Shown in pieces: positions 1 through 64,000 of a stretch of DNA of 64,000 nucleotides. The DNA lies in assembly GCA_005938025.2 (NCBI GenBank), contig VCCI02000001.1:992001-1056000 (forward strand), read 5' to 3'. A program made the position numbers and the translations under genes. The DNA is from Inquilinus sp. KBS0705. Its GTDB lineage: Bacteria > Bacteroidota > Bacteroidia > Sphingobacteriales > Sphingobacteriaceae. Every line of letters starts with the position of its first letter. The first letter of the stretch is position 1. Under the pieces are notes generated by a model. That model was not told the DNA's origin. It saw only the letters and a program-made list of their open reading frames with translations, and made no database searches.

Positions 1-1166
<1,166 letters not shown>

Positions 1167-1170
1167 AGTA

Positions 1171-1281
1171 TCAACAGCAGCAACACATGCAAATACAGCC
1201 GGTAATATGGTTGTATGCAATGGTATTATCAGATAGGGGATACTGATTGTTTTGTTGAGCTAAGTAAGTTGTAATTTTCAT
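1171..1281 (-). CDS. Cys-rich leader ORF (36 aa) between SAM riboswitch and metY
   Basis: An uninterrupted 36-codon ORF begins at ATG (complement of 1279-1281) and ends at TGA (complement of 1171-1173). It starts MKITTYLAQQ and ends GCICMCCCC, so six of the last eight codons before the stop are cysteine (TGT/TGC) with one methionine among them. It starts about 20 nt downstream of the SAM-I aptamer and stops 115 nt before the metY start. A run of the codon for the relevant amino acid just before the stop, ahead of a biosynthetic gene, is the hallmark of an attenuation leader peptide. Poly-Cys leaders controlling sulfur genes are known from actinobacteria, but I know of no described Bacteroidota case. 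Alternatively it could be a metal-binding microprotein. Translation is not demonstrated. Confidence 0.7.
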   Translation of the reverse strand: MKITTYLAQQNNQYPLSDNTIAYNHITGCICMCCCC

Positions 1282-1302
1282 GATTAAAAATTTATATCCC
1301 CC

Positions 1303-1398
1303 GGTTAACTATTCTCCGGGACAGGAATTGGCACCTTCTCCACCTTGGAGGGTTGCCAGCGGGTTTTCGAGCCTGATCTCTCGCCGCTTCTTTATAAA
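1303..1398 (-). promoter_or_regulatory. SAM-I (S-box) riboswitch upstream of metY
   Basis: Read on the minus strand, this stretch contains the S-box core in order: GCGGCGAGAGATCAGGCTCG, then GAAAACCCGCTGGCAACC, a small CTCC/GGAG hairpin (CTCCAAGGTGGAG), then AAGGTGCCAATTCCTG. The GCAACC and GGTGCCAATTCC blocks are the most conserved parts of the SAM-I aptamer. SAM binding normally switches off methionine-biosynthesis genes; here the first downstream ORF is the Cys-rich leader, then metY. A CCCGG/CCGGG hairpin (1300-1304 with 1316-1320) overlaps the 3' end and is followed by a T-rich stretch, so it may be the expression platform. Boundaries are approximate. Confidence 0.9.
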
Positions 1399-1454
1399 TC
1401 AAAATCCTTTTTTGAAGGGAATTGATCGATTGGTGTTGCTACCAAATAATGTTT

Positions 1455-1487
1455 CAAATATAGAGCAAAGGGAATTTAATTTCCAAA
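1455..1487 (-). promoter_or_regulatory. candidate promoter for riboswitch-metY transcript
   Basis: On the minus strand a perfect Bacteroidota -7 box TATATTTG lies at 1462-1455, with TTTG at 1487-1484, a 21-nt spacing against the usual 19. Transcription would start about 50 nt before the aptamer. Confidence 0.5.
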
Positions 1488-1540
1488 TATTATTTTAATT
1501 TTATTGTCATTTATCTTTTTAATATAAATATCTCTCTTAA

Positions 1541-2602
1541 ATGAAATCCCTTTTTATTACAGTTTTAGCAGTATTAACACTTACATGTATTACAAATGCA
1601 CAACAGAAGAGTTTGTCAGTAATTTCTATTAACGGCATTGTTTTGTGTCAAACAAACATAGATGACCTAAAACAAAAATTTACTGATATAAAAGAGGCTG
1701 ATGTGGAAGAGATGGATTTGCAAAAGGGTTGTTATGGTCAGGATTCAAGATTTATAGCCGGTCATGGTTTTGCTTCCGAAAAACTGCCAGGAATGATTTT
1801 TCAAAAAAGCCAAACATCAGACTTTATAAGTAAAGTAAGATTAAACAAGCAGTTTATTGGAACACTACCTGACGGCAAAAAGATTGACATGAATAATTTT
1901 CTATTGAAAGATTTATTTCAATTATATCCACAATTTAAAAGTAAATGGGGGTCAAGAGGATGTTCTGATTATTGGAATTTTTCTAATGATACATTGTCTT
2001 TTTACGTAAGTATAGACAAATCAAAACACCCCCAATTTCCTATTGATGAAGATTATTATATGAATAAGCCAGTAATAGCTGTAGACATTATCTCATCATG
2101 TTACGAACAAGAAAACGGAGAGGATTTTGATATTGCTGTTATACCTGCCGATCCTTTATATTTCGTTGATAGTATACAGGTATATAAAGCAGATCTGATA
2201 AAATATAACCCACAAGATATAGCTATGGTGCGTGTCTACAAAGGTAATGATGCTATTAAAGTAGGTGGGCCTGAGGCTAAGAATGGCGTTATCTTCATTG
2301 AAACCAAAGCTTACGATAAAAAACGATACTGGAACTATTTTAAATCAAAATCAGCCGAATATGCTAAATTGGTGCCTTCGCCAATTGAAGACTCGAATGT
2401 GCAATACATTCTTAACAAAAAAGTATTAAAAGAAAATTACGAAGGCGATCTAGCCTCTATTAATGATGAGTTGTTTAAGGAAATACAAATTATTAACAAA
2501 GAGCAACTCATAAAAGAGTTTGGAGTAAAAAACAAAGATTATGGAATAATTATAATTTCAAACACCTCGCGTAATCTTAAAAATGGAAAAGATAAGTTTT
2601 AA
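1541..2602 (+). CDS. Secreted protein with TonB-plug-like segment, function unknown
   Basis: 353 residues. A Sec signal peptide is visible (MKSLFITVLAVLTLTCITNA, cleavage near A20). The only recognisable part is around residues 220-250, DIAMVRVYKGNDAIKVGGPEA followed by KNGVIFIETK, which resembles the plug-domain pattern (EVLKGpsA.yG..GaNGVIlItTK) found in many small Bacteroidota plug-like proteins. There is no beta-barrel, so it is not a receptor. The gene is visibly more AT-rich than its neighbours (third positions mostly A/T, AAA/AAT/ATT frequent), which hints at later arrival. It ends base-to-base against the convergent cystathionine synthase gene. I cannot assign a function. Confidence 0.75.
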   Translation: MKSLFITVLAVLTLTCITNAQQKSLSVISINGIVLCQTNIDDLKQKFTDIKEADVEEMDLQKGCYGQDSRFIAGHGFASEKLPGMIFQKSQTSDFISKVRLNKQFIGTLPDGKKIDMNNFLLKDLFQLYPQFKSKWGSRGCSDYWNFSNDTLSFYVSIDKSKHPQFPIDEDYYMNKPVIAVDIISSCYEQENGEDFDIAVIPADPLYFVDSIQVYKADLIKYNPQDIAMVRVYKGNDAIKVGGPEAKNGVIFIETKAYDKKRYWNYFKSKSAEYAKLVPSPIEDSNVQYILNKKVLKENYEGDLASINDELFKEIQIINKEQLIKEFGVKNKDYGIIIISNTSRNLKNGKDKF

Positions 2603-3724
2603 TTATCCTATTCTCATTACCTGCTCCATATCGGCTATCAAATCATCAATATGCTCTAAGCCTACAGATACCCTAAGCAAGTTAAAAGGCGTTTTTGTAT
2701 CCAGCCCTTCAACAGAGGCGCGGTGCTCTATCAGGCTTTCCACGCCGCCTAAGCTGGTGGCTTGTGTAAATATCTTTAAGGCGTTTATAACGCGTTTTGC
2801 TTCGGTCTCGCCGCCTTTTAAGGTAAAGGACAACATAGCCCCCGGTGCGCTCATTTGCTGCTGCACAATGTCATATTGCGGGTGTGACTTTAATCCGGGG
2901 TACATCACCTGCTCCACTTTAGTATGCCCCTCTAAATAAGCGGCCAGCAATTGCGCGTTATGCACATGGCCGTGCACACGGTAGGGCAGGGTTTTAATAC
3001 TTCGGGTAAGGTAATAGCAGTCCATAGGCGAGGGGATAGCACCGCCCATGGTTTGTACATTGCGTATTTTTCCCCAAAACTCATTTTTTTCGGCAGTAAT
3101 TAAGGCGCCGCCCATCAGGTCGCTGTGGCCGCCAAAGTATTTGGTAGCCGAGTGCATTACCATATCGGCACCTAAAGCCAATGGCTGTTGGCATATAGGG
3201 GTAGCAAAGGTATTATCAACCACCACCTTAATACCGTGTTGCTTTGCAACGGCCACTACCTTTTTAATATCGGTTATTTTTAACAAAGGGTTGCTGGGCG
3301 TTTCTATCCATATTAAACCGGTGTTGGGTTTTATATGTGTTTCCAGCACATCTGTATTGTTTACATCTATAAAATCAAACTCCAGTATACCCACAAAAAG
3401 TTGTTTTAGCTGGTTACGCAGGCCATGGTACATATCATCGGGCGCAATAATGTGTGTGCCCGGCTCTAAAGCTTGAAAAACCGACATACCCGCCGCATTA
3501 CCTGATGAAAACGCCGCGGCTTCGGCGCCGCCTTCTAATTTGGCCAGCACTTGTTCCAGCGAGCTACGGTTAGGGTTGGCAGCACGGCTATACTGGTAGC
3601 CGGATGAAAAGCCGCCATCGGCGTCGCGCTCAAAAGTGGTAGCCATGATGATGGGTTGTACAACAGCTTTGGTAGCAGCATCGGTGTGGTTACCGGCGTG
3701 TATGGCAATGGTTTCAATTTTCAT
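2603..3724 (-). CDS. Trans-sulfuration PLP enzyme (cystathionine gamma-synthase / beta-lyase type)
   Basis: 373 residues, the normal length for the MetB/MetC/CGL family. The PLP lysine is K195 in MHSATKYFGGHSD and the pyridine-N aspartate is D170 in VVVDNTFATP. YQYSRAANPNRSSLE (43-57) is the phosphate-binding YSR...NPTR-like motif of the family. The enzyme makes or breaks cystathionine, linking cysteine and homocysteine. Motifs alone do not separate gamma-synthase from gamma- or beta-lyase; the SxGGxESL motif (ATSLGGVESLIEH) favours gamma-synthase/gamma-lyase. It lies close to metY but is separately transcribed, without a visible riboswitch of its own. Start ATG at 3724 with only 55 bp to the divergent lipoprotein gene. 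Confidence 0.88.
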   Translation of the reverse strand: MKIETIAIHAGNHTDAATKAVVQPIIMATTFERDADGGFSSGYQYSRAANPNRSSLEQVLAKLEGGAEAAAFSSGNAAGMSVFQALEPGTHIIAPDDMYHGLRNQLKQLFVGILEFDFIDVNNTDVLETHIKPNTGLIWIETPSNPLLKITDIKKVVAVAKQHGIKVVVDNTFATPICQQPLALGADMVMHSATKYFGGHSDLMGGALITAEKNEFWGKIRNVQTMGGAIPSPMDCYYLTRSIKTLPYRVHGHVHNAQLLAAYLEGHTKVEQVMYPGLKSHPQYDIVQQQMSAPGAMLSFTLKGGETEAKRVINALKIFTQATSLGGVESLIEHRASVEGLDTKTPFNLLRVSVGLEHIDDLIADMEQVMRIG

Positions 3725-3779
3725 AACGGCTCAAATTACCGCAAAAAAGTTTATTTTTACTTGCTAATAAACCAATTTT

Positions 3780-4328
3780 ATGAAAAGTCTTCGTATAAAT
3801 ATACTATTGCTAATTTTTACGGTGATTGCAATAACATCATGCAGTAAGGATAAAAGCAGCAATGTTATTACTCATTCTGCAACAGAAGTGGTTGCTAAAA
3901 ATTTCGCGGAAAGCCAGCAGGCATGGGCTGCTTTTAAAACTACAAATAGTAATACTTACACATTTATTTTATCAGGGTATTCATTTACGGGTAATACCTC
4001 CGAGACCAAAATAACAGTAGCCAACGGTGCTATTATAAAGCGTGATTACTTATATTATCACAAGGATGGAGTTTCAAAGATCACCATAAACGAATGGCAT
4101 GAAACAACGGCAAATTTAAATTCCCATCCGGATGATAACGCGCCATTTTACACATTAGATGAGGTGTACACTACAGCAAAAAGTGTGTGGTTAAAAGCCG
4201 ATGCTGTTACAAATGACGTTTACTTCGAAGCAAAAAATAATGGTATCATATCTGTTGCGGGCTACACCCCAAAAGATTGCATGGACGACTGTTTTGTTGG
4301 TGTGCACATCACCGGCGTAAGCAAATAG
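3780..4328 (+). CDS. Lipoprotein, DUF6174-like
   Basis: 182 residues with a lipoprotein signal (MKSLRINILLLIFTVIAITSC, lipobox ending at C21) followed by an acidic/polar linker (SKDKSS), so likely membrane-anchored. The body has the pattern of DUF6174 proteins: a conserved W-x-A-F-K...YTF stretch (AWAAFKTTNSNTYTF), a TVANGAI strand, and a C-terminal helix-strand TLDEVYTTAK. Role unknown. It is monocistronic, divergent from the cystathionine enzyme gene. Confidence 0.75.
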   Translation: MKSLRINILLLIFTVIAITSCSKDKSSNVITHSATEVVAKNFAESQQAWAAFKTTNSNTYTFILSGYSFTGNTSETKITVANGAIIKRDYLYYHKDGVSKITINEWHETTANLNSHPDDNAPFYTLDEVYTTAKSVWLKADAVTNDVYFEAKNNGIISVAGYTPKDCMDDCFVGVHITGVSK

Positions 4329-4420
4329 CACTCGGATTCATATTCTGTAAGAAGATTGTCATACTATGTGTTTAAACACGGTATGCTAATATGATACTTA
4401 TAAAACCTGCCGCATTTTAC

Positions 4421-4428
4421 TACATTTG
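4421..4428 (+). promoter_or_regulatory. -7 box of mqnE promoter
   Basis: TACATTTG matches the Bacteroidota -7 consensus TAnnTTTG, 17 nt before the mqnE ATG. No clear TTTG -33 element is visible. Confidence 0.5.
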
Positions 4429-4445
4429 CGTAAATATTTTTTTGA

Positions 4446-5639
4446 ATGGAAGTATCAGATAATTTCCAGGTACTGCTGAATAATCCGCAGCTTTTACCCG
4501 AACTTAAAGACATTGCCGAGAAGGTACTCCATAACCAACGCATCACTTTTGACGAAGGCGTAATGCTTTACGAAAAAGCCGAATTAGGTTACCTGGGGGT
4601 ACTTGCCAACTACATACGCGAACAAAAGCACGGGGATAAAACCTATTTCAACCGTAACTTTCATATCGAGCCTACTAACCTTTGTGTTTACGACTGTAAA
4701 TTTTGCTCGTACTCGCGCCTCATAAAACAGCGCAGCGAAGGCTGGGAATATACAATGGAAGAAATGCTGGACATTGTATATAAATATGATGACCAGCCGG
4801 TTACCGAAGTACATATTGTAGGTGGCGTTTTACCACAATACGATGTTGCTTTTTACAGCGAGTTATTTACCCGCATTAAAAAGCACAGGCCAAATTTACA
4901 TGTAAAGGCTTTAACCCCTGTTGAGTACCATTACATATTTAAAAAAGCCAAAATTGATTACGCCACAGGCATGCAACTAATGAAAGATGCAGGCCTGGAG
5001 TCTATCCCCGGTGGTGGTGCCGAGATATTTCATCCTGAGGTGCGCGAGCTGATCGCTAAAGATAAATGTAATGCCGACCAATGGCTGGCCATACACGAAG
5101 AGTGGCATAAACTGGGTATGCGCTCAAATGCTACCATGCTTTATGGCCATATCGAAAAATTTTGGCACCGGGTTGACCATATGGAACGCCTGCGCCAATT
5201 GCAGGACCGTACCGGTGGTTTTCAAACCTTTATACCATTAAAATTTCGCAACCAGGATAACCAGATGAGCGATGTGCCCGAATCTACCGTGGTAGAAGAT
5301 CTGCGTAATTATGCCATCGCACGTATCTATCTGGACAACTTTGACCATGTGAAAGCCTATTGGGCCATGATAAGCCGTACCACTGCACAGCTATCCTTAA
5401 ACTTTGGGGTTGATGATATTGATGGTACACTGGACGATACTACAAAAATATATTCGATGGCAGGTGCTGAAGAGCAACACCCAGGTATGAGCACTAAGGA
5501 ACTGGTTACGCTGATAAAAAATGCAGGTCGCCATCCTATAGAGCGCGACACATTATACAATGTAGTAACCGACTACAATACCTACGAATTTCCGGAAGAG
5601 GAAAAGCCCCGCTTTTATAAGCTGCCGGTAATTAATTAG
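4446..5639 (+). CDS. mqnE: Aminodeoxyfutalosine synthase MqnE (radical SAM)
   Basis: 397 residues. Radical-SAM enzyme of the futalosine menaquinone pathway: it adds a SAM-derived adenosyl radical to 3-[(1-carboxyvinyl)oxy]benzoate, the product of MqnA, giving aminodeoxyfutalosine. The [4Fe-4S] motif is C80-x3-C84-x2-C87 (LCVYDCKFCSY). GGGAEIFHPEVRELI and MLYGHIE..HRVDHMERLR..QDRTGGFQ are characteristic of MqnE rather than the related cyclase MqnC. Start ATG is 17 nt after a good -7 box. mqnA follows two genes later, consistent with consecutive steps being co-located. Confidence 0.93.
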   Translation: MEVSDNFQVLLNNPQLLPELKDIAEKVLHNQRITFDEGVMLYEKAELGYLGVLANYIREQKHGDKTYFNRNFHIEPTNLCVYDCKFCSYSRLIKQRSEGWEYTMEEMLDIVYKYDDQPVTEVHIVGGVLPQYDVAFYSELFTRIKKHRPNLHVKALTPVEYHYIFKKAKIDYATGMQLMKDAGLESIPGGGAEIFHPEVRELIAKDKCNADQWLAIHEEWHKLGMRSNATMLYGHIEKFWHRVDHMERLRQLQDRTGGFQTFIPLKFRNQDNQMSDVPESTVVEDLRNYAIARIYLDNFDHVKAYWAMISRTTAQLSLNFGVDDIDGTLDDTTKIYSMAGAEEQHPGMSTKELVTLIKNAGRHPIERDTLYNVVTDYNTYEFPEEEKPRFYKLPVIN

Positions 5640-5709
5640 TTTGATGGTTTACTTGTTCATTAGCTTGTTAGTGGACATTGCACCAATAAACAATTGAGCG
5701 AATAACAAA

Positions 5710-6330
5710 ATGATACAAAAGACATTATATATAGTACGCCACGGCCAAACCGACCTTAACAAACAAGGTATAGTACAAGGCAGGGGCCGGGATACCGACC
5801 TTAACGACGAAGGCCGCCGGCAGGCACAGCAATTTTACGCCGCTTACAAGCATGTGCCATTCAATAAAATATACATATCTAAGCTAAAGCGCACACAGCA
5901 AAGCATACAACAGTTTATTGATCTGGGTATCCCATACGAGAAATTGGAGGGACTGGATGAGTTAGCCTGGGGTATATACGAAGGCCAACCCTCCACACCC
6001 GAAAATAAAGCTGCTTTTTTGGATCTGATGCGCAACTGGCTTGATGGCAACCTGGATGTGAAATTTGAAGGCGGCGAAAGCCCTAACGAAGTAAAAGCAC
6101 GCCAGTTACAGGCATTGGAAACCATAATGAGCCATCCCGAGGAGAAAAATGTGCTGATATGTATGCACGGCAGGGCACTGCGTTTGCTGCTGTGTATATT
6201 AACCGATCAGCCCTTAACCCAAATGGACACCTTTCCGCATCAAAACCTGGTGCTTTATAAAGTTACTTACGATGGCAGCAAGTTTGAAATTGTCGATTTC
6301 AACAACGCCAGCCACATAAAAAATTCCTGA
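5710..6330 (+). CDS. Histidine phosphatase family protein
   Basis: 206 residues, phosphoglycerate-mutase-like fold. The phosphohistidine motif is R10-H11-G12 (VRHGQTDLN); the second catalytic histidine is H153 in ICMHGRALR; E84 in LDELAWGIYEG is the likely acid. Such enzymes remove phosphate from small metabolites (sugar phosphates, alpha-ribazole-P, nucleotides); the substrate cannot be read from sequence. It lies 70 bp after mqnE and 8 bp before mqnA, so it is probably co-transcribed with the menaquinone genes, though no phosphatase step is known in that pathway. Confidence 0.88.
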   Translation: MIQKTLYIVRHGQTDLNKQGIVQGRGRDTDLNDEGRRQAQQFYAAYKHVPFNKIYISKLKRTQQSIQQFIDLGIPYEKLEGLDELAWGIYEGQPSTPENKAAFLDLMRNWLDGNLDVKFEGGESPNEVKARQLQALETIMSHPEEKNVLICMHGRALRLLLCILTDQPLTQMDTFPHQNLVLYKVTYDGSKFEIVDFNNASHIKNS

Positions 6331-6338
6331 ACGATAAA

Positions 6339-7082
6339 GTGAATAAGATAAAAGTATCCGCTGTTAGCTATACTAACACTAAACCCTTTTTATACGGCCT
6401 GCAACATTCGGCTATACAAGATAACATAGAGCTGAGCCTTGATAACCCGTCGGATTGTGCCCAAAAACTTATAGACGACGTTGTTGACATCGGTTTAATA
6501 CCTGTTGCCGCTACTTTAAGCATGCCGCAATGGGAAATTGTATCTGCATATTGTATTGGTGCCGTAGGTGCGGTAAATTCGGTTTTCATATTCAGCAATT
6601 GCGCTATTAACGATGTTAAAACCGTGCAGTTAGATCCGCAATCGCGCAGCTCAAACAATTTGGCCAGGGTTTTACTGAAAAATTATTGGAAGATACAGCC
6701 CGAACTGATCACAGGCGCGGATGATTATTCGCACGCTACAGATGCTAATACCGCCTTTGTACAAATAGGCGACCGTACCTTTGGTAAAAAGGAAAACTAC
6801 AAGTATGTATATGACCTGGCCGAAGAATGGCAAAAGTTTACCGGCCTGCCTTTTGTTTTTGCCGCATGGATAGCAAATAAGCCCATCCCGGCCGATTTTA
6901 TGAAACAGTTTGACGAGGCCTTACGCTTTGGCCTTGCGCATAGGCACGAGCTTTTAAAACAGCTACCCCAACGTGCCGACTTCGACCTGGAAGATTACCT
7001 GATGCATAAACTTGATTTTGACTTAACAGATGATAAAAGGAAAGCGCTGTACTTGTTTTTAGATTATATAAAGGCGCTATAA
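6339..7082 (+). CDS. mqnA: Chorismate dehydratase MqnA
   Basis: 247 residues. Removes water from chorismate to give 3-[(1-carboxyvinyl)oxy]benzoate, the first step of the futalosine route. The start is GTG (6339), 8 bp after the phosphatase stop; it gives MNKIKVSAVSYTNTKPFLYG, the typical N-terminal V.Y.N..P..YG pattern. The periplasmic-binding-like fold is indicated by DIGLIPVAAT, LDPQSRSSNNLARVLL and the FVFAAWIANKPIP stretch, all conserved in MqnA. Together with mqnE this shows that the organism makes menaquinone through futalosine. Confidence 0.93.
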   Translation: MNKIKVSAVSYTNTKPFLYGLQHSAIQDNIELSLDNPSDCAQKLIDDVVDIGLIPVAATLSMPQWEIVSAYCIGAVGAVNSVFIFSNCAINDVKTVQLDPQSRSSNNLARVLLKNYWKIQPELITGADDYSHATDANTAFVQIGDRTFGKKENYKYVYDLAEEWQKFTGLPFVFAAWIANKPIPADFMKQFDEALRFGLAHRHELLKQLPQRADFDLEDYLMHKLDFDLTDDKRKALYLFLDYIKAL

Positions 7083-7149
7083 CAAATTTCATATTCTTAA
7101 AACCATATCCTTTTATTGATATTGAATAATAACACAACAAATTAATAAA

Positions 7150-7956
7150 ATGGATGCACAAAAACTTAAAGGACAAGTTGCGCTGATAACCGGCGCAGAT
7201 AGCGGTATTGGCAAAGGCGTAGCTATTGCTATGGGTGCAGCGGGGGCTAAGGTACTTGTCAACTATGTTCATAATCACGACGCGGCAGATAAAGTGGTAG
7301 AGGAGATAAAGGCCGCTGGCGGTGAGGCGATTACCTTTCATGCCGATGTGAGCAAGGAGGATGAAGTAAAGGCCATGTTCGCTAAAATAATTGATACTTA
7401 TGGCACTGTTGATATACTTGTAAACAATGCCGGCCTGCAAAAAGACGCCAAATTTGTTGATATGACCCTGGATGAATGGAACACGGTTATCAATATCAAC
7501 CTTACCGGGCAGTTCCTTTGCTCGCGCGAGGCTGCCAAAGAGTTTATAAAAAGGGGAGTAGTTGAAGGGGTAAGCCGCGCTGCTGGTAAGATAATTTGCA
7601 TGAGCAGCGTGCACGAGGTAATACCCTGGGCCGGGCATGTAAATTACGCGGCCAGTAAGGGCGGTATCAGCATGTTTATGAAAAGTATAGCTCAAGAACT
7701 TGCACCGCATAAAATACGGGTAGCCGGCATTGGGCCGGGTGCCATACAAACCCCTATAAATAAAGATGCCTGGGAAACCCCCGAGGCACTTGATAAGTTG
7801 CTGACACTCATTCCCTATAACCGTATTGGCCAGCCTGGTGATATTGGCAAATTGGCTGCCTGGCTGGCATCAGACGAAGCCGATTATATCACCGGAACCA
7901 CCATTTTTATAGATGGCGGCATGACACTTTACCCCGGATTTGCCGATAACGGTTAA
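7150..7956 (+). CDS. SDR oxidoreductase, glucose 1-dehydrogenase-like
   Basis: 268 residues, classical short-chain dehydrogenase. Cofactor motif TGADSGIG (14-21), NNAG (92-95), catalytic S152/S153 with Y166 and K170 (YAASK). The C-terminus ITGTTIFIDGGMTLYPGF resembles the glucose 1-dehydrogenase subgroup (GdhB-like, ending in GMtLYPgF). V38-N-Y after the second strand suggests NADP use is possible, but cofactor and substrate are not settled. 67 bp after mqnA with no terminator in between, so it may share that transcript. Confidence 0.85.
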   Translation: MDAQKLKGQVALITGADSGIGKGVAIAMGAAGAKVLVNYVHNHDAADKVVEEIKAAGGEAITFHADVSKEDEVKAMFAKIIDTYGTVDILVNNAGLQKDAKFVDMTLDEWNTVININLTGQFLCSREAAKEFIKRGVVEGVSRAAGKIICMSSVHEVIPWAGHVNYAASKGGISMFMKSIAQELAPHKIRVAGIGPGAIQTPINKDAWETPEALDKLLTLIPYNRIGQPGDIGKLAAWLASDEADYITGTTIFIDGGMTLYPGFADNG

Positions 7957-8028
7957 TAATGCAAGGATTTTAAGCCTTATCTGTCATAAAAATGTCACAA
8001 ACAACACCCTTGTTAACGTTAAATTTAC

Positions 8029-8093
8029 CTTAGTGTACTTTTTACAATAAGTATATGTGTTTTTTATTGAGATATTGTAAAAAATACACTAAG
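8029..8093. repeat. 21-bp inverted repeat, one mismatch
   Basis: The arm at 8029-8049 (CTTAGTGTACTTTTTACAAT plus A) is matched by the reverse complement at 8073-8093 with a single C/T difference, which is a G-U pair in RNA. The loop is 23 nt. It is much longer than a terminator stem, AT-rich, and lies between the SDR gene and the promoter of the next gene. It could be a small mobile-element remnant, a 3'-UTR processing structure or an operator. Confidence 0.7.
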
Positions 8094-8166
8094 TATTTGT
8101 TTGTTTTTTGAAATTTTTATTATAATGGAGTGTATATTATTAAATATTCATAATAATTAGCTATAA

Positions 8167-8198
8167 TTTTGAATATTTATACTTGTAGCTTACTTTTG
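8167..8198 (+). promoter_or_regulatory. canonical Bacteroidota promoter for the 8225 gene
   Basis: TTTTG (8167-8171) and TACTTTTG (8191-8198) are separated by exactly 19 nt, matching TTTG-N19-TAnnTTTG. The ATG is 26 nt downstream. Confidence 0.75.
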
Positions 8199-8224
8199 TT
8201 ATAACAAATTTAAAAAACGACAAA

Positions 8225-8689
8225 ATGAAAAAGATATTTATAACAACCGCAATTGCTGCATTATTCACTGCAAACGTATTTGCATTCAACGGTAGCAAAA
8301 CAACCGAAGATGGTTCTGAAAAAGCATCATATACTGCTATCACAAAATTCAATAACGATTTTGTTAGGGCCGAAGGTGCTACCTGGAAAATTACCAGCAA
8401 ATTCCAAAAAGTTACCTTTATACTTGACGATGTTAAAATGTCGGCATTTTACAACTTAAAAGGCGAATTTATTGGTGTAACTCAAAATGTACAATTTAAA
8501 GCTTTACCAGAAAAAGCTAAAACCGAAATTGCTGCTAAATACGTAGGTTACTTTGCACAAGAGGTTATTAAATTAGAAGGCGGTGACGATACCACTTCAT
8601 ATTTTGTTGACCTGAAAAAAGACAGCGAAGAAGTATTATTGAAAGTTACCCCGACTGCAAACATTACGGTTGCAAAACAAATACAATAA
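8225..8689 (+). CDS. Small secreted protein, PepSY-like, unknown function
   Basis: 154 residues with a Sec signal (MKKIFITTAIAALFTANVFA, cleavage near A20). The mature part is a small alpha/beta protein: ATWKITSKFQKVTFILDDVKM, then FYNLKGEFIGVTQNV and a helix ALPEKAKTEIAAKY, resembling the BLIP/PepSY-like periplasmic family of Bacteroidota (W...v...y.v.f...g......y...G.......v....LP......i...Y). It has its own canonical promoter and its own terminator, so it is a monocistronic and probably well-expressed envelope protein. Codon use (GCT, GAA, AAA rich) also fits high expression. Confidence 0.7.
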   Translation: MKKIFITTAIAALFTANVFAFNGSKTTEDGSEKASYTAITKFNNDFVRAEGATWKITSKFQKVTFILDDVKMSAFYNLKGEFIGVTQNVQFKALPEKAKTEIAAKYVGYFAQEVIKLEGGDDTTSYFVDLKKDSEEVLLKVTPTANITVAKQIQ

Positions 8690-8713
8690 TCAAAAACAAC
8701 ATATAATACAGTA

Positions 8714-8760
8714 AGAGCCGACGTTTTTAACGCCGGCTCTTCTGTTTTAATTGGTTTTTT
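8714..8760 (+). terminator. Rho-independent terminator
   Basis: AGAGCCG (8714-8720) pairs with CGGCTCT (8734-8740), extended by CG/CG around the loop; T-rich tail follows. It closes the 8225 gene. Confidence 0.8.
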
Positions 8761-8780
8761 AGGCCAAATAAAAATTTTTA

Positions 8781-8808
8781 TTTGGTTATTAATTATTTTA
8801 TATATTTG
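8781..8808 (+). promoter_or_regulatory. candidate promoter of cold-shock gene
   Basis: TTTG (8781-8784) and TATATTTG (8801-8808), spacing 16 nt. The ATG at 8914 implies a 5' UTR of about 100 nt, which is typical for cspA-type genes whose leader acts as a temperature-responsive element. Confidence 0.5.
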
Positions 8809-8913
8809 AACAGATAGTTGTACATTCTATAATTGATTATTAAACCTTTTTATATTCAGTTGAATTACTTACTGATCTTTAACAAAAATATTTAATACGA
8901 TTATACTAATATT

Positions 8914-9111
8914 ATGAAAACTGGAAAAGTAAAATGGTTTAACACACAAAAAGGTTATGGGTTTATTGTTACCGATGATGGTAAAGATCTGTTTGTGCAT
9001 TTTAAGGATGTACAAGGTGGTGTAAATGCTATTAAAGATAACGATAGCGTAGAATACGAAGTTGAAGAAGGCAGAAAAGGATTACAGGCAGTAAACGTTA
9101 AAAAAGTTTAA
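8914..9111 (+). CDS. Cold-shock protein (CspA family)
   Basis: 65 residues, a single cold-shock domain. The RNA-binding motifs KGYGFI (RNP1) and LFVHF (RNP2) are both intact, and the N-terminus MKTGKVKWFNTQKGYGFI is diagnostic. It binds single-stranded RNA/DNA and melts secondary structure in mRNA. Unlike most CspA proteins it has KD in the second loop (LFVHFKDVQGG) rather than SAI. Long, AT-rich 5' UTR and a strong terminator directly behind the gene indicate a monocistronic, post-transcriptionally controlled gene. Confidence 0.95.
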   Translation: MKTGKVKWFNTQKGYGFIVTDDGKDLFVHFKDVQGGVNAIKDNDSVEYEVEEGRKGLQAVNVKKV

Positions 9112-9133
9112 TATCTGCACTAAAGCATAACGG

Positions 9134-9162
9134 AACCCTTGTTGAAAAACAAGGGTTTTTTT
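9134..9162 (+). terminator. Rho-independent terminator of cold-shock gene
   Basis: AACCCTTGTT (9134-9143), loop GAAA, AACAAGGGTT, then a T-run; 10-bp perfect stem. Confidence 0.92.
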
Positions 9163-9227
9163 ATTGATAAAAATTAGGCAACAATACATGCTTTATTTAC
9201 TTTAGCCTACCAATTATTTTACACATC

Positions 9228-10460
9228 ATGACTGCTACTGCTTCGTCAACAATTTCACGTAACGCTATTTTCCTGGTATTAGTAGCCTCTTTAGGTTACT
9301 TTGTTGATATATACGATCTTTTAGTATTCTCGATAGTACGTAAAGCAAGCCTGCATGATATTGGCGTAGCAGATGCCGATATGCTATTGAAAGGCCAGTT
9401 TATTATTAATGTACAAATGTTTGGTTTGTTATTGGGCGGCTTATTATGGGGCATAATAGGCGATAAGTTGGGCCGCATCAAAGTATTATTTGGGTCGATA
9501 TTATTATACTCTATAGCCAATTTTGCCAATGCCTATGTTTATGATGTAAACAGCTATGCCATCATTCGTTTTATTGCCGGTATAGGCCTTGCCGGCGAGT
9601 TAGGGGCAGGCATTACCCTTGTAACCGAAACCCTAAGTAAAGAGAAACGCGGCTACGGCACTATGATAGTAGCTGTTATAGGTTTATTTGGTGCTGCCGC
9701 GGCCTACGCGGTAGCTAAATATGGCTGGCAAACTGCCTATAAGGTAGGGGGCGGTTTAGGGGTTATTTTATTGCTGTTGCGCCTTGGTACGTTCGAATCG
9801 GGGATGTTTAAAAACGTGCAGCAAAGTGGCGTATCAAAAGGAAACTTTTTTATGCTTTTCAGCAGTTTCGACAGGTTTAAAAAATATTTGTACTGCATAT
9901 TAATTGGCGCGCCGCTTTGGTATGTGGTAGGCGTGTTGGTAACTCTATCGCCGGAGTTTGGTAAAGCCTTAGGCGCAAAAGAGCCATTAAGTGCCGGCGA
10001 AGGGGTATTATACACTTATATAGGCATTGCCATAGGCGATATTTTTGCCGGGCTATTGGCTCAGATCACCAAATCAAGGCGGTTAACTATGGCAGTATTT
10101 TTAACGCTGTCTGTTGTAAGTGCGTTTACCTATCTGGGTTCAACCGGCATCACACATGATAAGTTTGTATGGACCTGTTTTTTTATGGGCTGTACGGTAG
10201 GCTACTGGGCAACTTTTGTTACCATAGCAGCCGAGCAGTTTGGCACCAATATACGGTCGACAGTTACTACTACAGTACCTAATTTTGTACGTGGTTCCTT
10301 AATACCCATCAATATGGCGTTTAACGCCTTTGTGGTGCATTACGGGATGGTAACCAGCGGCTATATTATGATGGTGATACTCACCGTAATATCTTTATTA
10401 TCGCTTAGCCAGTTAAAAGAAACTTTTGGTAAAGATCTTGATTATTTGGAAGTGAGTTAA
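9228..10460 (+). CDS. MFS transporter (metabolite:H+ symporter type)
   Basis: 410 residues with about twelve hydrophobic segments. The MFS signature between TM2 and TM3 is GIIGDKLGRIKVLFG (G-x3-D-x-x-G-R), and RFIAGIGLAGELGAGITLVTE in TM4 is typical of the sugar/metabolite symporter branch (proline/betaine, dicarboxylate, aromatic acid). YFVDIYDLLVFSIVRKAS in TM1 contains the Asp pattern of that branch. Substrate unknown; no catabolic genes adjoin. Monocistronic between the cold-shock terminator and hemF (80 bp). Confidence 0.87.
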   Translation: MTATASSTISRNAIFLVLVASLGYFVDIYDLLVFSIVRKASLHDIGVADADMLLKGQFIINVQMFGLLLGGLLWGIIGDKLGRIKVLFGSILLYSIANFANAYVYDVNSYAIIRFIAGIGLAGELGAGITLVTETLSKEKRGYGTMIVAVIGLFGAAAAYAVAKYGWQTAYKVGGGLGVILLLLRLGTFESGMFKNVQQSGVSKGNFFMLFSSFDRFKKYLYCILIGAPLWYVVGVLVTLSPEFGKALGAKEPLSAGEGVLYTYIGIAIGDIFAGLLAQITKSRRLTMAVFLTLSVVSAFTYLGSTGITHDKFVWTCFFMGCTVGYWATFVTIAAEQFGTNIRSTVTTTVPNFVRGSLIPINMAFNAFVVHYGMVTSGYIMMVILTVISLLSLSQLKETFGKDLDYLEVS

Positions 10461-10540
10461 TTAAGTATGCTTTATAACAACTATTAAACGTATTGTAGGC
10501 ATATCCTTTTAACCTGATTAAGTTTCACTAATTTTACCCC

Positions 10541-11455
10541 ATGATTAGCAAGGAACAAATAGCTGCGGATTATAAAGAAATACAGGACGAGATATGTGCC
10601 GCGCTTGAAGCGACTGATGGCAAAGCAGTTTTTGCAGAGGAGCTTTGGGAGCGTGAAGGTGGCGGCGGCGGCCGTACCCGCATTATACAAAATGGTGATA
10701 TTTTTGAAAAAGGCGGCGTAAACTTTTCGGCTGTTGAGGGGCAGTTACCACATAACATAAAAAAAGCCCTTAATGTAGAGCAGGATGATTTTTTTGCGAC
10801 GGGCGTATCCATAGTTATTCACCCTAATCACCCCCTGGTTCCAATCATTCACATGAATATCAGGTATTTTGAAATGCCCTCGTCATTTGGGCAGGATAGG
10901 CCACCTGTGCGCTGGTTTGGCGGAGGGATAGACCTTACACCACACTATGTGATAGACGAAGATGCCCGGTTTTTCCATCAGCAGTTAAAAGATGTTTGCG
11001 ACAGGTTTAACCACGATTTTTACCATCGCTTTAAAACCTGGGCCGACGATTACTTTTATATAAAGCACCGTAACGAAACCCGCGGTATTGGCGGCATATT
11101 TTACGACCGTTTGGCCAATTCAGACGATATGCGGTTAGAGGATATTTTTGAGTTTTCGAAAGCTGTGGGCCGTTCGTTTGCACCTACTTATATCGAGTTA
11201 GTTAACCGTAACCGCAATAAGCCCTTTACCGATAACCAACAACAATGGCAATACCAACGCCGAAGCCGCTATACCGAATTTAACCTTGTATATGATGCAG
11301 GCACCAAATTTGGCTTAGAAACCAACGGGCGTATCGAATCGATATTAATGAGCTTGCCACCCACTGCCAAATGGGTGTACGATTACCACGCAACCCCTGG
11401 CAGCGAAGAAGAAAAAACCCTTTCTCTGTTGAAAAAGGGTGTAAAGTGGGTGTAA
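10541..11455 (+). CDS. hemF: Oxygen-dependent coproporphyrinogen III oxidase HemF
   Basis: 304 residues, the usual HemF size. Converts coproporphyrinogen III to protoporphyrinogen IX with O2, a late heme step. Family signatures: WEREGGGGGRTRII (glycine-rich loop), GVNFSAVEG, HPNHPLVPIIHMNIRYFE, WFGGGIDLTP (substrate-binding Asp) and the C-terminal RYTEFNLVYDAGTKFGLETNGRIESI motif, all intact. Presence of the aerobic enzyme points to an aerobic lifestyle. Monocistronic; its stop abuts the stop of the convergent acidic-protein gene. Confidence 0.96.
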   Translation: MISKEQIAADYKEIQDEICAALEATDGKAVFAEELWEREGGGGGRTRIIQNGDIFEKGGVNFSAVEGQLPHNIKKALNVEQDDFFATGVSIVIHPNHPLVPIIHMNIRYFEMPSSFGQDRPPVRWFGGGIDLTPHYVIDEDARFFHQQLKDVCDRFNHDFYHRFKTWADDYFYIKHRNETRGIGGIFYDRLANSDDMRLEDIFEFSKAVGRSFAPTYIELVNRNRNKPFTDNQQQWQYQRRSRYTEFNLVYDAGTKFGLETNGRIESILMSLPPTAKWVYDYHATPGSEEEKTLSLLKKGVKWV

Positions 11456-11965
11456 CTATTCGCCAACCTTTTGCTGGTCGGGCAGTTCATTAGGGCCGGG
11501 GATGTTAGCCTCTTGATTCCTGTCGGCAGTGCCTTCCTGGTATTGCAGTTGCTGCTCGTCCTTGTTTTCTTCGCTGTCTTTTGCCGGTGCCGCATTTTCC
11601 TCATCGCTTTGGCCATTTGGCACCGCTCCGGTAGCCTCGGTATAGTTTGATTGGCCCAATTGGTTAGGGTCTTTAAAGTTATTATACTCCGGGTGTTCCT
11701 CTAAAGGCTCTGTTCGCCTAAAATATTCATTACTATAACCCGCGTTTTGCGATGGGTTGTTTTTGTCATCGCCGGAAGGCGTTTTACTGTCTTTTCCAAA
11801 GTTTTGTCCGCCTGCACCTTTACTTTCCATGTTAGGCTCATCGCCGGTTTTTTCTTCGCTGCCAAATAGCATAACATGGCGCAGGTCCTTTTCTTCTAAA
11901 TTATCGTCGTCATCTACACGGTAAGCCCTTGGCTTGTCGTTTTCAGCTTCATTATATTGTGCCAT
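11456..11965 (-). CDS. Acidic, low-complexity hydrophilic protein, unknown
   Basis: 169 residues with no hydrophobic segment or signal peptide. Composition is dominated by E, D, N, Q, G, K and P (for example EENKDEQQLQYQEG and DDKNNPSQNAG), suggesting an intrinsically disordered cytoplasmic protein. Starts MAQYNEAENDKPRAYRVDDDD. No domain recognised. The reading frame is probably real: it fills the space between hemF and scoA exactly, and the antisense strand has no competing long ORF. Similar acidic stretches occur in Bacteroidota stress-induced small proteins, but I cannot assign this one. Confidence 0.65.
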   Translation of the reverse strand: MAQYNEAENDKPRAYRVDDDDNLEEKDLRHVMLFGSEEKTGDEPNMESKGAGGQNFGKDSKTPSGDDKNNPSQNAGYSNEYFRRTEPLEEHPEYNNFKDPNQLGQSNYTEATGAVPNGQSDEENAAPAKDSEENKDEQQLQYQEGTADRNQEANIPGPNELPDQQKVGE

Positions 11966-12085
11966 TTCTGTTAAAAATTGATATATGTAATAAAGTCTTA
12001 TTTGTGGTTAATTGTTTTAATTAGGGGTTAATATTCAATTTTAATCTACCTGAAATCAGCCATTAACCATCAGCTAAAAAATTGT

Positions 12086-12093
12086 TAGTTTTG
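12086..12093 (+). promoter_or_regulatory. -7 box of scoA promoter
   Basis: TAGTTTTG matches TAnnTTTG, 19 nt before the scoA ATG. Confidence 0.5.
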
Positions 12094-12112
12094 GCCTAAC
12101 CAATTATTTACC

Positions 12113-12811
12113 ATGAACAAAGTTGTTAGCGGGGCCGATGAGGCCATACGCGATATTGAAGACGGCATGACGCTGATGCTTGGCGGCTTCGGCATGTGCG
12201 GCCTGCCCGAAAAATGTATTTTAGCTTTAGTAAAAAAGGGTGTAAAAAACCTTACCTGCATATCAAATAATGCCGGGGTTGATGACTTTGGCATTGGCTT
12301 GTTGCTGCACCAGCACCAGGTTAAAAAAATGATATCATCATACGTAGGGGAGAACGCCGAATTTGAGCGGCAGCTACTAAGCGGCGAACTGGAGGTAGAA
12401 CTGATCCCGCAAGGCACTTTAGCCACCCGATGTATGGCAGCAGGCTATGGTATGCCGGCCATATTTACCCCCGCAGGTATTGGTACCGAGGTAGCCATAG
12501 GCAAAGAGGTTCGGAATTTTAACGGCAAAGATTACCTGATGGAAATGGCGTTTGATGCCGATTTCGCTATTGTAAAAGCCTGGAAGGGCGATACAATGGG
12601 CAACCTCATTTACAGGTCGACCGCGCGCAATTTTAACCCTGTAATGGCTATGGCAGGCAAAGTTACCATTGCCGAAGTAGAAGAATTAGTCGAGCCCGGC
12701 GATCTGGATCCTGATAATATACACACACCCGGTATTTATGTGCATAGAATTTTCCAGGGAGAAAATTACGAGAAGCGCATTGAACAGCGTACTGTGCGGA
12801 AACGAAATTAA
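12113..12811 (+). CDS. scoA: 3-oxoacid CoA-transferase subunit A
   Basis: 232 residues, family I CoA-transferase alpha subunit. With subunit B it moves CoA between succinyl-CoA and acetoacetate (ketone-body/branched-chain catabolism). Signatures: [14 protein letters not shown] (20-ish to 40, glycine-rich), [40 protein letters not shown] and the [23 protein letters not shown] end, all typical of ScoA. The partner gene follows, but 120 bp away because a REP-like inverted repeat lies between them; the two genes are still very likely one operon. Confidence 0.94.
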
Positions 12812-12817
12812 CCACCA

Positions 12818-12900
12818 CGTCATTGCGAGGTACGAAGCAATCTCTACGTATGCATATCCGATCTGCTTGTCGGGAGATTGCTTCGTGCCTCGCAATGACG
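12818..12900. repeat. REP-like inverted repeat between scoA and scoB
   Basis: CGTCATTGCGAGGtACGAAG CAATCT (12818-12843) is mirrored by AGATTGCTTCGTgCCTCGCA ATGACG (12875-12900), giving a near-perfect 26-bp stem with a 31-nt spacer. The CGTCATTGCGAGG...GAAGCAATC core is a widespread bacterial intergenic palindrome of the REP/REPIN type. Non-coding; may form a stable hairpin in the scoAB transcript and affect the ratio of the subunits. Confidence 0.85.
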
Positions 12901-12931
12901 CTTTATTATAAATAATGCTTCATTCAATACT

Positions 12932-13591
12932 ATGCTTGACAAAGACGGAATAGCGAAGAGGATCGCCAAAGAGATAAAAGACGGCTACTATGTAAACCTG
13001 GGTATTGGTATACCTACTTTAGTAGCCAATTACATACCCGAAACCATGGATGTGGTACTGCAATCCGAAAATGGATTGCTGGGTATGGGGCCATTCCCAT
13101 TTGAGGGCGAGGAAGACCCCGACACCATTAATGCCGGTAAGCAAACCATTACCAAACTGGCAGGCTCGGCGGTGTTTGACTCGGCCATGAGCTTTGGAAT
13201 GATACGGGCCAAAAAGGTAAACCTGACCATATTGGGTGCCATGGAAGTATCAGAAGATGGCGATATTGCCAACTGGAAAATACCCGGCAAAATGGTAAAA
13301 GGTATGGGCGGCGCTATGGACCTGGTGGCCTCGGCAGAGAACATTATAGTGGCCATGCAGCACGTAAATAAAGCAGGTGAATCAAAGCTATTGCCCAAAT
13401 GCAGCCTGCCTTTAACGGGCATTAAATGCGTTAAAAAAATAGTGACCGAATTGGCTGTAATAGATGTATTACCCAACGGCGAAGGCTTTAAACTGATAGA
13501 GCGTGCGCCGGGCGTAAGCGTAGAAGATATTATTAAAGCTACAGCCGGCAAGCTGATAGTACAAGGCGATATACCCGAAATGGTGATTTAA
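12932..13591 (+). CDS. scoB: 3-oxoacid CoA-transferase subunit B
   Basis: 219 residues, beta subunit of the family I CoA-transferase. The catalytic glutamate, which forms the CoA thioester, is E46 in the conserved QSENGLLGMGPFP. Other family blocks: GYYVNLGIGIPTLVANY, TNIG-like NAGKQTITKLAGSAVFDSAMSFGMIRAKKVNLTILGAMEV, and WKIPGKMVKGMGGAMDLV. Complete length. Same-strand partner of scoA, together forming succinyl-CoA:acetoacetate transferase. Confidence 0.94.
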   Translation: MLDKDGIAKRIAKEIKDGYYVNLGIGIPTLVANYIPETMDVVLQSENGLLGMGPFPFEGEEDPDTINAGKQTITKLAGSAVFDSAMSFGMIRAKKVNLTILGAMEVSEDGDIANWKIPGKMVKGMGGAMDLVASAENIIVAMQHVNKAGESKLLPKCSLPLTGIKCVKKIVTELAVIDVLPNGEGFKLIERAPGVSVEDIIKATAGKLIVQGDIPEMVI

Positions 13592-14002
13592 GGTAATCAA
13601 TGGGCGTTGGCTATCTTATAGTATGTTAGTTGCCACCACATGGTAAACCCGGTGGCAACCCATTAAAATCGCTTTCACCTGTTACGATTAGGCACCAACC
13701 CGTCCGGGGTGGACGGCTGCGGACTTTAAAAAAACTTTTTTATTTGGAATTAAATTTTATATTAGTTGGTGAGGGGTGACGAAAATAAACGAAAAATTCC
13801 CGCAAGGGGAACAAAATAAACGAATAATTTATAGCCAAAAGTGCAAAGGAAAAGGCCTATACGCGCTGCAATGGCAATTTTTAATTTAAAAGCCCTGTTA
13901 AAAAAAATCCATCGCTAAAAATTAAAATTATTGTAGTGCGTTTTACCACATCGTAGCCCTTCAATTTTACAACTCTAAACATTTCTATCTATATTTACCA
14001 CC
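13592..14002. other. 411-bp intergenic region with two hairpins
   Basis: No coding potential seen. GTTGCCACC (13629-13637) pairs perfectly with GGTGGCAAC (13651-13659), and CCGTCC (13700-13705) pairs with GGACGG (13711-13716). A T-run (13735-13741) some 20 nt after the second hairpin suggests the area ends the scoAB transcript. The remainder (13745-14002) is AT-rich and I recognise nothing further. Confidence 0.5.
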
Positions 14003-14653
14003 ATGAATCACCTGATAGCACCATCTGTTTTAGCTGCCGATTTTGCCAACCTGCAAAGGGATATTGAAATGGTAAATAAAAGCGAGGGCGACTGGTTCCA
14101 TGTGGATATTATGGACGGTATGTTTGTGCCTAATATCTCCTTTGGTTTTCCTGTTGTAAAAGCTATTAAAAAGCATGCGCTTAAGCCTCTTGATGTGCAC
14201 CTGATGATAGTGGACCCTGATCGCTATTTAAAGGATTTTAAGGATGCAGGTGCCGATAGTATTACCGTACATTACGAAGCCTGCCCGCATTTGCACCGCA
14301 CTATACAGGCTATAAAACAACTGGGTTGCCGGGCATCAGTAGCCATTAACCCGCATACGCCCGTAGCTTTGCTAAAAGATATTATTGCTGATGTAGACAT
14401 GATATTGGTGATGTCGGTTAACCCTGGTTTTGGCGCGCAAAAGTTCATCGAACATTCGTACATTAAACTAAGCGAGGTAAAAGCTTTAGCGGCTGATACC
14501 AACCCTAATCTGTTAATAGAGGTTGATGGGGGAGTAGACAGCACAAACGCGGCCAAACTGCTGGCAGCAGGCGCCAATGTATTGGTAGCGGGTAATTCGG
14601 TGTTTTCGGCGATTGATCCGCTTTCGGCCATTGCCCGGCTTAAACATTCGTGA
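14003..14653 (+). CDS. rpe: Ribulose-phosphate 3-epimerase
   Basis: 216 residues, complete TIM-barrel epimerase interconverting ribulose-5-P and xylulose-5-P (pentose phosphate pathway). Metal ligands and catalytic residues are in WFHVDIMDGMFVPN (H33, D35), LDVHLMIVDP and LIEVDGGVDSTNA; the phosphate-binding end is AGANVLVAGNSVF. VMSVNPGFGAQKFIEH is the conserved loop. Monocistronic as far as can be seen. Confidence 0.96.
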   Translation: MNHLIAPSVLAADFANLQRDIEMVNKSEGDWFHVDIMDGMFVPNISFGFPVVKAIKKHALKPLDVHLMIVDPDRYLKDFKDAGADSITVHYEACPHLHRTIQAIKQLGCRASVAINPHTPVALLKDIIADVDMILVMSVNPGFGAQKFIEHSYIKLSEVKALAADTNPNLLIEVDGGVDSTNAAKLLAAGANVLVAGNSVFSAIDPLSAIARLKHS

Positions 14654-14826
14654 CCCTAATAATCATCGATTCAGATAATTATCACCTAAAAAATGCGCTA
14701 TCTGTGTCAATAAGGCGTTTTCAGAAAAATGCAAATAAAGTCTATAAGCTTTGTCAAATTTATTAACTTCGGCACTTCAAAATACAAAGTTGGTAATCAA
14801 AGTCCAACATTAAATTTATTCATAAT

Positions 14827-15894
14827 ATGAAACATAATTTCGGTGCCGGTCCCGGCATCTTACCCCACGAAGTTTTAAAACAAGCTGCAGCAGCAGTGAT
14901 CGATTTTAACGGAACAGGCCTTTCATTGCTGGAAATATCCCACCGATCGCCGGAATTTGAAGCAGTATTAGACGAAGCCGTTAAGCTGGTTAAAGAATTA
15001 TTCAGTGTACCAGAAGGCTACTCTGTATTGTTTTTACAGGGCGGAGCAAGCACACAATTTGCTTTAGCCCCCTATAATTTACTACCCGATGGTGGTAAAG
15101 CCGCATACCTTGAAACAGGTGTATGGGCAAACAAAGCATTAAAAGAAGCTAAATTTTTTGGCGAGGTTGAGGTGGTTGCTACATCAAAAGAAAGCAACTT
15201 TACCTACATCCCTAAAGATTTTACCGTACCTGCAGATGCTGCTTATTTCCATATCACATCAAACAATACCATTTATGGTACACAGCTGCACCAGTTCCCT
15301 AAATCGCCGGTACCAGTGGTTTGCGATATGTCGTCAGATATATTCAGCCGCAAAGTAAACGTTGCCGATTTTGGCTTAATATACGCCGGCGCGCAAAAAA
15401 ATATGGGCCCAGCGGGTGTTACTTTGGTAATTGTTAAAGATGACCTTTTAGGCAAAACAGGCCGTAAAATACCGGCTATGTTTAACTACCAGGTGCAAAT
15501 AGAAGGTGGATCGATGTACAACACGCCGCCATGCTTTGCCATTTACGTATCTATGCTTACCCTAAACTGGCTAAAAGCAAAAGGTGGGGTAGAAGCTATC
15601 GAAAAAGAGAATGATGCCAAAGCTGCCGTGCTTTACGAGGAAATAGACCGTAACCCGTTATTTAAAGCGGTAGCAGCTGTTGAAGACCGCTCGCATATGA
15701 ACGTTTGTTTTGTTGCCGAAAACCCTGAGCACGAAAAACCATTTTTAAAGCTTTGCGAAGAAAAGGGTATAGTAGGCTTAAAAGGCCACCGCAGCGTAGG
15801 CGGTTTCCGCGCATCAATATACAATGCATTGCCTATCACCAGCGTTTACGTGCTGATAGATGCCATGCAGGAATTTGCTGAAAAAAATAAATAA
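14827..15894 (+). CDS. serC: Phosphoserine aminotransferase SerC
   Basis: 355 residues. Transfers the amino group from glutamate to 3-phosphohydroxypyruvate, the second step of serine synthesis. The PLP lysine is K191 in [22 protein letters not shown] is the N-terminal substrate loop; EISHRSPEF and [10 protein letters not shown] are family blocks; the C-terminus [18 protein letters not shown] is diagnostic. serA follows 86 bp downstream on the same strand, so the serine pathway is paired here (serB not seen). Confidence 0.96.
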
Positions 15895-15896
15895 GT

Positions 15897-15976
15897 GTTA
15901 TTAGAGGTTGGTGATTAGAGGTTAGGCTTACGTCTTGCCATAACTAATCTCCAATCTCTATCCTCTAAACTCTAAA
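15897..15976. repeat. imperfect inverted repeat between serC and serA
   Basis: TTAGAGGTTGGTGATTAGAG (starting at 15900) is loosely mirrored by CTAATCTCCAATCTCTATCC TCTAA (15944-15968). The unit AGATTAGAGATTGGAG-like is repeated in direct and inverted form. It sits in the middle of the serine pair and looks like a small REP-type or simple repeat. Confidence 0.5.
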
Positions 15977-15980
15977 GACA

Positions 15981-16931
15981 ATGATCAAAATATTAGCTAA
16001 TGATGGTATCGACCCGATAGGTAAGAAAATGCTGGAAGATGCCGGTTTTTTTGTAGAGACCCAAAACATCCCACAGGACGAATTACCAACCCGCTTACAG
16101 GAGTACGATGCCATTACTGTACGGAGCGCAACTAAAGTGCGTAAAGCCTTAATAGACGTATGCCCGGGCCTTAAATTAATTGGCCGTGGTGGTGTAGGTG
16201 TTGATAATATTGATGTGGATTATGCCAAAGAAAAAGGCATTGGTGTGTATAACACCCCGGCTTCATCATCATTATCAGTTGCCGAATTGGTTTTCGCGCA
16301 TTTGTTTACGGGCGTACGCTTTTTACAGGATAGTAACCGCAAAATGCCGGTAGAAGGTGCTACAAAGTTTAACGACCTTAAAAAAGCCTATGCTAAAGGT
16401 ATCGAATTGCGTGGTAAAACATTAGGTATTTTAGGCTTTGGCCGTATTGGCCGCGAAGTAGCAAAAATCGCCATTGGCGTAGGTATGGATGTAATAGCTT
16501 ACGACTTATATCCGTTTAACCCTGAGGTAGAGATTGTTTTAGGCGGCGGTACAAAAGTAAACGTAACAGTAAAAACTACTACACTTGATGATGTTATCAA
16601 GCAAGCAGACTTTATTACCCTGCACACACCATTTATTGATAAACCTATTTTAGGTGCCGCAGAGTTGGCACAAACTAAAAAAGGAGTAGGGCTGGTAAAT
16701 ATATCACGTGGTGGATTGATAGGCGAAAGCGACCTGCTGGATGCCTTAAACAGCGGCCAGGTATCGTTCGCAGCACTGGATGTGTTCGATAACGAGCCAA
16801 CCCCTCGACAGGATATATTAAGTCATCCAAAAATATCATTAACACCGCATATTGGTGCTGCTACTAACGAAGCGCAGGAGCGTATTGGTGTAGAGTTAGC
16901 GAACTTAATTATTCAGCATTTTACGAAGTAA
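15981..16931 (+). CDS. serA: D-3-phosphoglycerate dehydrogenase SerA, short form
   Basis: 316 residues. Oxidises 3-phosphoglycerate to 3-phosphohydroxypyruvate with NAD. The NAD-binding loop is LGILGFGRIGREVAKIA; the catalytic triad is given by NISRGG (Arg), DVFDNEP (Glu) and TPHIGAATNEA (His). It has only the two dehydrogenase domains and lacks the C-terminal ACT/ASB domains of the E. coli-type enzyme, so serine feedback through ACT is not expected. A strong terminator follows 19 bp after the stop. Confidence 0.9.
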   Translation: MIKILANDGIDPIGKKMLEDAGFFVETQNIPQDELPTRLQEYDAITVRSATKVRKALIDVCPGLKLIGRGGVGVDNIDVDYAKEKGIGVYNTPASSSLSVAELVFAHLFTGVRFLQDSNRKMPVEGATKFNDLKKAYAKGIELRGKTLGILGFGRIGREVAKIAIGVGMDVIAYDLYPFNPEVEIVLGGGTKVNVTVKTTTLDDVIKQADFITLHTPFIDKPILGAAELAQTKKGVGLVNISRGGLIGESDLLDALNSGQVSFAALDVFDNEPTPRQDILSHPKISLTPHIGAATNEAQERIGVELANLIIQHFTK

Positions 16932-16950
16932 AACACCCAAACATTTTTAG

Positions 16951-17000
16951 CCTGCCGAAGTTGTACGATTGTACTATGCTTCGGCAGGTTTTTGTTTTTT
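16951..17000 (+). terminator. Rho-independent terminator of serC-serA
   Basis: CCTGCCGAAG (16951-16960) pairs with CTTCGGCAGG (16979-16988), 18-nt loop, then TTTTTGTTTTTT. The T-tract runs up to the start codon of the next gene. Confidence 0.93.
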
Positions 17001-17396
17001 ATGAAAAGGATATTTTTTGTACTTGTACCAATACTACTGTTATGCTCGTTCACCTTTAAAAAGAGCCTTAAAGGAGTGTGGGAGTACAGCGGTGGCGTTT
17101 ATAACGGGAAACCAGAAGCCGCATCGCAGCAATATAAATTGCAGCGTATATACGACGAAGCACATTACGAGGCCGTTTTTATAGATTCGGATGCCAAGCC
17201 TGTAACCTACGAGCGGGGCGATTATGAATTGAAAAACGACACTTGTCTAGAAACCCAAACCTACAGCCTGCAACCCTCGCAGGTTACCGGTATAACCCTG
17301 CATAACTACTACCGGGTTAAAAATGATACACTTACATTTACGGGTATTTTACCTAACGGAACCAGAGTAAAAGAGTACTGGAAAAAGGTGAAATAG
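17001..17396 (+). CDS. Small secreted lipocalin-like protein, unknown function
   Basis: 131 residues from the ATG at 17001 (a TTG at 16992 would add three residues and lie in the terminator T-tract, so I prefer the ATG). Signal peptide MKRIFFVLVPILLLCSFTFK. The body (LKGVWEYSGGVYNGKPEAAS, YKLQRIYDEAHYEAVFI, GDYELKNDTCLETQTYS, LTFTGILPNGTRVKEYWKKV) has the strand rhythm of DUF4488/lipocalin-like Bacteroidota proteins that start GxW.... The gene begins exactly where the serA terminator ends, leaving no visible room for its own promoter. Confidence 0.7.
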   Translation: MKRIFFVLVPILLLCSFTFKKSLKGVWEYSGGVYNGKPEAASQQYKLQRIYDEAHYEAVFIDSDAKPVTYERGDYELKNDTCLETQTYSLQPSQVTGITLHNYYRVKNDTLTFTGILPNGTRVKEYWKKVK

Positions 17397-17572
17397 CCCG
17401 CTGATTGCAACAATAAAACCAGTATAGCGTTTTAAGGTAAAAAACGTTGAAAATGGGTGTAATGTTAGCAAAATTATAGGGGCAGAACCATATAAATTCT
17501 TAACTTCGCAGGTCGTATAAAAACATATTTTTTAAACGCATTTACGAGAAGATATTCCACTAAGAAAAACCA

Positions 17573-20215
17573 ATGGCTGAAGGAACAGAAAACGAGTCAC
17601 AGAACGAAGACAGAATTATTTCGATAAATATAGACGAGGAAATGAGAGCAGCTTACATTGATTATTCAATGTCTGTAATTGTTTCAAGGGCATTGCCCGA
17701 TGTACGCGATGGTTTAAAACCAGTACACAGGCGCGTATTGTATGGCATGCTCGATTTAGGTTTAGCAAATAACAAACCCTATAAAAAATCGGCCCGTATA
17801 GTGGGCGAGGTGCTGGGTAAATATCACCCGCATGGCGATACATCAGTATATGACGCTATGGTGCGTATGGCACAGGATTGGAGCCTGCGCTATCCATTTG
17901 TTGAAGGACAGGGTAACTATGGGTCTATTGATGGTGACCAACCCGCGGCAATGCGTTACACCGAGGCAAGGCTGGAGAAGATAGCCGAGGAAATGCTGGC
18001 TGATATCAATAAGGATACTATTGATTTTCAGTTAAACTTTGATGATTCGTTACAGGAGCCAACCGTACTGCCTGCAAAATTCCCTAACCTTTTGGTTAAT
18101 GGTGCAAGCGGTATTGCGGTAGGTATGGCCACCAATATGGCCCCGCATAACTTATCAGAGATTGTTGACGCTACTATAGCATTGATAGATAACCGCAGTA
18201 TCGAGATATCAGAACTGATGACTTACGTTAAAGGTCCCGATTTCCCTACAGGCGGTATCATTTATGGTTACGAAGGCCCGCGCCAGGCGCTGGAAACCGG
18301 TCGTGGCCGTGTAGTAATACGCGCCCGTGCCGAAATTGAAACCTATAATAACGACCGTGAACGTATTATTGTAAGCGAAGTACCTTACCAGGTAAACAAA
18401 GCGCTGATGATAGAGCGTACTGCCGAGTTGGTTAACGAAAAGAAAATTGAAGGTATATCTGCCATTCGTGATGAAAGTAACCGCGAGGGTATACGTGTTG
18501 TTTACGAGATAAAACGCGACGCAAACGCAGCTATCGTACTAAATAACTTATACAAATACACCGCGCTGCAAACATCGTTCAGTGTAAATAATATTGCACT
18601 TGTACATGGTCGCCCAATGCTGCTTAACCTTAAGGACCTGATTCATCATTTTGTTGAGCACAGGCACGAGGTGGTTATCCGCCGCACTAAGTACGAGTTA
18701 TCAGAAGCAGAAAAGCGCGCGCATATATTAGAAGGTTTACTGATCGCACTTGACCATATCGAGGAAGTGATAAGGTTGATACGAGCATCGTCTACACCAG
18801 ATGAGGCCAGGGAAGGCTTAATGAGCCAGTTTGGCCTAAGCGATATTCAGGCACGTGCTATTTTAGATATGACCTTAAGGCGTTTAACAGGCCTGGAGCG
18901 TGATAAGATAAAAGACGAGTACACTGCATTAATGAAAACCATCGACTACTTAAAATCTATTTTGGCCGATGAAGGTTTGCGTATGCAAATAATCAAAGAC
19001 GAATTAATAGAGATAAAGGAGAAATATGGTGATGAGCGCCGTACCGAAATGGTGCATTCATCAGCAGAAATGCAAACCGAAGACTTTATTGAGGATGAGG
19101 ATGTGGTAATTACCATATCTCGCGAGGGTTACATTAAACGTACTTCGCTTACCGAGTACCGCAGACAGGGCAGGGGGGGTAAAGGATCTTTAGGCAGTAA
19201 CAGCCGCGATGCCGACTTTATCGAGCACTTACTCATCGCATCAAACCACAATTATATGCTCTTCTTTACCGAAGCGGGGCAGTGTTTCTGGTTACGTGTA
19301 TTTGAAATACCGGAAGGTACGCGTACTTCCAAAGGACGCGCTATCCAAAATATCATCAATATCCCTAAAGAGGAAAACATAAAGGCTTATATCAAGTTAA
19401 AATCGCTTAAGGATACTGAATACCTGGAGAACAATTTCATCATTATGTGTACCCGTAAAGGTGTTATCAAAAAGACATCTTTAGAGGCATATTCTCGCCC
19501 GCGGGCTAATGGTATCAATGCCATCAACATTAACGAAGGCGATTCGTTATTAGAAGCAACCTTAACAACCGGTACCAGCGAAATTGTGATGGCTTTACAA
19601 TCAGGCCGTGCCATACGCTTTAACGAATCGACCGTTAGGCCAATGGGCCGCACAGCAACGGGTGTGCGCGGAATAAGTCTTGATAGCGATAACGATGAGG
19701 TTATTGGTATGATAAGTATTGATGATAAAGAAACTACTGTGTTAGTTGTTTCTGAAAAAGGCTACGGTAAACGTACTGATATTGACGACTACAGAGTTAC
19801 TAACCGTGGTGGTAAAGGTGTTAAAACTTTAAATATTACTGAAAAAACCGGAAACCTTGTTGCTATAAAAGGTGTTACAGATAAGGAAGATCTGATGATC
19901 ATCAATAAATCGGGTATAATTATACGCATGGCTATAAGCGAATTGCGTACAATGGGCCGCGCTACACAGGGTGTTAAGTTAATAACGCTTAAAGGTAACG
20001 ATGAGATTGCTTCGGTTGCAAAAATTGAGCACGAGGACGAAGAAGAACTTGATGAAATTATAGTAGAAGAAGCGGAAGCTGATAAGGCGATTGCAGAAGC
20101 TACTGATGCTGATATAGAAGCCGGTGCCGATAAAAATGTAGGTATACATCCGGATACTGAAATAGACAAAGGTGACTCAGATGATGAGCCTGCTGATGAC
20201 GACAAAACAGAATAA
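17573..20215 (+). CDS. gyrA: DNA gyrase subunit A
   Basis: 880 residues. Breakage-rejoining subunit of gyrase; the active-site tyrosine is Y129 in [10 protein letters not shown]. The quinolone region reads [11 protein letters not shown], so E. coli positions 83, 84 and 87 are Thr, Ser and Asp (T90, S91, D94). The GyrA-box in the C-terminal propeller is present as [12 protein letters not shown], close to QRRGGKG, which separates it from ParC. The C-terminus is a very acidic tail (for example [18 protein letters not shown]), as seen in other Bacteroidota GyrA. Two TPR genes follow, the first only 3 bp after the stop. Confidence 0.96.
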
Positions 20216-20218
20216 TAC

Positions 20219-21316
20219 ATGCGAAAACGTAAGATCGGGTTATTGATTTTAGCGTTGTTTACTACATCCGTTGCTTTTTGCCAGTCAGAAGCATTAAAGG
20301 TTGTAGTAAACAACCTAGCATTTTATAAGCAAAAAGGCGACCTGCAATTTTTAGCGAAGGCCAAAAAATCTGCTGATAGCCTGGTGGTGAGCAAGTCAGA
20401 CTCGGCCGATTTGGAAAAGAATGTTTATCGCATTATTATAAACTCCAGTATACTATATACCGACTCGTTAAACAAACTGCAGCAACCTGATAATTTTATC
20501 GACCAAACTACCCAGCTTTACGATAATTTTGCCCAGAAAGGTAAAATATATAAGTACCAGGCCGAAATGGATTACGCCAAACGTTGCCTGGCCAACGCTT
20601 ACATACGCCGTGGGTTTGCCTTTAGTAAAAACAACGATTTTGCTAAAGCCGCTGCATCTTTTCAACAGGCGAAAAAGTATGCGCCCGATTTTAAAGCAGT
20701 TAATGCCTATATAGCGTATGCCAATAATAAATTGGGTAACCTGCAGGATGCTGCTAAGTATTACAATAATTTAATAAATACTGACAGTACCCGCACAGAT
20801 TATATTGAAACCGCATCATCTATTTATAAGTCAATAGGTGATACGACCAAGGCTTTGCAGGTAATAAAACGTGCGCGTCGTATTTTGCCAAATGATAAGC
20901 AATTACTGCACGACGAGGCAAATATTTATAATAACAGAAGGGACTACAAAGCGTTAGAGCCATTAGTGATCCCGCTTTTAGATAAAAACCCCAACAATGC
21001 TGATATTACTTTTATAGCGGCAAATTGCTATGATCATTTAAACCATTATGACAAAGCAGAGTCATTATACCTGCGCGCAATTGAATTGAATGGTACAGCT
21101 TACGAGCCTGTTTTTAACCTTGGGGTGCTTTATTTTAAAAAGAGCACTTTTACTAATAATGATAATAAAAATATCACAAGTGCTATATTGTGGTTGGAAA
21201 AGGCCAGCGAAATGGCGCCTGGTGATAAAAACTGCTTAAAGTTATTGCAGTTAGCATACACAAAAACTGGCGATAACGAGCTTTTAGAGAGAGTAAACAA
21301 CAAATTAGAACAATAA
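20219..21316 (+). CDS. Secreted TPR-repeat protein
   Basis: 365 residues. Signal peptide MRKRKIGLLILALFTTSVAF (cleavage near CQS). At least five tetratricopeptide-like helical repeats can be seen, for example NAYIRRGFAFSKNNDFAKAA (residues ~123-145), AYIAYANNKLGNLQDAAKYY, NADITFIAANCYDHLNHYDK and YEPVFNLGVLYFKKSTF. TPRs are protein-interaction scaffolds; the partner is unknown. It starts 3 bp after the gyrA stop, so it is co-transcribed with gyrA, and a second TPR gene follows. Confidence 0.83.
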   Translation: MRKRKIGLLILALFTTSVAFCQSEALKVVVNNLAFYKQKGDLQFLAKAKKSADSLVVSKSDSADLEKNVYRIIINSSILYTDSLNKLQQPDNFIDQTTQLYDNFAQKGKIYKYQAEMDYAKRCLANAYIRRGFAFSKNNDFAKAAASFQQAKKYAPDFKAVNAYIAYANNKLGNLQDAAKYYNNLINTDSTRTDYIETASSIYKSIGDTTKALQVIKRARRILPNDKQLLHDEANIYNNRRDYKALEPLVIPLLDKNPNNADITFIAANCYDHLNHYDKAESLYLRAIELNGTAYEPVFNLGVLYFKKSTFTNNDNKNITSAILWLEKASEMAPGDKNCLKLLQLAYTKTGDNELLERVNNKLEQ

Positions 21317-21382
21317 ACCAATTAAACGTGATCAGCTATTTACCTATATGTAAATTGATCATTTCATCAAAATTGTATACAA

Positions 21383-22633
21383 ATGAAAATTAAATTTTTT
21401 ATGGCCGGCCTTTTAGGTCTAATTTCAGTAACTGCCTTTGCGCAAAAAGGGGAGTTGAACACAGCACAAACGGAATATGATAAGTATGAAAGTTTGAAAA
21501 GCCAGCCTACATTGGCTTTGCCAAGTTTACAAAAGGCCAAAGAATCTATCGACAAAGCCGCTGCAAATACCAAAACAGCAACACTGCCTCAAACTTATGC
21601 AGTAAAAGGTGGTGTTTATGCGTCGTTAGCCGAAAACGATACTGTTGCCACTACATCAATGCCTAATTTTGTTATCGCGCAAGAGGCCTTAACAAAAGCG
21701 AAAGAAGCAGATACAAAGGGCGAATTTAAAAAGCTGATTGATAATGGATACCTTATATTAGCCCAATATCAAATTAAAAAAGGTGTGAAGGCATTCCAGG
21801 CCAAACAGTATGAAGATGCCTACAAAGCCTTCGATTTTTACCGCACTGTATTGCCCGAAGATACAACGGCTATATTATATACAGGCCTTGCTGCTTTAAA
21901 CGCTAAAAATTATCCTGCAGCCATCGCTAACTATAACAAATTAGTAACTACTAAATACTCCGGTAACGAAGGTGTATATGGCGATCTATCATCGATATAC
22001 TTAGAAACTAAAGATACAACCGCAGCTTTAAAAGCAATAAGCGATGGCTTGGCTAAATATCCTAAAAATGCCGAATTAAGGAAAAAAGAGATTGTTATAA
22101 GCTTGCAAAGTGGTAAACAAAAAGAAGTGCTTGATAAAATTCAGGCTGCTATTGCAAACGATCCCAAAAATAAAGATCTGTATTACTACGCTGGCTTGGT
22201 ATACTCGCAAGCAGCTGACGAATATGGCTCTCAAGCTAACAAAACAAAAGATGCTGCTGCAAAAACAGCATTGTTAGCAAAAAGAACAGATAGCTTTGAA
22301 AAAGGAAATGCTATGTATAAAAAGGCGCTGGAAATTGATCCTAACTATTTTGAAGCTAACTTAAACCTGGGTTATGTTATCATAGCACCTGCAATTGATA
22401 GCTACAATGCAGCTAACAGATTGCCTGCAAACAAGCAAAAAGAATATGAAGCCGCAATAGCCAAAGCTAAAGTACAGTTTGAATTAGCTAAACCATACTT
22501 ATTAAAGGCGGTTGAACTTAATCCAAAATCGCCAGATGCATTAAGTAACTTATTAACTTATTACAAAGGCACAAAAGACGATGCTAACGCCGCTAAAATA
22601 AAAGCACAGTTAGATGCATTACCTAAAAACTAA
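21383..22633 (+). CDS. Secreted TPR-repeat protein
   Basis: 416 residues. Signal peptide MKIKFFMAGLLGLISVTAFA (cleavage before QKGELN). Repeats of TPR type run through the whole length (AYKAFDFYRTVLPEDTTAIL, GLAALNAKNYPAAIANYNKL, LSSIYLETKDTTAALKAISD, LNLGYVIIAPAIDSYNAANR). It is probably periplasmic or outer-membrane associated and paralogous in style, not in sequence, to the preceding gene. A terminator hairpin lies 37 bp downstream, ending the gyrA-TPR-TPR unit. Confidence 0.83.
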   Translation: MKIKFFMAGLLGLISVTAFAQKGELNTAQTEYDKYESLKSQPTLALPSLQKAKESIDKAAANTKTATLPQTYAVKGGVYASLAENDTVATTSMPNFVIAQEALTKAKEADTKGEFKKLIDNGYLILAQYQIKKGVKAFQAKQYEDAYKAFDFYRTVLPEDTTAILYTGLAALNAKNYPAAIANYNKLVTTKYSGNEGVYGDLSSIYLETKDTTAALKAISDGLAKYPKNAELRKKEIVISLQSGKQKEVLDKIQAAIANDPKNKDLYYYAGLVYSQAADEYGSQANKTKDAAAKTALLAKRTDSFEKGNAMYKKALEIDPNYFEANLNLGYVIIAPAIDSYNAANRLPANKQKEYEAAIAKAKVQFELAKPYLLKAVELNPKSPDALSNLLTYYKGTKDDANAAKIKAQLDALPKN

Positions 22634-22669
22634 TAGGCAGAAGGAGTAATTATTTATTTATTTATTTAG

Positions 22670-22700
22670 GCCCGCTACTATAGCGGGCTTAAATTTTATA
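22670..22700 (+). terminator. terminator of gyrA-TPR unit
   Basis: GCCCGCTA (22670-22677), loop CTA, TAGCGGGC (22681-22688), followed by TTAAATTTTA; 8-bp GC-rich stem with an AT-rich rather than pure T tail. Confidence 0.75.
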
Positions 22701-22707
22701 TTAATAC

Positions 22708-22722
22708 TTAACATAATGTTAA
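22708..22722. promoter_or_regulatory. 15-bp palindrome upstream of SDR gene
   Basis: TTAACATAATGTTAA is perfectly symmetric around the central A and lies 134 bp before the SDR start; it has the shape of a dimeric repressor site. No regulator gene adjoins. Confidence 0.35.
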
Positions 22723-22855
22723 TTATGAGAATTAATTTTGATTATGCTAAGTGTGGAATATACGTTAGATATGTCAATCTCAAAACATCTTTCTATATAC
22801 CTTAATATATTGTAAGTTAGATTATTTACACTTGCCTAATTAAATTTAGTGATAT

Positions 22856-23650
22856 ATGGATTTGCAATTAAAAAATAAAACAGCGCTGGTTACTGGTTCA
22901 ACAGCCGGCATTGGTTATGCTATAGCCAGGTCGTTAGCAGCCGAGGGCGCTAATGTATATGTTAATGGCCGCGAACAAAAACGTGTTGACGCTGCGGTAC
23001 AAAAAATAATTGCCGAAACTGGCAATGCAAATATTAAAGGTTTAATAGCCGATTTTGCGGATAAGCAACAAGTAGAGAATCTGATAAGCCAATTGCCGCA
23101 GGTTGATATACTGGTAAATAATGTAGGGATCTTTGATCCGAAGGAATTCAAACAAATTACCGACGCCGAATGGTTTAAATTTTTTGAAGTGAATGTTTTG
23201 AGCGGTGTACGGTTATCACGGGCATATTTTGATAAGATGCTGGCCAATAACTGGGGTCGTGTTATATTTATATCAAGCGAATCAGGTATACAAATACCTG
23301 CAGAAATGATTCATTACGGCATGACAAAAACCGCCCAAATAGCCGTTGCCCGCGGTTTAGCCGAGTTAACAACAGGTACAAATGTTACTGTTAATACCGT
23401 TTTACCCGGTCCAACTGCTTCCGAAGGTGCCACTGCGTTTATAAAAGCCGTAGCTAAAGACCAGGGATTAACCGATGCAGAAATGGAAAAGGAATTTTTT
23501 ACCAATATGCGTGGTTCGTCACTTATTAAGCGCTTTATAGCGCCTAATGAGATAGCCAGCATGGTAACCTATATTGCCAGCCCTTTGTCGTCGGCTACTA
23601 ATGGGGCAACATTACGTGCAGACGGTGGTGTTATAAAAACAGCGTTCTAA
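22856..23650 (+). CDS. SDR family oxidoreductase
   Basis: 264 residues. Classical short-chain dehydrogenase: TGSTAGIG (14-21, TGxxxGIG), NNVG (the usual NNAG with V), S144-region ISSESG and YGMTK (Y and K catalytic). RADGGVIKTAF at the end is the usual C-terminal pattern. V-N-GR (NGREQKR) after the second strand suggests NADP(H). The subgroup with a helical insertion before the C-terminus (AFIKAVAKDQGLTDAEMEKE) is widespread in Bacteroidota but has no assigned substrate. Confidence 0.85.
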   Translation: MDLQLKNKTALVTGSTAGIGYAIARSLAAEGANVYVNGREQKRVDAAVQKIIAETGNANIKGLIADFADKQQVENLISQLPQVDILVNNVGIFDPKEFKQITDAEWFKFFEVNVLSGVRLSRAYFDKMLANNWGRVIFISSESGIQIPAEMIHYGMTKTAQIAVARGLAELTTGTNVTVNTVLPGPTASEGATAFIKAVAKDQGLTDAEMEKEFFTNMRGSSLIKRFIAPNEIASMVTYIASPLSSATNGATLRADGGVIKTAF

Positions 23651-23659
23651 AAATACGCA

Positions 23660-23690
23660 CAAAAAAGCCCGGACTATAATAGCCCGGGCT
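23660..23690 (-). terminator. terminator of the small lipoprotein gene
   Basis: AGCCCGG (23666-23672) pairs with CCGGGCT (23684-23690). On the minus strand it is followed by a T6 run, so it serves the minus-strand lipoprotein gene, and it may also stop the SDR transcript. Confidence 0.85.
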
Positions 23691-23707
23691 AACGTTAACC
23701 AAAAGCA

Positions 23708-23923
23708 TTATGGCTTTTTGGTAGTATCTCTTGTGGTGGTGTCCCTTTTAGTGGTATCGGTAGTAGTGGGCGAAGTTGTAGTAGCCGGCGCAACCGTAGT
23801 AGCTGTTGAATCTGTAGCTGTACTGTCAGAAGCGTTTCCGGCGCTCTTTGTTGAGCTACAACCCATTGCCAATGAACCGAAGATCGTCGCTACTAACGCG
23901 AAACTCAAAATTTGCTTTTTCAT
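23708..23923 (-). CDS. Small Thr/Ser-rich lipoprotein
   Basis: 71 residues from the ATG at 23923 (a TTG eight codons upstream is less likely). Lipoprotein signal MKKQILSFALVATIFGSLAMGC with lipobox LAMGC. The mature part is low complexity: repeats of TDSTATT, TTSPTTTDTTKRDTTTRDTT and a final KKP, about half Thr. It is likely an unstructured, possibly O-glycosylated surface lipoprotein (Bacteroidota glycosylate D-S/T-A/L/V/I/M/T motifs, several of which occur here). An inverted repeat in the promoter area (23956-23976) may be an operator. Confidence 0.7.
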   Translation of the reverse strand: MKKQILSFALVATIFGSLAMGCSSTKSAGNASDSTATDSTATTVAPATTTSPTTTDTTKRDTTTRDTTKKP

Positions 23924-23955
23924 AGATATAAGTTTAAAAGTTTTCAATTTGTTAG

Positions 23956-23976
23956 ATGTATAAAAATCTTATACAT
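23956..23976. promoter_or_regulatory. inverted repeat upstream of small lipoprotein gene
   Basis: ATGTATAA (23956-23963), 5-nt spacer, TTATACAT (23969-23976): perfect 8-bp arms, 33 bp before the lipoprotein start. Operator-like; no matching regulator recognised. Confidence 0.35.
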
Positions 23977-24097
23977 GTTCGGCTTAGTATTGCAAAGTCT
24001 GTTCCAAACTATTGGCATATGTAAATTTTGTGCTGTATTTGTAAATAATGTGGGTATTATACATACATGCTCAATATTTTTCTGATATTTAACGTTA

Positions 24098-24571
24098 ATG
24101 GTAGTATCAGAAAATATGCTGAAATGGATGATGCGCCTCTACCCTCCCCTTTTGTTTCAGCGGATATGGGTACAGCGTTTCGGCAAGGGTTTTAGGAGTG
24201 TAAAGGTTAAAATAAATAAAAGCTTATTAAATAAAAACCCGAACGGAAGCATATTTGGCGGGACGATTTTTGCAGCGGCCGACCCATTTTACCCGGTTTT
24301 ATTTAACCAAATATTAAATACAAAAGGCGGCAAACTTAAAATATGGTCTAAATCAGCAAAAATAGACTTTTTAAAACCGGGGTTAACCAATCTGTTTTTT
24401 GAAGTTGAAATAACTGATGCAGATATTGAACATGCCCGGCAAACCTTAAGCATATACGGCAAGTATGAACATGCTTTTCCGTTAGATATTTATAATACCG
24501 ATGGCGAAATATGCGTATCGCTGATAAACGAGGTGTACATACGCGATTTAAATTTTAAAACAGAACTATAA
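24098..24571 (+). CDS. DUF4442 (hotdog-fold) protein
   Basis: 157 residues. Matches the DUF4442 pattern of thioesterase-like hotdog proteins: the N-terminal amphipathic stretch WMMRLYPPLLFQRIWV, the central NPNGSIFGGTIFAAADPFYP (residues ~46-66, equivalent to the hotdog helix) and LFFEVEITDADIEHARQTL. Likely acts on acyl-thioesters but lacks a demonstrated activity. No signal peptide, cytoplasmic. First gene of a close series with a GNAT protein 4 bp downstream. Confidence 0.75.
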   Translation: MVVSENMLKWMMRLYPPLLFQRIWVQRFGKGFRSVKVKINKSLLNKNPNGSIFGGTIFAAADPFYPVLFNQILNTKGGKLKIWSKSAKIDFLKPGLTNLFFEVEITDADIEHARQTLSIYGKYEHAFPLDIYNTDGEICVSLINEVYIRDLNFKTEL

Positions 24572-24575
24572 ACAG

Positions 24576-25031
24576 ATGCTTGTGTTTATGAATGATGCCG
24601 CCTTTATAAAAAAGGGATTTTTAATAAGTACCGACGTTAACCTGATAGATTTTGAAGCTGTATACGACTACCTGGATAAGCAATCGTACTGGGCTAAAGG
24701 GATACCTAAAGACAGGCTGCTTAGAGCTACCAATAACTCGATGTGCTTTGGTGTGTATAAAGATGGTAAACAGGCCGGTTTTGCCCGTGTAGTTACTGAT
24801 AAAGCCACCTTTGCTTACCTATGCGATGTGTTTGTGCTACCGGCATACCGTGGTTTTGGTTTATCGAAGTGGCTGATGCAAAGTATAATAAACCATGATG
24901 AACTGCAGGGCTTGCGCCGATGGTCGTTAGCTACGCAGGATGCGCACGGTTTATATAAGCAGTTTGGGTTTAAAGAGGTAACAAATCCCGAAGTATGGAT
25001 GCAGATTTTTACGCCTTATATACAGGATTAA
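24576..25031 (+). CDS. GNAT family N-acetyltransferase
   Basis: 151 residues. The acetyl-CoA-binding motif A is LCDVFVLPAYRGFGLSKWLMQSI (the R/Q-x-x-G-x-G/A pattern reads YRGFGLSKWL). C-terminal LATQDAHGLYKQFGFKEV is motif B. The start may be the ATG at 24576 or the in-frame ATG at 24588 (MNDAAF), which gives a more typical N-terminus. Substrate unknown. It lies between DUF4442 and an AlbA_2 protein with 4- and 9-bp gaps, so the three are co-transcribed. Confidence 0.85.
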   Translation: MLVFMNDAAFIKKGFLISTDVNLIDFEAVYDYLDKQSYWAKGIPKDRLLRATNNSMCFGVYKDGKQAGFARVVTDKATFAYLCDVFVLPAYRGFGLSKWLMQSIINHDELQGLRRWSLATQDAHGLYKQFGFKEVTNPEVWMQIFTPYIQD

Positions 25032-25040
25032 TTAAGAGAG

Positions 25041-25664
25041 ATGAATTTAAAGAGACTGATTTTTGAGGGTGAAGGCGTATCGCTTGATTTTAAAAAAACC
25101 ATTACCAGCTGCGAAAAAATAGCTAAAACGATGGTGTCGTTCGCTAATAATGTTGGTGGCCGGTTGCTGATAGGTGTTTTGGATGATGGTACCATTAAAG
25201 GTGTAAAAGCCGAGGACGAAGAGCGCTATATGATAACCAAGGCGGCTAATTTTTTTACCCGCCCTGCACTCGAGCCCGAATTTGAAGAGGTTTATTATGA
25301 TGATAAGTTGGTGCTGGTGGTTAACATACCCGAGAGTAGCCTAAAACCACACTATTCGCTTGCCGAGGATGGCAAATGGTGGGTATATATACGTGTTAAA
25401 GATAAAAGCGTATTGGCCAGCAAAATTGTTGTTGATGTTTTAAAACGATCAGCTGATGATAATGGTGTGTTGATAGAATATACATCAAAGGAAAAAGCCC
25501 TTTTAGAGCATTTGGAAGCTACTCAGCGTATTACTGTTAAGGAATTTTGCGACATGCTGAACATAGGCCGCCGCCGTGCCCAACGCATATTGGTTAATCT
25601 GGTATTATCCGGCGTTATACGCGTGCACACGACTGAAAAAGAAGAGTTTTACACAGCCAGCTAA
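25041..25664 (+). CDS. AlbA_2 / Schlafen-like domain protein
   Basis: 207 residues. The AlbA_2 domain (about residues 1-110) is recognised from LDFKKTITSCEKIAKTMVSF followed by ANNVGGRLLIGVLDDGTIKG, the E/D-F-K..........AFANT.GG.LLIGV.D.G.I.G pattern. The C-terminal 60 residues (KALLEHLEATQRITVKEFCD, IGRRRAQRILVNLVLSGVIR) are a winged-helix DNA-binding domain. Such proteins are putative nucleic-acid-binding regulators; no exact role can be assigned. Third gene of the DUF4442-GNAT-AlbA_2 series. Confidence 0.82.
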   Translation: MNLKRLIFEGEGVSLDFKKTITSCEKIAKTMVSFANNVGGRLLIGVLDDGTIKGVKAEDEERYMITKAANFFTRPALEPEFEEVYYDDKLVLVVNIPESSLKPHYSLAEDGKWWVYIRVKDKSVLASKIVVDVLKRSADDNGVLIEYTSKEKALLEHLEATQRITVKEFCDMLNIGRRRAQRILVNLVLSGVIRVHTTEKEEFYTAS

Positions 25665-25682
25665 ATTCACTCAGCTATTCAT

Positions 25683-25690
25683 TACTTTTG
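25683..25690 (+). promoter_or_regulatory. -7 box of MATE gene
   Basis: TACTTTTG matches TAnnTTTG and lies 12 nt before the ATG at 25703. Because it overlaps the upstream in-frame TTG at 25688, the true start must be the ATG. Confidence 0.55.
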
Positions 25691-25702
25691 CCTCCCTTAG
25701 TA

Positions 25703-27076
25703 ATGAAAGCCACTTACCACAAATATCGTTCGTATTACCAGGATAGCCTTAAGCTGGCTATCCCAGTAGTGATATCGCAGCTTGGGCATACCCTCGTGCA
25801 GATGTCAGATTCGGTTATTGTGGGCCACTTTGCGGGTACTGCCTCCCTTGCAGCCGTAGCCTTAGTAGGTAGTTTGTTTATGGTGCCATTGGTTATCGGT
25901 ATGGGCATCAGCTATGGTATTACACCACTTATAGCCCAATATAATGGCCGTAACGATCATAAAGAGTGCGGCAGGTTATTATCTAACAGTTTGTTTTTAA
26001 ACCTGCTTACGGGCCTTGTATTATTTGTGTTTATATACTTTGGTGTTATTTTGGTGATAGACAAGCTGCATCAATCGCCCGAAGTGGTGCAACAGGCACG
26101 GCCATTTTTATTGTTGCTTAGCTTATCGCTTATTCCTTTATTGGTATTTAATACATTTAAACAATTTGCCGAGGGACTTGGCTTTACCAAACAGGCCATG
26201 CTGATATCTATTTGGGGCAATGTGCTTAACATTTGTCTGGGTATTATATTTGTAAAGGGTTTATTTGGCATACAGCCTATGGGTGTGCGCGGCGTGGGCT
26301 ATAGTACCCTTATTGATCGTTGTGTAATGGCTATAGTAATGGCTGTTTATGTATTTCGCTCCCCTATCTTCAGAAAGTACCTTACTGATTTCGCTATTAA
26401 AAATGTTGACCGCCTGCGTAGTTTGCAAATACTAAAAATTGGCGCTCCGGTTGCCTTGCAGTATGTATTTGAAATTGGCGCGTTTGGCGGGGCAGCATTA
26501 TTTATTGGCTCGTTAGGGGCCGTGCCGCAAGCCGCGCACCAGGTGGCCATAAGCCTTGCCGCCATGACGTATATGATGGCCAGTGGCGTATCGTCGGCTG
26601 CAGCCATACGCTCAGGTAATTATTTCGGATCGGGAAACCACCGGCAACTGAGGTTATCCGCCATATCAAACTATCATATTGTTATTGCATTTATGTGCTG
26701 CACGGCGGTTATATTTACGCTGTTTAACCATATTTTGCCCTGGATATATACTTCAGACAAACAAGTAATAGCCATTGCACAACAATTACTTATAGTTGCC
26801 GCTTTCTTTCAGCTTTTTGATGGTACACAAGTGGTTGGCTTAGGGATATTACGCGGCATGGGCGATGTAAATATACCAACAGTGATCACCTTTATATCTT
26901 ATTGGATAATTGGTTTGCCCATAGCATATCTGCTGGGTATACATCTAAATTTAGGTGTAATGGGTGTTTGGTACGGGCTGGTTTCGGGCTTGATGTCAGC
27001 CTCAATTATGCTTTTCTGGCGTTTTCAGGTCATCAGCAAAAGCCATCAGGCAGTAATTATCGACGATATACGTTAA
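25703..27076 (+). CDS. MATE family efflux transporter
   Basis: 457 residues from ATG 25703; the upstream TTG at 25688 overlaps a -7 box and is rejected as start. About twelve hydrophobic segments in two repeats, MATE/NorM type: VVISQLGHTLVQMSDSVIVGH in TM1 and GAPVALQYVFEIGAFGGAALFIG opening the second half, with QAAHQVAISLAAMTYMMASG the conserved loop-helix. Exports drugs or metabolites in exchange for H+ or Na+. Its last 4 bases overlap the convergent histone-deacetylase-like gene. Confidence 0.9.
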   Translation: MKATYHKYRSYYQDSLKLAIPVVISQLGHTLVQMSDSVIVGHFAGTASLAAVALVGSLFMVPLVIGMGISYGITPLIAQYNGRNDHKECGRLLSNSLFLNLLTGLVLFVFIYFGVILVIDKLHQSPEVVQQARPFLLLLSLSLIPLLVFNTFKQFAEGLGFTKQAMLISIWGNVLNICLGIIFVKGLFGIQPMGVRGVGYSTLIDRCVMAIVMAVYVFRSPIFRKYLTDFAIKNVDRLRSLQILKIGAPVALQYVFEIGAFGGAALFIGSLGAVPQAAHQVAISLAAMTYMMASGVSSAAAIRSGNYFGSGNHRQLRLSAISNYHIVIAFMCCTAVIFTLFNHILPWIYTSDKQVIAIAQQLLIVAAFFQLFDGTQVVGLGILRGMGDVNIPTVITFISYWIIGLPIAYLLGIHLNLGVMGVWYGLVSGLMSASIMLFWRFQVISKSHQAVIIDDIR

Positions 27077-27975
27077 AAATACAAGTCGTTGGCAACACGG
27101 TAGGTATTACAATGTGCCTCTACAATATCTTTAATGTTTGGCGAATATCCGCCGCCCATACTAACCTGTACAGGTATGTTGTTTTTACGGCATTGTTCAA
27201 ATACAAACTGGTCGCGCTGTTTGCAGGCTTCTTTTGATAACGAAAGTTTGCCCAGTTTGTCTGATGCTAATACATCCACCCCAGCCAGATAAAATATAAA
27301 ATTGGGTTGTAGCCGGTCTATTAATTGCGGCAAGGTATCGGTCAAAATCTGTAAATAAGCATCATCTGCAATCCCGTCATCCAGTGGGATATCCAGATCA
27401 GAGTGCTCTTTTCTAAACGGAAAGTTTTTGTCGCCATGCATCGAAAAAGTGAACACCCGGTTTTCTTTTTCAAATATTTGCGCTGTGCCATTACCCTGGT
27501 GCACATCTAAATCGATAATTAAGATAGATGATGCTAAATTCTTACTTAACAAATAATTAGCGGCTATAGCCTGGTCATTCAACAGGCAAAAACCTTCGCC
27601 CCAATTACTACCGGCATGGTGTGTGCCGCCGGCCACATTAAAGGCCACGCCATGTTCAAATGCAAAATGGCATCCGTCAATAGTGCCCCTGGCAATGCGT
27701 ATCTCGCGCTCAACCAATTGTGCCGATAATGGAAAGCCTATGCGCCGCGCTTCCTTTGCAGGCAAGGTAAGATCTCGTAACCGCTCCCAGTAGGCTTTAT
27801 CATGTGTAAGCAAAATGGTTGCCTCATCCAGTGGCTGCGGCGAGAATAAATTGTCGGCAGTAATTACTCCTTCGTGCAACAGTTGTTCGGGTATCAGTTC
27901 GTACTTCAGCATCGGGAAACGATGACCTTCAGGTAGCGGGTGGGCGTATATGGGGTTGTAAGCTATTTTAAGCAT
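27073..27975 (-). CDS. Histone-deacetylase family protein (class II / acetylpolyamine amidohydrolase type)
   Basis: 300 residues. Zinc amidohydrolase of the arginase/deacetylase fold. Zinc ligands D157 and H159 (IIDLDVHQGNGTA) and the Asp of YLAGVDVLASDKLG; the charge-relay histidines are H119-H120 (GGTHHAGSNWGEGFC); the transition-state tyrosine is in MGGGYSPN. In bacteria such enzymes deacetylate small molecules or proteins, for example acetyl-polyamines; the substrate here is not clear. Last gene of a minus-strand series, 10 bp after bestrophin. Confidence 0.87.
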   Translation of the reverse strand: MLKIAYNPIYAHPLPEGHRFPMLKYELIPEQLLHEGVITADNLFSPQPLDEATILLTHDKAYWERLRDLTLPAKEARRIGFPLSAQLVEREIRIARGTIDGCHFAFEHGVAFNVAGGTHHAGSNWGEGFCLLNDQAIAANYLLSKNLASSILIIDLDVHQGNGTAQIFEKENRVFTFSMHGDKNFPFRKEHSDLDIPLDDGIADDAYLQILTDTLPQLIDRLQPNFIFYLAGVDVLASDKLGKLSLSKEACKQRDQFVFEQCRKNNIPVQVSMGGGYSPNIKDIVEAHCNTYRVANDLYF

Positions 27976-27984
27976 ACATTGTTA

Positions 27985-28839
27985 TTATGAAAATATTTCG
28001 CCAATGTGTTTGTCTATATTGTTACATATCTCATCAAGCGGCAGGTCGTTAGCATCAACGCCAAAAGGGTTTTCTATTTCCTCTGCCAGCAATTCTATAC
28101 TGGCAAATACAAAAAGGATGAAGCCAATAATAGGGATGATAAAATATTTCAGATCAAACGCCCAGGCAAAAGGCAGGGTGATAATGTAGGTAAAGATGAA
28201 CTTTTTAATAAATACGCTATACGAATACGGTATAGGTGTTTTTTTGATACGCTCGCAGGCACCGCATATATCTGTAAACGAAGTCATTTCGGCGGTAATG
28301 CTCATTAATTGCTCCGGGTTTATCTGCCCCTGTTTATTTAAGCGGTAAATGTTTTTAATAAGACCCGATGCCACCTGGTTAGGAACATGGCGGCTGGTAT
28401 CAATAGTTATAAATGCTTGTGTTTCGGGTACATACATTTCGCGCAGATGATTCCGCAGCACCCGGGCATAAAGCGGAATGGTGTAATTGAAATAAGCCTG
28501 CTCTTCTGTGTTTATTAAATGCTTTAACTTAATGGCCAGGTTGCGGCTATTATTTACAAGGCTCCCCCATAATTTGCGGCCCTCCCACCAGCGGTCGTAC
28601 GCCGAGTTGATGCGGAACGCCAGCAACAGCGAGAACACAAAACCAATGGTTTGGTGCACATAAATTACCTTTCGCAATAAACTGGTTTCGGGTATTTTCC
28701 AAAAATCAATTATCAAAAATGTAACCACACCTGCATATAAACTCACCGTTAGCATCAGCGGCAGCAATTCGCGCAGCGTATCGGCCTTATTAAATTTGAA
28801 TATAAGCGAGAACCACTCCTTGGGGTTATAGTATATCAT
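27985..28839 (-). CDS. Bestrophin family ion channel (UPF0187)
   Basis: 284 residues, four hydrophobic segments. Bacterial bestrophin homologue: YNPKEWFSLIFKFNKADT at the N-terminus, GFVFSLLLAFRINSAYDRWWEGRKLWGSLVNNSRNL (family signature R-x-N-x-A-Y-x-R-W-W-E-x-R) and FVFASIELLAEEIENPFGVDANDLPLDEIC near the end, the conserved E-x-x-A-x-E-I-E-x-P-F-G. Forms a pentameric cation or anion channel in the inner membrane. 6 bp after kynureninase, 10 bp before the HDAC-like gene. Confidence 0.92.
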   Translation of the reverse strand: MIYYNPKEWFSLIFKFNKADTLRELLPLMLTVSLYAGVVTFLIIDFWKIPETSLLRKVIYVHQTIGFVFSLLLAFRINSAYDRWWEGRKLWGSLVNNSRNLAIKLKHLINTEEQAYFNYTIPLYARVLRNHLREMYVPETQAFITIDTSRHVPNQVASGLIKNIYRLNKQGQINPEQLMSITAEMTSFTDICGACERIKKTPIPYSYSVFIKKFIFTYIITLPFAWAFDLKYFIIPIIGFILFVFASIELLAEEIENPFGVDANDLPLDEICNNIDKHIGEIFS

Positions 28840-28845
28840 CTGGTA

Positions 28846-30132
28846 TTAGTTAAGGGCTGTAATGGCTTTAAAAAGGCATTCCGCAGCTTTAAATACATCG
28901 GTATATGAATTATATAACGGCACGGGGCTAAGGCGAATTACATCGGGTTCGCGCCAGTCGCCAATTACGCCGTTGCTGGCCAGGTAATCAAAAATATCCC
29001 TGGCGTTCTTTTTACACACCACAGATAGTTGGCACCCGCGTTCTTTCGCGTTAACGGGTGTAATAATACTTAGCATATGTTTACCATGCCGGGCATTAAT
29101 GTCATTAATCAGGTATTCCAGGTAACCGGTTAAATTTTCACTTTTAATCCTAAGGGGGTGTAAGCCGCCGGCTTGTTCAAATACATCTAAAGCTGCCTTG
29201 TGCAAAGCCATCAGCATTATGGGTGCGGTGCTCACATTCCATCCTTCGGCACCAACTTCGGGTTCAAAGCCTGGAGCCATTAAAAAGCGTTTGCTATGTT
29301 CATAGCCCCACCAGCCTGCAAAGCGGTTTAATGTAGTATCGGTGAAGTGCTTTTGGTGTACAAATACGCCGCTTATCCCTCCCGGACCCGAATTCATGTA
29401 CTTGTACGAGCACCAGCAGGCAAAATCGGCTTGCCAGTCGTGCAGCTTAACTTCAACATTTCCCGCCGCGTGGGCCAGGTCGAAGCCTACATAGGCACCA
29501 GCCGCATGTCCGGCCTTTGCAATAGCTTCCAGGTCGAAGTATTGCCCTGTGTAATAATTAATGCCGCTGAACATCACCAGGGCCAATTCATCTGCATGTT
29601 CGGCTATCTTTTGTATGATGTCTTCGGTTCGTAATATAAACTCTCCCACCCGTGGCGACACCTCTATAACGGCCTGTTGCTGCGTATAGCCATGATACCT
29701 AACCTGGCTTTCAATAGCGTATTGATCTGAGGGGAAAGCACCTGCTTCCATCAATATTTTAAAACGTTTATTGGTTGGTTTATAAAAACTTACCATTAGT
29801 AAGTGAAGATTTACTGTAAGTGAATTCATTACGGTAACTTCGGTTGGTTTTGCGCCTAACAGCCTGGCCAACGGTGCTATTAATTGCTTATGATAGCTTA
29901 ACCACGGCGATTTGCCGCGGAACCATCCTTCTACCGCTTCATCTTCCCAGTTGTTTAACTGGTCTTGCAGATATTGCCTTGCTGCTTTAGGTTGCAGGCC
30001 CAGCGAATTGCCACACAGGTATATAGCTTGCTGTCCATTATATTTTGGGAATAAAAATTGATCCCTCAGATGTTTTAAGGGGTCCTGCTCATCCAGCTGA
30101 AGCGCAAATTCTAATGTGTTCTGGTAGTTCAT
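28846..30132 (-). CDS. kynU: Kynureninase
   Basis: 428 residues from the ATG at 30132 (MNYQNTLEFALQLDEQD); the longer ORF start at 30165 adds 11 residues unlike the family, so I prefer the ATG. Cleaves kynurenine or 3-hydroxykynurenine to (hydroxy)anthranilate and alanine. PLP lysine in CWCSYKYMNSGPGGISG; IYLCGNSLGLQPKAARQYL and AHAAGNVEVKLHDWQADFA are family blocks. No other kynurenine-pathway gene (tdo, kmo, haao) is seen in the window, so it could work in tryptophan breakdown or feed NAD synthesis elsewhere. Confidence 0.94.
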   Translation of the reverse strand: MNYQNTLEFALQLDEQDPLKHLRDQFLFPKYNGQQAIYLCGNSLGLQPKAARQYLQDQLNNWEDEAVEGWFRGKSPWLSYHKQLIAPLARLLGAKPTEVTVMNSLTVNLHLLMVSFYKPTNKRFKILMEAGAFPSDQYAIESQVRYHGYTQQQAVIEVSPRVGEFILRTEDIIQKIAEHADELALVMFSGINYYTGQYFDLEAIAKAGHAAGAYVGFDLAHAAGNVEVKLHDWQADFACWCSYKYMNSGPGGISGVFVHQKHFTDTTLNRFAGWWGYEHSKRFLMAPGFEPEVGAEGWNVSTAPIMLMALHKAALDVFEQAGGLHPLRIKSENLTGYLEYLINDINARHGKHMLSIITPVNAKERGCQLSVVCKKNARDIFDYLASNGVIGDWREPDVIRLSPVPLYNSYTDVFKAAECLFKAITALN

Positions 30133-30176
30133 CAGCCAATAATACAAAAAAGGCGGATGATACATCCGCCCTTGTT

Positions 30177-30674
30177 TTATAAATCTATTTTTCCGTGTTT
30201 GCCTTCGTCGTATTGTTTACCGGTTACGGCCGCTTTAAGCATGTTAAACAATACTACCATGCTACTACTGCTGCTATCCCAATATTCAACATCTGTGGGT
30301 TCAACTTTTAGCAGGGTTAGCTTTGGGTCATCCAATCCCTTCGGAAAAAACGCTTTTACAAAAGGGTTCCAAAGTTCTTTCATCTTTTCCCTGTCTTCTA
30401 CCACAGTTGCCTCGGCAACAATACTTAGGTAGGTGTGGTTATCCGAATCTGAATAGGTTAACGATACGGTGTTTTCTACCGATATTTCGCTCACTTTAGG
30501 CGAGTACTCGTCTGTAAAGAACCAAATATTACCTTGTTCATCAACATCGGCAGTGCCCATTGGCCTGCTATTGAAGCCCTTCTCGCGACTATAAGTAGTC
30601 AGCATGGCTGTTTTAACTTCCTTTATCTTATCCCTGAAATATTTTAGGCTCTCTGTTTTCGACCAATCGCTCAT
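30177..30674 (-). CDS. Pyridoxamine 5'-phosphate oxidase-like stress protein
   Basis: 165 residues, split-barrel flavin-binding fold, general stress protein 26 type. Visible blocks: LTTYSREKGFNSRPMGTADVDEQGNIWFFTDEYSPKVSEI, VSLTYSDSDNHTYLSIVAEATVVED and KELWNPFVKAFFPKGLDDPKLTLLKVEPTDVEYWD, all characteristic of the COG3871 group. It probably binds FMN or FAD; not a true PdxH. 12 bp before the longer kynU frame, 38 bp after the glycosylase gene. Confidence 0.85.
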   Translation of the reverse strand: MSDWSKTESLKYFRDKIKEVKTAMLTTYSREKGFNSRPMGTADVDEQGNIWFFTDEYSPKVSEISVENTVSLTYSDSDNHTYLSIVAEATVVEDREKMKELWNPFVKAFFPKGLDDPKLTLLKVEPTDVEYWDSSSSSMVVLFNMLKAAVTGKQYDEGKHGKIDL

Positions 30675-30711
30675 AGTGTTTACAATTTAGGTTAATTAAC
30701 CAACGATAAAA

Positions 30712-31314
30712 TCATTTGTTCGGTTTGCTCACATAAATATTTCCTTTAACATAAAAGCGGTAAGGCAGCAAGGCATCATCGCCTGCATAGGCAACACCTA
30801 TGCGGGGTCCCGCTGCTACTTCGCTGTCGTTAAAGCTTAGTCCCCTGTCTTCAACCCATATCACATCGCTTTGCAAACTAAGCGCATTTATTTTGCGCGA
30901 TATTCCCAAAGCCTTAGCCACCGAACCGGGTCCTTTTGTAATGTTTGGTTTGATAGTCTCCATATTACGGCGCATTAGCATAGTATTCAGCCCATCAGTG
31001 GGTTGTATAGCCCTAATTAAAATAGCATGGGGCTGCCCCTCAACCGATGTTACGATATTAAACATTTCGTGGATACCGTAGCATAAATATACATAAGATA
31101 TACCACCCTGCATATACATGGTTTGCGTGCGTGGTGTATTACGCCCACCGTAGGAATGTGAAGCCTTATCAATAACCCCTGCGTAGGCCTCTGTTTCAAC
31201 AATATATCCACCGGTAAGTTCACCGTCGATACAAGTGAACAGGTATTTACCTATCAGATTGCGGCTTACGGCCACCACATTGTTGTTATGGTAATAGCTT
31301 TCAGGTAGTTTCAT
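30712..31314 (-). CDS. DNA-3-methyladenine glycosylase (Mpg/AAG type)
   Basis: 200 residues, full length for the AAG family. Excises 3-methyladenine, hypoxanthine and other alkylated purines. The catalytic Glu is in IVETEAYAG; IDKASHSYGGRNTPRTQTMYMQGGISYVYLCYGIHEMFNIVT is the family core with the Tyr that intercalates into DNA; RRNMETIKPNITKGPGSVAKALGI is the conserved C-terminal half. Overlaps the upstream hydrolase gene by 4 bp (ATGA), implying coupled translation. Confidence 0.94.
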   Translation of the reverse strand: MKLPESYYHNNNVVAVSRNLIGKYLFTCIDGELTGGYIVETEAYAGVIDKASHSYGGRNTPRTQTMYMQGGISYVYLCYGIHEMFNIVTSVEGQPHAILIRAIQPTDGLNTMLMRRNMETIKPNITKGPGSVAKALGISRKINALSLQSDVIWVEDRGLSFNDSEVAAGPRIGVAYAGDDALLPYRFYVKGNIYVSKPNK

Positions 31315-31961
31315 TTGCTTAGTATGCCGGTCAACACGCGGTTTATCTCATCGGCTTTATCAAATATCATAATATGGCTGCCGCCTTTAATAACCGTGGT
31401 AGTGTTTTTAATGTTTTCGATAGGGAATACCAGATCTTTATCGCCTACAATATGGTATAAATTGGGTATCAGTACCGCATTTCGCCAGGCTAATACGGCA
31501 CCCATAGCCCATTTAATAAACACCGGCGACGATTTTTCCAGCATATCCTTAAACAGGGCCTGGTCGTCGGGTTCCATTTTACCAAACAGGGGCTTTATCA
31601 TAAACCCTAAGCGTGCAAACAGTCCTTTGGGTGTAAATTTATATATAGGCGCTTTGCGGAATACCCTAAAGTAAAAAGGCGCCTCGTTATCTGTTTTAAT
31701 GCTCGATATCAGGATTGCCTTTTCCAACGTTACCTGTTTGGCTATTTCAACGGTTAGCATTCCGCCTAAGGATACGCCAATTACCACCGATCCCGGTTGT
31801 ATATGGTATTGCTGTATAAGTTTGGTGGCGTAGCTGGTTAATGTATCATCCGGATCGGGTATTAGCCAGTTGGTAAGTACAATTTCCTCGCCGGGCAGGT
31901 TGATGTTCTTAAAAAGGCGACTATCGGCACCCAAACCGGCTATTAAATATATCTTACGCAT
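31311..31961 (-). CDS. Alpha/beta hydrolase
   Basis: 216 residues. Nucleophile elbow VVIGVSLGGMLTVEIA (G-x-S-x-G-G); the catalytic His is in IKGGSHIMIFDKADEIN; the acid Asp is likely in LYHIVGDKDLVFPI. N-terminal IYLIAGLGADSRLF is the oxyanion stretch. Substrate unknown. It overlaps the methionine sulfoxide reductase gene by 8 bp and the glycosylase gene by 4 bp, so all three are co-translated. Confidence 0.83.
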   Translation of the reverse strand: MRKIYLIAGLGADSRLFKNINLPGEEIVLTNWLIPDPDDTLTSYATKLIQQYHIQPGSVVIGVSLGGMLTVEIAKQVTLEKAILISSIKTDNEAPFYFRVFRKAPIYKFTPKGLFARLGFMIKPLFGKMEPDDQALFKDMLEKSSPVFIKWAMGAVLAWRNAVLIPNLYHIVGDKDLVFPIENIKNTTTVIKGGSHIMIFDKADEINRVLTGILSK

Positions 31962-32436
31962 TAAAGTCTATTAGTTTTACGATCTGTGCGAGGTATTGGG
32001 CATCAGTTTCGTCAAATTCGTTTAGGTCGGCGCTATCAACATCCAGCACGCCAACTACTTCGCCATTGGCATATAAGGGCAGCACAATTTCTGATCGTGA
32101 TAAGGAACTGCAGGCTATATGGCCCGGAAATTCCTCCACATCCGGTACTATCAAAGTTTCGGCATTGGCCCATGAGGTACCGCAAACACCTTTACCCTTA
32201 CCTATGCGTGTACAGGCAACCGGCCCCTGGAAAGGCCCTAATACCAATTCGCCTTGTTTCACAAGGTAAAAACCTACCCAAAACCATTTAAACTGCTCTT
32301 TTAAGGCAGCGCAAATGTTAGCCATGTTGGCCACCAGGTCGGTTTCGCCGTAAAGCAGTGCCTCTATTTGCGGGATAAGCGATTTGTACTGCTCTTCTTT
32401 ACTTGTTGATGCGATGATATGTAAGTCTTCTGCCAT
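31954..32436 (-). CDS. msrC: Free methionine-(R)-sulfoxide reductase (GAF domain)
   Basis: 160 residues, one GAF domain. Reduces free Met-R-sulfoxide using three cysteines: C in VACTRIGKG, C in GVCGTSWANAE and the catalytic C in GHIACSSLSRSEIV. The latter two motifs with FPGHIAC and GVLDVDSADLNEFDE match the fRMsr (YebR) family throughout, so this is an enzyme and not a sensory GAF. First gene of the minus-strand series; its start codon lies 4 nt behind a -7 promoter box. Confidence 0.92.
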   Translation of the reverse strand: MAEDLHIIASTSKEEQYKSLIPQIEALLYGETDLVANMANICAALKEQFKWFWVGFYLVKQGELVLGPFQGPVACTRIGKGKGVCGTSWANAETLIVPDVEEFPGHIACSSLSRSEIVLPLYANGEVVGVLDVDSADLNEFDETDAQYLAQIVKLIDFNA

Positions 32437-32440
32437 AAAG

Positions 32441-32448
32441 CAAATGTA
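32441..32448 (-). promoter_or_regulatory. -7 box of fRMsr gene, leaderless context
   Basis: On the minus strand TACATTTG (32448-32441) matches TAnnTTTG and is followed by only CTTT before the ATG at 32436. A -33 TTTG at 19-nt spacing is not evident. Confidence 0.5.
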
Positions 32449-32510
32449 ATGATGCCTTGTTGAAAGTAAAATAAGCTAAATATCATATTTAATATTTTAT
32501 TTAGCGGTAA

Positions 32511-33209
32511 ATGATCGTTAGCCTCACTATTATACGTTACCGCAAAGCATTTGTGCCATTTGCGCTGCTGGCTATGGCCTTGCACCGCCTGCCCATGTGG
32601 CTGCAGGATGGCTGTGCCTTTTGGAAGCTATTAGGCAGCGGACGTAACGGTACTTTCGATTTGCAGCCCGACTGGCAGCAATGGGGCCTAATGGCTGCCT
32701 GGGAAGACCGCGAAGCTTACGACCGCTTTGCCAAAACATCGTTTGTAAGCAAATGGTGGAAAGCTTTAGGCGCCGAGCAATGGACGGTTTTATGCCAACC
32801 GCTGCAAAGCCACGGCAAATGGGATGGCAAGGAACCCTTTGGCAATACAAACACTCCTATTGGCGATGGCCCTGTAGCGGTACTTACCCGCGCTACTATA
32901 CGCTTTACCCGTTTAAAAAACTTTTGGGCACATGTTGATGAGGTAGCTAACCTGATGACCGGCGCGCCTGGTTACATTACCTCTTTTGGTATAGGCGAAG
33001 CACCGGTTTATCGGCAGGCTACTTTTTCGATATGGGAAAGTATGGAGCAAATGAAGGCTTTTGCCTACGGGAGTAAAACTCATGCCGAAGTGATCAAAAA
33101 AACAAGAAGCGAGGACTGGTATAGCGAGGAACTTTTCGCTCGGTTTAAGATATTGGAAAGTGTAGGAACACTAAACGGAACGGATCCTTTAGCAGGGGTC
33201 ATCAAATAA
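32511..33209 (+). CDS. Spheroidene monooxygenase (CrtA)-like protein
   Basis: 232 residues. Resembles the CrtA/DUF3291-type family: RYRKAFVPFALLAMALHRLP, FWKLLGSGRNGTFDLQPDWQQWGLMAAWEDREAYDRF (heme-binding monooxygenase-like W...F), VAVLTRATIRFTRLKNFWAHVDEVANLMTGAPGYITSFGIGEAP and QATFSIWESMEQMKAFAYGSKTHAEVIKKTRSEDWYSEELFARF. CrtA oxygenates carotenoids in purple bacteria; no carotenoid gene lies near. ATG start at 32511; a small conserved gene follows 8 bp later. Confidence 0.8.
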   Translation: MIVSLTIIRYRKAFVPFALLAMALHRLPMWLQDGCAFWKLLGSGRNGTFDLQPDWQQWGLMAAWEDREAYDRFAKTSFVSKWWKALGAEQWTVLCQPLQSHGKWDGKEPFGNTNTPIGDGPVAVLTRATIRFTRLKNFWAHVDEVANLMTGAPGYITSFGIGEAPVYRQATFSIWESMEQMKAFAYGSKTHAEVIKKTRSEDWYSEELFARFKILESVGTLNGTDPLAGVIK

Positions 33210-33217
33210 AATACACC

Positions 33218-33466
33218 ATGAGAATTATTGCAGAACTACCCCACCCTGAATTTAAAATATCCATTTTAAACATGAACCAAAAGTTCATCATTAAGATAGA
33301 ACAGGGTGCCATGGAGCAAACCTACAAGATACCCGAGATGGATTTAACAGAAGGTGTAAACAGCGTTTTTGAAATACTCGACGAGGAGTTTTTAAAGACG
33401 GTTTCGGCACGTTTTAAGGCGATGCACCAGGATTTTAAAGATACCTATTTTAGGTATAACTATTAG
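33218..33466 (+). CDS. Conserved small protein, unknown
   Basis: 82 residues, cytoplasmic, no signal. Strand-rich N-terminus (MRIIAELPHPEFKISILNMN, QKFIIKIEQGAMEQTYKIPE) followed by an amphipathic C-terminal helix (FLKTVSARFKAMHQDFKDTY). Spacing of 8 bp after the CrtA-like gene and codon use like the neighbours support it as a real gene in the same transcript; a strong terminator follows. I recognise no known domain. Confidence 0.7.
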   Translation: MRIIAELPHPEFKISILNMNQKFIIKIEQGAMEQTYKIPEMDLTEGVNSVFEILDEEFLKTVSARFKAMHQDFKDTYFRYNY

Positions 33467-33521
33467 ATGATATAAATAACATAACTTATTGTAAAATAAG
33501 CAATTGTGTATTTTAATAAAA

Positions 33522-33560
33522 GGCCGCCAAATAAAATTTGGCGGCCCTTTAAGTATAAAA
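33522..33560 (+). terminator. Rho-independent terminator
   Basis: GGCCGCCAAAT (33522-33532), loop AAA, ATTTGGCGGCC (33536-33546), then a short T-run: 11-bp perfect stem, closing the CrtA-like transcript. Confidence 0.88.
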
Positions 33561-33800
33561 GGTTTAATCGCCCAAATCGGCTAAAAAAATCTGATAAACA
33601 TTAGTCTACAAATAATCTTATTAATATATTGATAATTAATAAGTTATGAAATAAATAAAAGCTGAACAGAATTTTATTTGGCGACTTAAATCACCATTTT
33701 TATAGCTAAAAAGGTCTGTTTTTGGTGTAAGCTTAACCCCTGCTTGTCGCAGACAAAATAATGATTTCCGGTCGAATAGCACCTAGCTTTTATGAAGTAA
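33561..33800. other. AT-rich intergenic region
   Basis: Between the terminator and the convergent sirtuin gene. An AT-palindromic stretch (ATTAATATATTGATAATTAA T around 33620-33640) is the only structure seen; no coding potential or RNA gene recognised. Confidence 0.5.
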
Positions 33801-34490
33801 CTATTTGCTGTTTTCCATCAATTCATCTACCAGCATGGGCACCCCTATCGTGGCGGGGTACGGCATCTCAACTATGCGGTTATTTTGTATGGTGGGTATG
33901 TTAGGGTCAATAATGTATTTGGTTACATCCCGGGGTACATAGTTCACTAACCCGGCGGCTGGGTACACGGCCAGCGATGTGCCCACTAAAATAAAAAGCT
34001 CAGCTCCTGTGCATATCCGCGCGGCGGTTTCTATCATGGGCACCGCCTCGCCAAACCATACCACATGTGCCCGCAGCTGCGAACCTAATTCGCAGGTCTC
34101 CCCCATCTTTAGTTCCCATCCATCTATAGGGTAAGTAAGGTTGGCTTTGATGCTTGATTGCGACCGGGTAATGATGCCGTGTAAATGCACCACGTTGGTT
34201 GATCCCGCCCTTTCGTGCAGGTCGTCTATATTTTGGGTGATAATGGTTACCTTATATTTCTCCTCCAGTTTAGCAAGGGCATAATGTGCCGCATTGGGGC
34301 TTGCCTCTAAAACCGATTTACGGCGGGCGTTGTAAAACTCCTGCACCAGGGCCGGGTTACGCTCCCAGGCTTCGGGTGTGGCTACTTCTTGTATGTCGTA
34401 CCCCTCCCACAGTCCGTCGCTGTCTCTAAAGGTTTTTAAGCCGCTCTCAGCGCTTATTCCGGCTCCGGTGAGTATTACTATGTTCTTCAT
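33801..34490 (-). CDS. cobB: Sir2-family NAD-dependent deacylase
   Basis: 229 residues. NAD motif GAGISAESGLKTFRD (9-23), catalytic H104 in VVHLHG, TQNIDDLHERAG and FILVGTSLAVYPAAG. FYNARRK carries the Tyr-x-x-Arg pair (Y53, R56) of class III sirtuins such as SIRT5, so desuccinylation/demalonylation is likely. Unusual: the zinc module between H104 and WFGE (residues 107-141) has only one Cys (C133) instead of four, with RSQSS where the first CxxC normally sits. Confidence 0.9.
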   Translation of the reverse strand: MKNIVILTGAGISAESGLKTFRDSDGLWEGYDIQEVATPEAWERNPALVQEFYNARRKSVLEASPNAAHYALAKLEEKYKVTIITQNIDDLHERAGSTNVVHLHGIITRSQSSIKANLTYPIDGWELKMGETCELGSQLRAHVVWFGEAVPMIETAARICTGAELFILVGTSLAVYPAAGLVNYVPRDVTKYIIDPNIPTIQNNRIVEMPYPATIGVPMLVDELMENSK

Positions 34491-34514
34491 GGTTGAGTGC
34501 GTTTAAAGTAAATA

Positions 34515-34592
34515 AGACACGAAGTATCGTGTCTCTACAAATTAAACAATTATTTATTATTCCCTCGTAGAGGCACGATACTTCGCGCCTCC
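34515..34592. repeat. REP-like inverted repeat (GTAGAGGCACGATACTTCG type)
   Basis: AGACACGAAGTATCGTGTCT CTAC (34515-34538) is mirrored by GTAGAGGCACGATACTTCGC GCCT (34567-34590): 24-bp arms with three mismatches and a 28-nt AT-rich spacer. The unit also contains an internal inner palindrome (ACACGAAGTATCGTGT). Intergenic and non-coding. Confidence 0.8.
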
Positions 34593-34626
34593 TCATGTCC
34601 ATACTGCAAATTCACAACCCATAAAA

Positions 34627-34660
34627 AAAGCGGTTTGTTATTTAACAAACCGCTTTTGCT
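34627..34660 (-). terminator. bidirectional terminator downstream of DUF6580 gene
   Basis: GCGGTTTGTT (34630-34639), loop ATTT, AACAAACCGC (34644-34653); A-run before and T-run after. It closes the btuB-DUF6580 transcript on the minus strand. Confidence 0.88.
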
Positions 34661-34676
34661 TTATATAAAACCTGCC

Positions 34677-35249
34677 TTACAGGGCAAGCTGTTTTTGGTT
34701 TTGTAAAATGGTGTATTTGCTTTTGGCCAGCTCAAAACCGCCAAAAAGCAAGGTGCCAAACAATATATCGCCCAGTACCATGTTGCGCTCAAACGGAATA
34801 GCCGCCAATAAAGATTGGCCGTAACCTGCAAATGTATGCGGATATAAGCTGCCGTATAACCATGGCAAATCCATTAGTAACCAGTGTACCAACACACCCG
34901 CTAACGATGCTATTAATACATTGCCAAAGTTTACTTTTTTAATAAAGGTACCTATCAGTACCATGATGGCAAAGCACAGGTAAACCCATTGTGTGCCGCT
35001 GTAAAAAAGCACCCACTTTGATGTGTACAGGTAATTAATAAATATATCGCTGATAAATAAGGCGGCTAAAGGCACCAGGTAAGCTTTCCATTTATCGGTA
35101 AAATAAGCGCCGCCAAAAAGTGCTATTGCCCCTACCGGTGTAAAGTTGCTTAAAAACTGAAACTTGTAGCTTACCAAACGCATGGCCACAGCAGCCAAAA
35201 TCATTAGTATAAGTACGATGTTACGGGTATTGATCTTTTGTAATGACAT
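34677..35249 (-). CDS. DUF6580 membrane protein, candidate B12-linked transporter component
   Basis: 190 residues with five to six hydrophobic segments (LVLILMILAAVAMRLVSYKF, FTPVGAIALFGGAYFTDKWK, YLVPLAALFISDIFINYLYT, VYLCFAIMVLIGTFIKKVNF, VLIASLAGVLVHWLLMDLPW). FTPVGAIALFGGAYF is the DUF6580 signature. The topology resembles S components of ECF vitamin transporters. It lies 30 bp behind btuB, under the same cobalamin riboswitch, so a role in B12 handling at the inner membrane is a reasonable inference, though not proven. Confidence 0.8.
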   Translation of the reverse strand: MSLQKINTRNIVLILMILAAVAMRLVSYKFQFLSNFTPVGAIALFGGAYFTDKWKAYLVPLAALFISDIFINYLYTSKWVLFYSGTQWVYLCFAIMVLIGTFIKKVNFGNVLIASLAGVLVHWLLMDLPWLYGSLYPHTFAGYGQSLLAAIPFERNMVLGDILFGTLLFGGFELAKSKYTILQNQKQLAL

Positions 35250-35279
35250 AATTTTTCTGTTGGGGTAAAATTACTAAAA

Positions 35280-37226
35280 CTATTTAAAACTATACTTGGC
35301 CCCGGCCATAAAGTTTATGCCCATGGTATTGTAGCCCAACCAATCGATGTATTTGGCGTCGGTAAGGTTTTTTACATCGGCAAATAGGGTAAGCTGGCTA
35401 AGCGCTTTAAACTGTAAATGCACATCTACCAGGTTATAGTGTTTAAGTGTTACTATGGTTGCCGGGTAGGTAGCAAAATTTTGATCGGGGCGGTTACCGG
35501 TATATTTATAGTTTACACTTACTGCAAAACGGTTGCTAAACTGGTAGTTCACATCAGCACCAAAGGTAGTTTTGGGCCTGCGGTACAGGTTTTCGGTTTG
35601 TATACCATTCTCATCTGTTTGTTTGCCGGTTACATACGCAAACCATGCCGATGCGCTAAGGTTATTTGCCTGGTAAGTTAATTCACTTTCAAAACCCCTA
35701 TCTTTTTGAAAACGGCCATTTTGGTAATATGAGCTGTACGGCGGCACCGATTGGGAGAAAAAGTAGATCACATCTTTAGTATTGCGTTTGTAAAATACCG
35801 TGTTAAACGATAGGGCATTATCTATGATCTGCCAGTTAAAGCCTGCTTCGTATGATGTGGTGGTCTCCGGTTTTAAATTGGCGTTGCCATACTCGGATGT
35901 TAGCTGGTAAAGCGATGGGGCTTTAAATGCCGATGCAATGGTGCCAAACACTTTAAACTGCTTAGCCAGTATAACCGATGGGTTTATGGTATAGGTAAAA
36001 TTATCGCCGTAACGGCTGTGGTGGTTAAAACGGCCACCCAACTCCATATGGAATATATCGCTTTTAAAGAATAAAGAAGTATAGGCGCTGGCAATGCTAT
36101 TATGCGCGGTATCATCGCCAATGCGCGACGGGCCCGGATGGTACCCTGCCGACTCGTACAAACTGTATTGGCTGGTATTGCTGTTTTTAAACGATGCACC
36201 GCTGGTTATATCAAAATATTTGCCCAGGTTGTAGTTTAAAACTGCTTCGGCGTTGGTTATACGGCCAATGTTGTTGGTTACCTGGTGGGTCGAGTCGTTA
36301 TCGGGTATTTGGTTGTTAAACTTGTTCCATACGGTGTTTTGCGACAGATTAAAGTTTAAAGCGCCTTTAGGCAGTATTAACTTTGCGTTTAAGCCACCAT
36401 ACAAAAAGGTGTTTTTGTAATCGTTGTTAACATCGTTGGTATAAGCACCGTATGGCAGGCTGCCATAGTTGTAGCTGGTTTGTAAATTACCGCCAACGGT
36501 GAATTTATCGCTCAACTGCTGGTCTATATTAAAACTTAACGAACGTTGGTGAAAGCCGTTGCGCTTAAAATTGCTTGTGCCCAATGTATCGGTAGCTGCT
36601 GCAAACCCCCTTGAATCGGTATTAGACAGGTTTAGGGCGATGGCTGTTTTATTAATGCGGCCTGCCAACCCTGCCGATTCTTTAAAAGTGCTGTAACTGC
36701 CGCCCACAAATTGCGCGTAGCCGTTTAACCCCTGTTGTTTGGCGTGTTTGGTGATGATATTGATAACTCCTGCCACTGCATCCGAGCCATATAGGGTAGA
36801 TCCGCTGCCTTTTAGTATCTCTATGCGCTCTATTTGGTCTAAAGGGAATGCATTCAGGTCGTAACTGCCATCAATTGATGAGGCGTTGTTTACCGGGAAA
36901 CCATCAACCAAAATAAGCGTATTGCCGTTTGACGCACCACGCAGATATACCGATGTACTGATGCCCGGCGCATTGTTTACACCCGAAAATGTAATACCCG
37001 GTACGGTGTTTAATAATTGAGGTAAGGATTTGCCTTGCGAACGGTTGATCTGCTCGGCAGATATAACGGTTACCACGCGGCCAATATCCCTCAGTTTTTT
37101 GGGCGACCGTGTAGCGGTTATAACTACATCGTTAAGGGTGCGGGTACTATCCTGCGCTAAAGCGGTATTAACAGTTAAGGGGAGTAAAATGATGCCTGCG
37201 AGGGTTTTAAAGTAACTTTTTTTCAT
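35280..37226 (-). CDS. btuB: TonB-dependent cobalamin receptor BtuB
   Basis: 648 residues from the ATG at 37226 (MKKSYFKTLAGIILLPLTVN...LAQ signal); the longer ORF start reads through the leader and is rejected. Plug domain follows (LNDVVITATRSPKKLRDIGR, YLRGASNGNTLILVDGFPVN, RIEILKGSGSTLYGSDAVAGVINIITK), then a 22-strand barrel. The IDWLGYNTMG end and the short loops fit BtuB. Preceded by a cobalamin riboswitch, which makes B12 the likely ligand. Transcribed with the DUF6580 gene. Confidence 0.93.
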   Translation of the reverse strand: MKKSYFKTLAGIILLPLTVNTALAQDSTRTLNDVVITATRSPKKLRDIGRVVTVISAEQINRSQGKSLPQLLNTVPGITFSGVNNAPGISTSVYLRGASNGNTLILVDGFPVNNASSIDGSYDLNAFPLDQIERIEILKGSGSTLYGSDAVAGVINIITKHAKQQGLNGYAQFVGGSYSTFKESAGLAGRINKTAIALNLSNTDSRGFAAATDTLGTSNFKRNGFHQRSLSFNIDQQLSDKFTVGGNLQTSYNYGSLPYGAYTNDVNNDYKNTFLYGGLNAKLILPKGALNFNLSQNTVWNKFNNQIPDNDSTHQVTNNIGRITNAEAVLNYNLGKYFDITSGASFKNSNTSQYSLYESAGYHPGPSRIGDDTAHNSIASAYTSLFFKSDIFHMELGGRFNHHSRYGDNFTYTINPSVILAKQFKVFGTIASAFKAPSLYQLTSEYGNANLKPETTTSYEAGFNWQIIDNALSFNTVFYKRNTKDVIYFFSQSVPPYSSYYQNGRFQKDRGFESELTYQANNLSASAWFAYVTGKQTDENGIQTENLYRRPKTTFGADVNYQFSNRFAVSVNYKYTGNRPDQNFATYPATIVTLKHYNLVDVHLQFKALSQLTLFADVKNLTDAKYIDWLGYNTMGINFMAGAKYSFK

Positions 37227-37373
37227 GTTGTGATTTGGTATTCGTGTAAAAAATAATGCAAACAAAGCATCATAGCACACCATGGAAAATACCAAATGAA
37301 AAACGCAGCCACCTGTTAAGAAGAGCATTCCACATTCAAGCTTCAGTCCACGAAAGCTATGAATAATTATAAT

Positions 37374-37553
37374 GCTGAGGCAGGTATTCTGACTTGCTCC
37401 CCTTTGTCCGGCCTTCCCATCCGTTGTTAAACAGACAGTGACCTTTGTAGAATGGACTACGGTTAATAGAGCTTACAGCTGCGGGACAGTTACAGATTTA
37501 CACTGTATTCCCTTTTAATCCAGGCGCCGAAAAAACCGGTGCCGGGAACCTAA
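37374..37553 (-). promoter_or_regulatory. Cobalamin (B12) riboswitch upstream of btuB
   Basis: Read on the minus strand: GGTTCCCGGCACCGG..., AAAAGGGAATACAGTGTAAA TC, CTGTCCCGCAGCTGTAAGC, GGAAGGCCGGAC, then CAAGTCAGAATACCTGCCTC. The GGGAA...GTGAAAATC-type block, CCCGCAGCTGTAA and the GTCAGAATACCTGCC box are the conserved B12 box. It lies 148 bp before the btuB start, so B12 is expected to repress btuB-DUF6580. Confidence 0.95.
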
Positions 37554-37560
37554 AGCGCTG

Positions 37561-37591
37561 CAAACATACAACAAGTATTAATAAGCACAAA
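37561..37591 (-). promoter_or_regulatory. btuB promoter
   Basis: On the minus strand TTTG (37591-37588), 19 nt, TATGTTTG (37568-37561): exact Bacteroidota consensus. The start point would be about 37554, immediately at the riboswitch 5' end. Confidence 0.85.
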
Positions 37592-37614
37592 CAAACATTT
37601 GTATATTTAACTTA

Positions 37615-38871
37615 ATGAAACTGATAGTTAGCCTGGCCCTTTTATTTTTCGCGGATCGCGCTTTTGCCCAACAACCCGATACTCTGCTCCTAAAAAACAT
37701 GCTGCAGGCGCACCCCGAATTGTTTAGCGGCATACTTAACCATCCTACCCAAAACGAGGTGCAGATATTATATACGCAGATAGATCGCGACAAAAATAAC
37801 GTGCCGCATTTCCGGTCGTACAGTTACCGTTTAAACCCCAAACACTACTTTTACCCCGCCAGTACGGTAAAGCTGCCCACCGCTATTTTTGCTTTAGAGA
37901 AGTTGAATGAACTTAAATTAAAAGGTTTAAGTAAGGATGTTAATATGTTAACAGACAGTGCTTTTAACGGACAAACTAAAGTAACTACAGATACCTCTGC
38001 GGCCAATGGCTATCCATCAATAGCCAACTATATAAAGAAGATATTACTGGTAAGCGATAACGATGCTTACAACCGGCTGTACGAGTTTGTTGGTCGGCAA
38101 CAGATCAACCAAAAGCTTAAAAAGTATGGTTTGTACCATACCCGCATTATTGGCCGCCTGGCTATTGGCGATGGCGGCGAAGCAGCCGGGCATACCAACC
38201 CAATTGACTTTTATAAGGGCGATAAACTAATTTACCACCAACCCGCCTTATACGATGCGGCTACCTACCCTATGCAGTTAGATAATATGATACAGGGTAA
38301 AGCCTATTTGGATAAAGATGATAAGTTGGTAAACGCCCCCTTTGATTTTAGCGAGAAGAATGTTTATACCATTGCCGACCAGCAATTGGTTTTAAAACGG
38401 CTGCTTTTTCCGGAGGCCTACACTAAAGCACAACGTTTTAACCTTACAGCGGCCGATTATCGCTCTATATACCGTTATATAAGCATGTTCCCTACCGAGA
38501 GCAGCAAACCCACTTATAACCGCCCCGAATATTACCCGGCCTTTTGCAAATTCCTGTTTTACGGTGCCGATAGCACAGCGGCTATCAACCCGGATATCAG
38601 GATATTTAACAAACCCGGCGATTCGTATGGTTACGACATTGACAACGCCTACATCGTAGATTTTAAAAATAAGGTAGAGTTTATGGTAACAGCCGTTGTA
38701 CAATCAAACGAAGATGGTATTTACAACGATAACAAATACGAGTACGCCACCGTATGCCTTCCCTTTCTTAAAAACATTGGGCAGTTGCTTTACCAGTACG
38801 AATTAAGGCGCCCCAAAAAGCACCTGCCAGTTTTAACTAAATTTAAATTTAATTATTCTTCGCGAAAATAA
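37615..38871 (+). CDS. Serine hydrolase, class A beta-lactamase-like
   Basis: 418 residues, signal MKLIVSLALLFFADRAFAQQ. Beta-lactamase/penicillin-binding fold: S83-x-x-K86 (PASTVKLP), S147-D148-N149 (LLVSDNDAYN) and, where KTG is usual, K333-P334-G335 (FNKPGDSYGY). The SDN motif places it near class A, but it lacks an E166 omega-loop (RLAIGDGGEAAGHT is the equivalent area) and is longer than beta-lactamases (about 290). Activity against antibiotics is therefore doubtful; peptide or peptidoglycan hydrolysis is as likely. Divergent from the btuB leader. Confidence 0.82.
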   Translation: MKLIVSLALLFFADRAFAQQPDTLLLKNMLQAHPELFSGILNHPTQNEVQILYTQIDRDKNNVPHFRSYSYRLNPKHYFYPASTVKLPTAIFALEKLNELKLKGLSKDVNMLTDSAFNGQTKVTTDTSAANGYPSIANYIKKILLVSDNDAYNRLYEFVGRQQINQKLKKYGLYHTRIIGRLAIGDGGEAAGHTNPIDFYKGDKLIYHQPALYDAATYPMQLDNMIQGKAYLDKDDKLVNAPFDFSEKNVYTIADQQLVLKRLLFPEAYTKAQRFNLTAADYRSIYRYISMFPTESSKPTYNRPEYYPAFCKFLFYGADSTAAINPDIRIFNKPGDSYGYDIDNAYIVDFKNKVEFMVTAVVQSNEDGIYNDNKYEYATVCLPFLKNIGQLLYQYELRRPKKHLPVLTKFKFNYSSRK

Positions 38872-38927
38872 AATCCGTTAAAAGAAAACCCGCTGCTTGT
38901 TTAGCTGTTAAACTAAAAAACTATTTT

Positions 38928-39809
38928 ATGACAAGTTCAGCATTACAACATAGATGGAGGGGCACAGCCGACGAACAAGCGGTTATTAACCTATCGCAAG
39001 CGGAGCGTACGGTATCAATAGCAACAGGTATTAAACTGGCTTTATCGGGCTTCAAAGGCTTGTTTAAAAGCCCATTTACCAGCATTATTAAGCTAGGCGC
39101 GGGTGGATACCTGTTAAACCGGGGCATTACCGGCCACTGCGACCTTTACACACGCATGGGTCGCAACTCAACCGAGCCGGTTAATGTAAATATCCGCTCA
39201 TCCTTTGTTATAGATAAACCACGGTACGAGGTGTACGACTTTTGGCGCAGGCTGGATAACCTGCCCCTTTTTATGAAGCATTTAGAAAGCGTTGACGTGA
39301 TTGACGAAAAACGATCGCACTGGGTGTTAAAACTGCCCACCGGGGTAGCTAAAGTAAGTTGGGATGCAGAAATTGTAAAAGACGAACCGGGTTACCTCAT
39401 CGGCTGGAGTTCGCTGCCCGATTCGCTTATCGATAATGCCGGCAAGGTACGTTTCCAGGATAGCCCGGATGGTGAAGGTACCCTGGTGGATGTGGTTATC
39501 TCCTACCGCCCGCCTGCAGGTGGCGTTGGTGGTAGTATAGCCCATGTACTAAACCCTCTATTTAAAAATATGGTAGATAGCGATGTGCGTAACTTTAAAC
39601 AATACATGGACCTAAACGACGGCCAGGATGCCGGCGACGAAGAAGTAATTGTGATTGAAGAGGCCGTTATAACACCCGTTTACCCGGATGCAAACACTGA
39701 AGAAGGGCAACCCGAAAACAGCGGGCAGCCTGCCGGTGGAGACGACAGCCAGTCGCCCTACGCCACTGATCGCGGCCAGCAACCCGGCCCGGAAGGACGT
39801 ATAATTTAG
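38928..39809 (+). CDS. SRPBCC-domain protein with membrane-associated N-terminus
   Basis: 293 residues. N-terminal 70 residues (QAERTVSIATGIKLALSGFK, FTSIIKLGAGGYLLNRGITGHCDLY) resemble the short YgaP-like DUF2892 membrane region. The SRPBCC (START-like ligand-binding) domain runs roughly 80-225: SSFVIDKPRYEVYDFWRRLDNLPLFMKHLESVDVIDEKRSHW, then VSYRPPAGGVGGSIAHVLNP. The last 70 residues are acidic and low-complexity (DDGQDAGDEE, QPENSGQPAGGDDSQ). Ligand unknown; the family is often linked to stress adaptation. Confidence 0.82.
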   Translation: MTSSALQHRWRGTADEQAVINLSQAERTVSIATGIKLALSGFKGLFKSPFTSIIKLGAGGYLLNRGITGHCDLYTRMGRNSTEPVNVNIRSSFVIDKPRYEVYDFWRRLDNLPLFMKHLESVDVIDEKRSHWVLKLPTGVAKVSWDAEIVKDEPGYLIGWSSLPDSLIDNAGKVRFQDSPDGEGTLVDVVISYRPPAGGVGGSIAHVLNPLFKNMVDSDVRNFKQYMDLNDGQDAGDEEVIVIEEAVITPVYPDANTEEGQPENSGQPAGGDDSQSPYATDRGQQPGPEGRII

Positions 39810-39970
39810 CAAAAAGCAAAAACTTATGCTTTTTTATATCAAATAAAATGTTATATTAGTTAGGCGCACACCTGCAAAAAAATGAAAAAAATTGCGCTTA
39901 AGGGTGTAAAAAAGTGGAATGCTTTATAGCTACGTCAACAAAGGTTAAACACGTAAAGTAATATCAACAA

Positions 39971-40010
39971 AAAAGGCCTCCTGATCAAATCGGGAGGCCT
40001 TTTTTTATAA
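39971..40010 (-). terminator. bidirectional terminator downstream of rplT
   Basis: AGGCCTCC (39974-39981) pairs with GGAGGCCT (39993-40000), flanked by A-run and T7. On the minus strand it closes the thrS-infC-rpmI-rplT operon; on the plus strand it may stop the SRPBCC gene. Confidence 0.9.
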
Positions 40011-40020
40011 GCTGATATTC

Positions 40021-40365
40021 TTATTTCACAGCGTCAATGATGGCTTTAAAAGCATCAGGGTGGTTCATAGCCAGGTCAGCTAAAACCTTACGGTTCAAAC
40101 CGATCTCTTTAGCGGCTAATTTACCAATTAACTGAGAGTAAGAAATTCCATGCTGACGGGCACCTGCGTTGATACGTTGTATCCACAAAGCCCTGAATTC
40201 TCTTTTCTTGGTTTTACGGTCGCGGTAAGCATATTGCAAACCTTTTTCAACTGTATTTTTAGCAACGGTATACACCTTGCTGCGTGAACCCCAATAACCT
40301 TTGGCGAGGTCCATGATCCTTTTCCGGCGTCTTCTCGACGCGACTGCGTTAACTGAACGTGGCAT
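40021..40365 (-). CDS. rplT: 50S ribosomal protein L20
   Basis: 114 residues, complete. Binds 23S rRNA early in 50S assembly and in many bacteria represses its own operon. [32 protein letters not shown] is the typical basic N-terminus; [24 protein letters not shown] is the conserved core. It is the last gene of the order thrS-infC-rpmI-rplT, which is conserved across many phyla. Confidence 0.98.
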
Positions 40366-40445
40366 TTTTTGTTGTTTTTGGTAGTGAGTGTTCCATTACG
40401 GAAGCTTTGTTACTCTAATACCTGGTTTAAAAATTAATTAATTAC

Positions 40446-40646
40446 TTACTTGCCTATACAAAGCATACGTTTAACATTACCCGAGTCAGCTTTTGAAACT
40501 AAGCTTGTGTGACTAAGGTTACGCTTACGTTTTGTTGACATCTTGGTTAAGATGTGGCTTTTGTATGCGTTTTTTCTGGCAATTTTACCGGTTCCAGTAA
40601 GCTTAAAACGCTTTTTAGCACTGGAATTGGTTTTCATTTTTGGCAT
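40446..40646 (-). CDS. rpmI: 50S ribosomal protein L35
   Basis: 66 residues, complete. [42 protein letters not shown] is the standard L35 pattern. The 80-bp gap to rplT and the 87-bp gap to infC hold no recognisable promoter. Confidence 0.98.
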
Positions 40647-40733
40647 AACTATATTTATTTGTTTTAGATGTTTACGTTATCTCAACGTTTTATTTTCATC
40701 TGTACACCTGCATTGCTGCATTAGCACAATTAA

Positions 40734-41300
40734 TTATTTTTTTAGTGCTTTTGGGGCAACGGTTAAAAACATACGTTTACCTTCCAGCTTTGGCAATTGC
40801 TCTACTTTACCAACATCTTCAAGTGCTTGTGCAAAGCGCAGCAGCAGTATTTCGCCCTGTTCTTTGTATACAATTGCACGGCCTTTAAAGTGTACGTAGG
40901 CCCTCACCTTCTCGCCCGACTCTAAAAACTTGGTAGCATGCTTTAATTTAAAGTCAAAGTCATGGTCGTCAGTATTAGGCCCAAAACGAATCTCTTTAAT
41001 TACAGTTTGTTTGGCATTGCTTTTTATTTCCTTTAGCTTTTTCTTTTGCTCGTAAATAAACTTGTTATAGTCAGTTACCTTACAAACCGGTGGGTTAGCA
41101 TTCGGAGATATCTCAACCAGGTCAAGATCTTGTTCCTGAGCTATAGCCAAAGCATCTCTTAACGAGAAAACTCCCTGCTCAACATTATCACCTACAAGGC
41201 GCACTTCTTGTGCCCTGATGAACTGGTTGATGTTATGTTCGGCCTCTTTTTTCTTAAAGGGAAGCCTTGGTCCTCTGTTGAATGGTTTGTTTAAAGCCAA
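40734..41300 (-). CDS. infC: Translation initiation factor IF-3
   Basis: 188 residues. Binds the 30S subunit and checks the start codon. N-domain with the linker [62 protein letters not shown] and C-domain [38 protein letters not shown], all intact. No ATG is available: the frame starts at TTG (41300-41298), one base after the thrS stop, giving [12 protein letters not shown]-3 rejects non-AUG starts, so a rare start codon on infC is a recognised autoregulatory device (AUU in E. coli). Confidence 0.96.
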
Positions 41301-41301
41301 G

Positions 41302-43227
41302 TTATACTGTTATTTCTTTAATTATTTGTTGTTTAAAATCTTCAATGCTCATACTTCCCAAATCGCCCTGGCCATGTTTACGAACAGAAACCATCCCTTC
41401 GGCGGCCTCTTTTTCACCCACAATCAGCATATAAGGGATCTTTTTAACTTCAGCATCGCGTATTTTACGCCCAATCTTTTCATCCCTGAAGTCAATCAGC
41501 CCGCAAATATCGGAATCTTTTAACTCATCTGAAAGTTTTTTTGCATAATCTTCATACTTTTCCGATATGGGTAGTATTATAAATTGCTCAGGAGATAGCC
41601 AAAGCGGGAAATTCCCTGCACAATGCTCTATTAATACAGCTACAAAGCGCTCTAACGACCCAAATGGCGCACGGTGTATCATTACAGGGCGATGCTTTAA
41701 ATTATCGCTGCCGGTATACTCCAATTCGAAGCGTTCTGGTAGGTTATAATCTACCTGTATGGTGCCTAATTGCCATTTTCGGCCTAAGGCGTCTTTAACC
41801 ATAAAATCAAGCTTAGGCCCGTAGAAGGCCGCTTCGCCATATTCTACTACTGTACGCAGGCCTTTTTCTTCGGCCGCCTCAATAATGGCCGATTCGGCTA
41901 ATGCCCAATTTTCGTCAGTACCTATATACTTGGTTTTGTTGTTAGGGTCGCGTAACGAAACTTGCGCGGTATAATCTTCAAAGCCTAAAGCGCCAAATAC
42001 ATATAATACCAGGTCAATAACCTTCTTAAACTCATCCTTCACCTGGTCGGGGCGGCAAAATAAGTGGGCATCATCCTGTGTAAAGCCACGTACACGAGTC
42101 AAACCGTGCAGCTCGCCACTTTGCTCGTAACGGTAAACAGTGCCAAATTCAGCTAAACGGACGGGCAGATCCTTGTACGAACGTGGTTTAGTTTTGTATA
42201 TCTCGCAGTGGTGCGGGCAGTTCATTGGTTTTAGAAAGAACTCTTCTCCTTCTTGCGGTGTCTTTATAGGCTGAAACGAATCCGCACCATATTTTTCGTA
42301 GTGACCGGATGTTACATATAGGTTTTTATGACCAATGTGTGGTGTTATCACCTGCTCATAACCCGATTTTACCTGGGCTTTTTGTAAAAAGTTGGTTAGG
42401 CGTTCGCGCAGCGCGGTGCCTTTTGGTAACCATAATGGTAAACCCATACCCACTTTTTCAGAGAAGGCAAAAAGCTCCAGCTCTTTACCTAATTTACGGT
42501 GATCGCGTTTTTTTGCTTCCTCTATTAGGTGCAGGTAATCTGTCAACTCGCTTGCCTTAGGGAAAGTAACCCCGTAGATGCGTGTAAGCTGCTTACGGCT
42601 CTCGTCTCCGCGCCAGTAGGCACCAGCAACGCTCATTAACTTAACGGCCTTTATAAAGCCTGTATTGGGTATGTGCGGGCCGCGGCATAAGTCGGTAAAG
42701 TTGCCTTGTGTGTAAAAAGTAATGGCACCATCAGGCAGGTCTTTTATCAGATCCAGTTTGTATTCGTCGCCTTTTTCGGTAAAATATTCAATTGCATCGG
42801 CTTTGCTAACCGGTTTGCGTATGTATTCGCTTTTGGTTTTAGCCAGTTCGATCACCTTGTCTTCGATCTTTTTGAAATCGTCCGACGAGAAATCGCGGTC
42901 GCCAAAGTCAACATCGTAATAAAAGCCGGTTTCGATAGCCGGACCTATACCAAATTTGGTACCAGGATATAAAGCCTCTAAAGCCTCGGCCAATAAGTGG
43001 GCTGATGAGTGCCAATACGTCGATTTACCCTTTGCATCGTTCCAGGTTAATAATTTAACCGAAGAATCTTCTTCAATAGGCCTTGCGGCATCCCAAACCT
43101 CGCCGTTTACTTCGGCCGCTAATACGTTACGTGCTAAACCTTCGGAGATAGACATAGCTATCTGCATGGAAGTGATCCCTTTGTCGTACTGACGAACGGA
43201 ACCATCAGGAAGTGTAATACTAATCAT
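41302..43227 (-). CDS. thrS: Threonyl-tRNA synthetase
   Basis: 641 residues, complete. Order: TGS domain ([20 protein letters not shown]), editing domain ([11 protein letters not shown]; second zinc-site-like [12 protein letters not shown]), catalytic class II core with the motif 2 region [34 protein letters not shown], and an anticodon-binding domain at the end. C in MNCPHH and H/H elsewhere form the zinc site. First gene of the conserved thrS-infC-rpmI-rplT operon. Confidence 0.97.
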
Positions 43228-43272
43228 CTACAACTATGATTTAAATTTTTATAAAAATGTATGATTTATAAC

Positions 43273-43334
43273 GATCACATACTAACGTGATCTATACTTA
43301 ACGCAAAAATAGGATTTTATGTAACAGACGGAAA
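43273..43334 (-). promoter_or_regulatory. thrS promoter and leader hairpin
   Basis: On the minus strand a perfect -7 box TATTTTTG (43311-43304) is preceded at 19-nt spacing by TTTC (43334-43331), one base off TTTG. In the 5' UTR, GATCAC (43292-43287) pairs with GTGATC (43278-43273), a 6-bp stem with an 8-nt loop, possibly a site for translational autocontrol. No Thr-codon-rich leader ORF is present. Confidence 0.55.
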
Positions 43335-43427
43335 CATATGGCTGTAAAAAATGATATATATGCGTCATAACAGATATATTAAACTTATTAAGAATTATTA
43401 TCTACCGGCAATACTTAAGGATAGCCA

Positions 43428-44531
43428 CTACCAGCTAAATGTTTGCTTAATGTAGGCTATCAAGTTATTAGCCATTGCTTTTTGCTCTTTTTCACTCGGG
43501 TGGCCGGGAGTATTTTTGAAAGGGAAAAAGTGTGTGTAGATAGCTTTATCATTTAACCCAGCTACTGCTTTTTGTACATATCCAGGCCATGGCGAGCCTA
43601 CTTTTGTAGCATCCATACTGCCCAGAGCACATATGATTTTCGCCTTTGGATATTTGCTACGGATGCTGGATATAAAAGCTTTATAGCTATTTACAATAAA
43701 CTCGTCTGTTGGTGGTGTTGAGCCAAAATGCGCCTTAAACTGCTCCTGGTCGGGTGCTTTAACCAACCACGAGTCGTTTTGAAATAAATTTATAACCACT
43801 ACTTCGGGAGTAAATTTGGTAAAGTCCCATTTGGCGTCCCCACGTGCATATACTTTGTCGTAAATATCAGGCATAACATAGTTGAACCAACTAAGCATAA
43901 CACCAATGCCACTTTTAGCTATAACGTTATAATCTGCATTAAAATAACGGGCGGTAATATTTGCATAGCTTTTATAACCGTTTTCATATTCATAGGTACC
44001 CCTATCCTGGCCTGTTGTGTCTTCAATTGCGTACCCACAGGTAATGGAATCGCCAAAATATTCTATTGTATGCGCATAGTTAGGCGGTGACAATAGCTTA
44101 CCACCTTTGTTAAGTGAAAGCCCATAAAACCATAAAATACCCATGTCGTACTCTGTACGTTTAAATATTTCAAGTTTATGAACGCCTGATGGTAAGTCCG
44201 CAACCAAAGTATATTCTTGTTTATCAGTACCGGGTTGTAGCGTTGTAACCACTTTATCATCAACTACAATTGTTAAAAAATCTTTCCCGTTTTTGTCCTG
44301 CAAAACAGCTTTTGCACCCGTTCCGTTAAAGTTTATGACAATTGATGATGCAGTCCATGTTAATTCGGCTGCATCTTTCCTGATGCCGATGCGCCCCATG
44401 TAATGGATATGCGGATCGTTAAAAAGGATGTCGGGATTAACTTTGGTAGCTGCATTTACAGCTGATTTTGAACAGCCGGAAATTGCAACAATTAAACTTA
44501 CTGATAAAAATGCTAAACGTAATTTGCCCAT
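43428..44531 (-). CDS. Lipoprotein CE2-type esterase (SGNH/GDSL hydrolase)
   Basis: 367 residues. Lipoprotein signal MGKLRLAFLSVSLIVAISGC (C20). Two domains as in carbohydrate esterase family 2: a jelly-roll N-domain (HYMGRIGIRKDAAELTWTAS SIVINFNG) and an SGNH hydrolase domain with S162 in YFGDSITCGYAIED, the Gly/Asn loop INLFQNDSW and the catalytic His in NTPGHPSEKEQKAMA. CE2 enzymes remove acetyl groups from plant polysaccharides or their oligosaccharides; envelope-anchored here. No polysaccharide-utilisation locus adjoins. Confidence 0.88.
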   Translation of the reverse strand: MGKLRLAFLSVSLIVAISGCSKSAVNAATKVNPDILFNDPHIHYMGRIGIRKDAAELTWTASSIVINFNGTGAKAVLQDKNGKDFLTIVVDDKVVTTLQPGTDKQEYTLVADLPSGVHKLEIFKRTEYDMGILWFYGLSLNKGGKLLSPPNYAHTIEYFGDSITCGYAIEDTTGQDRGTYEYENGYKSYANITARYFNADYNVIAKSGIGVMLSWFNYVMPDIYDKVYARGDAKWDFTKFTPEVVVINLFQNDSWLVKAPDQEQFKAHFGSTPPTDEFIVNSYKAFISSIRSKYPKAKIICALGSMDATKVGSPWPGYVQKAVAGLNDKAIYTHFFPFKNTPGHPSEKEQKAMANNLIAYIKQTFSW

Positions 44532-44548
44532 AATAACTTCTAATAATT

Positions 44549-46912
44549 TTATTTAAGATAAACATAGGTGATTCCATCGCCGCCTCTATCTGCATGCTCG
44601 TCTTCCATACGGTCTACCTGGTCATACTTTTTCAGGTACTGTCGTATCATTTTACGCAGTATACCGTCGCCCTTGCCGTGCAGTATTTTAAGGTTGCCAA
44701 AACCCATCATTAACGCCCTATCAAACAGTTTTTCAATAGAGTGTAATGCATCTTCGGTACGCATGCCACGTACATCAATTTCGGGGCTAAAGTTAGCAAT
44801 ATCGCCGGTATGGCTAATACCTGCTCGTCTCAATTCTTTGGGCACAGCAGCCTTTGCCACTTTTTGTACACGCTTACGTTTTACAACGGTGCGTAACTCG
44901 CCCATAGCAATAACTACATTGTCTTTGATCAATTCAATCACTTGCCCGGTCGTTTCGCCGTCGGTAAGTTTTACCCAGTCGCCTGGTTTAATCTCTTCAT
45001 CAGCATTTACAACTGGTTTAACAGGCTCGGTTTTTACGGTATTTTTTTGAAGTTCCGCCTGTAAGTTATCGCGCAATACTTTAGTTACTTCTTTATCGGC
45101 ATTGTTGCTTTTTATTTCAGCAATGGTGTTTTCAACCAGCTTATTAGCATTTAGGATAATGTTTTTAGCTTCCTGCTTAGCTTCTTTTATCAATACTTTC
45201 TTATTTTCATCCAAATAGCTTTTTAGCTTTTCGTTCTCGCTAAGTAATACGTCAACCCTGCGTTGCTGTTTATCCAGCTTTTGTTTGGTATCAAATATCT
45301 CCTTTTTCTCGCGTTCAAGGTCAACAAGAAGGCTATCAACCTTTTTTTGTCCGCTACTTATTTTATTACGGGCCAGGTTAAGTACGTTTTGCGGCAGGCC
45401 TATTTTTTGGGCTATTTCAAAAGCATACGAACTGCCAGGCTTGCCAACTTCCAGCATGTAAAGCGGCCTCATTTGCTGGTTGTCAAACAACATCGAAGCA
45501 TTTTCTATCCCTTCGATATTGCTTGCAAATATTTTTAGGTTTGAGTAGTGGGTAGTTACCATTCCCCTTACCTTTTTTTGGTTTAGGGCTTCAAGCACGG
45601 CTTCGGCAATAGGTCCGCCAAATTGAGGATCAGTACCCGTACCAAATTCATCTATCAATATTAACGTTTTGCCGTTCGCATTCTCTACAAAGTTCTTCAT
45701 TTTGCTTAGGTGTGCGCTGTAAGTACTCAGGTCGCTTTCAATCGACTGGTCATCGCCAATATCAACAAAAAGCTGTTTAAATACTCCTGTTACGCTATCG
45801 GCGCTGGCAGGTATCAATAGCCCGGCCTGAACCATTATTTGTAACAGACCAACCGTTTTCATACAAACCGATTTACCACCCGCATTAGGGCCTGATACTA
45901 CAATAATGCGCGTACTATCATCTATCTGTACATTTAGCGGCACCACTGTCTTGCTTTCCTTTTTAAAATTGAGGAATAATAGCGGATGGCGTGCATTAAA
46001 TAGCTTAAGCCTTGCCTCGTTCACTACTTTTGGCATTTCGGCTTCAATATCAATAGCAAACAGCGCCTTGGCACGCACAAAATCAAGTTTGGTGAGCAAG
46101 CTGTGGTACGATAATAATAATGGCACATAAGGCCTCAAATCGTCTGTTAAAAGCGTTAGTATTTTGATGATCTCGCGCCGGCGTTCAAACTCCAAATCGC
46201 GGATATGGTTGTTAAGCGAAAAAACTTCCTCCGGTTCTAAATAAACGGTTTGGCCGGATGCTGATTCATCGTGAATAAAGCCCTTAACTTTACGTTTGTT
46301 TTCAGCAAGTAAGGGTATACATAAGCGGCCATCGCGTATGGTCAATGATCCATCGGCCGTCCAGTTATTTGCAGATGCAGCTTTGAATATCTGGTCTATC
46401 TTTTTCCTGGCTTCTTGTTCGGCTTTAGCAATTCCCGATGTAATATCTGATAATTGACGGGTAGCGTTTTGCCTGATTTTACCTTTTGTATCAATAACCT
46501 GATCTATCTTTTTTAAAATGGCTTTTTCTATGGGCAAGTGCTCAAAAAGCGCCTCCAAATTCGGATATATTCCCGTACGGTCGTTAAAATAAGCTATTAC
46601 AGCAAATACGGTGGTTAACGATGCCTGTACCTGAAAAAAATCTTCTTCTGATAAAAATGCGCCTTCTATACGGGCCTTATTAGCTAAGGATTTGATATCA
46701 TAAAAATGGTTAATTGGCAAGGCATCATCATTTTGCAGTATGTTTTTAAACTCGTTTGCCTGGTTCAAAAATTTAGCAATCTGATCATAGTTGGCCATTA
46801 CCTGTATCTTATCAACCATTTGCTGGCCCATAACACTCAGGCAGTGCGCCTTAATTAATTCCTTTATCTCGATAAAACCCAGTTTATCTGCACTGTTATT
46901 AGGGTATAGCAT
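44549..46912 (-). CDS. mutS2: Endonuclease MutS2
   Basis: 787 residues. MutS paralogue without the mismatch-recognition domain: lever/clamp, then ATPase with Walker A VSGPNAGGKSVCMKTVGLLQ, Walker B TLILIDEFGTGTDP and the conserved THYSNLK. A C-terminal coiled-coil region and SMR nuclease domain follow (DVRGMRTEDALHSIEKLFDR, ILHGKGDGILRKMIRQYLKK). The SMR motif (D-x-R-G and H-G-x-G) is intact. Known to suppress recombination or rescue collided ribosomes in various bacteria. Overlaps the DUF4296 gene by 14 bp. Confidence 0.95.
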   Translation of the reverse strand: MLYPNNSADKLGFIEIKELIKAHCLSVMGQQMVDKIQVMANYDQIAKFLNQANEFKNILQNDDALPINHFYDIKSLANKARIEGAFLSEEDFFQVQASLTTVFAVIAYFNDRTGIYPNLEALFEHLPIEKAILKKIDQVIDTKGKIRQNATRQLSDITSGIAKAEQEARKKIDQIFKAASANNWTADGSLTIRDGRLCIPLLAENKRKVKGFIHDESASGQTVYLEPEEVFSLNNHIRDLEFERRREIIKILTLLTDDLRPYVPLLLSYHSLLTKLDFVRAKALFAIDIEAEMPKVVNEARLKLFNARHPLLFLNFKKESKTVVPLNVQIDDSTRIIVVSGPNAGGKSVCMKTVGLLQIMVQAGLLIPASADSVTGVFKQLFVDIGDDQSIESDLSTYSAHLSKMKNFVENANGKTLILIDEFGTGTDPQFGGPIAEAVLEALNQKKVRGMVTTHYSNLKIFASNIEGIENASMLFDNQQMRPLYMLEVGKPGSSYAFEIAQKIGLPQNVLNLARNKISSGQKKVDSLLVDLEREKKEIFDTKQKLDKQQRRVDVLLSENEKLKSYLDENKKVLIKEAKQEAKNIILNANKLVENTIAEIKSNNADKEVTKVLRDNLQAELQKNTVKTEPVKPVVNADEEIKPGDWVKLTDGETTGQVIELIKDNVVIAMGELRTVVKRKRVQKVAKAAVPKELRRAGISHTGDIANFSPEIDVRGMRTEDALHSIEKLFDRALMMGFGNLKILHGKGDGILRKMIRQYLKKYDQVDRMEDEHADRGGDGITYVYLK

Positions 46913-47276
46913 TTTTTGGGCTTTTTTTAGTGCCGATCTTATTTAGCGAATCGGTTTTAGATTTAATATTGTCTGATACCTGGTTGTAGATATCCTCTAT
47001 TACTTCGGGCTGGGTAGTGTAATATTGAAAGCTTTTTTTAAATAAACTACTGTTAGTATGGTATTTTTTGAATACAACGCCGTATTTAGATGCTCCGTAT
47101 TTGTACAGGCTATCCTTATCTTGCGGTATATTAGAAAGTTCGCCGTCAACTATATGGATATCAGTTAACAGGCGTATCATTTGGGGCTTGGCTATTATTC
47201 CAGCAGGGGTTTTATCTGTATCGCATGCTATTAAAACAAGCAATACTGAAAAAAACAAGATTATATATTTATGCAT
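46899..47276 (-). CDS. DUF4296 lipoprotein
   Basis: 125 residues from the ATG at 47276 (MHKYIILFFSVLLVLIACDT; lipobox LVLIAC). The longer upstream frame lacks a good start. DUF4296 pattern: MIRLLTDIHIVDGELSNIPQ, YGASKYGVVFKKYHTNSSLF and KSFQYYTTQPEVIEDIYNQV. Function unknown; a Bacteroidota-specific lipoprotein, here translationally coupled to mutS2 by a 14-bp overlap. A -7 box (TAAATTTG, minus strand, 47308-47301) is 25 nt upstream. Confidence 0.85.
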   Translation of the reverse strand: MHKYIILFFSVLLVLIACDTDKTPAGIIAKPQMIRLLTDIHIVDGELSNIPQDKDSLYKYGASKYGVVFKKYHTNSSLFKKSFQYYTTQPEVIEDIYNQVSDNIKSKTDSLNKIGTKKSPKNAIP

Positions 47277-47300
47277 TCTGTAATTTAGCGGTTTTAAAAG

Positions 47301-47308
47301 CAAATTTA
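47301..47308 (-). promoter_or_regulatory. -7 box for DUF4296-mutS2 transcript
   Basis: TAAATTTG on the minus strand, matching TAnnTTTG, within the 39-bp divergent space to the YggS gene. Confidence 0.45.
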
Positions 47309-47315
47309 CGGATAA

Positions 47316-48005
47316 ATGAGCATTGCAGATAATATCAATAATTTAAAAAAGGAAACAAGTGAAATAAACGTCACTCTACTGGCAGTTTCTAAAACTAAAC
47401 CGGCAGAAGATATTATGCAGGCTTACGATGCGGGGCAGCGATTATTTGGCGAAAACCATGTACAAGAAATGGTTGAAAAATACGAACAGTTGCCAAAAGA
47501 TATTGAATGGCACCAAATTGGCCATTTACAAACCAACAAGGTAAAGTATATCGCGCCATTTGTAAGCATGATACAATCTGTAGATAGCCTTAAATTACTG
47601 CAGGAAATAAACAAACATGCAGCAAAAAGCAACAGGGTGATCGATTGCCTTTTGCAGATATATATAGCAGACGAAGAAACCAAATATGGCTTGGGCTTTG
47701 ACGAAGCTATTGAACTATTAAGAAGCGACGAGTTTGCCGGGCTAAAAAATGTGCGCATACGCGGGCTAATGGGTATAGCTACCAATACTTCGACCGAAAG
47801 GCAGATAAAAGCCGAGTACTACGAACTAAAAACTTTTTTTGATGGCATTAAAACAAGCTTTTTCAGAAAAGAAGACTCATTTGATACTATATCTATGGGT
47901 ATGTCGTCTGATTATAAGATAGCGATAGAGCAAGGCAGTAATATGGTAAGGTTGGGTAGTAATATATTTGGCACCAGGATAACCAAGCATTATAAAAATA
48001 ACTAA
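47316..48005 (+). CDS. YggS-family PLP-binding protein (PLP homeostasis)
   Basis: 229 residues, the usual YggS/PROSC length. PLP lysine in LLAVSKTKPAEDI; FGENHVQEMVEKYEQLPKDIEWHQIGHLQTNKVKYIAPFV is diagnostic; LQIYIADEETKYGLG, GIRGLMGIAT-like VRIRGLMGIATN and SMGMSSDYKIAIEQGSNMVRLGSNIFG complete the family. Controls free PLP levels and indirectly amino acid metabolism. Ends with an overlap of one base (TAATG) with the GNAT gene. Confidence 0.95.
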   Translation: MSIADNINNLKKETSEINVTLLAVSKTKPAEDIMQAYDAGQRLFGENHVQEMVEKYEQLPKDIEWHQIGHLQTNKVKYIAPFVSMIQSVDSLKLLQEINKHAAKSNRVIDCLLQIYIADEETKYGLGFDEAIELLRSDEFAGLKNVRIRGLMGIATNTSTERQIKAEYYELKTFFDGIKTSFFRKEDSFDTISMGMSSDYKIAIEQGSNMVRLGSNIFGTRITKHYKNN

Positions 48006-48475
48006 TGAACAATATAAACTTAAGGATAGCGGTAAAGGAAGACTGTACGCGGTTACTGGAACTGGTAAACGAACTTGCTGTATACGAGAAAGCTCCGGAG
48101 GAAGTAACCGTAACAATAGCTGAGTTTGAAGATGCGGGCTTTGGCAATAAGCCAGTTTGGAAAGCATTTGTAGCAGAAAATGATGGGGTTATAATTGGTT
48201 TTGCTTTGTATTACATCCGCTATTCAACATGGAAAGGTTGCAGGTTATACCTTGAAGATTTAATTGTGACTGAAGAATGGCGCGGCAAACGAGTTGGCAA
48301 ACTTTTATTTGATCGCCTGATACAGGAAACCGCCGAATTGGGCTTTAGCGGCATGGTTTGGCAAGTACTGGATTGGAACGAACCGGCTATTAACTTTTAC
48401 CGAAAATATAATGCTGCAATAGAAGCGGGATGGTTAAACGCATCTTTATCTAAAGAGCAGATATTAAATTATTAG
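48005..48475 (+). CDS. GNAT acetyltransferase, spermidine/diamine-type
   Basis: 156 residues. Acetyl-CoA motif VTEEWRGKRVGKLLFDRLIQ (R-G-K-x-x-G-x), preceded by GCRLYLEDLIV; C-terminal WQVLDWNEPAINFYRKYNA is the W-N-x-P-A-x-x-F-Y pattern of diamine/thialysine acetyltransferases (SSAT-like). Substrate is therefore possibly a polyamine or thialysine. Start codon overlaps the yggS stop. Confidence 0.88.
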   Translation: MNNINLRIAVKEDCTRLLELVNELAVYEKAPEEVTVTIAEFEDAGFGNKPVWKAFVAENDGVIIGFALYYIRYSTWKGCRLYLEDLIVTEEWRGKRVGKLLFDRLIQETAELGFSGMVWQVLDWNEPAINFYRKYNAAIEAGWLNASLSKEQILNY

Positions 48476-48476
48476 T

Positions 48477-49298
48477 ATGAAAATAAGATTGTTGTTTTTG
48501 GCAGTGCTGCTAACCGGCTTAAGTGCATGCGAATGGGGCTCCCCTACTAAAAAGGCCCCGCATGATATATTTACCGATACGCTGGTTTATACTTACCAGG
48601 TAGTACATGAACGTGCAACTGATTGTGGTAACAAACCAGATAGTACTTGTAGCATTGTTAAAATCAAGTACCCTCTTTTTAAAACCGAACGGGCTTTAAA
48701 TGATACTATAAAAAACAGGTTACTGAACTTATTTACGGTTGATAATAAACCCGATACGGGATATAATTCCATGGCAAAACACTTTTTAAAATCCTATATC
48801 GATTTTAAAAAGCAAAACCCCGAATCGGTAATGTATTATACCTTAGATAGCTACGCTAAAGTAATTGAGCAAGATTCTGGCTTGGTTGCTGTAGAGTATG
48901 GGGGATATACTTTTCAGGGAGGCGCACACGGTGCAAGTTTTACAGGTTATATTAACTGGGGAGTAAACAGTAAAAAGAATGTTGTGCTTGATGATATTTT
49001 AAAACCCGGAACTTATAACGAGTTTGTTAAAACTGCCGAACGGATATTCAGAAAAGATGAAAAATTGAAGGATACCTCATCCCTTGCACGCGATTACTTT
49101 TTTAAGGATAACAAATTTACATTGAATGATAATTATTCAATTACCCCGCTGGGTATTACTTTTATGTACAATCAGTACGAAATTAAACCTTACGCGGCAG
49201 GGCAAACAAAGTTATTTATCCCCTATCAACAAATAAAAAGCCTGATGCTTCCGGGATCGGTTGCGGCACAATACATAAAAAGAGATGCTGGTATTTAA
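48477..49298 (+). CDS. DUF3298-type lipoprotein
   Basis: 273 residues, lipoprotein signal MKIRLLFLAVLLTGLSAC (lipobox LSAC). N-terminal DUF4163-like part (YTYQVVHERATDCGNKPDST, IVKIKYPLFKTERALNDTIK) and C-terminal DUF3298 part (GITFMYNQYEIKPYAAGQTK LFIPYQQIKSLM), the arrangement of RsiV/PdaC-like periplasmic proteins that bind lysozyme or peptidoglycan. The catalytic machinery of a deacetylase is absent. Its last 14 bases overlap the aspartate kinase start. Confidence 0.82.
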   Translation: MKIRLLFLAVLLTGLSACEWGSPTKKAPHDIFTDTLVYTYQVVHERATDCGNKPDSTCSIVKIKYPLFKTERALNDTIKNRLLNLFTVDNKPDTGYNSMAKHFLKSYIDFKKQNPESVMYYTLDSYAKVIEQDSGLVAVEYGGYTFQGGAHGASFTGYINWGVNSKKNVVLDDILKPGTYNEFVKTAERIFRKDEKLKDTSSLARDYFFKDNKFTLNDNYSITPLGITFMYNQYEIKPYAAGQTKLFIPYQQIKSLMLPGSVAAQYIKRDAGI

Positions 49299-50541
49299 AT
49301 TCGGAGGCGCATCCATTAAAGATGCGGATGGTGTTATAAATCTGGGTAATGTTGTTAAACAGTATGCTGAGAATCAAATACTGGTTGTAGTATCGGCAAT
49401 GGGCAAAACCACAAATGCACTTGAAAAACTGGCCGATGCTTATGTAAATGGTACAGATGACCTTCATCCTATATTTGAAGAGCTAAAACAATATCACTAC
49501 GATATATTACACCAGCTTTTTGGTGACAACCACACGGTATTTGATGAAGTTGCCAATACTTTTGTAGAGATTGACTGGATGATAGAGGATGAGCCTCACG
49601 ATGATTACGATTTTATTTATGACCAGATTGTATCAGTTGGCGAATTAGTATCCACCCGTATCGTAAATGCATGGTTCAATCATGAAGGTATCACCAGTAA
49701 ATGGTTAGATGTGCGTGGATATATACATACTGATAATACCTATCGTGAGGGAGCTGTAGACTGGGATAAAACGCGCAGCAGTATTCAAAAAGATATTCCG
49801 GCATTGTTAACAAAAGGGATTGTAGTTACACAAGGGTTTTTAGGTGGTACATCAGAGAATTTTACCACTACCTTAGGTCGCGAAGGATCAGATTATACAG
49901 CATCAATATTGGCGGCTTGTTTAGCTGCTGAATCTGTTACCACATGGAAAGATGTGCCCGGTATACTTAACGCAGACCCTAAACTATTTAACGATACTGT
50001 TAAATTTGATGAACTAACTTACCAGGAAGCAATAGAAATGACCTATTATGGTGCCAGTGTAATTCATCCAAAAACTATAAAGCCGCTTCAAAACGCAAAT
50101 ATACCGCTGTTGGTAAAACCTTTTACCGATCCGGGTGCGCCGGGGACTGTTATTAAAGAAGGTGCTTTAAATGAGTTTAAAAAGCCGGTGATCATTATTA
50201 AACATAATCAGGTGCTGTTATCTATATCGGCTAACGATTACTCGTTTATCTCCGAAATTCATTTAAGCGAAATATTCAAGCAATTTGCAAAAAACCACGT
50301 AAAGGTAAATGTAATGCAAACATCAGCCTTAAGTTTTACTACCTGTATAGATTTTAACGCTGAACGATTTGGAAAGTTACTGACAGCTTTAAAAAGTGAT
50401 TTTAAGGTAAAATATAATGATGGCCTCACACTTATCACGTTAAGGCATTATACCAATGCAGCTATTGATGAATTAACCATCGGCAAAACCGTATTGATGA
50501 AACAAACCAACCGGAATACCGCGCAGATAGTAATTAAATAA
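49285..50541 (+). CDS. Aspartate kinase (monofunctional)
   Basis: 418 residues. Phosphorylates aspartate, entry to Lys, Thr and Met synthesis. KFGGASIKDADGV is the catalytic K-F-G-G-[TS]-S with Ala for the usual Thr/Ser; TTLGREGSDYTASILA (R-G-x-S-D), VPGILNADPKLF and ASVIHPKTIKPL follow in order. The C-terminal ~100 residues (LLSISANDYSFISEIHLSEI..., VMQTSALSFTTCID) form the ACT domains. No homoserine dehydrogenase fusion. Translationally coupled to the DUF3298 gene. Confidence 0.92.
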   Translation: MLVFKFGGASIKDADGVINLGNVVKQYAENQILVVVSAMGKTTNALEKLADAYVNGTDDLHPIFEELKQYHYDILHQLFGDNHTVFDEVANTFVEIDWMIEDEPHDDYDFIYDQIVSVGELVSTRIVNAWFNHEGITSKWLDVRGYIHTDNTYREGAVDWDKTRSSIQKDIPALLTKGIVVTQGFLGGTSENFTTTLGREGSDYTASILAACLAAESVTTWKDVPGILNADPKLFNDTVKFDELTYQEAIEMTYYGASVIHPKTIKPLQNANIPLLVKPFTDPGAPGTVIKEGALNEFKKPVIIIKHNQVLLSISANDYSFISEIHLSEIFKQFAKNHVKVNVMQTSALSFTTCIDFNAERFGKLLTALKSDFKVKYNDGLTLITLRHYTNAAIDELTIGKTVLMKQTNRNTAQIVIK

Positions 50542-50554
50542 TTACCATACTTTA

Positions 50555-51253
50555 TTATAATAAGGTTAATAACCAGCAGCTTAAAGCGGCGGCCCCTGTA
50601 TTTGCAAAGTTTACGGCATCATTGTTTAAATGATCTTTTCGTTCTAATGTAGCACCCAAAGCTGAATCTGTTAGATTACCTATGGTGCCTGCTATAACGA
50701 TATACCAGCAACCTATGTCAAAGCCAAAGCCAAGCCCATAAATAATAGCGATTATGGCAGAGCCAACAACGCCAATCAAAGTACCTTCTATGCTTATAAC
50801 CCCGTTATAGCCCTTCTTATCTGGTCTAAGACTGATGATGTTATAAAACCTCCGGCCATAAACCATACCCAATTCAGACGATAGTGTGTCAGCTATTGCC
50901 GATGCAAAAGCCGCCGCCATTAGCAGGCCGAACAAAGGTGCAACATCAGGTACAAGTTTCATCAACAAGCCAAATAACGCAGCTATTGCACCATTAGCTA
51001 ATACCTGGCCGGTATTACGTTTTTCACTATCGCTTGTTGCTTGCTTTCTGTTTTTCTTCCAGCTTGTGGCAAGTGTGCTAAGTACAAAAAAAACACCTAA
51101 CATACTTATTCCGGTAAATCCTGCCCCTAAAAATATAAACAAAGCTACCACGCCACCGGTTAATGTACCCGCAAGAGTTAGCTTGCCGGCTTTATAGCTT
51201 GCAAACATGATAACGATCAATACAAATACGAACACAAGATGATTAGCTGACAT
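50555..51253 (-). CDS. DUF92 membrane protein (TMEM19/VTE6 family)
   Basis: 232 residues, about five hydrophobic segments (LVFVFVLIVIMFASYKAGKL, GGVVALFIFLGAGFTGISML). DUF92 signature: ASAIADTLSSELGMVYGRRFYNIISLRP, GVISIEGTLIGVVGSAIIAI and AGTIGNLTDSALGATLERK. Plant and cyanobacterial members (VTE6) phosphorylate phytyl phosphate, so an isoprenoid-phosphate kinase activity is possible, but it has not been shown for Bacteroidota. Convergent with the aspartate kinase gene. Confidence 0.87.
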   Translation of the reverse strand: MSANHLVFVFVLIVIMFASYKAGKLTLAGTLTGGVVALFIFLGAGFTGISMLGVFFVLSTLATSWKKNRKQATSDSEKRNTGQVLANGAIAALFGLLMKLVPDVAPLFGLLMAAAFASAIADTLSSELGMVYGRRFYNIISLRPDKKGYNGVISIEGTLIGVVGSAIIAIIYGLGFGFDIGCWYIVIAGTIGNLTDSALGATLERKDHLNNDAVNFANTGAAALSCWLLTLL

Positions 51254-51301
51254 GATATTTCAAACCTAAAAAATATTATGAAATAAGCTAATACTACAAA
51301 C

Positions 51302-51335
51302 AAAAAACGCCCGGCATTATGCGCGGGCGTTTATA
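51302..51335 (-). terminator. terminator of minus-strand lipoprotein gene
   Basis: AAACGCCCG (51305-51313) pairs with CGGGCGTTT (51324-51332); on the minus strand it is followed by a T-run. 9-bp perfect stem. Confidence 0.88.
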
Positions 51336-51368
51336 TTGAAAGGCATTCAGCCGATAATGTAACGATAA

Positions 51369-51932
51369 TTATTTAGCGGCAAATGTATACGGCAATGCGT
51401 TAAATGCACCCGAGGCAACATTGGCAACGTCAATCGAAATGATATTGCCACTGCCATCATAATTAATTTTACGAGATGTAAAGCTGTAAGTACCTGTAAT
51501 GGTCTTTTTATCTGTGTCAACAGCTGTTATTGTAACTGTACCAGAACCGGGCTCTACAGCACCATATTGGGTAAAAACATAATTACCAGAGCCATCTTTG
51601 GTTTGCACATAATATTTTATAGCAACGGTAGCCGCACTATCAACTTTATAGGTACCTAAAGTAAAATCGTCGCTGTTTGAAGGCGTAGGATCAGTTACCG
51701 ATGCGGTTATTTTCTTTTGAGTTTTTTGGCCCGAAAAAGAAAACACTCTTTTATTTGAAGCAGCAGTATAATTTATTGATGCAGATAAAGTATCGGGTGC
51801 CCATAAATTACCGCCTATGTATGCTTGTAGTATATAAGTGGTGGTATCGGTAGTAGTAGCTTTATCTTTTTTGCAATTTGATAATAAAAATACAGCAGGT
51901 ATAACAAGGATAAATAGTAATTTTTTGTTCAT
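51369..51932 (-). CDS. Lipoprotein, DUF6252-like
   Basis: 187 residues, lipoprotein signal MNKKLLFILVIPAVFLLSNC (C20) with KKDKATTTDTTT linker. The body (YILQAYIGGNLWAPDTLSAS, DDFTLGTYKVDSAATVAIKY, GTVTITAVDTDKKTITGTYSF) follows the DUF6252 pattern of short beta-rich Bacteroidota lipoproteins: an initial A-x-I-(D/G)-G-x-x-W-x-A/P strand and a GT.tIT..D...k...GTFsF strand. Role unknown, likely surface or periplasmic. Confidence 0.75.
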   Translation of the reverse strand: MNKKLLFILVIPAVFLLSNCKKDKATTTDTTTYILQAYIGGNLWAPDTLSASINYTAASNKRVFSFSGQKTQKKITASVTDPTPSNSDDFTLGTYKVDSAATVAIKYYVQTKDGSGNYVFTQYGAVEPGSGTVTITAVDTDKKTITGTYSFTSRKINYDGSGNIISIDVANVASGAFNALPYTFAAK

Positions 51933-52253
51933 TATAATTATAATTTGGGCCGAAACTAATATGTTTTATCGTTAAAAAAAGCTATTTCACATTTTTTAAC
52001 AGTTTTGTTTTATGTGAAAAGTTTAAACGTGCGAATATACTTTTAATTATAAGGTAGTTTAATGTAAAATATAGTTTTGCCTATTTTACTTTCAAACTAA
52101 AGTCGGGGTCCAAAATGCTGCTCTGCCTACCTACCCTTTGTAGTGGTAAACATCGTATAAGTACTCTGTTTTTTAATTAATTGTATATAACACGTGTGTT
52201 GTGCTTTAAAATGATGTGTTTAATCTATCTTTAGGATACTTAAGCCACTATAT
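51933..52253. other. 321-bp divergent intergenic region
   Basis: Separates the lipoprotein gene and the M1 peptidase gene. TTTCACAT (51985-51992) and ATGTGAAA (52012-52019) form an 8-bp inverted repeat with a 19-nt spacer. Candidate -7-like boxes are TAGTTTCG (minus, near 51951) and TATCTTTA (plus, near 52232). No RNA gene seen. Confidence 0.45.
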
Positions 52254-54218
52254 ATGTACATCCTTTTACCATTTAAAAAACTAACCAAACTTGCTTTGCT
52301 CACTGCATTAGTTTTTACGGTTTATTCTTCATACAGCCAATCGAAATACAAACCGGCTGACTTATTTGGCGCCTTGCCTGTACTACCTCCGGGTAATGAG
52401 TATCGGACAGCCACCGGAGAGCCCGGGCCATCGTATTGGCAAAACCAAGCAGACTACCTAATAGATGTAGCGCTCGATGACAAACGGGATGTCATCAATG
52501 GCACAGTTACAATTACATATACTAATAATAGCCCTAAAGCATTGCCTGTTTTATGGCTTCAGTTAGAGCAAAATGTGTTTAAGAAAGATTCAAAGGGTAT
52601 ACAATCGGGTCTTTTTCTTTATAAAAATAGCTCAGAACAAACTACCGACGGCGGGTATCAAATTGAGCACATTAAACAAACAGATAACAAAGCCGATATA
52701 AATTATCATATATATGATACACGTATGCAATTGCTATTGGCTCAACCTTTAAAAAGCGGTAGCAAGATCAGTTTCAGCATTAGATACAGTTATAAGTTCC
52801 CGAATAATTATAAGAATGCTGATTTTTTAGTGAACCGTACGGATATGTTGGCTACTAAAAATGGCAATATATACGCTGTAGCCCAATGGTATCCCCGAAT
52901 GGCTGTATTGGATGATGTTGAAGGGTGGAACACACTACCCTATTTAGGCAATGGCGAATTTTACCTTGATTACGGTGATTACAGGGTTAATATAACAGTT
53001 CCATCTTCCTATATTGTAGAAGGCTCAGGCGACCTTATCAATGCCGACGAGGTTTTAACTCCTATACAATTAAAACGATGGGAAACAGCCAAGGAAAGCA
53101 CCACGCCTGTGTTTATACGCACCGCAAAGGAAGTTACTGAGCTTTCTTCCCGGCCATCTACCCCTACCTGCACCTGGAAATATAAAATGGATAATACCAG
53201 GGACTTTGCGTGGACCGCCTCAAAATCCTTTATATGGGAAGCGCTGAGTTTTAAGTTAAATACAGGTAAAAGTGTAATTGGCAGTTCGTTATACCCTATT
53301 GAGTCTGACAAAGCCCGTAGCTGGAAAAGCTCGTCCGAATACATCAAATTTACGTTGCAAAATTTTTCTGATCACTGGTACGAATACCCTTATAACAAAG
53401 TTGTTAACGTGGCATCAAACCTTGATGGTATGGAGTACCCCGGGATGGTTTTTTGTGCTGCAAAAGATACTGGAAACATGTATTGGGCGGTGGTGAACCA
53501 CGAACTGGGGCATACCATTTTCCCGATGGTTGTTGGCAGCAACGAGCGCAAATACGCCTGGATGGACGAGGGCTTTAACTTGTTTGTAGATAATATAATG
53601 ACCAAGGAGTTTAACAAAGGAGAGTTTATTGGCTATGCCGAGATAGACAGCCCTTTAATATCGCTGTTTTCTGAAAGGTTACTACCTATTGTTAGCCGGC
53701 CGGACGCAATACCCGGTAACCAGGTGTACCCTATTCAATATCAAAAAACGGCTTATCTATTAGCCTTGCTGCGTAATCATATTTTAGACACAGAACGGTT
53801 TGATGCAGCATTCAAAAAGTACATTAACGATTGGGCGTACAAGCACCCCACTCCCTGGGACTTTTTCAGAAGTATGGATAACTCATCCGGCGAAGATTTA
53901 AGTTGGTTCTGGAAATCGATGTTCTTAGAGAACTACAGGGTCGATCAAAAGGTTGAAAAGGTTGAACAGCCAGCTAAAGGAAACGCTATAATTACTATCG
54001 CAAATTTGGAGCGTGCCGCTATGCCGCTTGATGTTGAAATTGTTTATACTGACGGATCAAAAGAGCAGCATACTTTTCCGGTAGAGATATGGCAGTATCA
54101 AACCCAATACACTTTTACAGCTGATAAAAATTCGGATATCGCAAAAGTGACAATCGACCCGGTCCATATATACCCCGATGTGAATAGGAAGAATAATGTC
54201 TACATAAGCAAACGATAA
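52254..54218 (+). CDS. M1-family zinc metallopeptidase
   Basis: 654 residues. Signal region MYILLPFKKLTKLALLTALVFTVYSSYSQS. Aminopeptidase N-type gluzincin: zinc motif HELGH (H416, E417, H420) and third ligand Glu about residue 439 (AWMDEGFN), the family W-x-x-E-G-F pattern. GMEYPGMVF replaces the usual GAMEN exopeptidase loop, a common feature of Bacteroidota M1-like secreted enzymes. N-terminal saddle and C-terminal domains are present. Likely secreted or periplasmic, degrading peptides. Confidence 0.88.
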   Translation: MYILLPFKKLTKLALLTALVFTVYSSYSQSKYKPADLFGALPVLPPGNEYRTATGEPGPSYWQNQADYLIDVALDDKRDVINGTVTITYTNNSPKALPVLWLQLEQNVFKKDSKGIQSGLFLYKNSSEQTTDGGYQIEHIKQTDNKADINYHIYDTRMQLLLAQPLKSGSKISFSIRYSYKFPNNYKNADFLVNRTDMLATKNGNIYAVAQWYPRMAVLDDVEGWNTLPYLGNGEFYLDYGDYRVNITVPSSYIVEGSGDLINADEVLTPIQLKRWETAKESTTPVFIRTAKEVTELSSRPSTPTCTWKYKMDNTRDFAWTASKSFIWEALSFKLNTGKSVIGSSLYPIESDKARSWKSSSEYIKFTLQNFSDHWYEYPYNKVVNVASNLDGMEYPGMVFCAAKDTGNMYWAVVNHELGHTIFPMVVGSNERKYAWMDEGFNLFVDNIMTKEFNKGEFIGYAEIDSPLISLFSERLLPIVSRPDAIPGNQVYPIQYQKTAYLLALLRNHILDTERFDAAFKKYINDWAYKHPTPWDFFRSMDNSSGEDLSWFWKSMFLENYRVDQKVEKVEQPAKGNAIITIANLERAAMPLDVEIVYTDGSKEQHTFPVEIWQYQTQYTFTADKNSDIAKVTIDPVHIYPDVNRKNNVYISKR

Positions 54219-54224
54219 CAATTT

Positions 54225-56666
54225 TTATTTTACTTCATACGTAAATTTAGCGGCTCCAGCCATGCCTTCGTTTGTAATACCTTCTATTATTATTTGATAT
54301 GTTCCTTTATTATCAGCATTAAAGTAATCAAATGATGCATCTCCATTAACATCAGTGGCTATTTGGGGTAACCAAAAAATAGTACTGCGGAGGTCGGCAT
54401 GCTTGTAACTGTTGTTTTCCTGATCGTATCGGGGGGCGTAAAATTGGCGCGCTTTATAAAAGCCTACGATCTTAAGTGGCAGCACGCCGCGCGATATTAC
54501 GTTGGCAGGGTCTAAACCCACTCCCTGCTTTGTTGTTATTATTAACACGCCGCCTGCTCCTTCTACTCCATAAATGGCGGTACTGGCATATTTTAAAACC
54601 TCAACGCGTTCTACATCAATCGGATTAATGTTATCTATGTCAGACCGGTTACTTCGCGCCATGCCATCTATAACTACTAACATTGGTCTATCGAGCATTT
54701 TATTCATAGTTAAATAAGGAATAGCTGAACCAAGATGCTTTACAAAAGTTAAGCCTCCAACACGACCGGTAAGCACGTCAGACATTGATCCTGTGGTACG
54801 TATGTCTTTCATTTCAATTACATCATCAGCATTCCCGGCCCCCGCTAAACTTTGAGTACGGTACTCTCGTTTTTTAACCCCTTGAATTTTCACTTCCTTT
54901 AGCTGTATCCCCTTGCCGTAATATCTTAAAAAATCCTCGTGCCTGCTTTTACTGTTTTGCAAATAATCCTGTAAAATGGCAGTATCGGCCAATCCATTAT
55001 CATCGTGTAAAACGTCCGTTACCGGTGCAGGTGGTATAGATTGGTAGGTTAATTGGGTGTTGTTGTTGCCTTTATTGTTTATTGCATTTAACACAAACCG
55101 TGTAGTATCATAAAATGCCAGGTTGTCAAATTTAAAAATACCACCCTTATCTGTTTTAGCGGTAATCATCGAACCTCCGTTTATCGGAATCAGGGTTACC
55201 GTGCCATTATTTATAGCCTTACCCAAAAACGATTTTGCAATACCGCTTATACTTAAACCCTTCTCCGGCTCCGTTACATTTAATGGTATATCATCATCTA
55301 TTATGTTTTTCCATTTAAAGCGGCGGTATCCATGAGTAAGCATCACTAAATCAATATCGTTTTTTCTCTTCTCATCGTCATTGTAAAAATAATATCCGGG
55401 GTCTTCGATATACCCTTTCAGGCACGATGTAAGCAAAAGATAGCTTAAGATAGTTTCCTGTTTGTTATCATCAATAAGCACCTTGCTTTTATCTATCACT
55501 GATACCGAAAAATTCCCGGAAACGGGTTCCCAGTTTTTATCTTGCACATGCAGCTTAACTGTTATTTTCTCGCGGGTATTATAAACACCTTTTTCTGTTA
55601 ACGCATCAATGGTTAATCTGTTATTGTTATTTATAAAAACCAAACGTTCACATAAAGGCTCACCATCTGCAGATGTAAGTGTAATTTGTGCTATACCATC
55701 CCCTAATTTATCCTTTCGTATATCGTATCTTAATTCGCTGTTTGTTAGACTATCGATATAAGTTGTTAGCTTCCCGCCCGAATAAAAAAGCAAGTTGAAC
55801 AAACGTTGTTTATTTTGCTGATAAAATTCACCATTGGCTGTTAATTTTATAGATAGCATATTGGGCTGATTGACCACCGAGACAACAATTCCAACACTTT
55901 TTGCAGTTGGCAAATTAACATTTGCCTTTACACCGTTAGCATATACTATGTTGGCATGATAATGCTCACCTTTTGCAGGGGTAATATTTACGCTACCCAT
56001 ACCCATGTGGGTAGAGGAAAATTTTGTAATAGTGCTATCCTTTGCATTTAAAATAATTCCGCTTACATCTATTCCTTTGCCATTAGAGGCGATAGCCTTA
56101 AAAGCTACATTTGATTGTACCCCTGCTACCAGATCTCCCCCTTCAGGAAAAAATTGAAGATCGGGCATTTCCGTTGTATGATTAGTTGGTGAAATAGGCT
56201 TTTTTATGGTTTTAATAATGGCCATAATTGGTACAACACGATCAAAAAATTGATCGTTGCCATAACCCTGCATTATTTTGGTATATGCCCTTAACCTATA
56301 ATTGCCACTCGCAAGCGAATCCGGTAAAGCAAAATCTCCCCATGCAAGCCCATTGTTAATTTGGAGTTTAATAGATTGACTTATTTTATTTTGCGGGTTT
56401 ACAATATCGGCATATAACACCCCACTTAAGGGCGACAGGATATTTTCTTCACCGTTGGTAATATAGGCTTTAAAGTATATGGTATCACCCGCGGCATAAT
56501 AGGGCTTGTCTAAATGCAAATAAGCTTTTTCTGTAGGATGTTGTTTAAAAAAGGTATTTAGTTTGGCAGCTTGCTCTTTTATAGTCAAAGGTTTATGAGT
56601 TTGCCCCTTTGCTATCGTTATGCCTCCAATTAATATAGCGATAGCCAGTATAACGCCTTTTTTCAT
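54225..56666 (-). CDS. Large secreted MG2-like protein with TonB plug domain
   Basis: 813 residues, signal MKKGVILAIAILIGGITIAKGQ. N-terminal macroglobulin-like MG2 domain (EKAYLHLDKPYYAAGDTIYFKAYI), a second Ig-like domain (KITVKLHVQDKNWEPVSGNFSVSVIDKS), a carboxypeptidase-regulatory-like segment around GLSISGIAKSFLGKAINNGTVTLIP, and a plug domain near 620-720 (ERVEVLKYASTAIYGVEGAG GVLIITTKQG). No beta-barrel follows. Common Bacteroidota architecture of unknown function, possibly binding to partner receptors. Confidence 0.83.
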   Translation of the reverse strand: MKKGVILAIAILIGGITIAKGQTHKPLTIKEQAAKLNTFFKQHPTEKAYLHLDKPYYAAGDTIYFKAYITNGEENILSPLSGVLYADIVNPQNKISQSIKLQINNGLAWGDFALPDSLASGNYRLRAYTKIMQGYGNDQFFDRVVPIMAIIKTIKKPISPTNHTTEMPDLQFFPEGGDLVAGVQSNVAFKAIASNGKGIDVSGIILNAKDSTITKFSSTHMGMGSVNITPAKGEHYHANIVYANGVKANVNLPTAKSVGIVVSVVNQPNMLSIKLTANGEFYQQNKQRLFNLLFYSGGKLTTYIDSLTNSELRYDIRKDKLGDGIAQITLTSADGEPLCERLVFINNNNRLTIDALTEKGVYNTREKITVKLHVQDKNWEPVSGNFSVSVIDKSKVLIDDNKQETILSYLLLTSCLKGYIEDPGYYFYNDDEKRKNDIDLVMLTHGYRRFKWKNIIDDDIPLNVTEPEKGLSISGIAKSFLGKAINNGTVTLIPINGGSMITAKTDKGGIFKFDNLAFYDTTRFVLNAINNKGNNNTQLTYQSIPPAPVTDVLHDDNGLADTAILQDYLQNSKSRHEDFLRYYGKGIQLKEVKIQGVKKREYRTQSLAGAGNADDVIEMKDIRTTGSMSDVLTGRVGGLTFVKHLGSAIPYLTMNKMLDRPMLVVIDGMARSNRSDIDNINPIDVERVEVLKYASTAIYGVEGAGGVLIITTKQGVGLDPANVISRGVLPLKIVGFYKARQFYAPRYDQENNSYKHADLRSTIFWLPQIATDVNGDASFDYFNADNKGTYQIIIEGITNEGMAGAAKFTYEVK

Positions 56667-56773
56667 TAATAGTAATTTAGGTGGGATAATTGATTATTAA
56701 CAAGTTAAACAACTTTTTCCTAAATATTTATAATAATCTTTCTGCTTGAAACTACGGCGAAAAAAAAGCCACA

Positions 56774-56812
56774 AAAAAAGGCCTTTCAGTTATCTGAAAG
56801 GCCTTTTGCTAA
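56774..56812 (-). terminator. terminator behind the cytochrome/propeller gene
   Basis: AAAAGGCCTTTCAG (56776-56789), loop TTAT, CTGAAAGGCCTTTT (56794-56807): 14-bp perfect stem with A/T flanks, functional both ways; it sits 10 bp after the stop of the minus-strand gene. Confidence 0.92.
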
Positions 56813-56821
56813 TATTGATCT

Positions 56822-59488
56822 TTAATTTTTTTGCTGCGACAAGAAAGTAACCAGCGATGCAAACTCATCGTACGACAAGGCGTTGGCCAGGCCGGTAGGC
56901 ATCATTGATGTTTTTAATTCTTTACGTGATACGATATCTGATGCCTTGATGGTAAACACATCGCCAACTATATTACGCATTACTATTTTTTGTGCCGATT
57001 CCTCTGCCACAAAGCCGGTATAGCTTTTGCCCCCTTTGGCCGTTATTGTTACTGTCGCAAATCCCTGCGATATAGATGCACTTGGCTTTAATATCGATTC
57101 GGCAATTTGCTGGCGTGTCATGATAGATCCTATCTGCCCCATAAACGGCCCTTTCAGCTTTTCGCCGCGTTTAATACTATGGCAGGCTACGCAGCCTTGC
57201 TGAGTAAACAAGCCGCGACCTTTTGTTGGGTCGCCTTTAATTTTGGCAAGGGCTAGCATAATATCCTCGATAGATGATTTGCCTATCTGACCTTTTTTGC
57301 TGCGGATCTTCTCCAGATCTATTTTTGCTTCCTTAACAGCGGCAACTTTTTCTTCGGCGCCAAATGCGGTTATCTCCATGCGGTTGCGGGCATTAAGGTC
57401 GGCATAAAACTGCTTGCCGGCTGGTGTGGCTTTTGCCCTTTGCGCGGTTAAAAATGCCTTAATTTTTGGTGATGCTTCCCAAGTGATGGCTTTGTAATAC
57501 GGGCCATGCGAGTCGGGCCTTGTGCTCCACCACCACGATCCGTCGTACGGTGCTTCCTCTTTATAAAGCCTTGCAAGGGTAGTTAGTATCTGGGTTTTTG
57601 TTTTTGGGCTTTTTGCTTTAGGGTAAGCCGCTATTAAGCCGTCAACTGCCCGGGTATCGTGCATGTAGCGTAAGGCCCAAAGCGCCAGGGTAGAATTTTC
57701 GGTACCGATGGCACTTACACAGGCATTAACCGCATTTAGGCTAACCAATGCCCTTACCGCTAAATGAGCAGGTATAATAGCCGAATTCGGCGTGGCGTGC
57801 GGCCCCTCGGTGCCTTTAGCGGGTGCAGCAAATGATGCAGGCACCTTTGTTTGTAATAATGCTTTAGCGGTCTCTATACGGCCCAACCTGCCTAAGCCAA
57901 TAATGGCGGCTGCTTGTACACGAGCAGATGGACTGCTCAACGCAGTTAAAAATGGCTCTGTCGGTACCGATTGTAAGCGGCCCTTTCTATCGGTTAAAGC
58001 TTTTAATGCAAATTCCTGTAAGTCTTTATCTTGTGTTAACGGCACCAATGCGGCTGTGCCGCCTTCTCCGGCTATCTGGGTATAAGTAAACAAACCTGCC
58101 ACACGTGCATACAATGGTTGTTTAGCATCTGTTACAATAGCCCAGGCAGCTTTTGAGGCTTCATCTGCCGGGCGGTTAAGCAATTCCTGCGATGCACTTA
58201 AACGCGCCACGGCGCTGGCCGATGTTAACATACCCGCCAGATCTTTTACAGATGCCGCTTGTACGTTAGGGAAGGCTGTATAGGTCCAGTTGGTTGGCAC
58301 AGCGCGTATTACATATCCCTTAGACGGGCTCCCTTCATAACCGGCACCATCCCATGCCGAAAGATATAATCTGCCTGAACCATCTACGTCCAGATCGGTT
58401 ATTTGCGGCAATTCAATAAAGTCTTCTTGTTTTTGGGTAAAGCTGGCCCCATCAGGTGTAACGCGATGAATGTATAACTCGCTTCGGCCCCAATCAGCCA
58501 TCATGGGCACATGGTTATATTTTTCGGGCCAGGTTGGTTCGTCCATAAACAAAGCACCGGTACCCGACCCTCCTCCTACATCTACCAGCGCAGGTAATAT
58601 CTCGTCGGTGAAATTCTGGAATAATAAGGGGTAACCATATTCGCCCGATTGCAGGTGATGCGAGAAACGAATGTTCCAGCCGCCGCCATCGTTTGTGTTA
58701 TCGCGGGTAAAAATGTTCATGTATGGGTCAATGGCTACATCATATATATTACGTGTACCGTGCGAAAATATTTCCATTTCGGTACCATCGGGCCTTACCC
58801 TTACAATACCGCCGCCCAGCATGGTTAACTTTTTACCGCCGCGGTCAATGGCATCATGAAAGCCAAAATCGCCAACGGCAATATATATCCAGCCATCTAT
58901 ACCCATTCGTATACCGTTTGTAGCATGGTCGGTACCGCGTTCGGCCAGCATATTGGGGTTGCTTATATGTTCTATCAGTGGTTTCTCGGGGCCGTCGGCT
59001 ACGCCATCGTGGTTTTTATCTTCAAAAACAACCAAATTCATGCCAGTCGCTTTTTTAGTATCGGGCGAAAAGATAGTATGCAATACAAATACCTGATCGC
59101 CTTTTACTATAATCCCCCGTGGGTTATCTACACGGGCAAATTCGGTATGGCTATCCATTTTGCCATCATTATCTTTATCAATCAACTTAAGTATCATGCC
59201 TTTTCCGGGCTCTTTACCCAACGATCCCATCATATCTACCCCAACATAAACTTCGCCGGTGGCAGCAACAGCAAGGCAGGCAGGGCTGGGCGTAAGATCA
59301 GGCCCCGAAAATGTGCTCACTGTTAAACCATCGGGCCAGTTACCCCTGGGTGCTAATGGTAATTTACGCGTATGTGCAAGTGAAGAATCGGTATTTAATT
59401 GATCGTTATATTGGTTTTGATGCGTGTTGTATTTTACAAGGCCCAAAAGGCAAATAACAAAAAATAGGGTAAAGGAAAATTTTAACAT
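56822..59488 (-). CDS. Secreted propeller/HEAT protein with C-terminal cytochrome c domain
   Basis: 888 residues. Signal/anchor MLKFSFTLFFVICLLGLVKY. N-terminal six-bladed propeller of the sorbosone/glucose-dehydrogenase-like DUF7133 type (LAVAATGEVYVGVDMMGSLG, GIRMGIDGWIYIAVGDFGFH, RGTDHATNGIRMG), a HEAT-repeat part about 430-640, and a class I cytochrome c at residues ~760-888: C766-x-x-C769-H770 (QQGCVACHSIKRG) with a distal Met in SMMPTGLANAL. Architecture typical of PVC/Bacteroidota periplasmic sugar dehydrogenases, electrons leaving through the heme. Terminator follows. Confidence 0.9.
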   Translation of the reverse strand: MLKFSFTLFFVICLLGLVKYNTHQNQYNDQLNTDSSLAHTRKLPLAPRGNWPDGLTVSTFSGPDLTPSPACLAVAATGEVYVGVDMMGSLGKEPGKGMILKLIDKDNDGKMDSHTEFARVDNPRGIIVKGDQVFVLHTIFSPDTKKATGMNLVVFEDKNHDGVADGPEKPLIEHISNPNMLAERGTDHATNGIRMGIDGWIYIAVGDFGFHDAIDRGGKKLTMLGGGIVRVRPDGTEMEIFSHGTRNIYDVAIDPYMNIFTRDNTNDGGGWNIRFSHHLQSGEYGYPLLFQNFTDEILPALVDVGGGSGTGALFMDEPTWPEKYNHVPMMADWGRSELYIHRVTPDGASFTQKQEDFIELPQITDLDVDGSGRLYLSAWDGAGYEGSPSKGYVIRAVPTNWTYTAFPNVQAASVKDLAGMLTSASAVARLSASQELLNRPADEASKAAWAIVTDAKQPLYARVAGLFTYTQIAGEGGTAALVPLTQDKDLQEFALKALTDRKGRLQSVPTEPFLTALSSPSARVQAAAIIGLGRLGRIETAKALLQTKVPASFAAPAKGTEGPHATPNSAIIPAHLAVRALVSLNAVNACVSAIGTENSTLALWALRYMHDTRAVDGLIAAYPKAKSPKTKTQILTTLARLYKEEAPYDGSWWWSTRPDSHGPYYKAITWEASPKIKAFLTAQRAKATPAGKQFYADLNARNRMEITAFGAEEKVAAVKEAKIDLEKIRSKKGQIGKSSIEDIMLALAKIKGDPTKGRGLFTQQGCVACHSIKRGEKLKGPFMGQIGSIMTRQQIAESILKPSASISQGFATVTITAKGGKSYTGFVAEESAQKIVMRNIVGDVFTIKASDIVSRKELKTSMMPTGLANALSYDEFASLVTFLSQQKN

Positions 59489-59679
59489 AACGCTTATTGT
59501 ATTAAGATAATAGTGGCAATATATAATTAATAGGATTAATTAACAGTAACATTTATATAGATGGAAACCGGTTTATGTAATAGGTGTATCGGCCAAATTT
59601 GCAACTATGGGCAATATAATATGGGGGACAAACCATTATTTTTTAGGGGGCAAAATTGCAGTGATGCCTATTTGATCAT

Positions 59680-61305
59680 TTATTTAGTACCCGCTTTGTT
59701 TTTTAAGTAGTAAAACAATGGCTCGCTTATATTATACCCAAACGGGCCAAAGTCAAAATAAGCATTACCTATTATCAAATCGCTTTTCCCGTCGCCGTTT
59801 AAGTCTCCGTCGGCAAGGGTAACGGCGCGTTCAAAACGGGTGTTAAGTGGTAATGCATGTGGTTCAAAGTTAAGCGCACCTTTATTTTTAAAGTAAACAA
59901 ACCCTTCCTCCGTTTGCCGCGCATCTGTATATAAACTTACCGTTGCAATATCAATATTACCATCGCCATCAAAATCGCGCGCTATTGCTTTATAACAGCC
60001 GTTTATCGGATAAAAAAATTGCTGCTCGTACTTGTCGTTCCCTTTGTTGATATATATGTATACACCATGATAGGGCTTTAAAACTAATGTGGCGTTTCCA
60101 TTGTCGCCGCAGGTATATACAATGTCTTTTAAACCATCGTGGTTCACATCCACCCTTTCAAAAAACGACGAACCATAAATAGCCGGGAACCGCATAATAG
60201 GTATCTCTTTAAAAGTGCCGTTGCCATTATTTAATAAATGTGATATGCGCTCCTGCCCTTGTGTAAATAACACCCAAATATTAGGCAGCTTACTATTGTT
60301 ATCATAATCTATGTAAGCTTTAACTGCACCGGGCAGGTTGCTGATAATATGTTTTATAAACGTACCATCGCCCTTATTCTCCATCCATGTAAGTGCGCCT
60401 ATCAAATTGCCAAATTCGCATATTAAATAATCTGTTTGATGGTCGCCGTTTATATCTGCAGGTATAATTTCAACAGGCCTAACCAGGTCTTTAAACAGCG
60501 GCGTGGTATCAATGCTCATTTTACCAGCAGTACTTATTTTAAGCTTTGCCACACTTCCGGCTTTATCATCATTGGCACCCAACTCCTTCCCTATCATACA
60601 CACCAGTATTTGGTTGGCGGTAAAGCACATATCTACAACCGGGCCCGTAGTTTTTACTGAATCAACTACTTTTAATTTACTATTTAGTAAGTATAGCTTG
60701 TGCGATTGCCCGTTGGCAACAAATACTCTTGTGGGCTTTACACTGGTATCAATTTTTATGTAGGTAGCTAAAACTTGCCCGCCTGACAAAGATTTAGCAG
60801 CCGCCTCTAAATTGAAAAAAGGCATTGTGCGGGTTATAGGAATTGTACGCTTTTGAGCCGGTAAAAACATTGGCGCTTTAGCCATATAATAGCTAATAAT
60901 ATGTTGCCATTGTTCATCGGTAAGTAATGGTTTATCCGGAACAATTAATTCGCTGCTTTTTATTGATTCTGTATACGATTCGCCATAATATGCTTTTATG
61001 CCAAGGCGTATCCCCATTTGCGGCAAAATGCTTTTCCACTTGTTTTTGTTTAACAGCTGAGGGTTGGGTAATAAATGGCAGGACCGACAATATTTTTGCG
61101 ACAACACAGCGCCATCTTCGATATCGCTCTGCGAGGCCGGTAACAGGTAGGCATCTGTCTCAGTACGGTTATCAATGGCATTGCTTGTATCAAAAAACAA
61201 ATAGGCAGCAATCGCACCAATTATCAAAACAGCAATTATAATAATTAGCTTTTTATAAGGTAACGGCTTTTTTTGGCTGGCTACAGCTGGTTTGCTTTTA
61301 TTCAT
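59680..61305 (-). CDS. Membrane-anchored protein with c-type heme motif and FG-GAP repeats
   Basis: 541 residues. One N-terminal TM (LIIIIAVLIIGAIAAYLFFD), then C73-x-x-C76-H77 (QKYCRSCHLLPNP), a single cytochrome c-like heme site in a short domain, followed by FG-GAP/VCBS-type repeats (DINGDHQTDYLICEFGNLIG, DVNHDGLKDIVYTCGDNGNA, DFDGDGNIDIATVSLYTDAR, DLNGDGKSDLIIGNAYFDF), each with a DxDxDGxxD Ca-binding loop. It probably faces the periplasm. It lies 22 bp behind the haloperoxidase-like gene. Confidence 0.85.
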   Translation of the reverse strand: MNKSKPAVASQKKPLPYKKLIIIIAVLIIGAIAAYLFFDTSNAIDNRTETDAYLLPASQSDIEDGAVLSQKYCRSCHLLPNPQLLNKNKWKSILPQMGIRLGIKAYYGESYTESIKSSELIVPDKPLLTDEQWQHIISYYMAKAPMFLPAQKRTIPITRTMPFFNLEAAAKSLSGGQVLATYIKIDTSVKPTRVFVANGQSHKLYLLNSKLKVVDSVKTTGPVVDMCFTANQILVCMIGKELGANDDKAGSVAKLKISTAGKMSIDTTPLFKDLVRPVEIIPADINGDHQTDYLICEFGNLIGALTWMENKGDGTFIKHIISNLPGAVKAYIDYDNNSKLPNIWVLFTQGQERISHLLNNGNGTFKEIPIMRFPAIYGSSFFERVDVNHDGLKDIVYTCGDNGNATLVLKPYHGVYIYINKGNDKYEQQFFYPINGCYKAIARDFDGDGNIDIATVSLYTDARQTEEGFVYFKNKGALNFEPHALPLNTRFERAVTLADGDLNGDGKSDLIIGNAYFDFGPFGYNISEPLFYYLKNKAGTK

Positions 61306-61327
61306 TATTGCCTAATAAGCCCTTTAA

Positions 61328-62653
61328 CTACATTGGTTTATTATATATTTTATTAAGCACCCAATGGCCCACCTTATCGCCCTGGCTAACACCATTATCT
61401 ATTGCATCCATAAAGTGTATACCTCCCCAAAACCTGGAGATGGCTGCTTCCTGCGCGGCGTTATTGAAAGAAGTAAAACTCCTTTTTGGCACTCCGTATT
61501 TTGTCTCGATATCATCTACGTAATGGAAATTATCGCCAAAATAATGCGTTAAAATCACCGCTGATGATTTGGATATTACCGAGTGGCCGCTAATATATTC
61601 GGGGAAAGGCGGTGTTTGTAATAAGGGTTTCCATGTAGGATCTATATACTTACGAATCGCAGTTTCAGGTCGTATACGGTTAGTGCGATATTTATCATCC
61701 CAGCAACATATAAAACTATCCATTAAGCCAATAGCAACAACAGTGTGTATCTCCATTGCCTTTGAAAAATCTGTCTTTTGCTTATCGCAAGCTAAACCGG
61801 TAATACCCATCCAATGCGCACCCGGCGATATCTTTTTTAAACCGATGAGCATGTGGCCATCGTTTTGCACGGCAAATGGGTTACAGTCCCAAAAGTTGGC
61901 AATGTCACGTTCCTGGCTGGTTAAGCCGTTGCCACTTTTGGTATAACTTAATTGCAGAAATTTATAAAACGCTGAATTTTTGCTGGTAGAAAAAGGAATT
62001 GGTGGCGCAGGTAAAAACTGCGAGGCCGAGTCAAGCGTCATAGGCCTTATGGTATTAAAATAAGGCTCTACAGGGCTCATATATGCTGGCGGTGTAGCTT
62101 TCCAATCGCCGTTGCCTGCCGACTCCTGGTAACGTGTATAATTGCCTATGCGATTGTATTTATCGGCCTTGGCATAGGCCAATACCTTTTTACTTACTTG
62201 CTGTGCATAACTTAGCGAGCTATCTATAACGCTTTGCTCAAACCCAATCTTTCTGCACGAATCTAATAAGCTGGTTTCGTACTTAGCCAGCAAAGTACTG
62301 CCTGATGGCTGTAACTTTTCGGCAGTTTTTAATACGGCTAAAATAGCACTCAGGCGGTAATCGTAACCGGCTACTGTTTTTGGTTTAACCATAGGCGGGT
62401 AACCGTTTAACTTACCATGCATGGTAGATACAGCTTTATCATTTTGCGATACAACTTCGTACCCGGCTAAACAGCTGTAAGCAAAAAAACGTGCTGCCAA
62501 CGGCGGGTTAGTAACATCGTGTATCATTACATCTGTCATCTGGCCAATAACCTTGCTGATATCGCTACTTGTTAACTTAGGTGATTGTGTTGTTTTACAG
62601 CCATTAATAACTGCAACACTAAAAAATATGCATACTAAAAGCTTCTTCATCAT
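61328..62653 (-). CDS. Vanadium-haloperoxidase/PAP2-type lipoprotein
   Basis: 441 residues. Lipoprotein signal MMKKLLVCIFFSVAVINGC. The vanadate/phosphate-binding motifs are all present: K-x6-R-P (KYRTNRIRP), E/P-x-S-G-H (PEYISGHSVISK) and S-R-x-x-x-G-x-H-x-x-x-D (SRFWGGIHFMDA), with the catalytic histidines in SGH and GIH. Could be a haloperoxidase or an acid phosphatase-like enzyme. Start overlaps the stop of the FG-GAP gene by 4 bp (ATGA), implying co-translation. Confidence 0.88.
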   Translation of the reverse strand: MMKKLLVCIFFSVAVINGCKTTQSPKLTSSDISKVIGQMTDVMIHDVTNPPLAARFFAYSCLAGYEVVSQNDKAVSTMHGKLNGYPPMVKPKTVAGYDYRLSAILAVLKTAEKLQPSGSTLLAKYETSLLDSCRKIGFEQSVIDSSLSYAQQVSKKVLAYAKADKYNRIGNYTRYQESAGNGDWKATPPAYMSPVEPYFNTIRPMTLDSASQFLPAPPIPFSTSKNSAFYKFLQLSYTKSGNGLTSQERDIANFWDCNPFAVQNDGHMLIGLKKISPGAHWMGITGLACDKQKTDFSKAMEIHTVVAIGLMDSFICCWDDKYRTNRIRPETAIRKYIDPTWKPLLQTPPFPEYISGHSVISKSSAVILTHYFGDNFHYVDDIETKYGVPKRSFTSFNNAAQEAAISRFWGGIHFMDAIDNGVSQGDKVGHWVLNKIYNKPM

Positions 62654-64000
62654 TTGTAATTTAATTTATAAGCCTTTACCATGCTTTGGTTTATACCAAA
62701 TAGCAAAACATCATTAACCTGCACAACGCTGCGTACATCGCCCGTAATTTTAAAGCCCGATTGTAATTGGGGGATGTAAGTATAATGGCCCTTACCGTCG
62801 CCTTTTAATAATACTCCGTAGCTGGCATCATACTTTCCAAATTTCAATCGCTCGTGGGTAATGTTACCGCATAACAATAGGTCTTCGTGCCCATCGTGGT
62901 CATAATCTAAGGTGGTGATGTTAAACACAGGTGTATATTGCGCTTGTAACGGTAAATTGGTTGGGCTTAGCTTCCCTTTAGCGTTACTTATAAAACACGC
63001 TGTTGATAAATAATTAGCGGTTAACAGTTTAGCGCCCTTCATTTCTTCGGTTGTAAACAGCTTATCTATGGTAATATCGGCATAACTCTTATAATCAGGG
63101 AAACGGCCACGCATTATACTCATTTGGTCCAGCAGCTCGTCCCTGGTAATGTACGGGTAACTTTTATGCTGAATATAAAAGCATAAAATGGGGTCGACCG
63201 AGCCATTATCATCAAAGTCTTTATAATACATTTCAGCCGGTTCGGTATCAGACACTCTGCATTGTGTATTTAGCCCCAAATTACCGGCAATAATATCCGG
63301 ATGGCCGTCTTTATTTACGTCCGCTACCTTTAGTGTATTCCACCAACCCGAATACTTTTTATCAAAATAGTCAGCCGTTTTATCAATAAGCTTTCCGTTA
63401 GTATTAATAAAAACGGTTATTGGCATCCATTCGCCTGCAACTATCAGGTCGGGTTTGTTATCGTTATTCATATCTGCCCAAGCAGCATCGGTAACCATCC
63501 CTATGTTTTTTATTGCGGCATTGTATTTTGCGGTTTCGTCGGCAAAATGGCCTTTTCCATCATTTATTAATATGTAACTATCGGGTGTTTCGGGGTACCG
63601 GCCGGGTATTACCCTACCACCAACAAACAGGTCCTGATGGCCATCGCCATTAATATCGGCCGCTTTAACACAGCTTTTGCTGCTTAGCATTTTTGGCAAT
63701 GCGTTAATAGCTTTGGTAAAGTTACCCTTACCGTCGTTTAAATAAAGCCGGTCTTGCAGCATTGGGTCGTCAGGGTTGATATTTCCGTATCCGCCCGAGC
63801 AAACATACAGATCAGGTTTATTATCGCCATTGGCATCAAAAAAAGCGGCACCGGCATTGTTATACCCTTTATCTACTATAAATGCAGGTGTTATTTTTAC
63901 TGTAAAAGTGCCATTCGTTTGTTGCAGATAAAGTGCTCCCTCCTGCCCACTTGCGCCACCAATATAAATATCTTCCAATCCATCGCCGTTTACATCTGCC
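62650..64000 (-). CDS. FG-GAP/VCBS-repeat protein (ASPIC/UnbV-like), 5' end outside window
   Basis: Partial: the reading frame is open to the right edge, and DVNGDGLEDIYIGGASGQEG runs into it, so the N-terminus lies beyond base 64000. At least 450 residues are visible, made of FG-GAP repeats with DxNxDGxxD calcium loops (DANGDNKPDLYVCSGGYGNI, DINGDGHQDLFVGGRVIPGR, DMNNDNKPDLIVAGEWMPIT, DVNKDGHPDIIAGNLGLNTQ, DYDHDGHEDLLLCGNITH). Such proteins (CRTAC1-like/ASPIC) are secreted, Ca-binding propellers in Bacteroidota. Coupled by a 4-bp overlap to the haloperoxidase-like gene. Confidence 0.87.
   Translation of the reverse strand, partial: ADVNGDGLEDIYIGGASGQEGALYLQQTNGTFTVKITPAFIVDKGYNNAGAAFFDANGDNKPDLYVCSGGYGNINPDDPMLQDRLYLNDGKGNFTKAINALPKMLSSKSCVKAADINGDGHQDLFVGGRVIPGRYPETPDSYILINDGKGHFADETAKYNAAIKNIGMVTDAAWADMNNDNKPDLIVAGEWMPITVFINTNGKLIDKTADYFDKKYSGWWNTLKVADVNKDGHPDIIAGNLGLNTQCRVSDTEPAEMYYKDFDDNGSVDPILCFYIQHKSYPYITRDELLDQMSIMRGRFPDYKSYADITIDKLFTTEEMKGAKLLTANYLSTACFISNAKGKLSPTNLPLQAQYTPVFNITTLDYDHDGHEDLLLCGNITHERLKFGKYDASYGVLLKGDGKGHYTYIPQLQSGFKITGDVRSVVQVNDVLLFGINQSMVKAYKLNYK

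Follow-up and report, generated by a model that had tools for sequence, protein, structure and literature searches.

Cysteine leader peptides that lack terminators have been proposed for the cys and cbs operons of Actinobacteria (PMC1262725), and polycysteine uORFs of mycobacteria are reported to act as cysteine attenuators (Canestrari et al. 2020, as cited in PMC13236596). Riboswitches that control a uORF are known from Mycobacterium tuberculosis, namely the B12 switch of ppe2 (PMC11260477) and the Mbox (Mg) of pe20 (PMC12810186), both of which work through a translational platform on a small ORF ahead of the main gene, with Rho involved in the Mbox case. In Rhodobacterales, the leader of cysS carries two Cys codons (uORFC-8-2; PMC8632094).

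The locus analyzed here, which lies in a 64,000-nucleotide stretch of DNA from Inquilinus sp. KBS0705 (Sphingobacteriaceae, Bacteroidota; hereafter the window), shares features with each of these systems. With the actinobacterial and mycobacterial leaders, the likeness consists in a short ORF with a Cys run at its stop codon, located before sulfur genes and without an obvious terminator, while the differences are the phylum, the SAM riboswitch that is placed on the start codon only here, the additional enrichment in Met and the target gene, metY. The M. tuberculosis uORFs are similar in their platform acting on a small ORF, but they respond to other ligands and have no reported reading of an amino acid through their codons; moreover, PPE2 is coupled by stop/start overlap, whereas metY leaders lie about 70–220 nt from metY. 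The uORFC-8-2 leader likewise has Cys codons located in a stem, but it has an intrinsic terminator, targets cysS, lacks a riboswitch and belongs to another phylum. The metY aptamer scores well above the gathering score of the SAM-I (S-box) family (RF00162), although, unlike in the usual members, the start codon likely to be regulated is that of the leader peptide and not that of the biosynthetic gene. The combination joins two known kinds of element, a riboswitch-controlled uORF and a Cys leader, and no report of it was found. The first-pass annotation, made from the sequence letters alone, knew of no Cys leader in Bacteroidota and of none nested behind a SAM riboswitch, and searches of an open-access library (subscription journals and preprints not included) gave no earlier report of either, which does not prove absence.

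On the minus strand of the window, the aptamer occupies positions 1289–1400 (RF00162, 72.3 bits, E 5.7e−15, gathering score 44.4), thus meeting the SAM-I family model, and its closing stem P1 is formed by GATTTATA paired with TATAAATT. It is followed by the leader ORF, 36 codons long (1171–1281, minus strand) and translated as MKITTYLAQQNNQYPLSDNTIAYNHITGCICMCCCC-stop, and by metY (1–1056, minus strand), which encodes an O-acetylhomoserine sulfhydrylase (TIGR01326, 546.8 bits, cut-off 495.1), starts at 1056, i.e., 114 nt from the leader stop, and runs off the window. This order of elements had been recognized in the first-pass annotation and was recovered here by the family models and the ORF list. 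The ORF translation likewise agrees with its count of six Cys and one Met among the last eight codons (TGT ATT TGC ATG TGT TGC TGC TGT, CICMCCCC; 1174–1197, minus strand). The leader precedes genes of sulfur amino acid metabolism, metY and then a MetX-like gene: metX is located downstream of metY, beyond the window edge, and at locus L031 the ORF after metY fits MetX best (TIGR01392), with a score below the curated cut-off. A candidate promoter of the Bacteroidota type was read from the sequence at 1455–1487 (minus strand), consisting of TTTG (1487–1484), 21 nt, and TATATTTG (1462–1455); based on the TTTG/TAnnTTTG consensus, which we take to be that of the phylum, transcription would start near 1448. 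The metY leader is adjoined by a divergent gene (1541–2602, plus strand) with only a weak and partial SusC/RagA-like match (residues 203–325), and a cobalamin riboswitch (93.2 bits) is present in the same window at 37362–37568 (minus strand).

The distance between riboswitch and leader had been put at about 20 nt, and this figure did not hold: the leader ATG is found 7 nt past the 3′ end of the aptamer, an informative number because the start codon consequently sits at the closing stem of the riboswitch. Among same-genus loci, the P1 to ATG distance was 5–11 nt in 124 of the 127 that could be measured, and exactly 7 nt in 98; the mode was 8–9 nt in other genera and the range 7–13 nt in other orders. 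The leader ATG is thus within reach of the riboswitch expression platform, as the definition of a riboswitch-controlled uORF demands. At 17 other SAM-riboswitch loci of these genomes, the next gene or Cys leader was at least 75 nt away in 16 cases and 35 nt in one. Since the distance from P1 is nearly fixed, the most likely role of the SAM riboswitch is to control whether the leader is translated, not to precede it as a separate element in series, as far as can be judged from sequence. The metY-type element looks like a translational riboswitch targeting the leader; this is inferred from the geometry, as are SAM binding and ligand-dependent translation of the uORF. The two-input control suggested earlier is thereby supported but refined: riboswitch and Cys leader are indeed paired, but with the ATG at P1 gating is probable and the serial order is not.

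For the comparison within the genus, metY was single copy in 134 of 149 genomes at the threshold applied, and 130 upstream regions were recovered, in which features were aligned by position. A leader ORF (28–42 codons) was present in the corresponding position in all 130, with stop codons TGA, TAA and TAG in 77, 50 and 3 cases, respectively. At least three Cys residues occurred within the last nine codons of 128/130 leaders, and none of 2440 ORFs from shuffled sequences reached this number in the tail. Cys occupied the last, second-, third- and fourth-last codon in 122, 122, 116 and 103 of the 130 leaders. Its share was 60% in the tail (last nine codons) vs. 1.1% in the body, and that of Met 14% vs. 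0.5%, with Met found in the tails of 125/130 leaders. Cys codons alternated between TGT and TGC, the choice being biased by position in the tail, and indels preserved the frame. Across 37 close, mutually independent pairs, the counts of substitutions at first, second and third codon positions were 16/12/29 for the tail and 114/87/102 for the body, two patterns that differ (chi-square p = 0.046). Drift of the body at every codon position, combined with a tail in which the amino acids are retained, fits the prediction for a leader peptide, and conservation in relatives, on which the first-pass annotation had staked its reading, was met in the tail, body, indels and Cys codon choice within the genus, and by the presence of the leader in many other Bacteroidota genera. 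By these comparative measures, we consider strong selection on the Cys/Met leader to be established. The Cys-leader attenuation proposed in that annotation is supported at the sequence level; stalling, direction and the output step remain inferred, without expression or translation data. Scans of the genome itself for Cys runs followed by a stop returned mostly out-of-frame noise. In three same-genus genomes, a 24-codon ORF ending in CCCC-stop was encountered 55–58 nt before a TonB-dependent receptor gene, without a SAM arrangement (G000:C1:871691-871705 (L246/L262), homologues L277 and L258), and it could possibly be another Cys leader.

Outside the genus, 32 of the 51 metY loci examined in other genera of the family had a Cys-tailed ORF 69–156 nt upstream of metY, with unrelated bodies. 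The arrangement was also found in Pedobacter, Splendidivirga, Haliscomenobacter, Chryseolinea serpens, Thermonema rossianum, several Hymenobacter and Pontibacter, as well as in Saprospiraceae, Microscillaceae and Cyclobacteriaceae, and tails in named genomes of other genera include MCCCCACCC, CCCCCC and MCCCCM. Because leader bodies are unrelated across genera, conservation is confined to the tail and the reading frame. The SAM-I aptamer was identified with Rfam in all 62 Cys-leader loci tested from other genomes, and RF00162 exceeded its gathering score in 20/20, 20/20, 12/20 and 18/20 loci of four batches; eight family loci without an aptamer match (L195–L202) had no Cys leader either. In Sphingobacterium, Algoriphagus, Cyclobacterium and Spirosoma, tails were weak or missing, and some loci had the aptamer and an ORF with no more than two Cys in the tail. 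A search at the order level yielded only members of the same family and added little. From these genome comparisons, the wide occurrence across the phylum of the aptamer, the leader and its fixed placement at P1 can be regarded as established. At four loci of one genus (L203–L206, genus g53), the Cys codons form a hairpin of their own (e.g., UGUAUGC/GCAUGCA), which apparently varies with compensation.

Between leader and metY, a helix (helix B; 1131–1164, minus strand) was recognized by its recurrence and covariation in relatives, with its 5′ arm just past the leader stop. In the window, CACGT (1163–1159) pairs with ACGTG (1135–1131) on the outside and TTTTC (1154–1150) with GAAAA (1141–1137) on the inside. 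Helix B was present in 116/130 relatives vs. 160/1300 shuffles, its 5′ arm begins a median of 7 nt (5–10 nt) past the leader stop, and pairing between arms of the same species is better than after permutation across species (0/60 permutations). The Cys codons are complementary to the 5′ arm, at −6.86 kcal/mol compared with −3.91 kcal/mol when the arms are shuffled. As long as the 3′ arm has not been transcribed, an upstream pairing of the 5′ arm is predicted with a probability of 0.62; once the 3′ arm is made and no ribosome is present, helix B is predicted to win with a probability of 0.72. A further helix (helix C, AGGATA-GTAC-TATCCT; 1105–1120, minus strand) was obtained from clade alignments with RNAalifold and is swapped for other stems in other clades, e.g., ACCGGT/ACCGGT. 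Clade-wise alignments were used because a single global RNAalifold run over the 130 post-leader regions gave no structure, owing to misalignment. Pairing of the leader with TACAG before metY was dropped as a candidate, as it exists in one clade only. Beyond the genus helix B is not shared, and other structures occur downstream of the leader. In the window, no intrinsic terminator was detected in the interval from the leader to metY, and across the genus terminators occurred at the rate of shuffled controls (6/130 loci vs. 21/650 shuffled sequences); the scan had limited sensitivity, since among 23 other SAM-riboswitch loci it picked up terminators in just 4. The trp-type criterion, i.e., a GC-rich hairpin and a U tract before the gene, was accordingly not met in the window, nor above the shuffled rate in the genus.

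Taken together, a SAM-gated Cys/Met leader-peptide attenuator of metY is the reading we consider probable. The aptamer, the leader, selection on its tail, the fixed spacing, the covarying helix B and the lack of an intrinsic terminator in the genus come directly from sequence comparison; SAM gating, stalling, direction and output are inferred. When SAM is plentiful, the aptamer would close P1, the 3′ strand of which spans roughly −15 to −8 relative to the leader start codon, ribosomes would not start on the leader, and metY would be off. When SAM is low, P1 would open and the leader would be translated up to its Cys/Met tail. With charged Cys-tRNA (or Met-tRNA) available, the leader would be completed and the terminating ribosome would cover the 5′ arm of helix B. 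Under a shortage of charged Cys-tRNA, the ribosome would stall a few codons earlier, on the Cys codons, leaving the 5′ arm free; helix B would then form and metY would be expressed. The output is most likely ribosome access to the metY start, with Rho-dependent termination almost as likely. Start access is favored by the complementarity of the helix B 3′ arm (ACGUGU) to the metY start region (ACAUGU), with a local pairing peak at the AUG. In the window itself this complementarity is short, no coevolution between species was detected for either competing pairing (Cys codons and 5′ arm, 3′ arm and metY start), and accessibility of the metY start codon modeled in the free, stalled and at-stop states differed only slightly. 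As helix B is predicted to win in the absence of a ribosome, the off state at high SAM requires either kinetic trapping or Rho.

Two other explanations would deny the leader its role as a peptide read in cis. The ORF might encode a functional Cys-rich small protein with a role in metal or thiol chemistry, co-regulated with metY, and Cys-rich protein termini can indeed bind metals, but this is general knowledge that no result here supports; we judge such a protein very improbable, as the body drifts without amino-acid constraint and is unrelated between genera, with only the terminal Cys/Met run being kept. Even harder to credit is a tail conserved for RNA structure, in which the reading frame would be incidental: the position bias in TGT/TGC choice and the complementarity of the Cys-codon segment to the helix B 5′ arm speak for it, but most tail changes fall at third codon positions, the Cys number varies by whole codons with the frame kept, and beyond the genus the helices differ yet the Cys tail stays. 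Neither a functional small protein nor an RNA kept purely for its structure would lead one to expect a drifting body with a kept tail.

The remaining alternatives concern how the parts are connected. The aptamer might act on a downstream platform of its own, the start of the leader ORF being there by coincidence, and such an order does exist at SusC-type loci (L004, L007 and L024), where a Cys-tailed ORF lies 96–123 nt after a SAM riboswitch and ahead of a SusC-like receptor gene, serially and unlike metY. At metY, however, the spacing hardly varies across genera and orders, there is no sign of another platform, and in one locus (L219, genus g58) that has no leader the ATG of metY itself takes the leader's place about 9 nt after the SAM aptamer, which makes serial independence unlikely. 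A transcriptional output, which would preserve the input logic, is possible but remains tentative. SAM-bound P1 would leave the leader untranslated, Rho would load on the pyrimidine-rich segment downstream of the stop and end transcription before metY, and in the on state the ribosome stalled in the tail and helix B would block Rho. The lack of an intrinsic terminator, the conserved U/C-rich sequence TTCCCTTTTCTCATTCCC that comes after the leader stop, and the reported combination of a translational platform with Rho in the mycobacterial Mbox controlling a uORF (PMC12810186) are in line with this version. Rut sites, on the other hand, are unrecognizable from sequence, the U/C-rich stretch also supplies helix B with its inner strand and loop, and a ribosome stalled on the Cys codons would leave it uncovered.

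If the SAM-gated attenuator is extended to the phylum, a two-input sulfur gate would be widespread in Bacteroidota, in which the SAM riboswitch permits translation of the leader and the Cys/Met codons of the leader decide on metY expression, a proposal to which we give even chances. In this two-input reading, sensing of a metabolite by RNA would be nested inside ribosomal sensing of tRNA charge, and metY would be on only if both SAM and charged Cys-tRNA are low. One short RNA would then read both the product end (SAM) and the supply end (Cys-tRNA) of the pathway, the two signals being combined since the riboswitch controls a leader peptide instead of a gene. Cys-codon leaders would be extended to Bacteroidota, and nature would provide a recurring example in which a riboswitch is nested with control by ribosome stalling. 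Bacteroidota rarely rely on Shine-Dalgarno pairing, and the metY leader would offer a tractable test of how they build translational switches.
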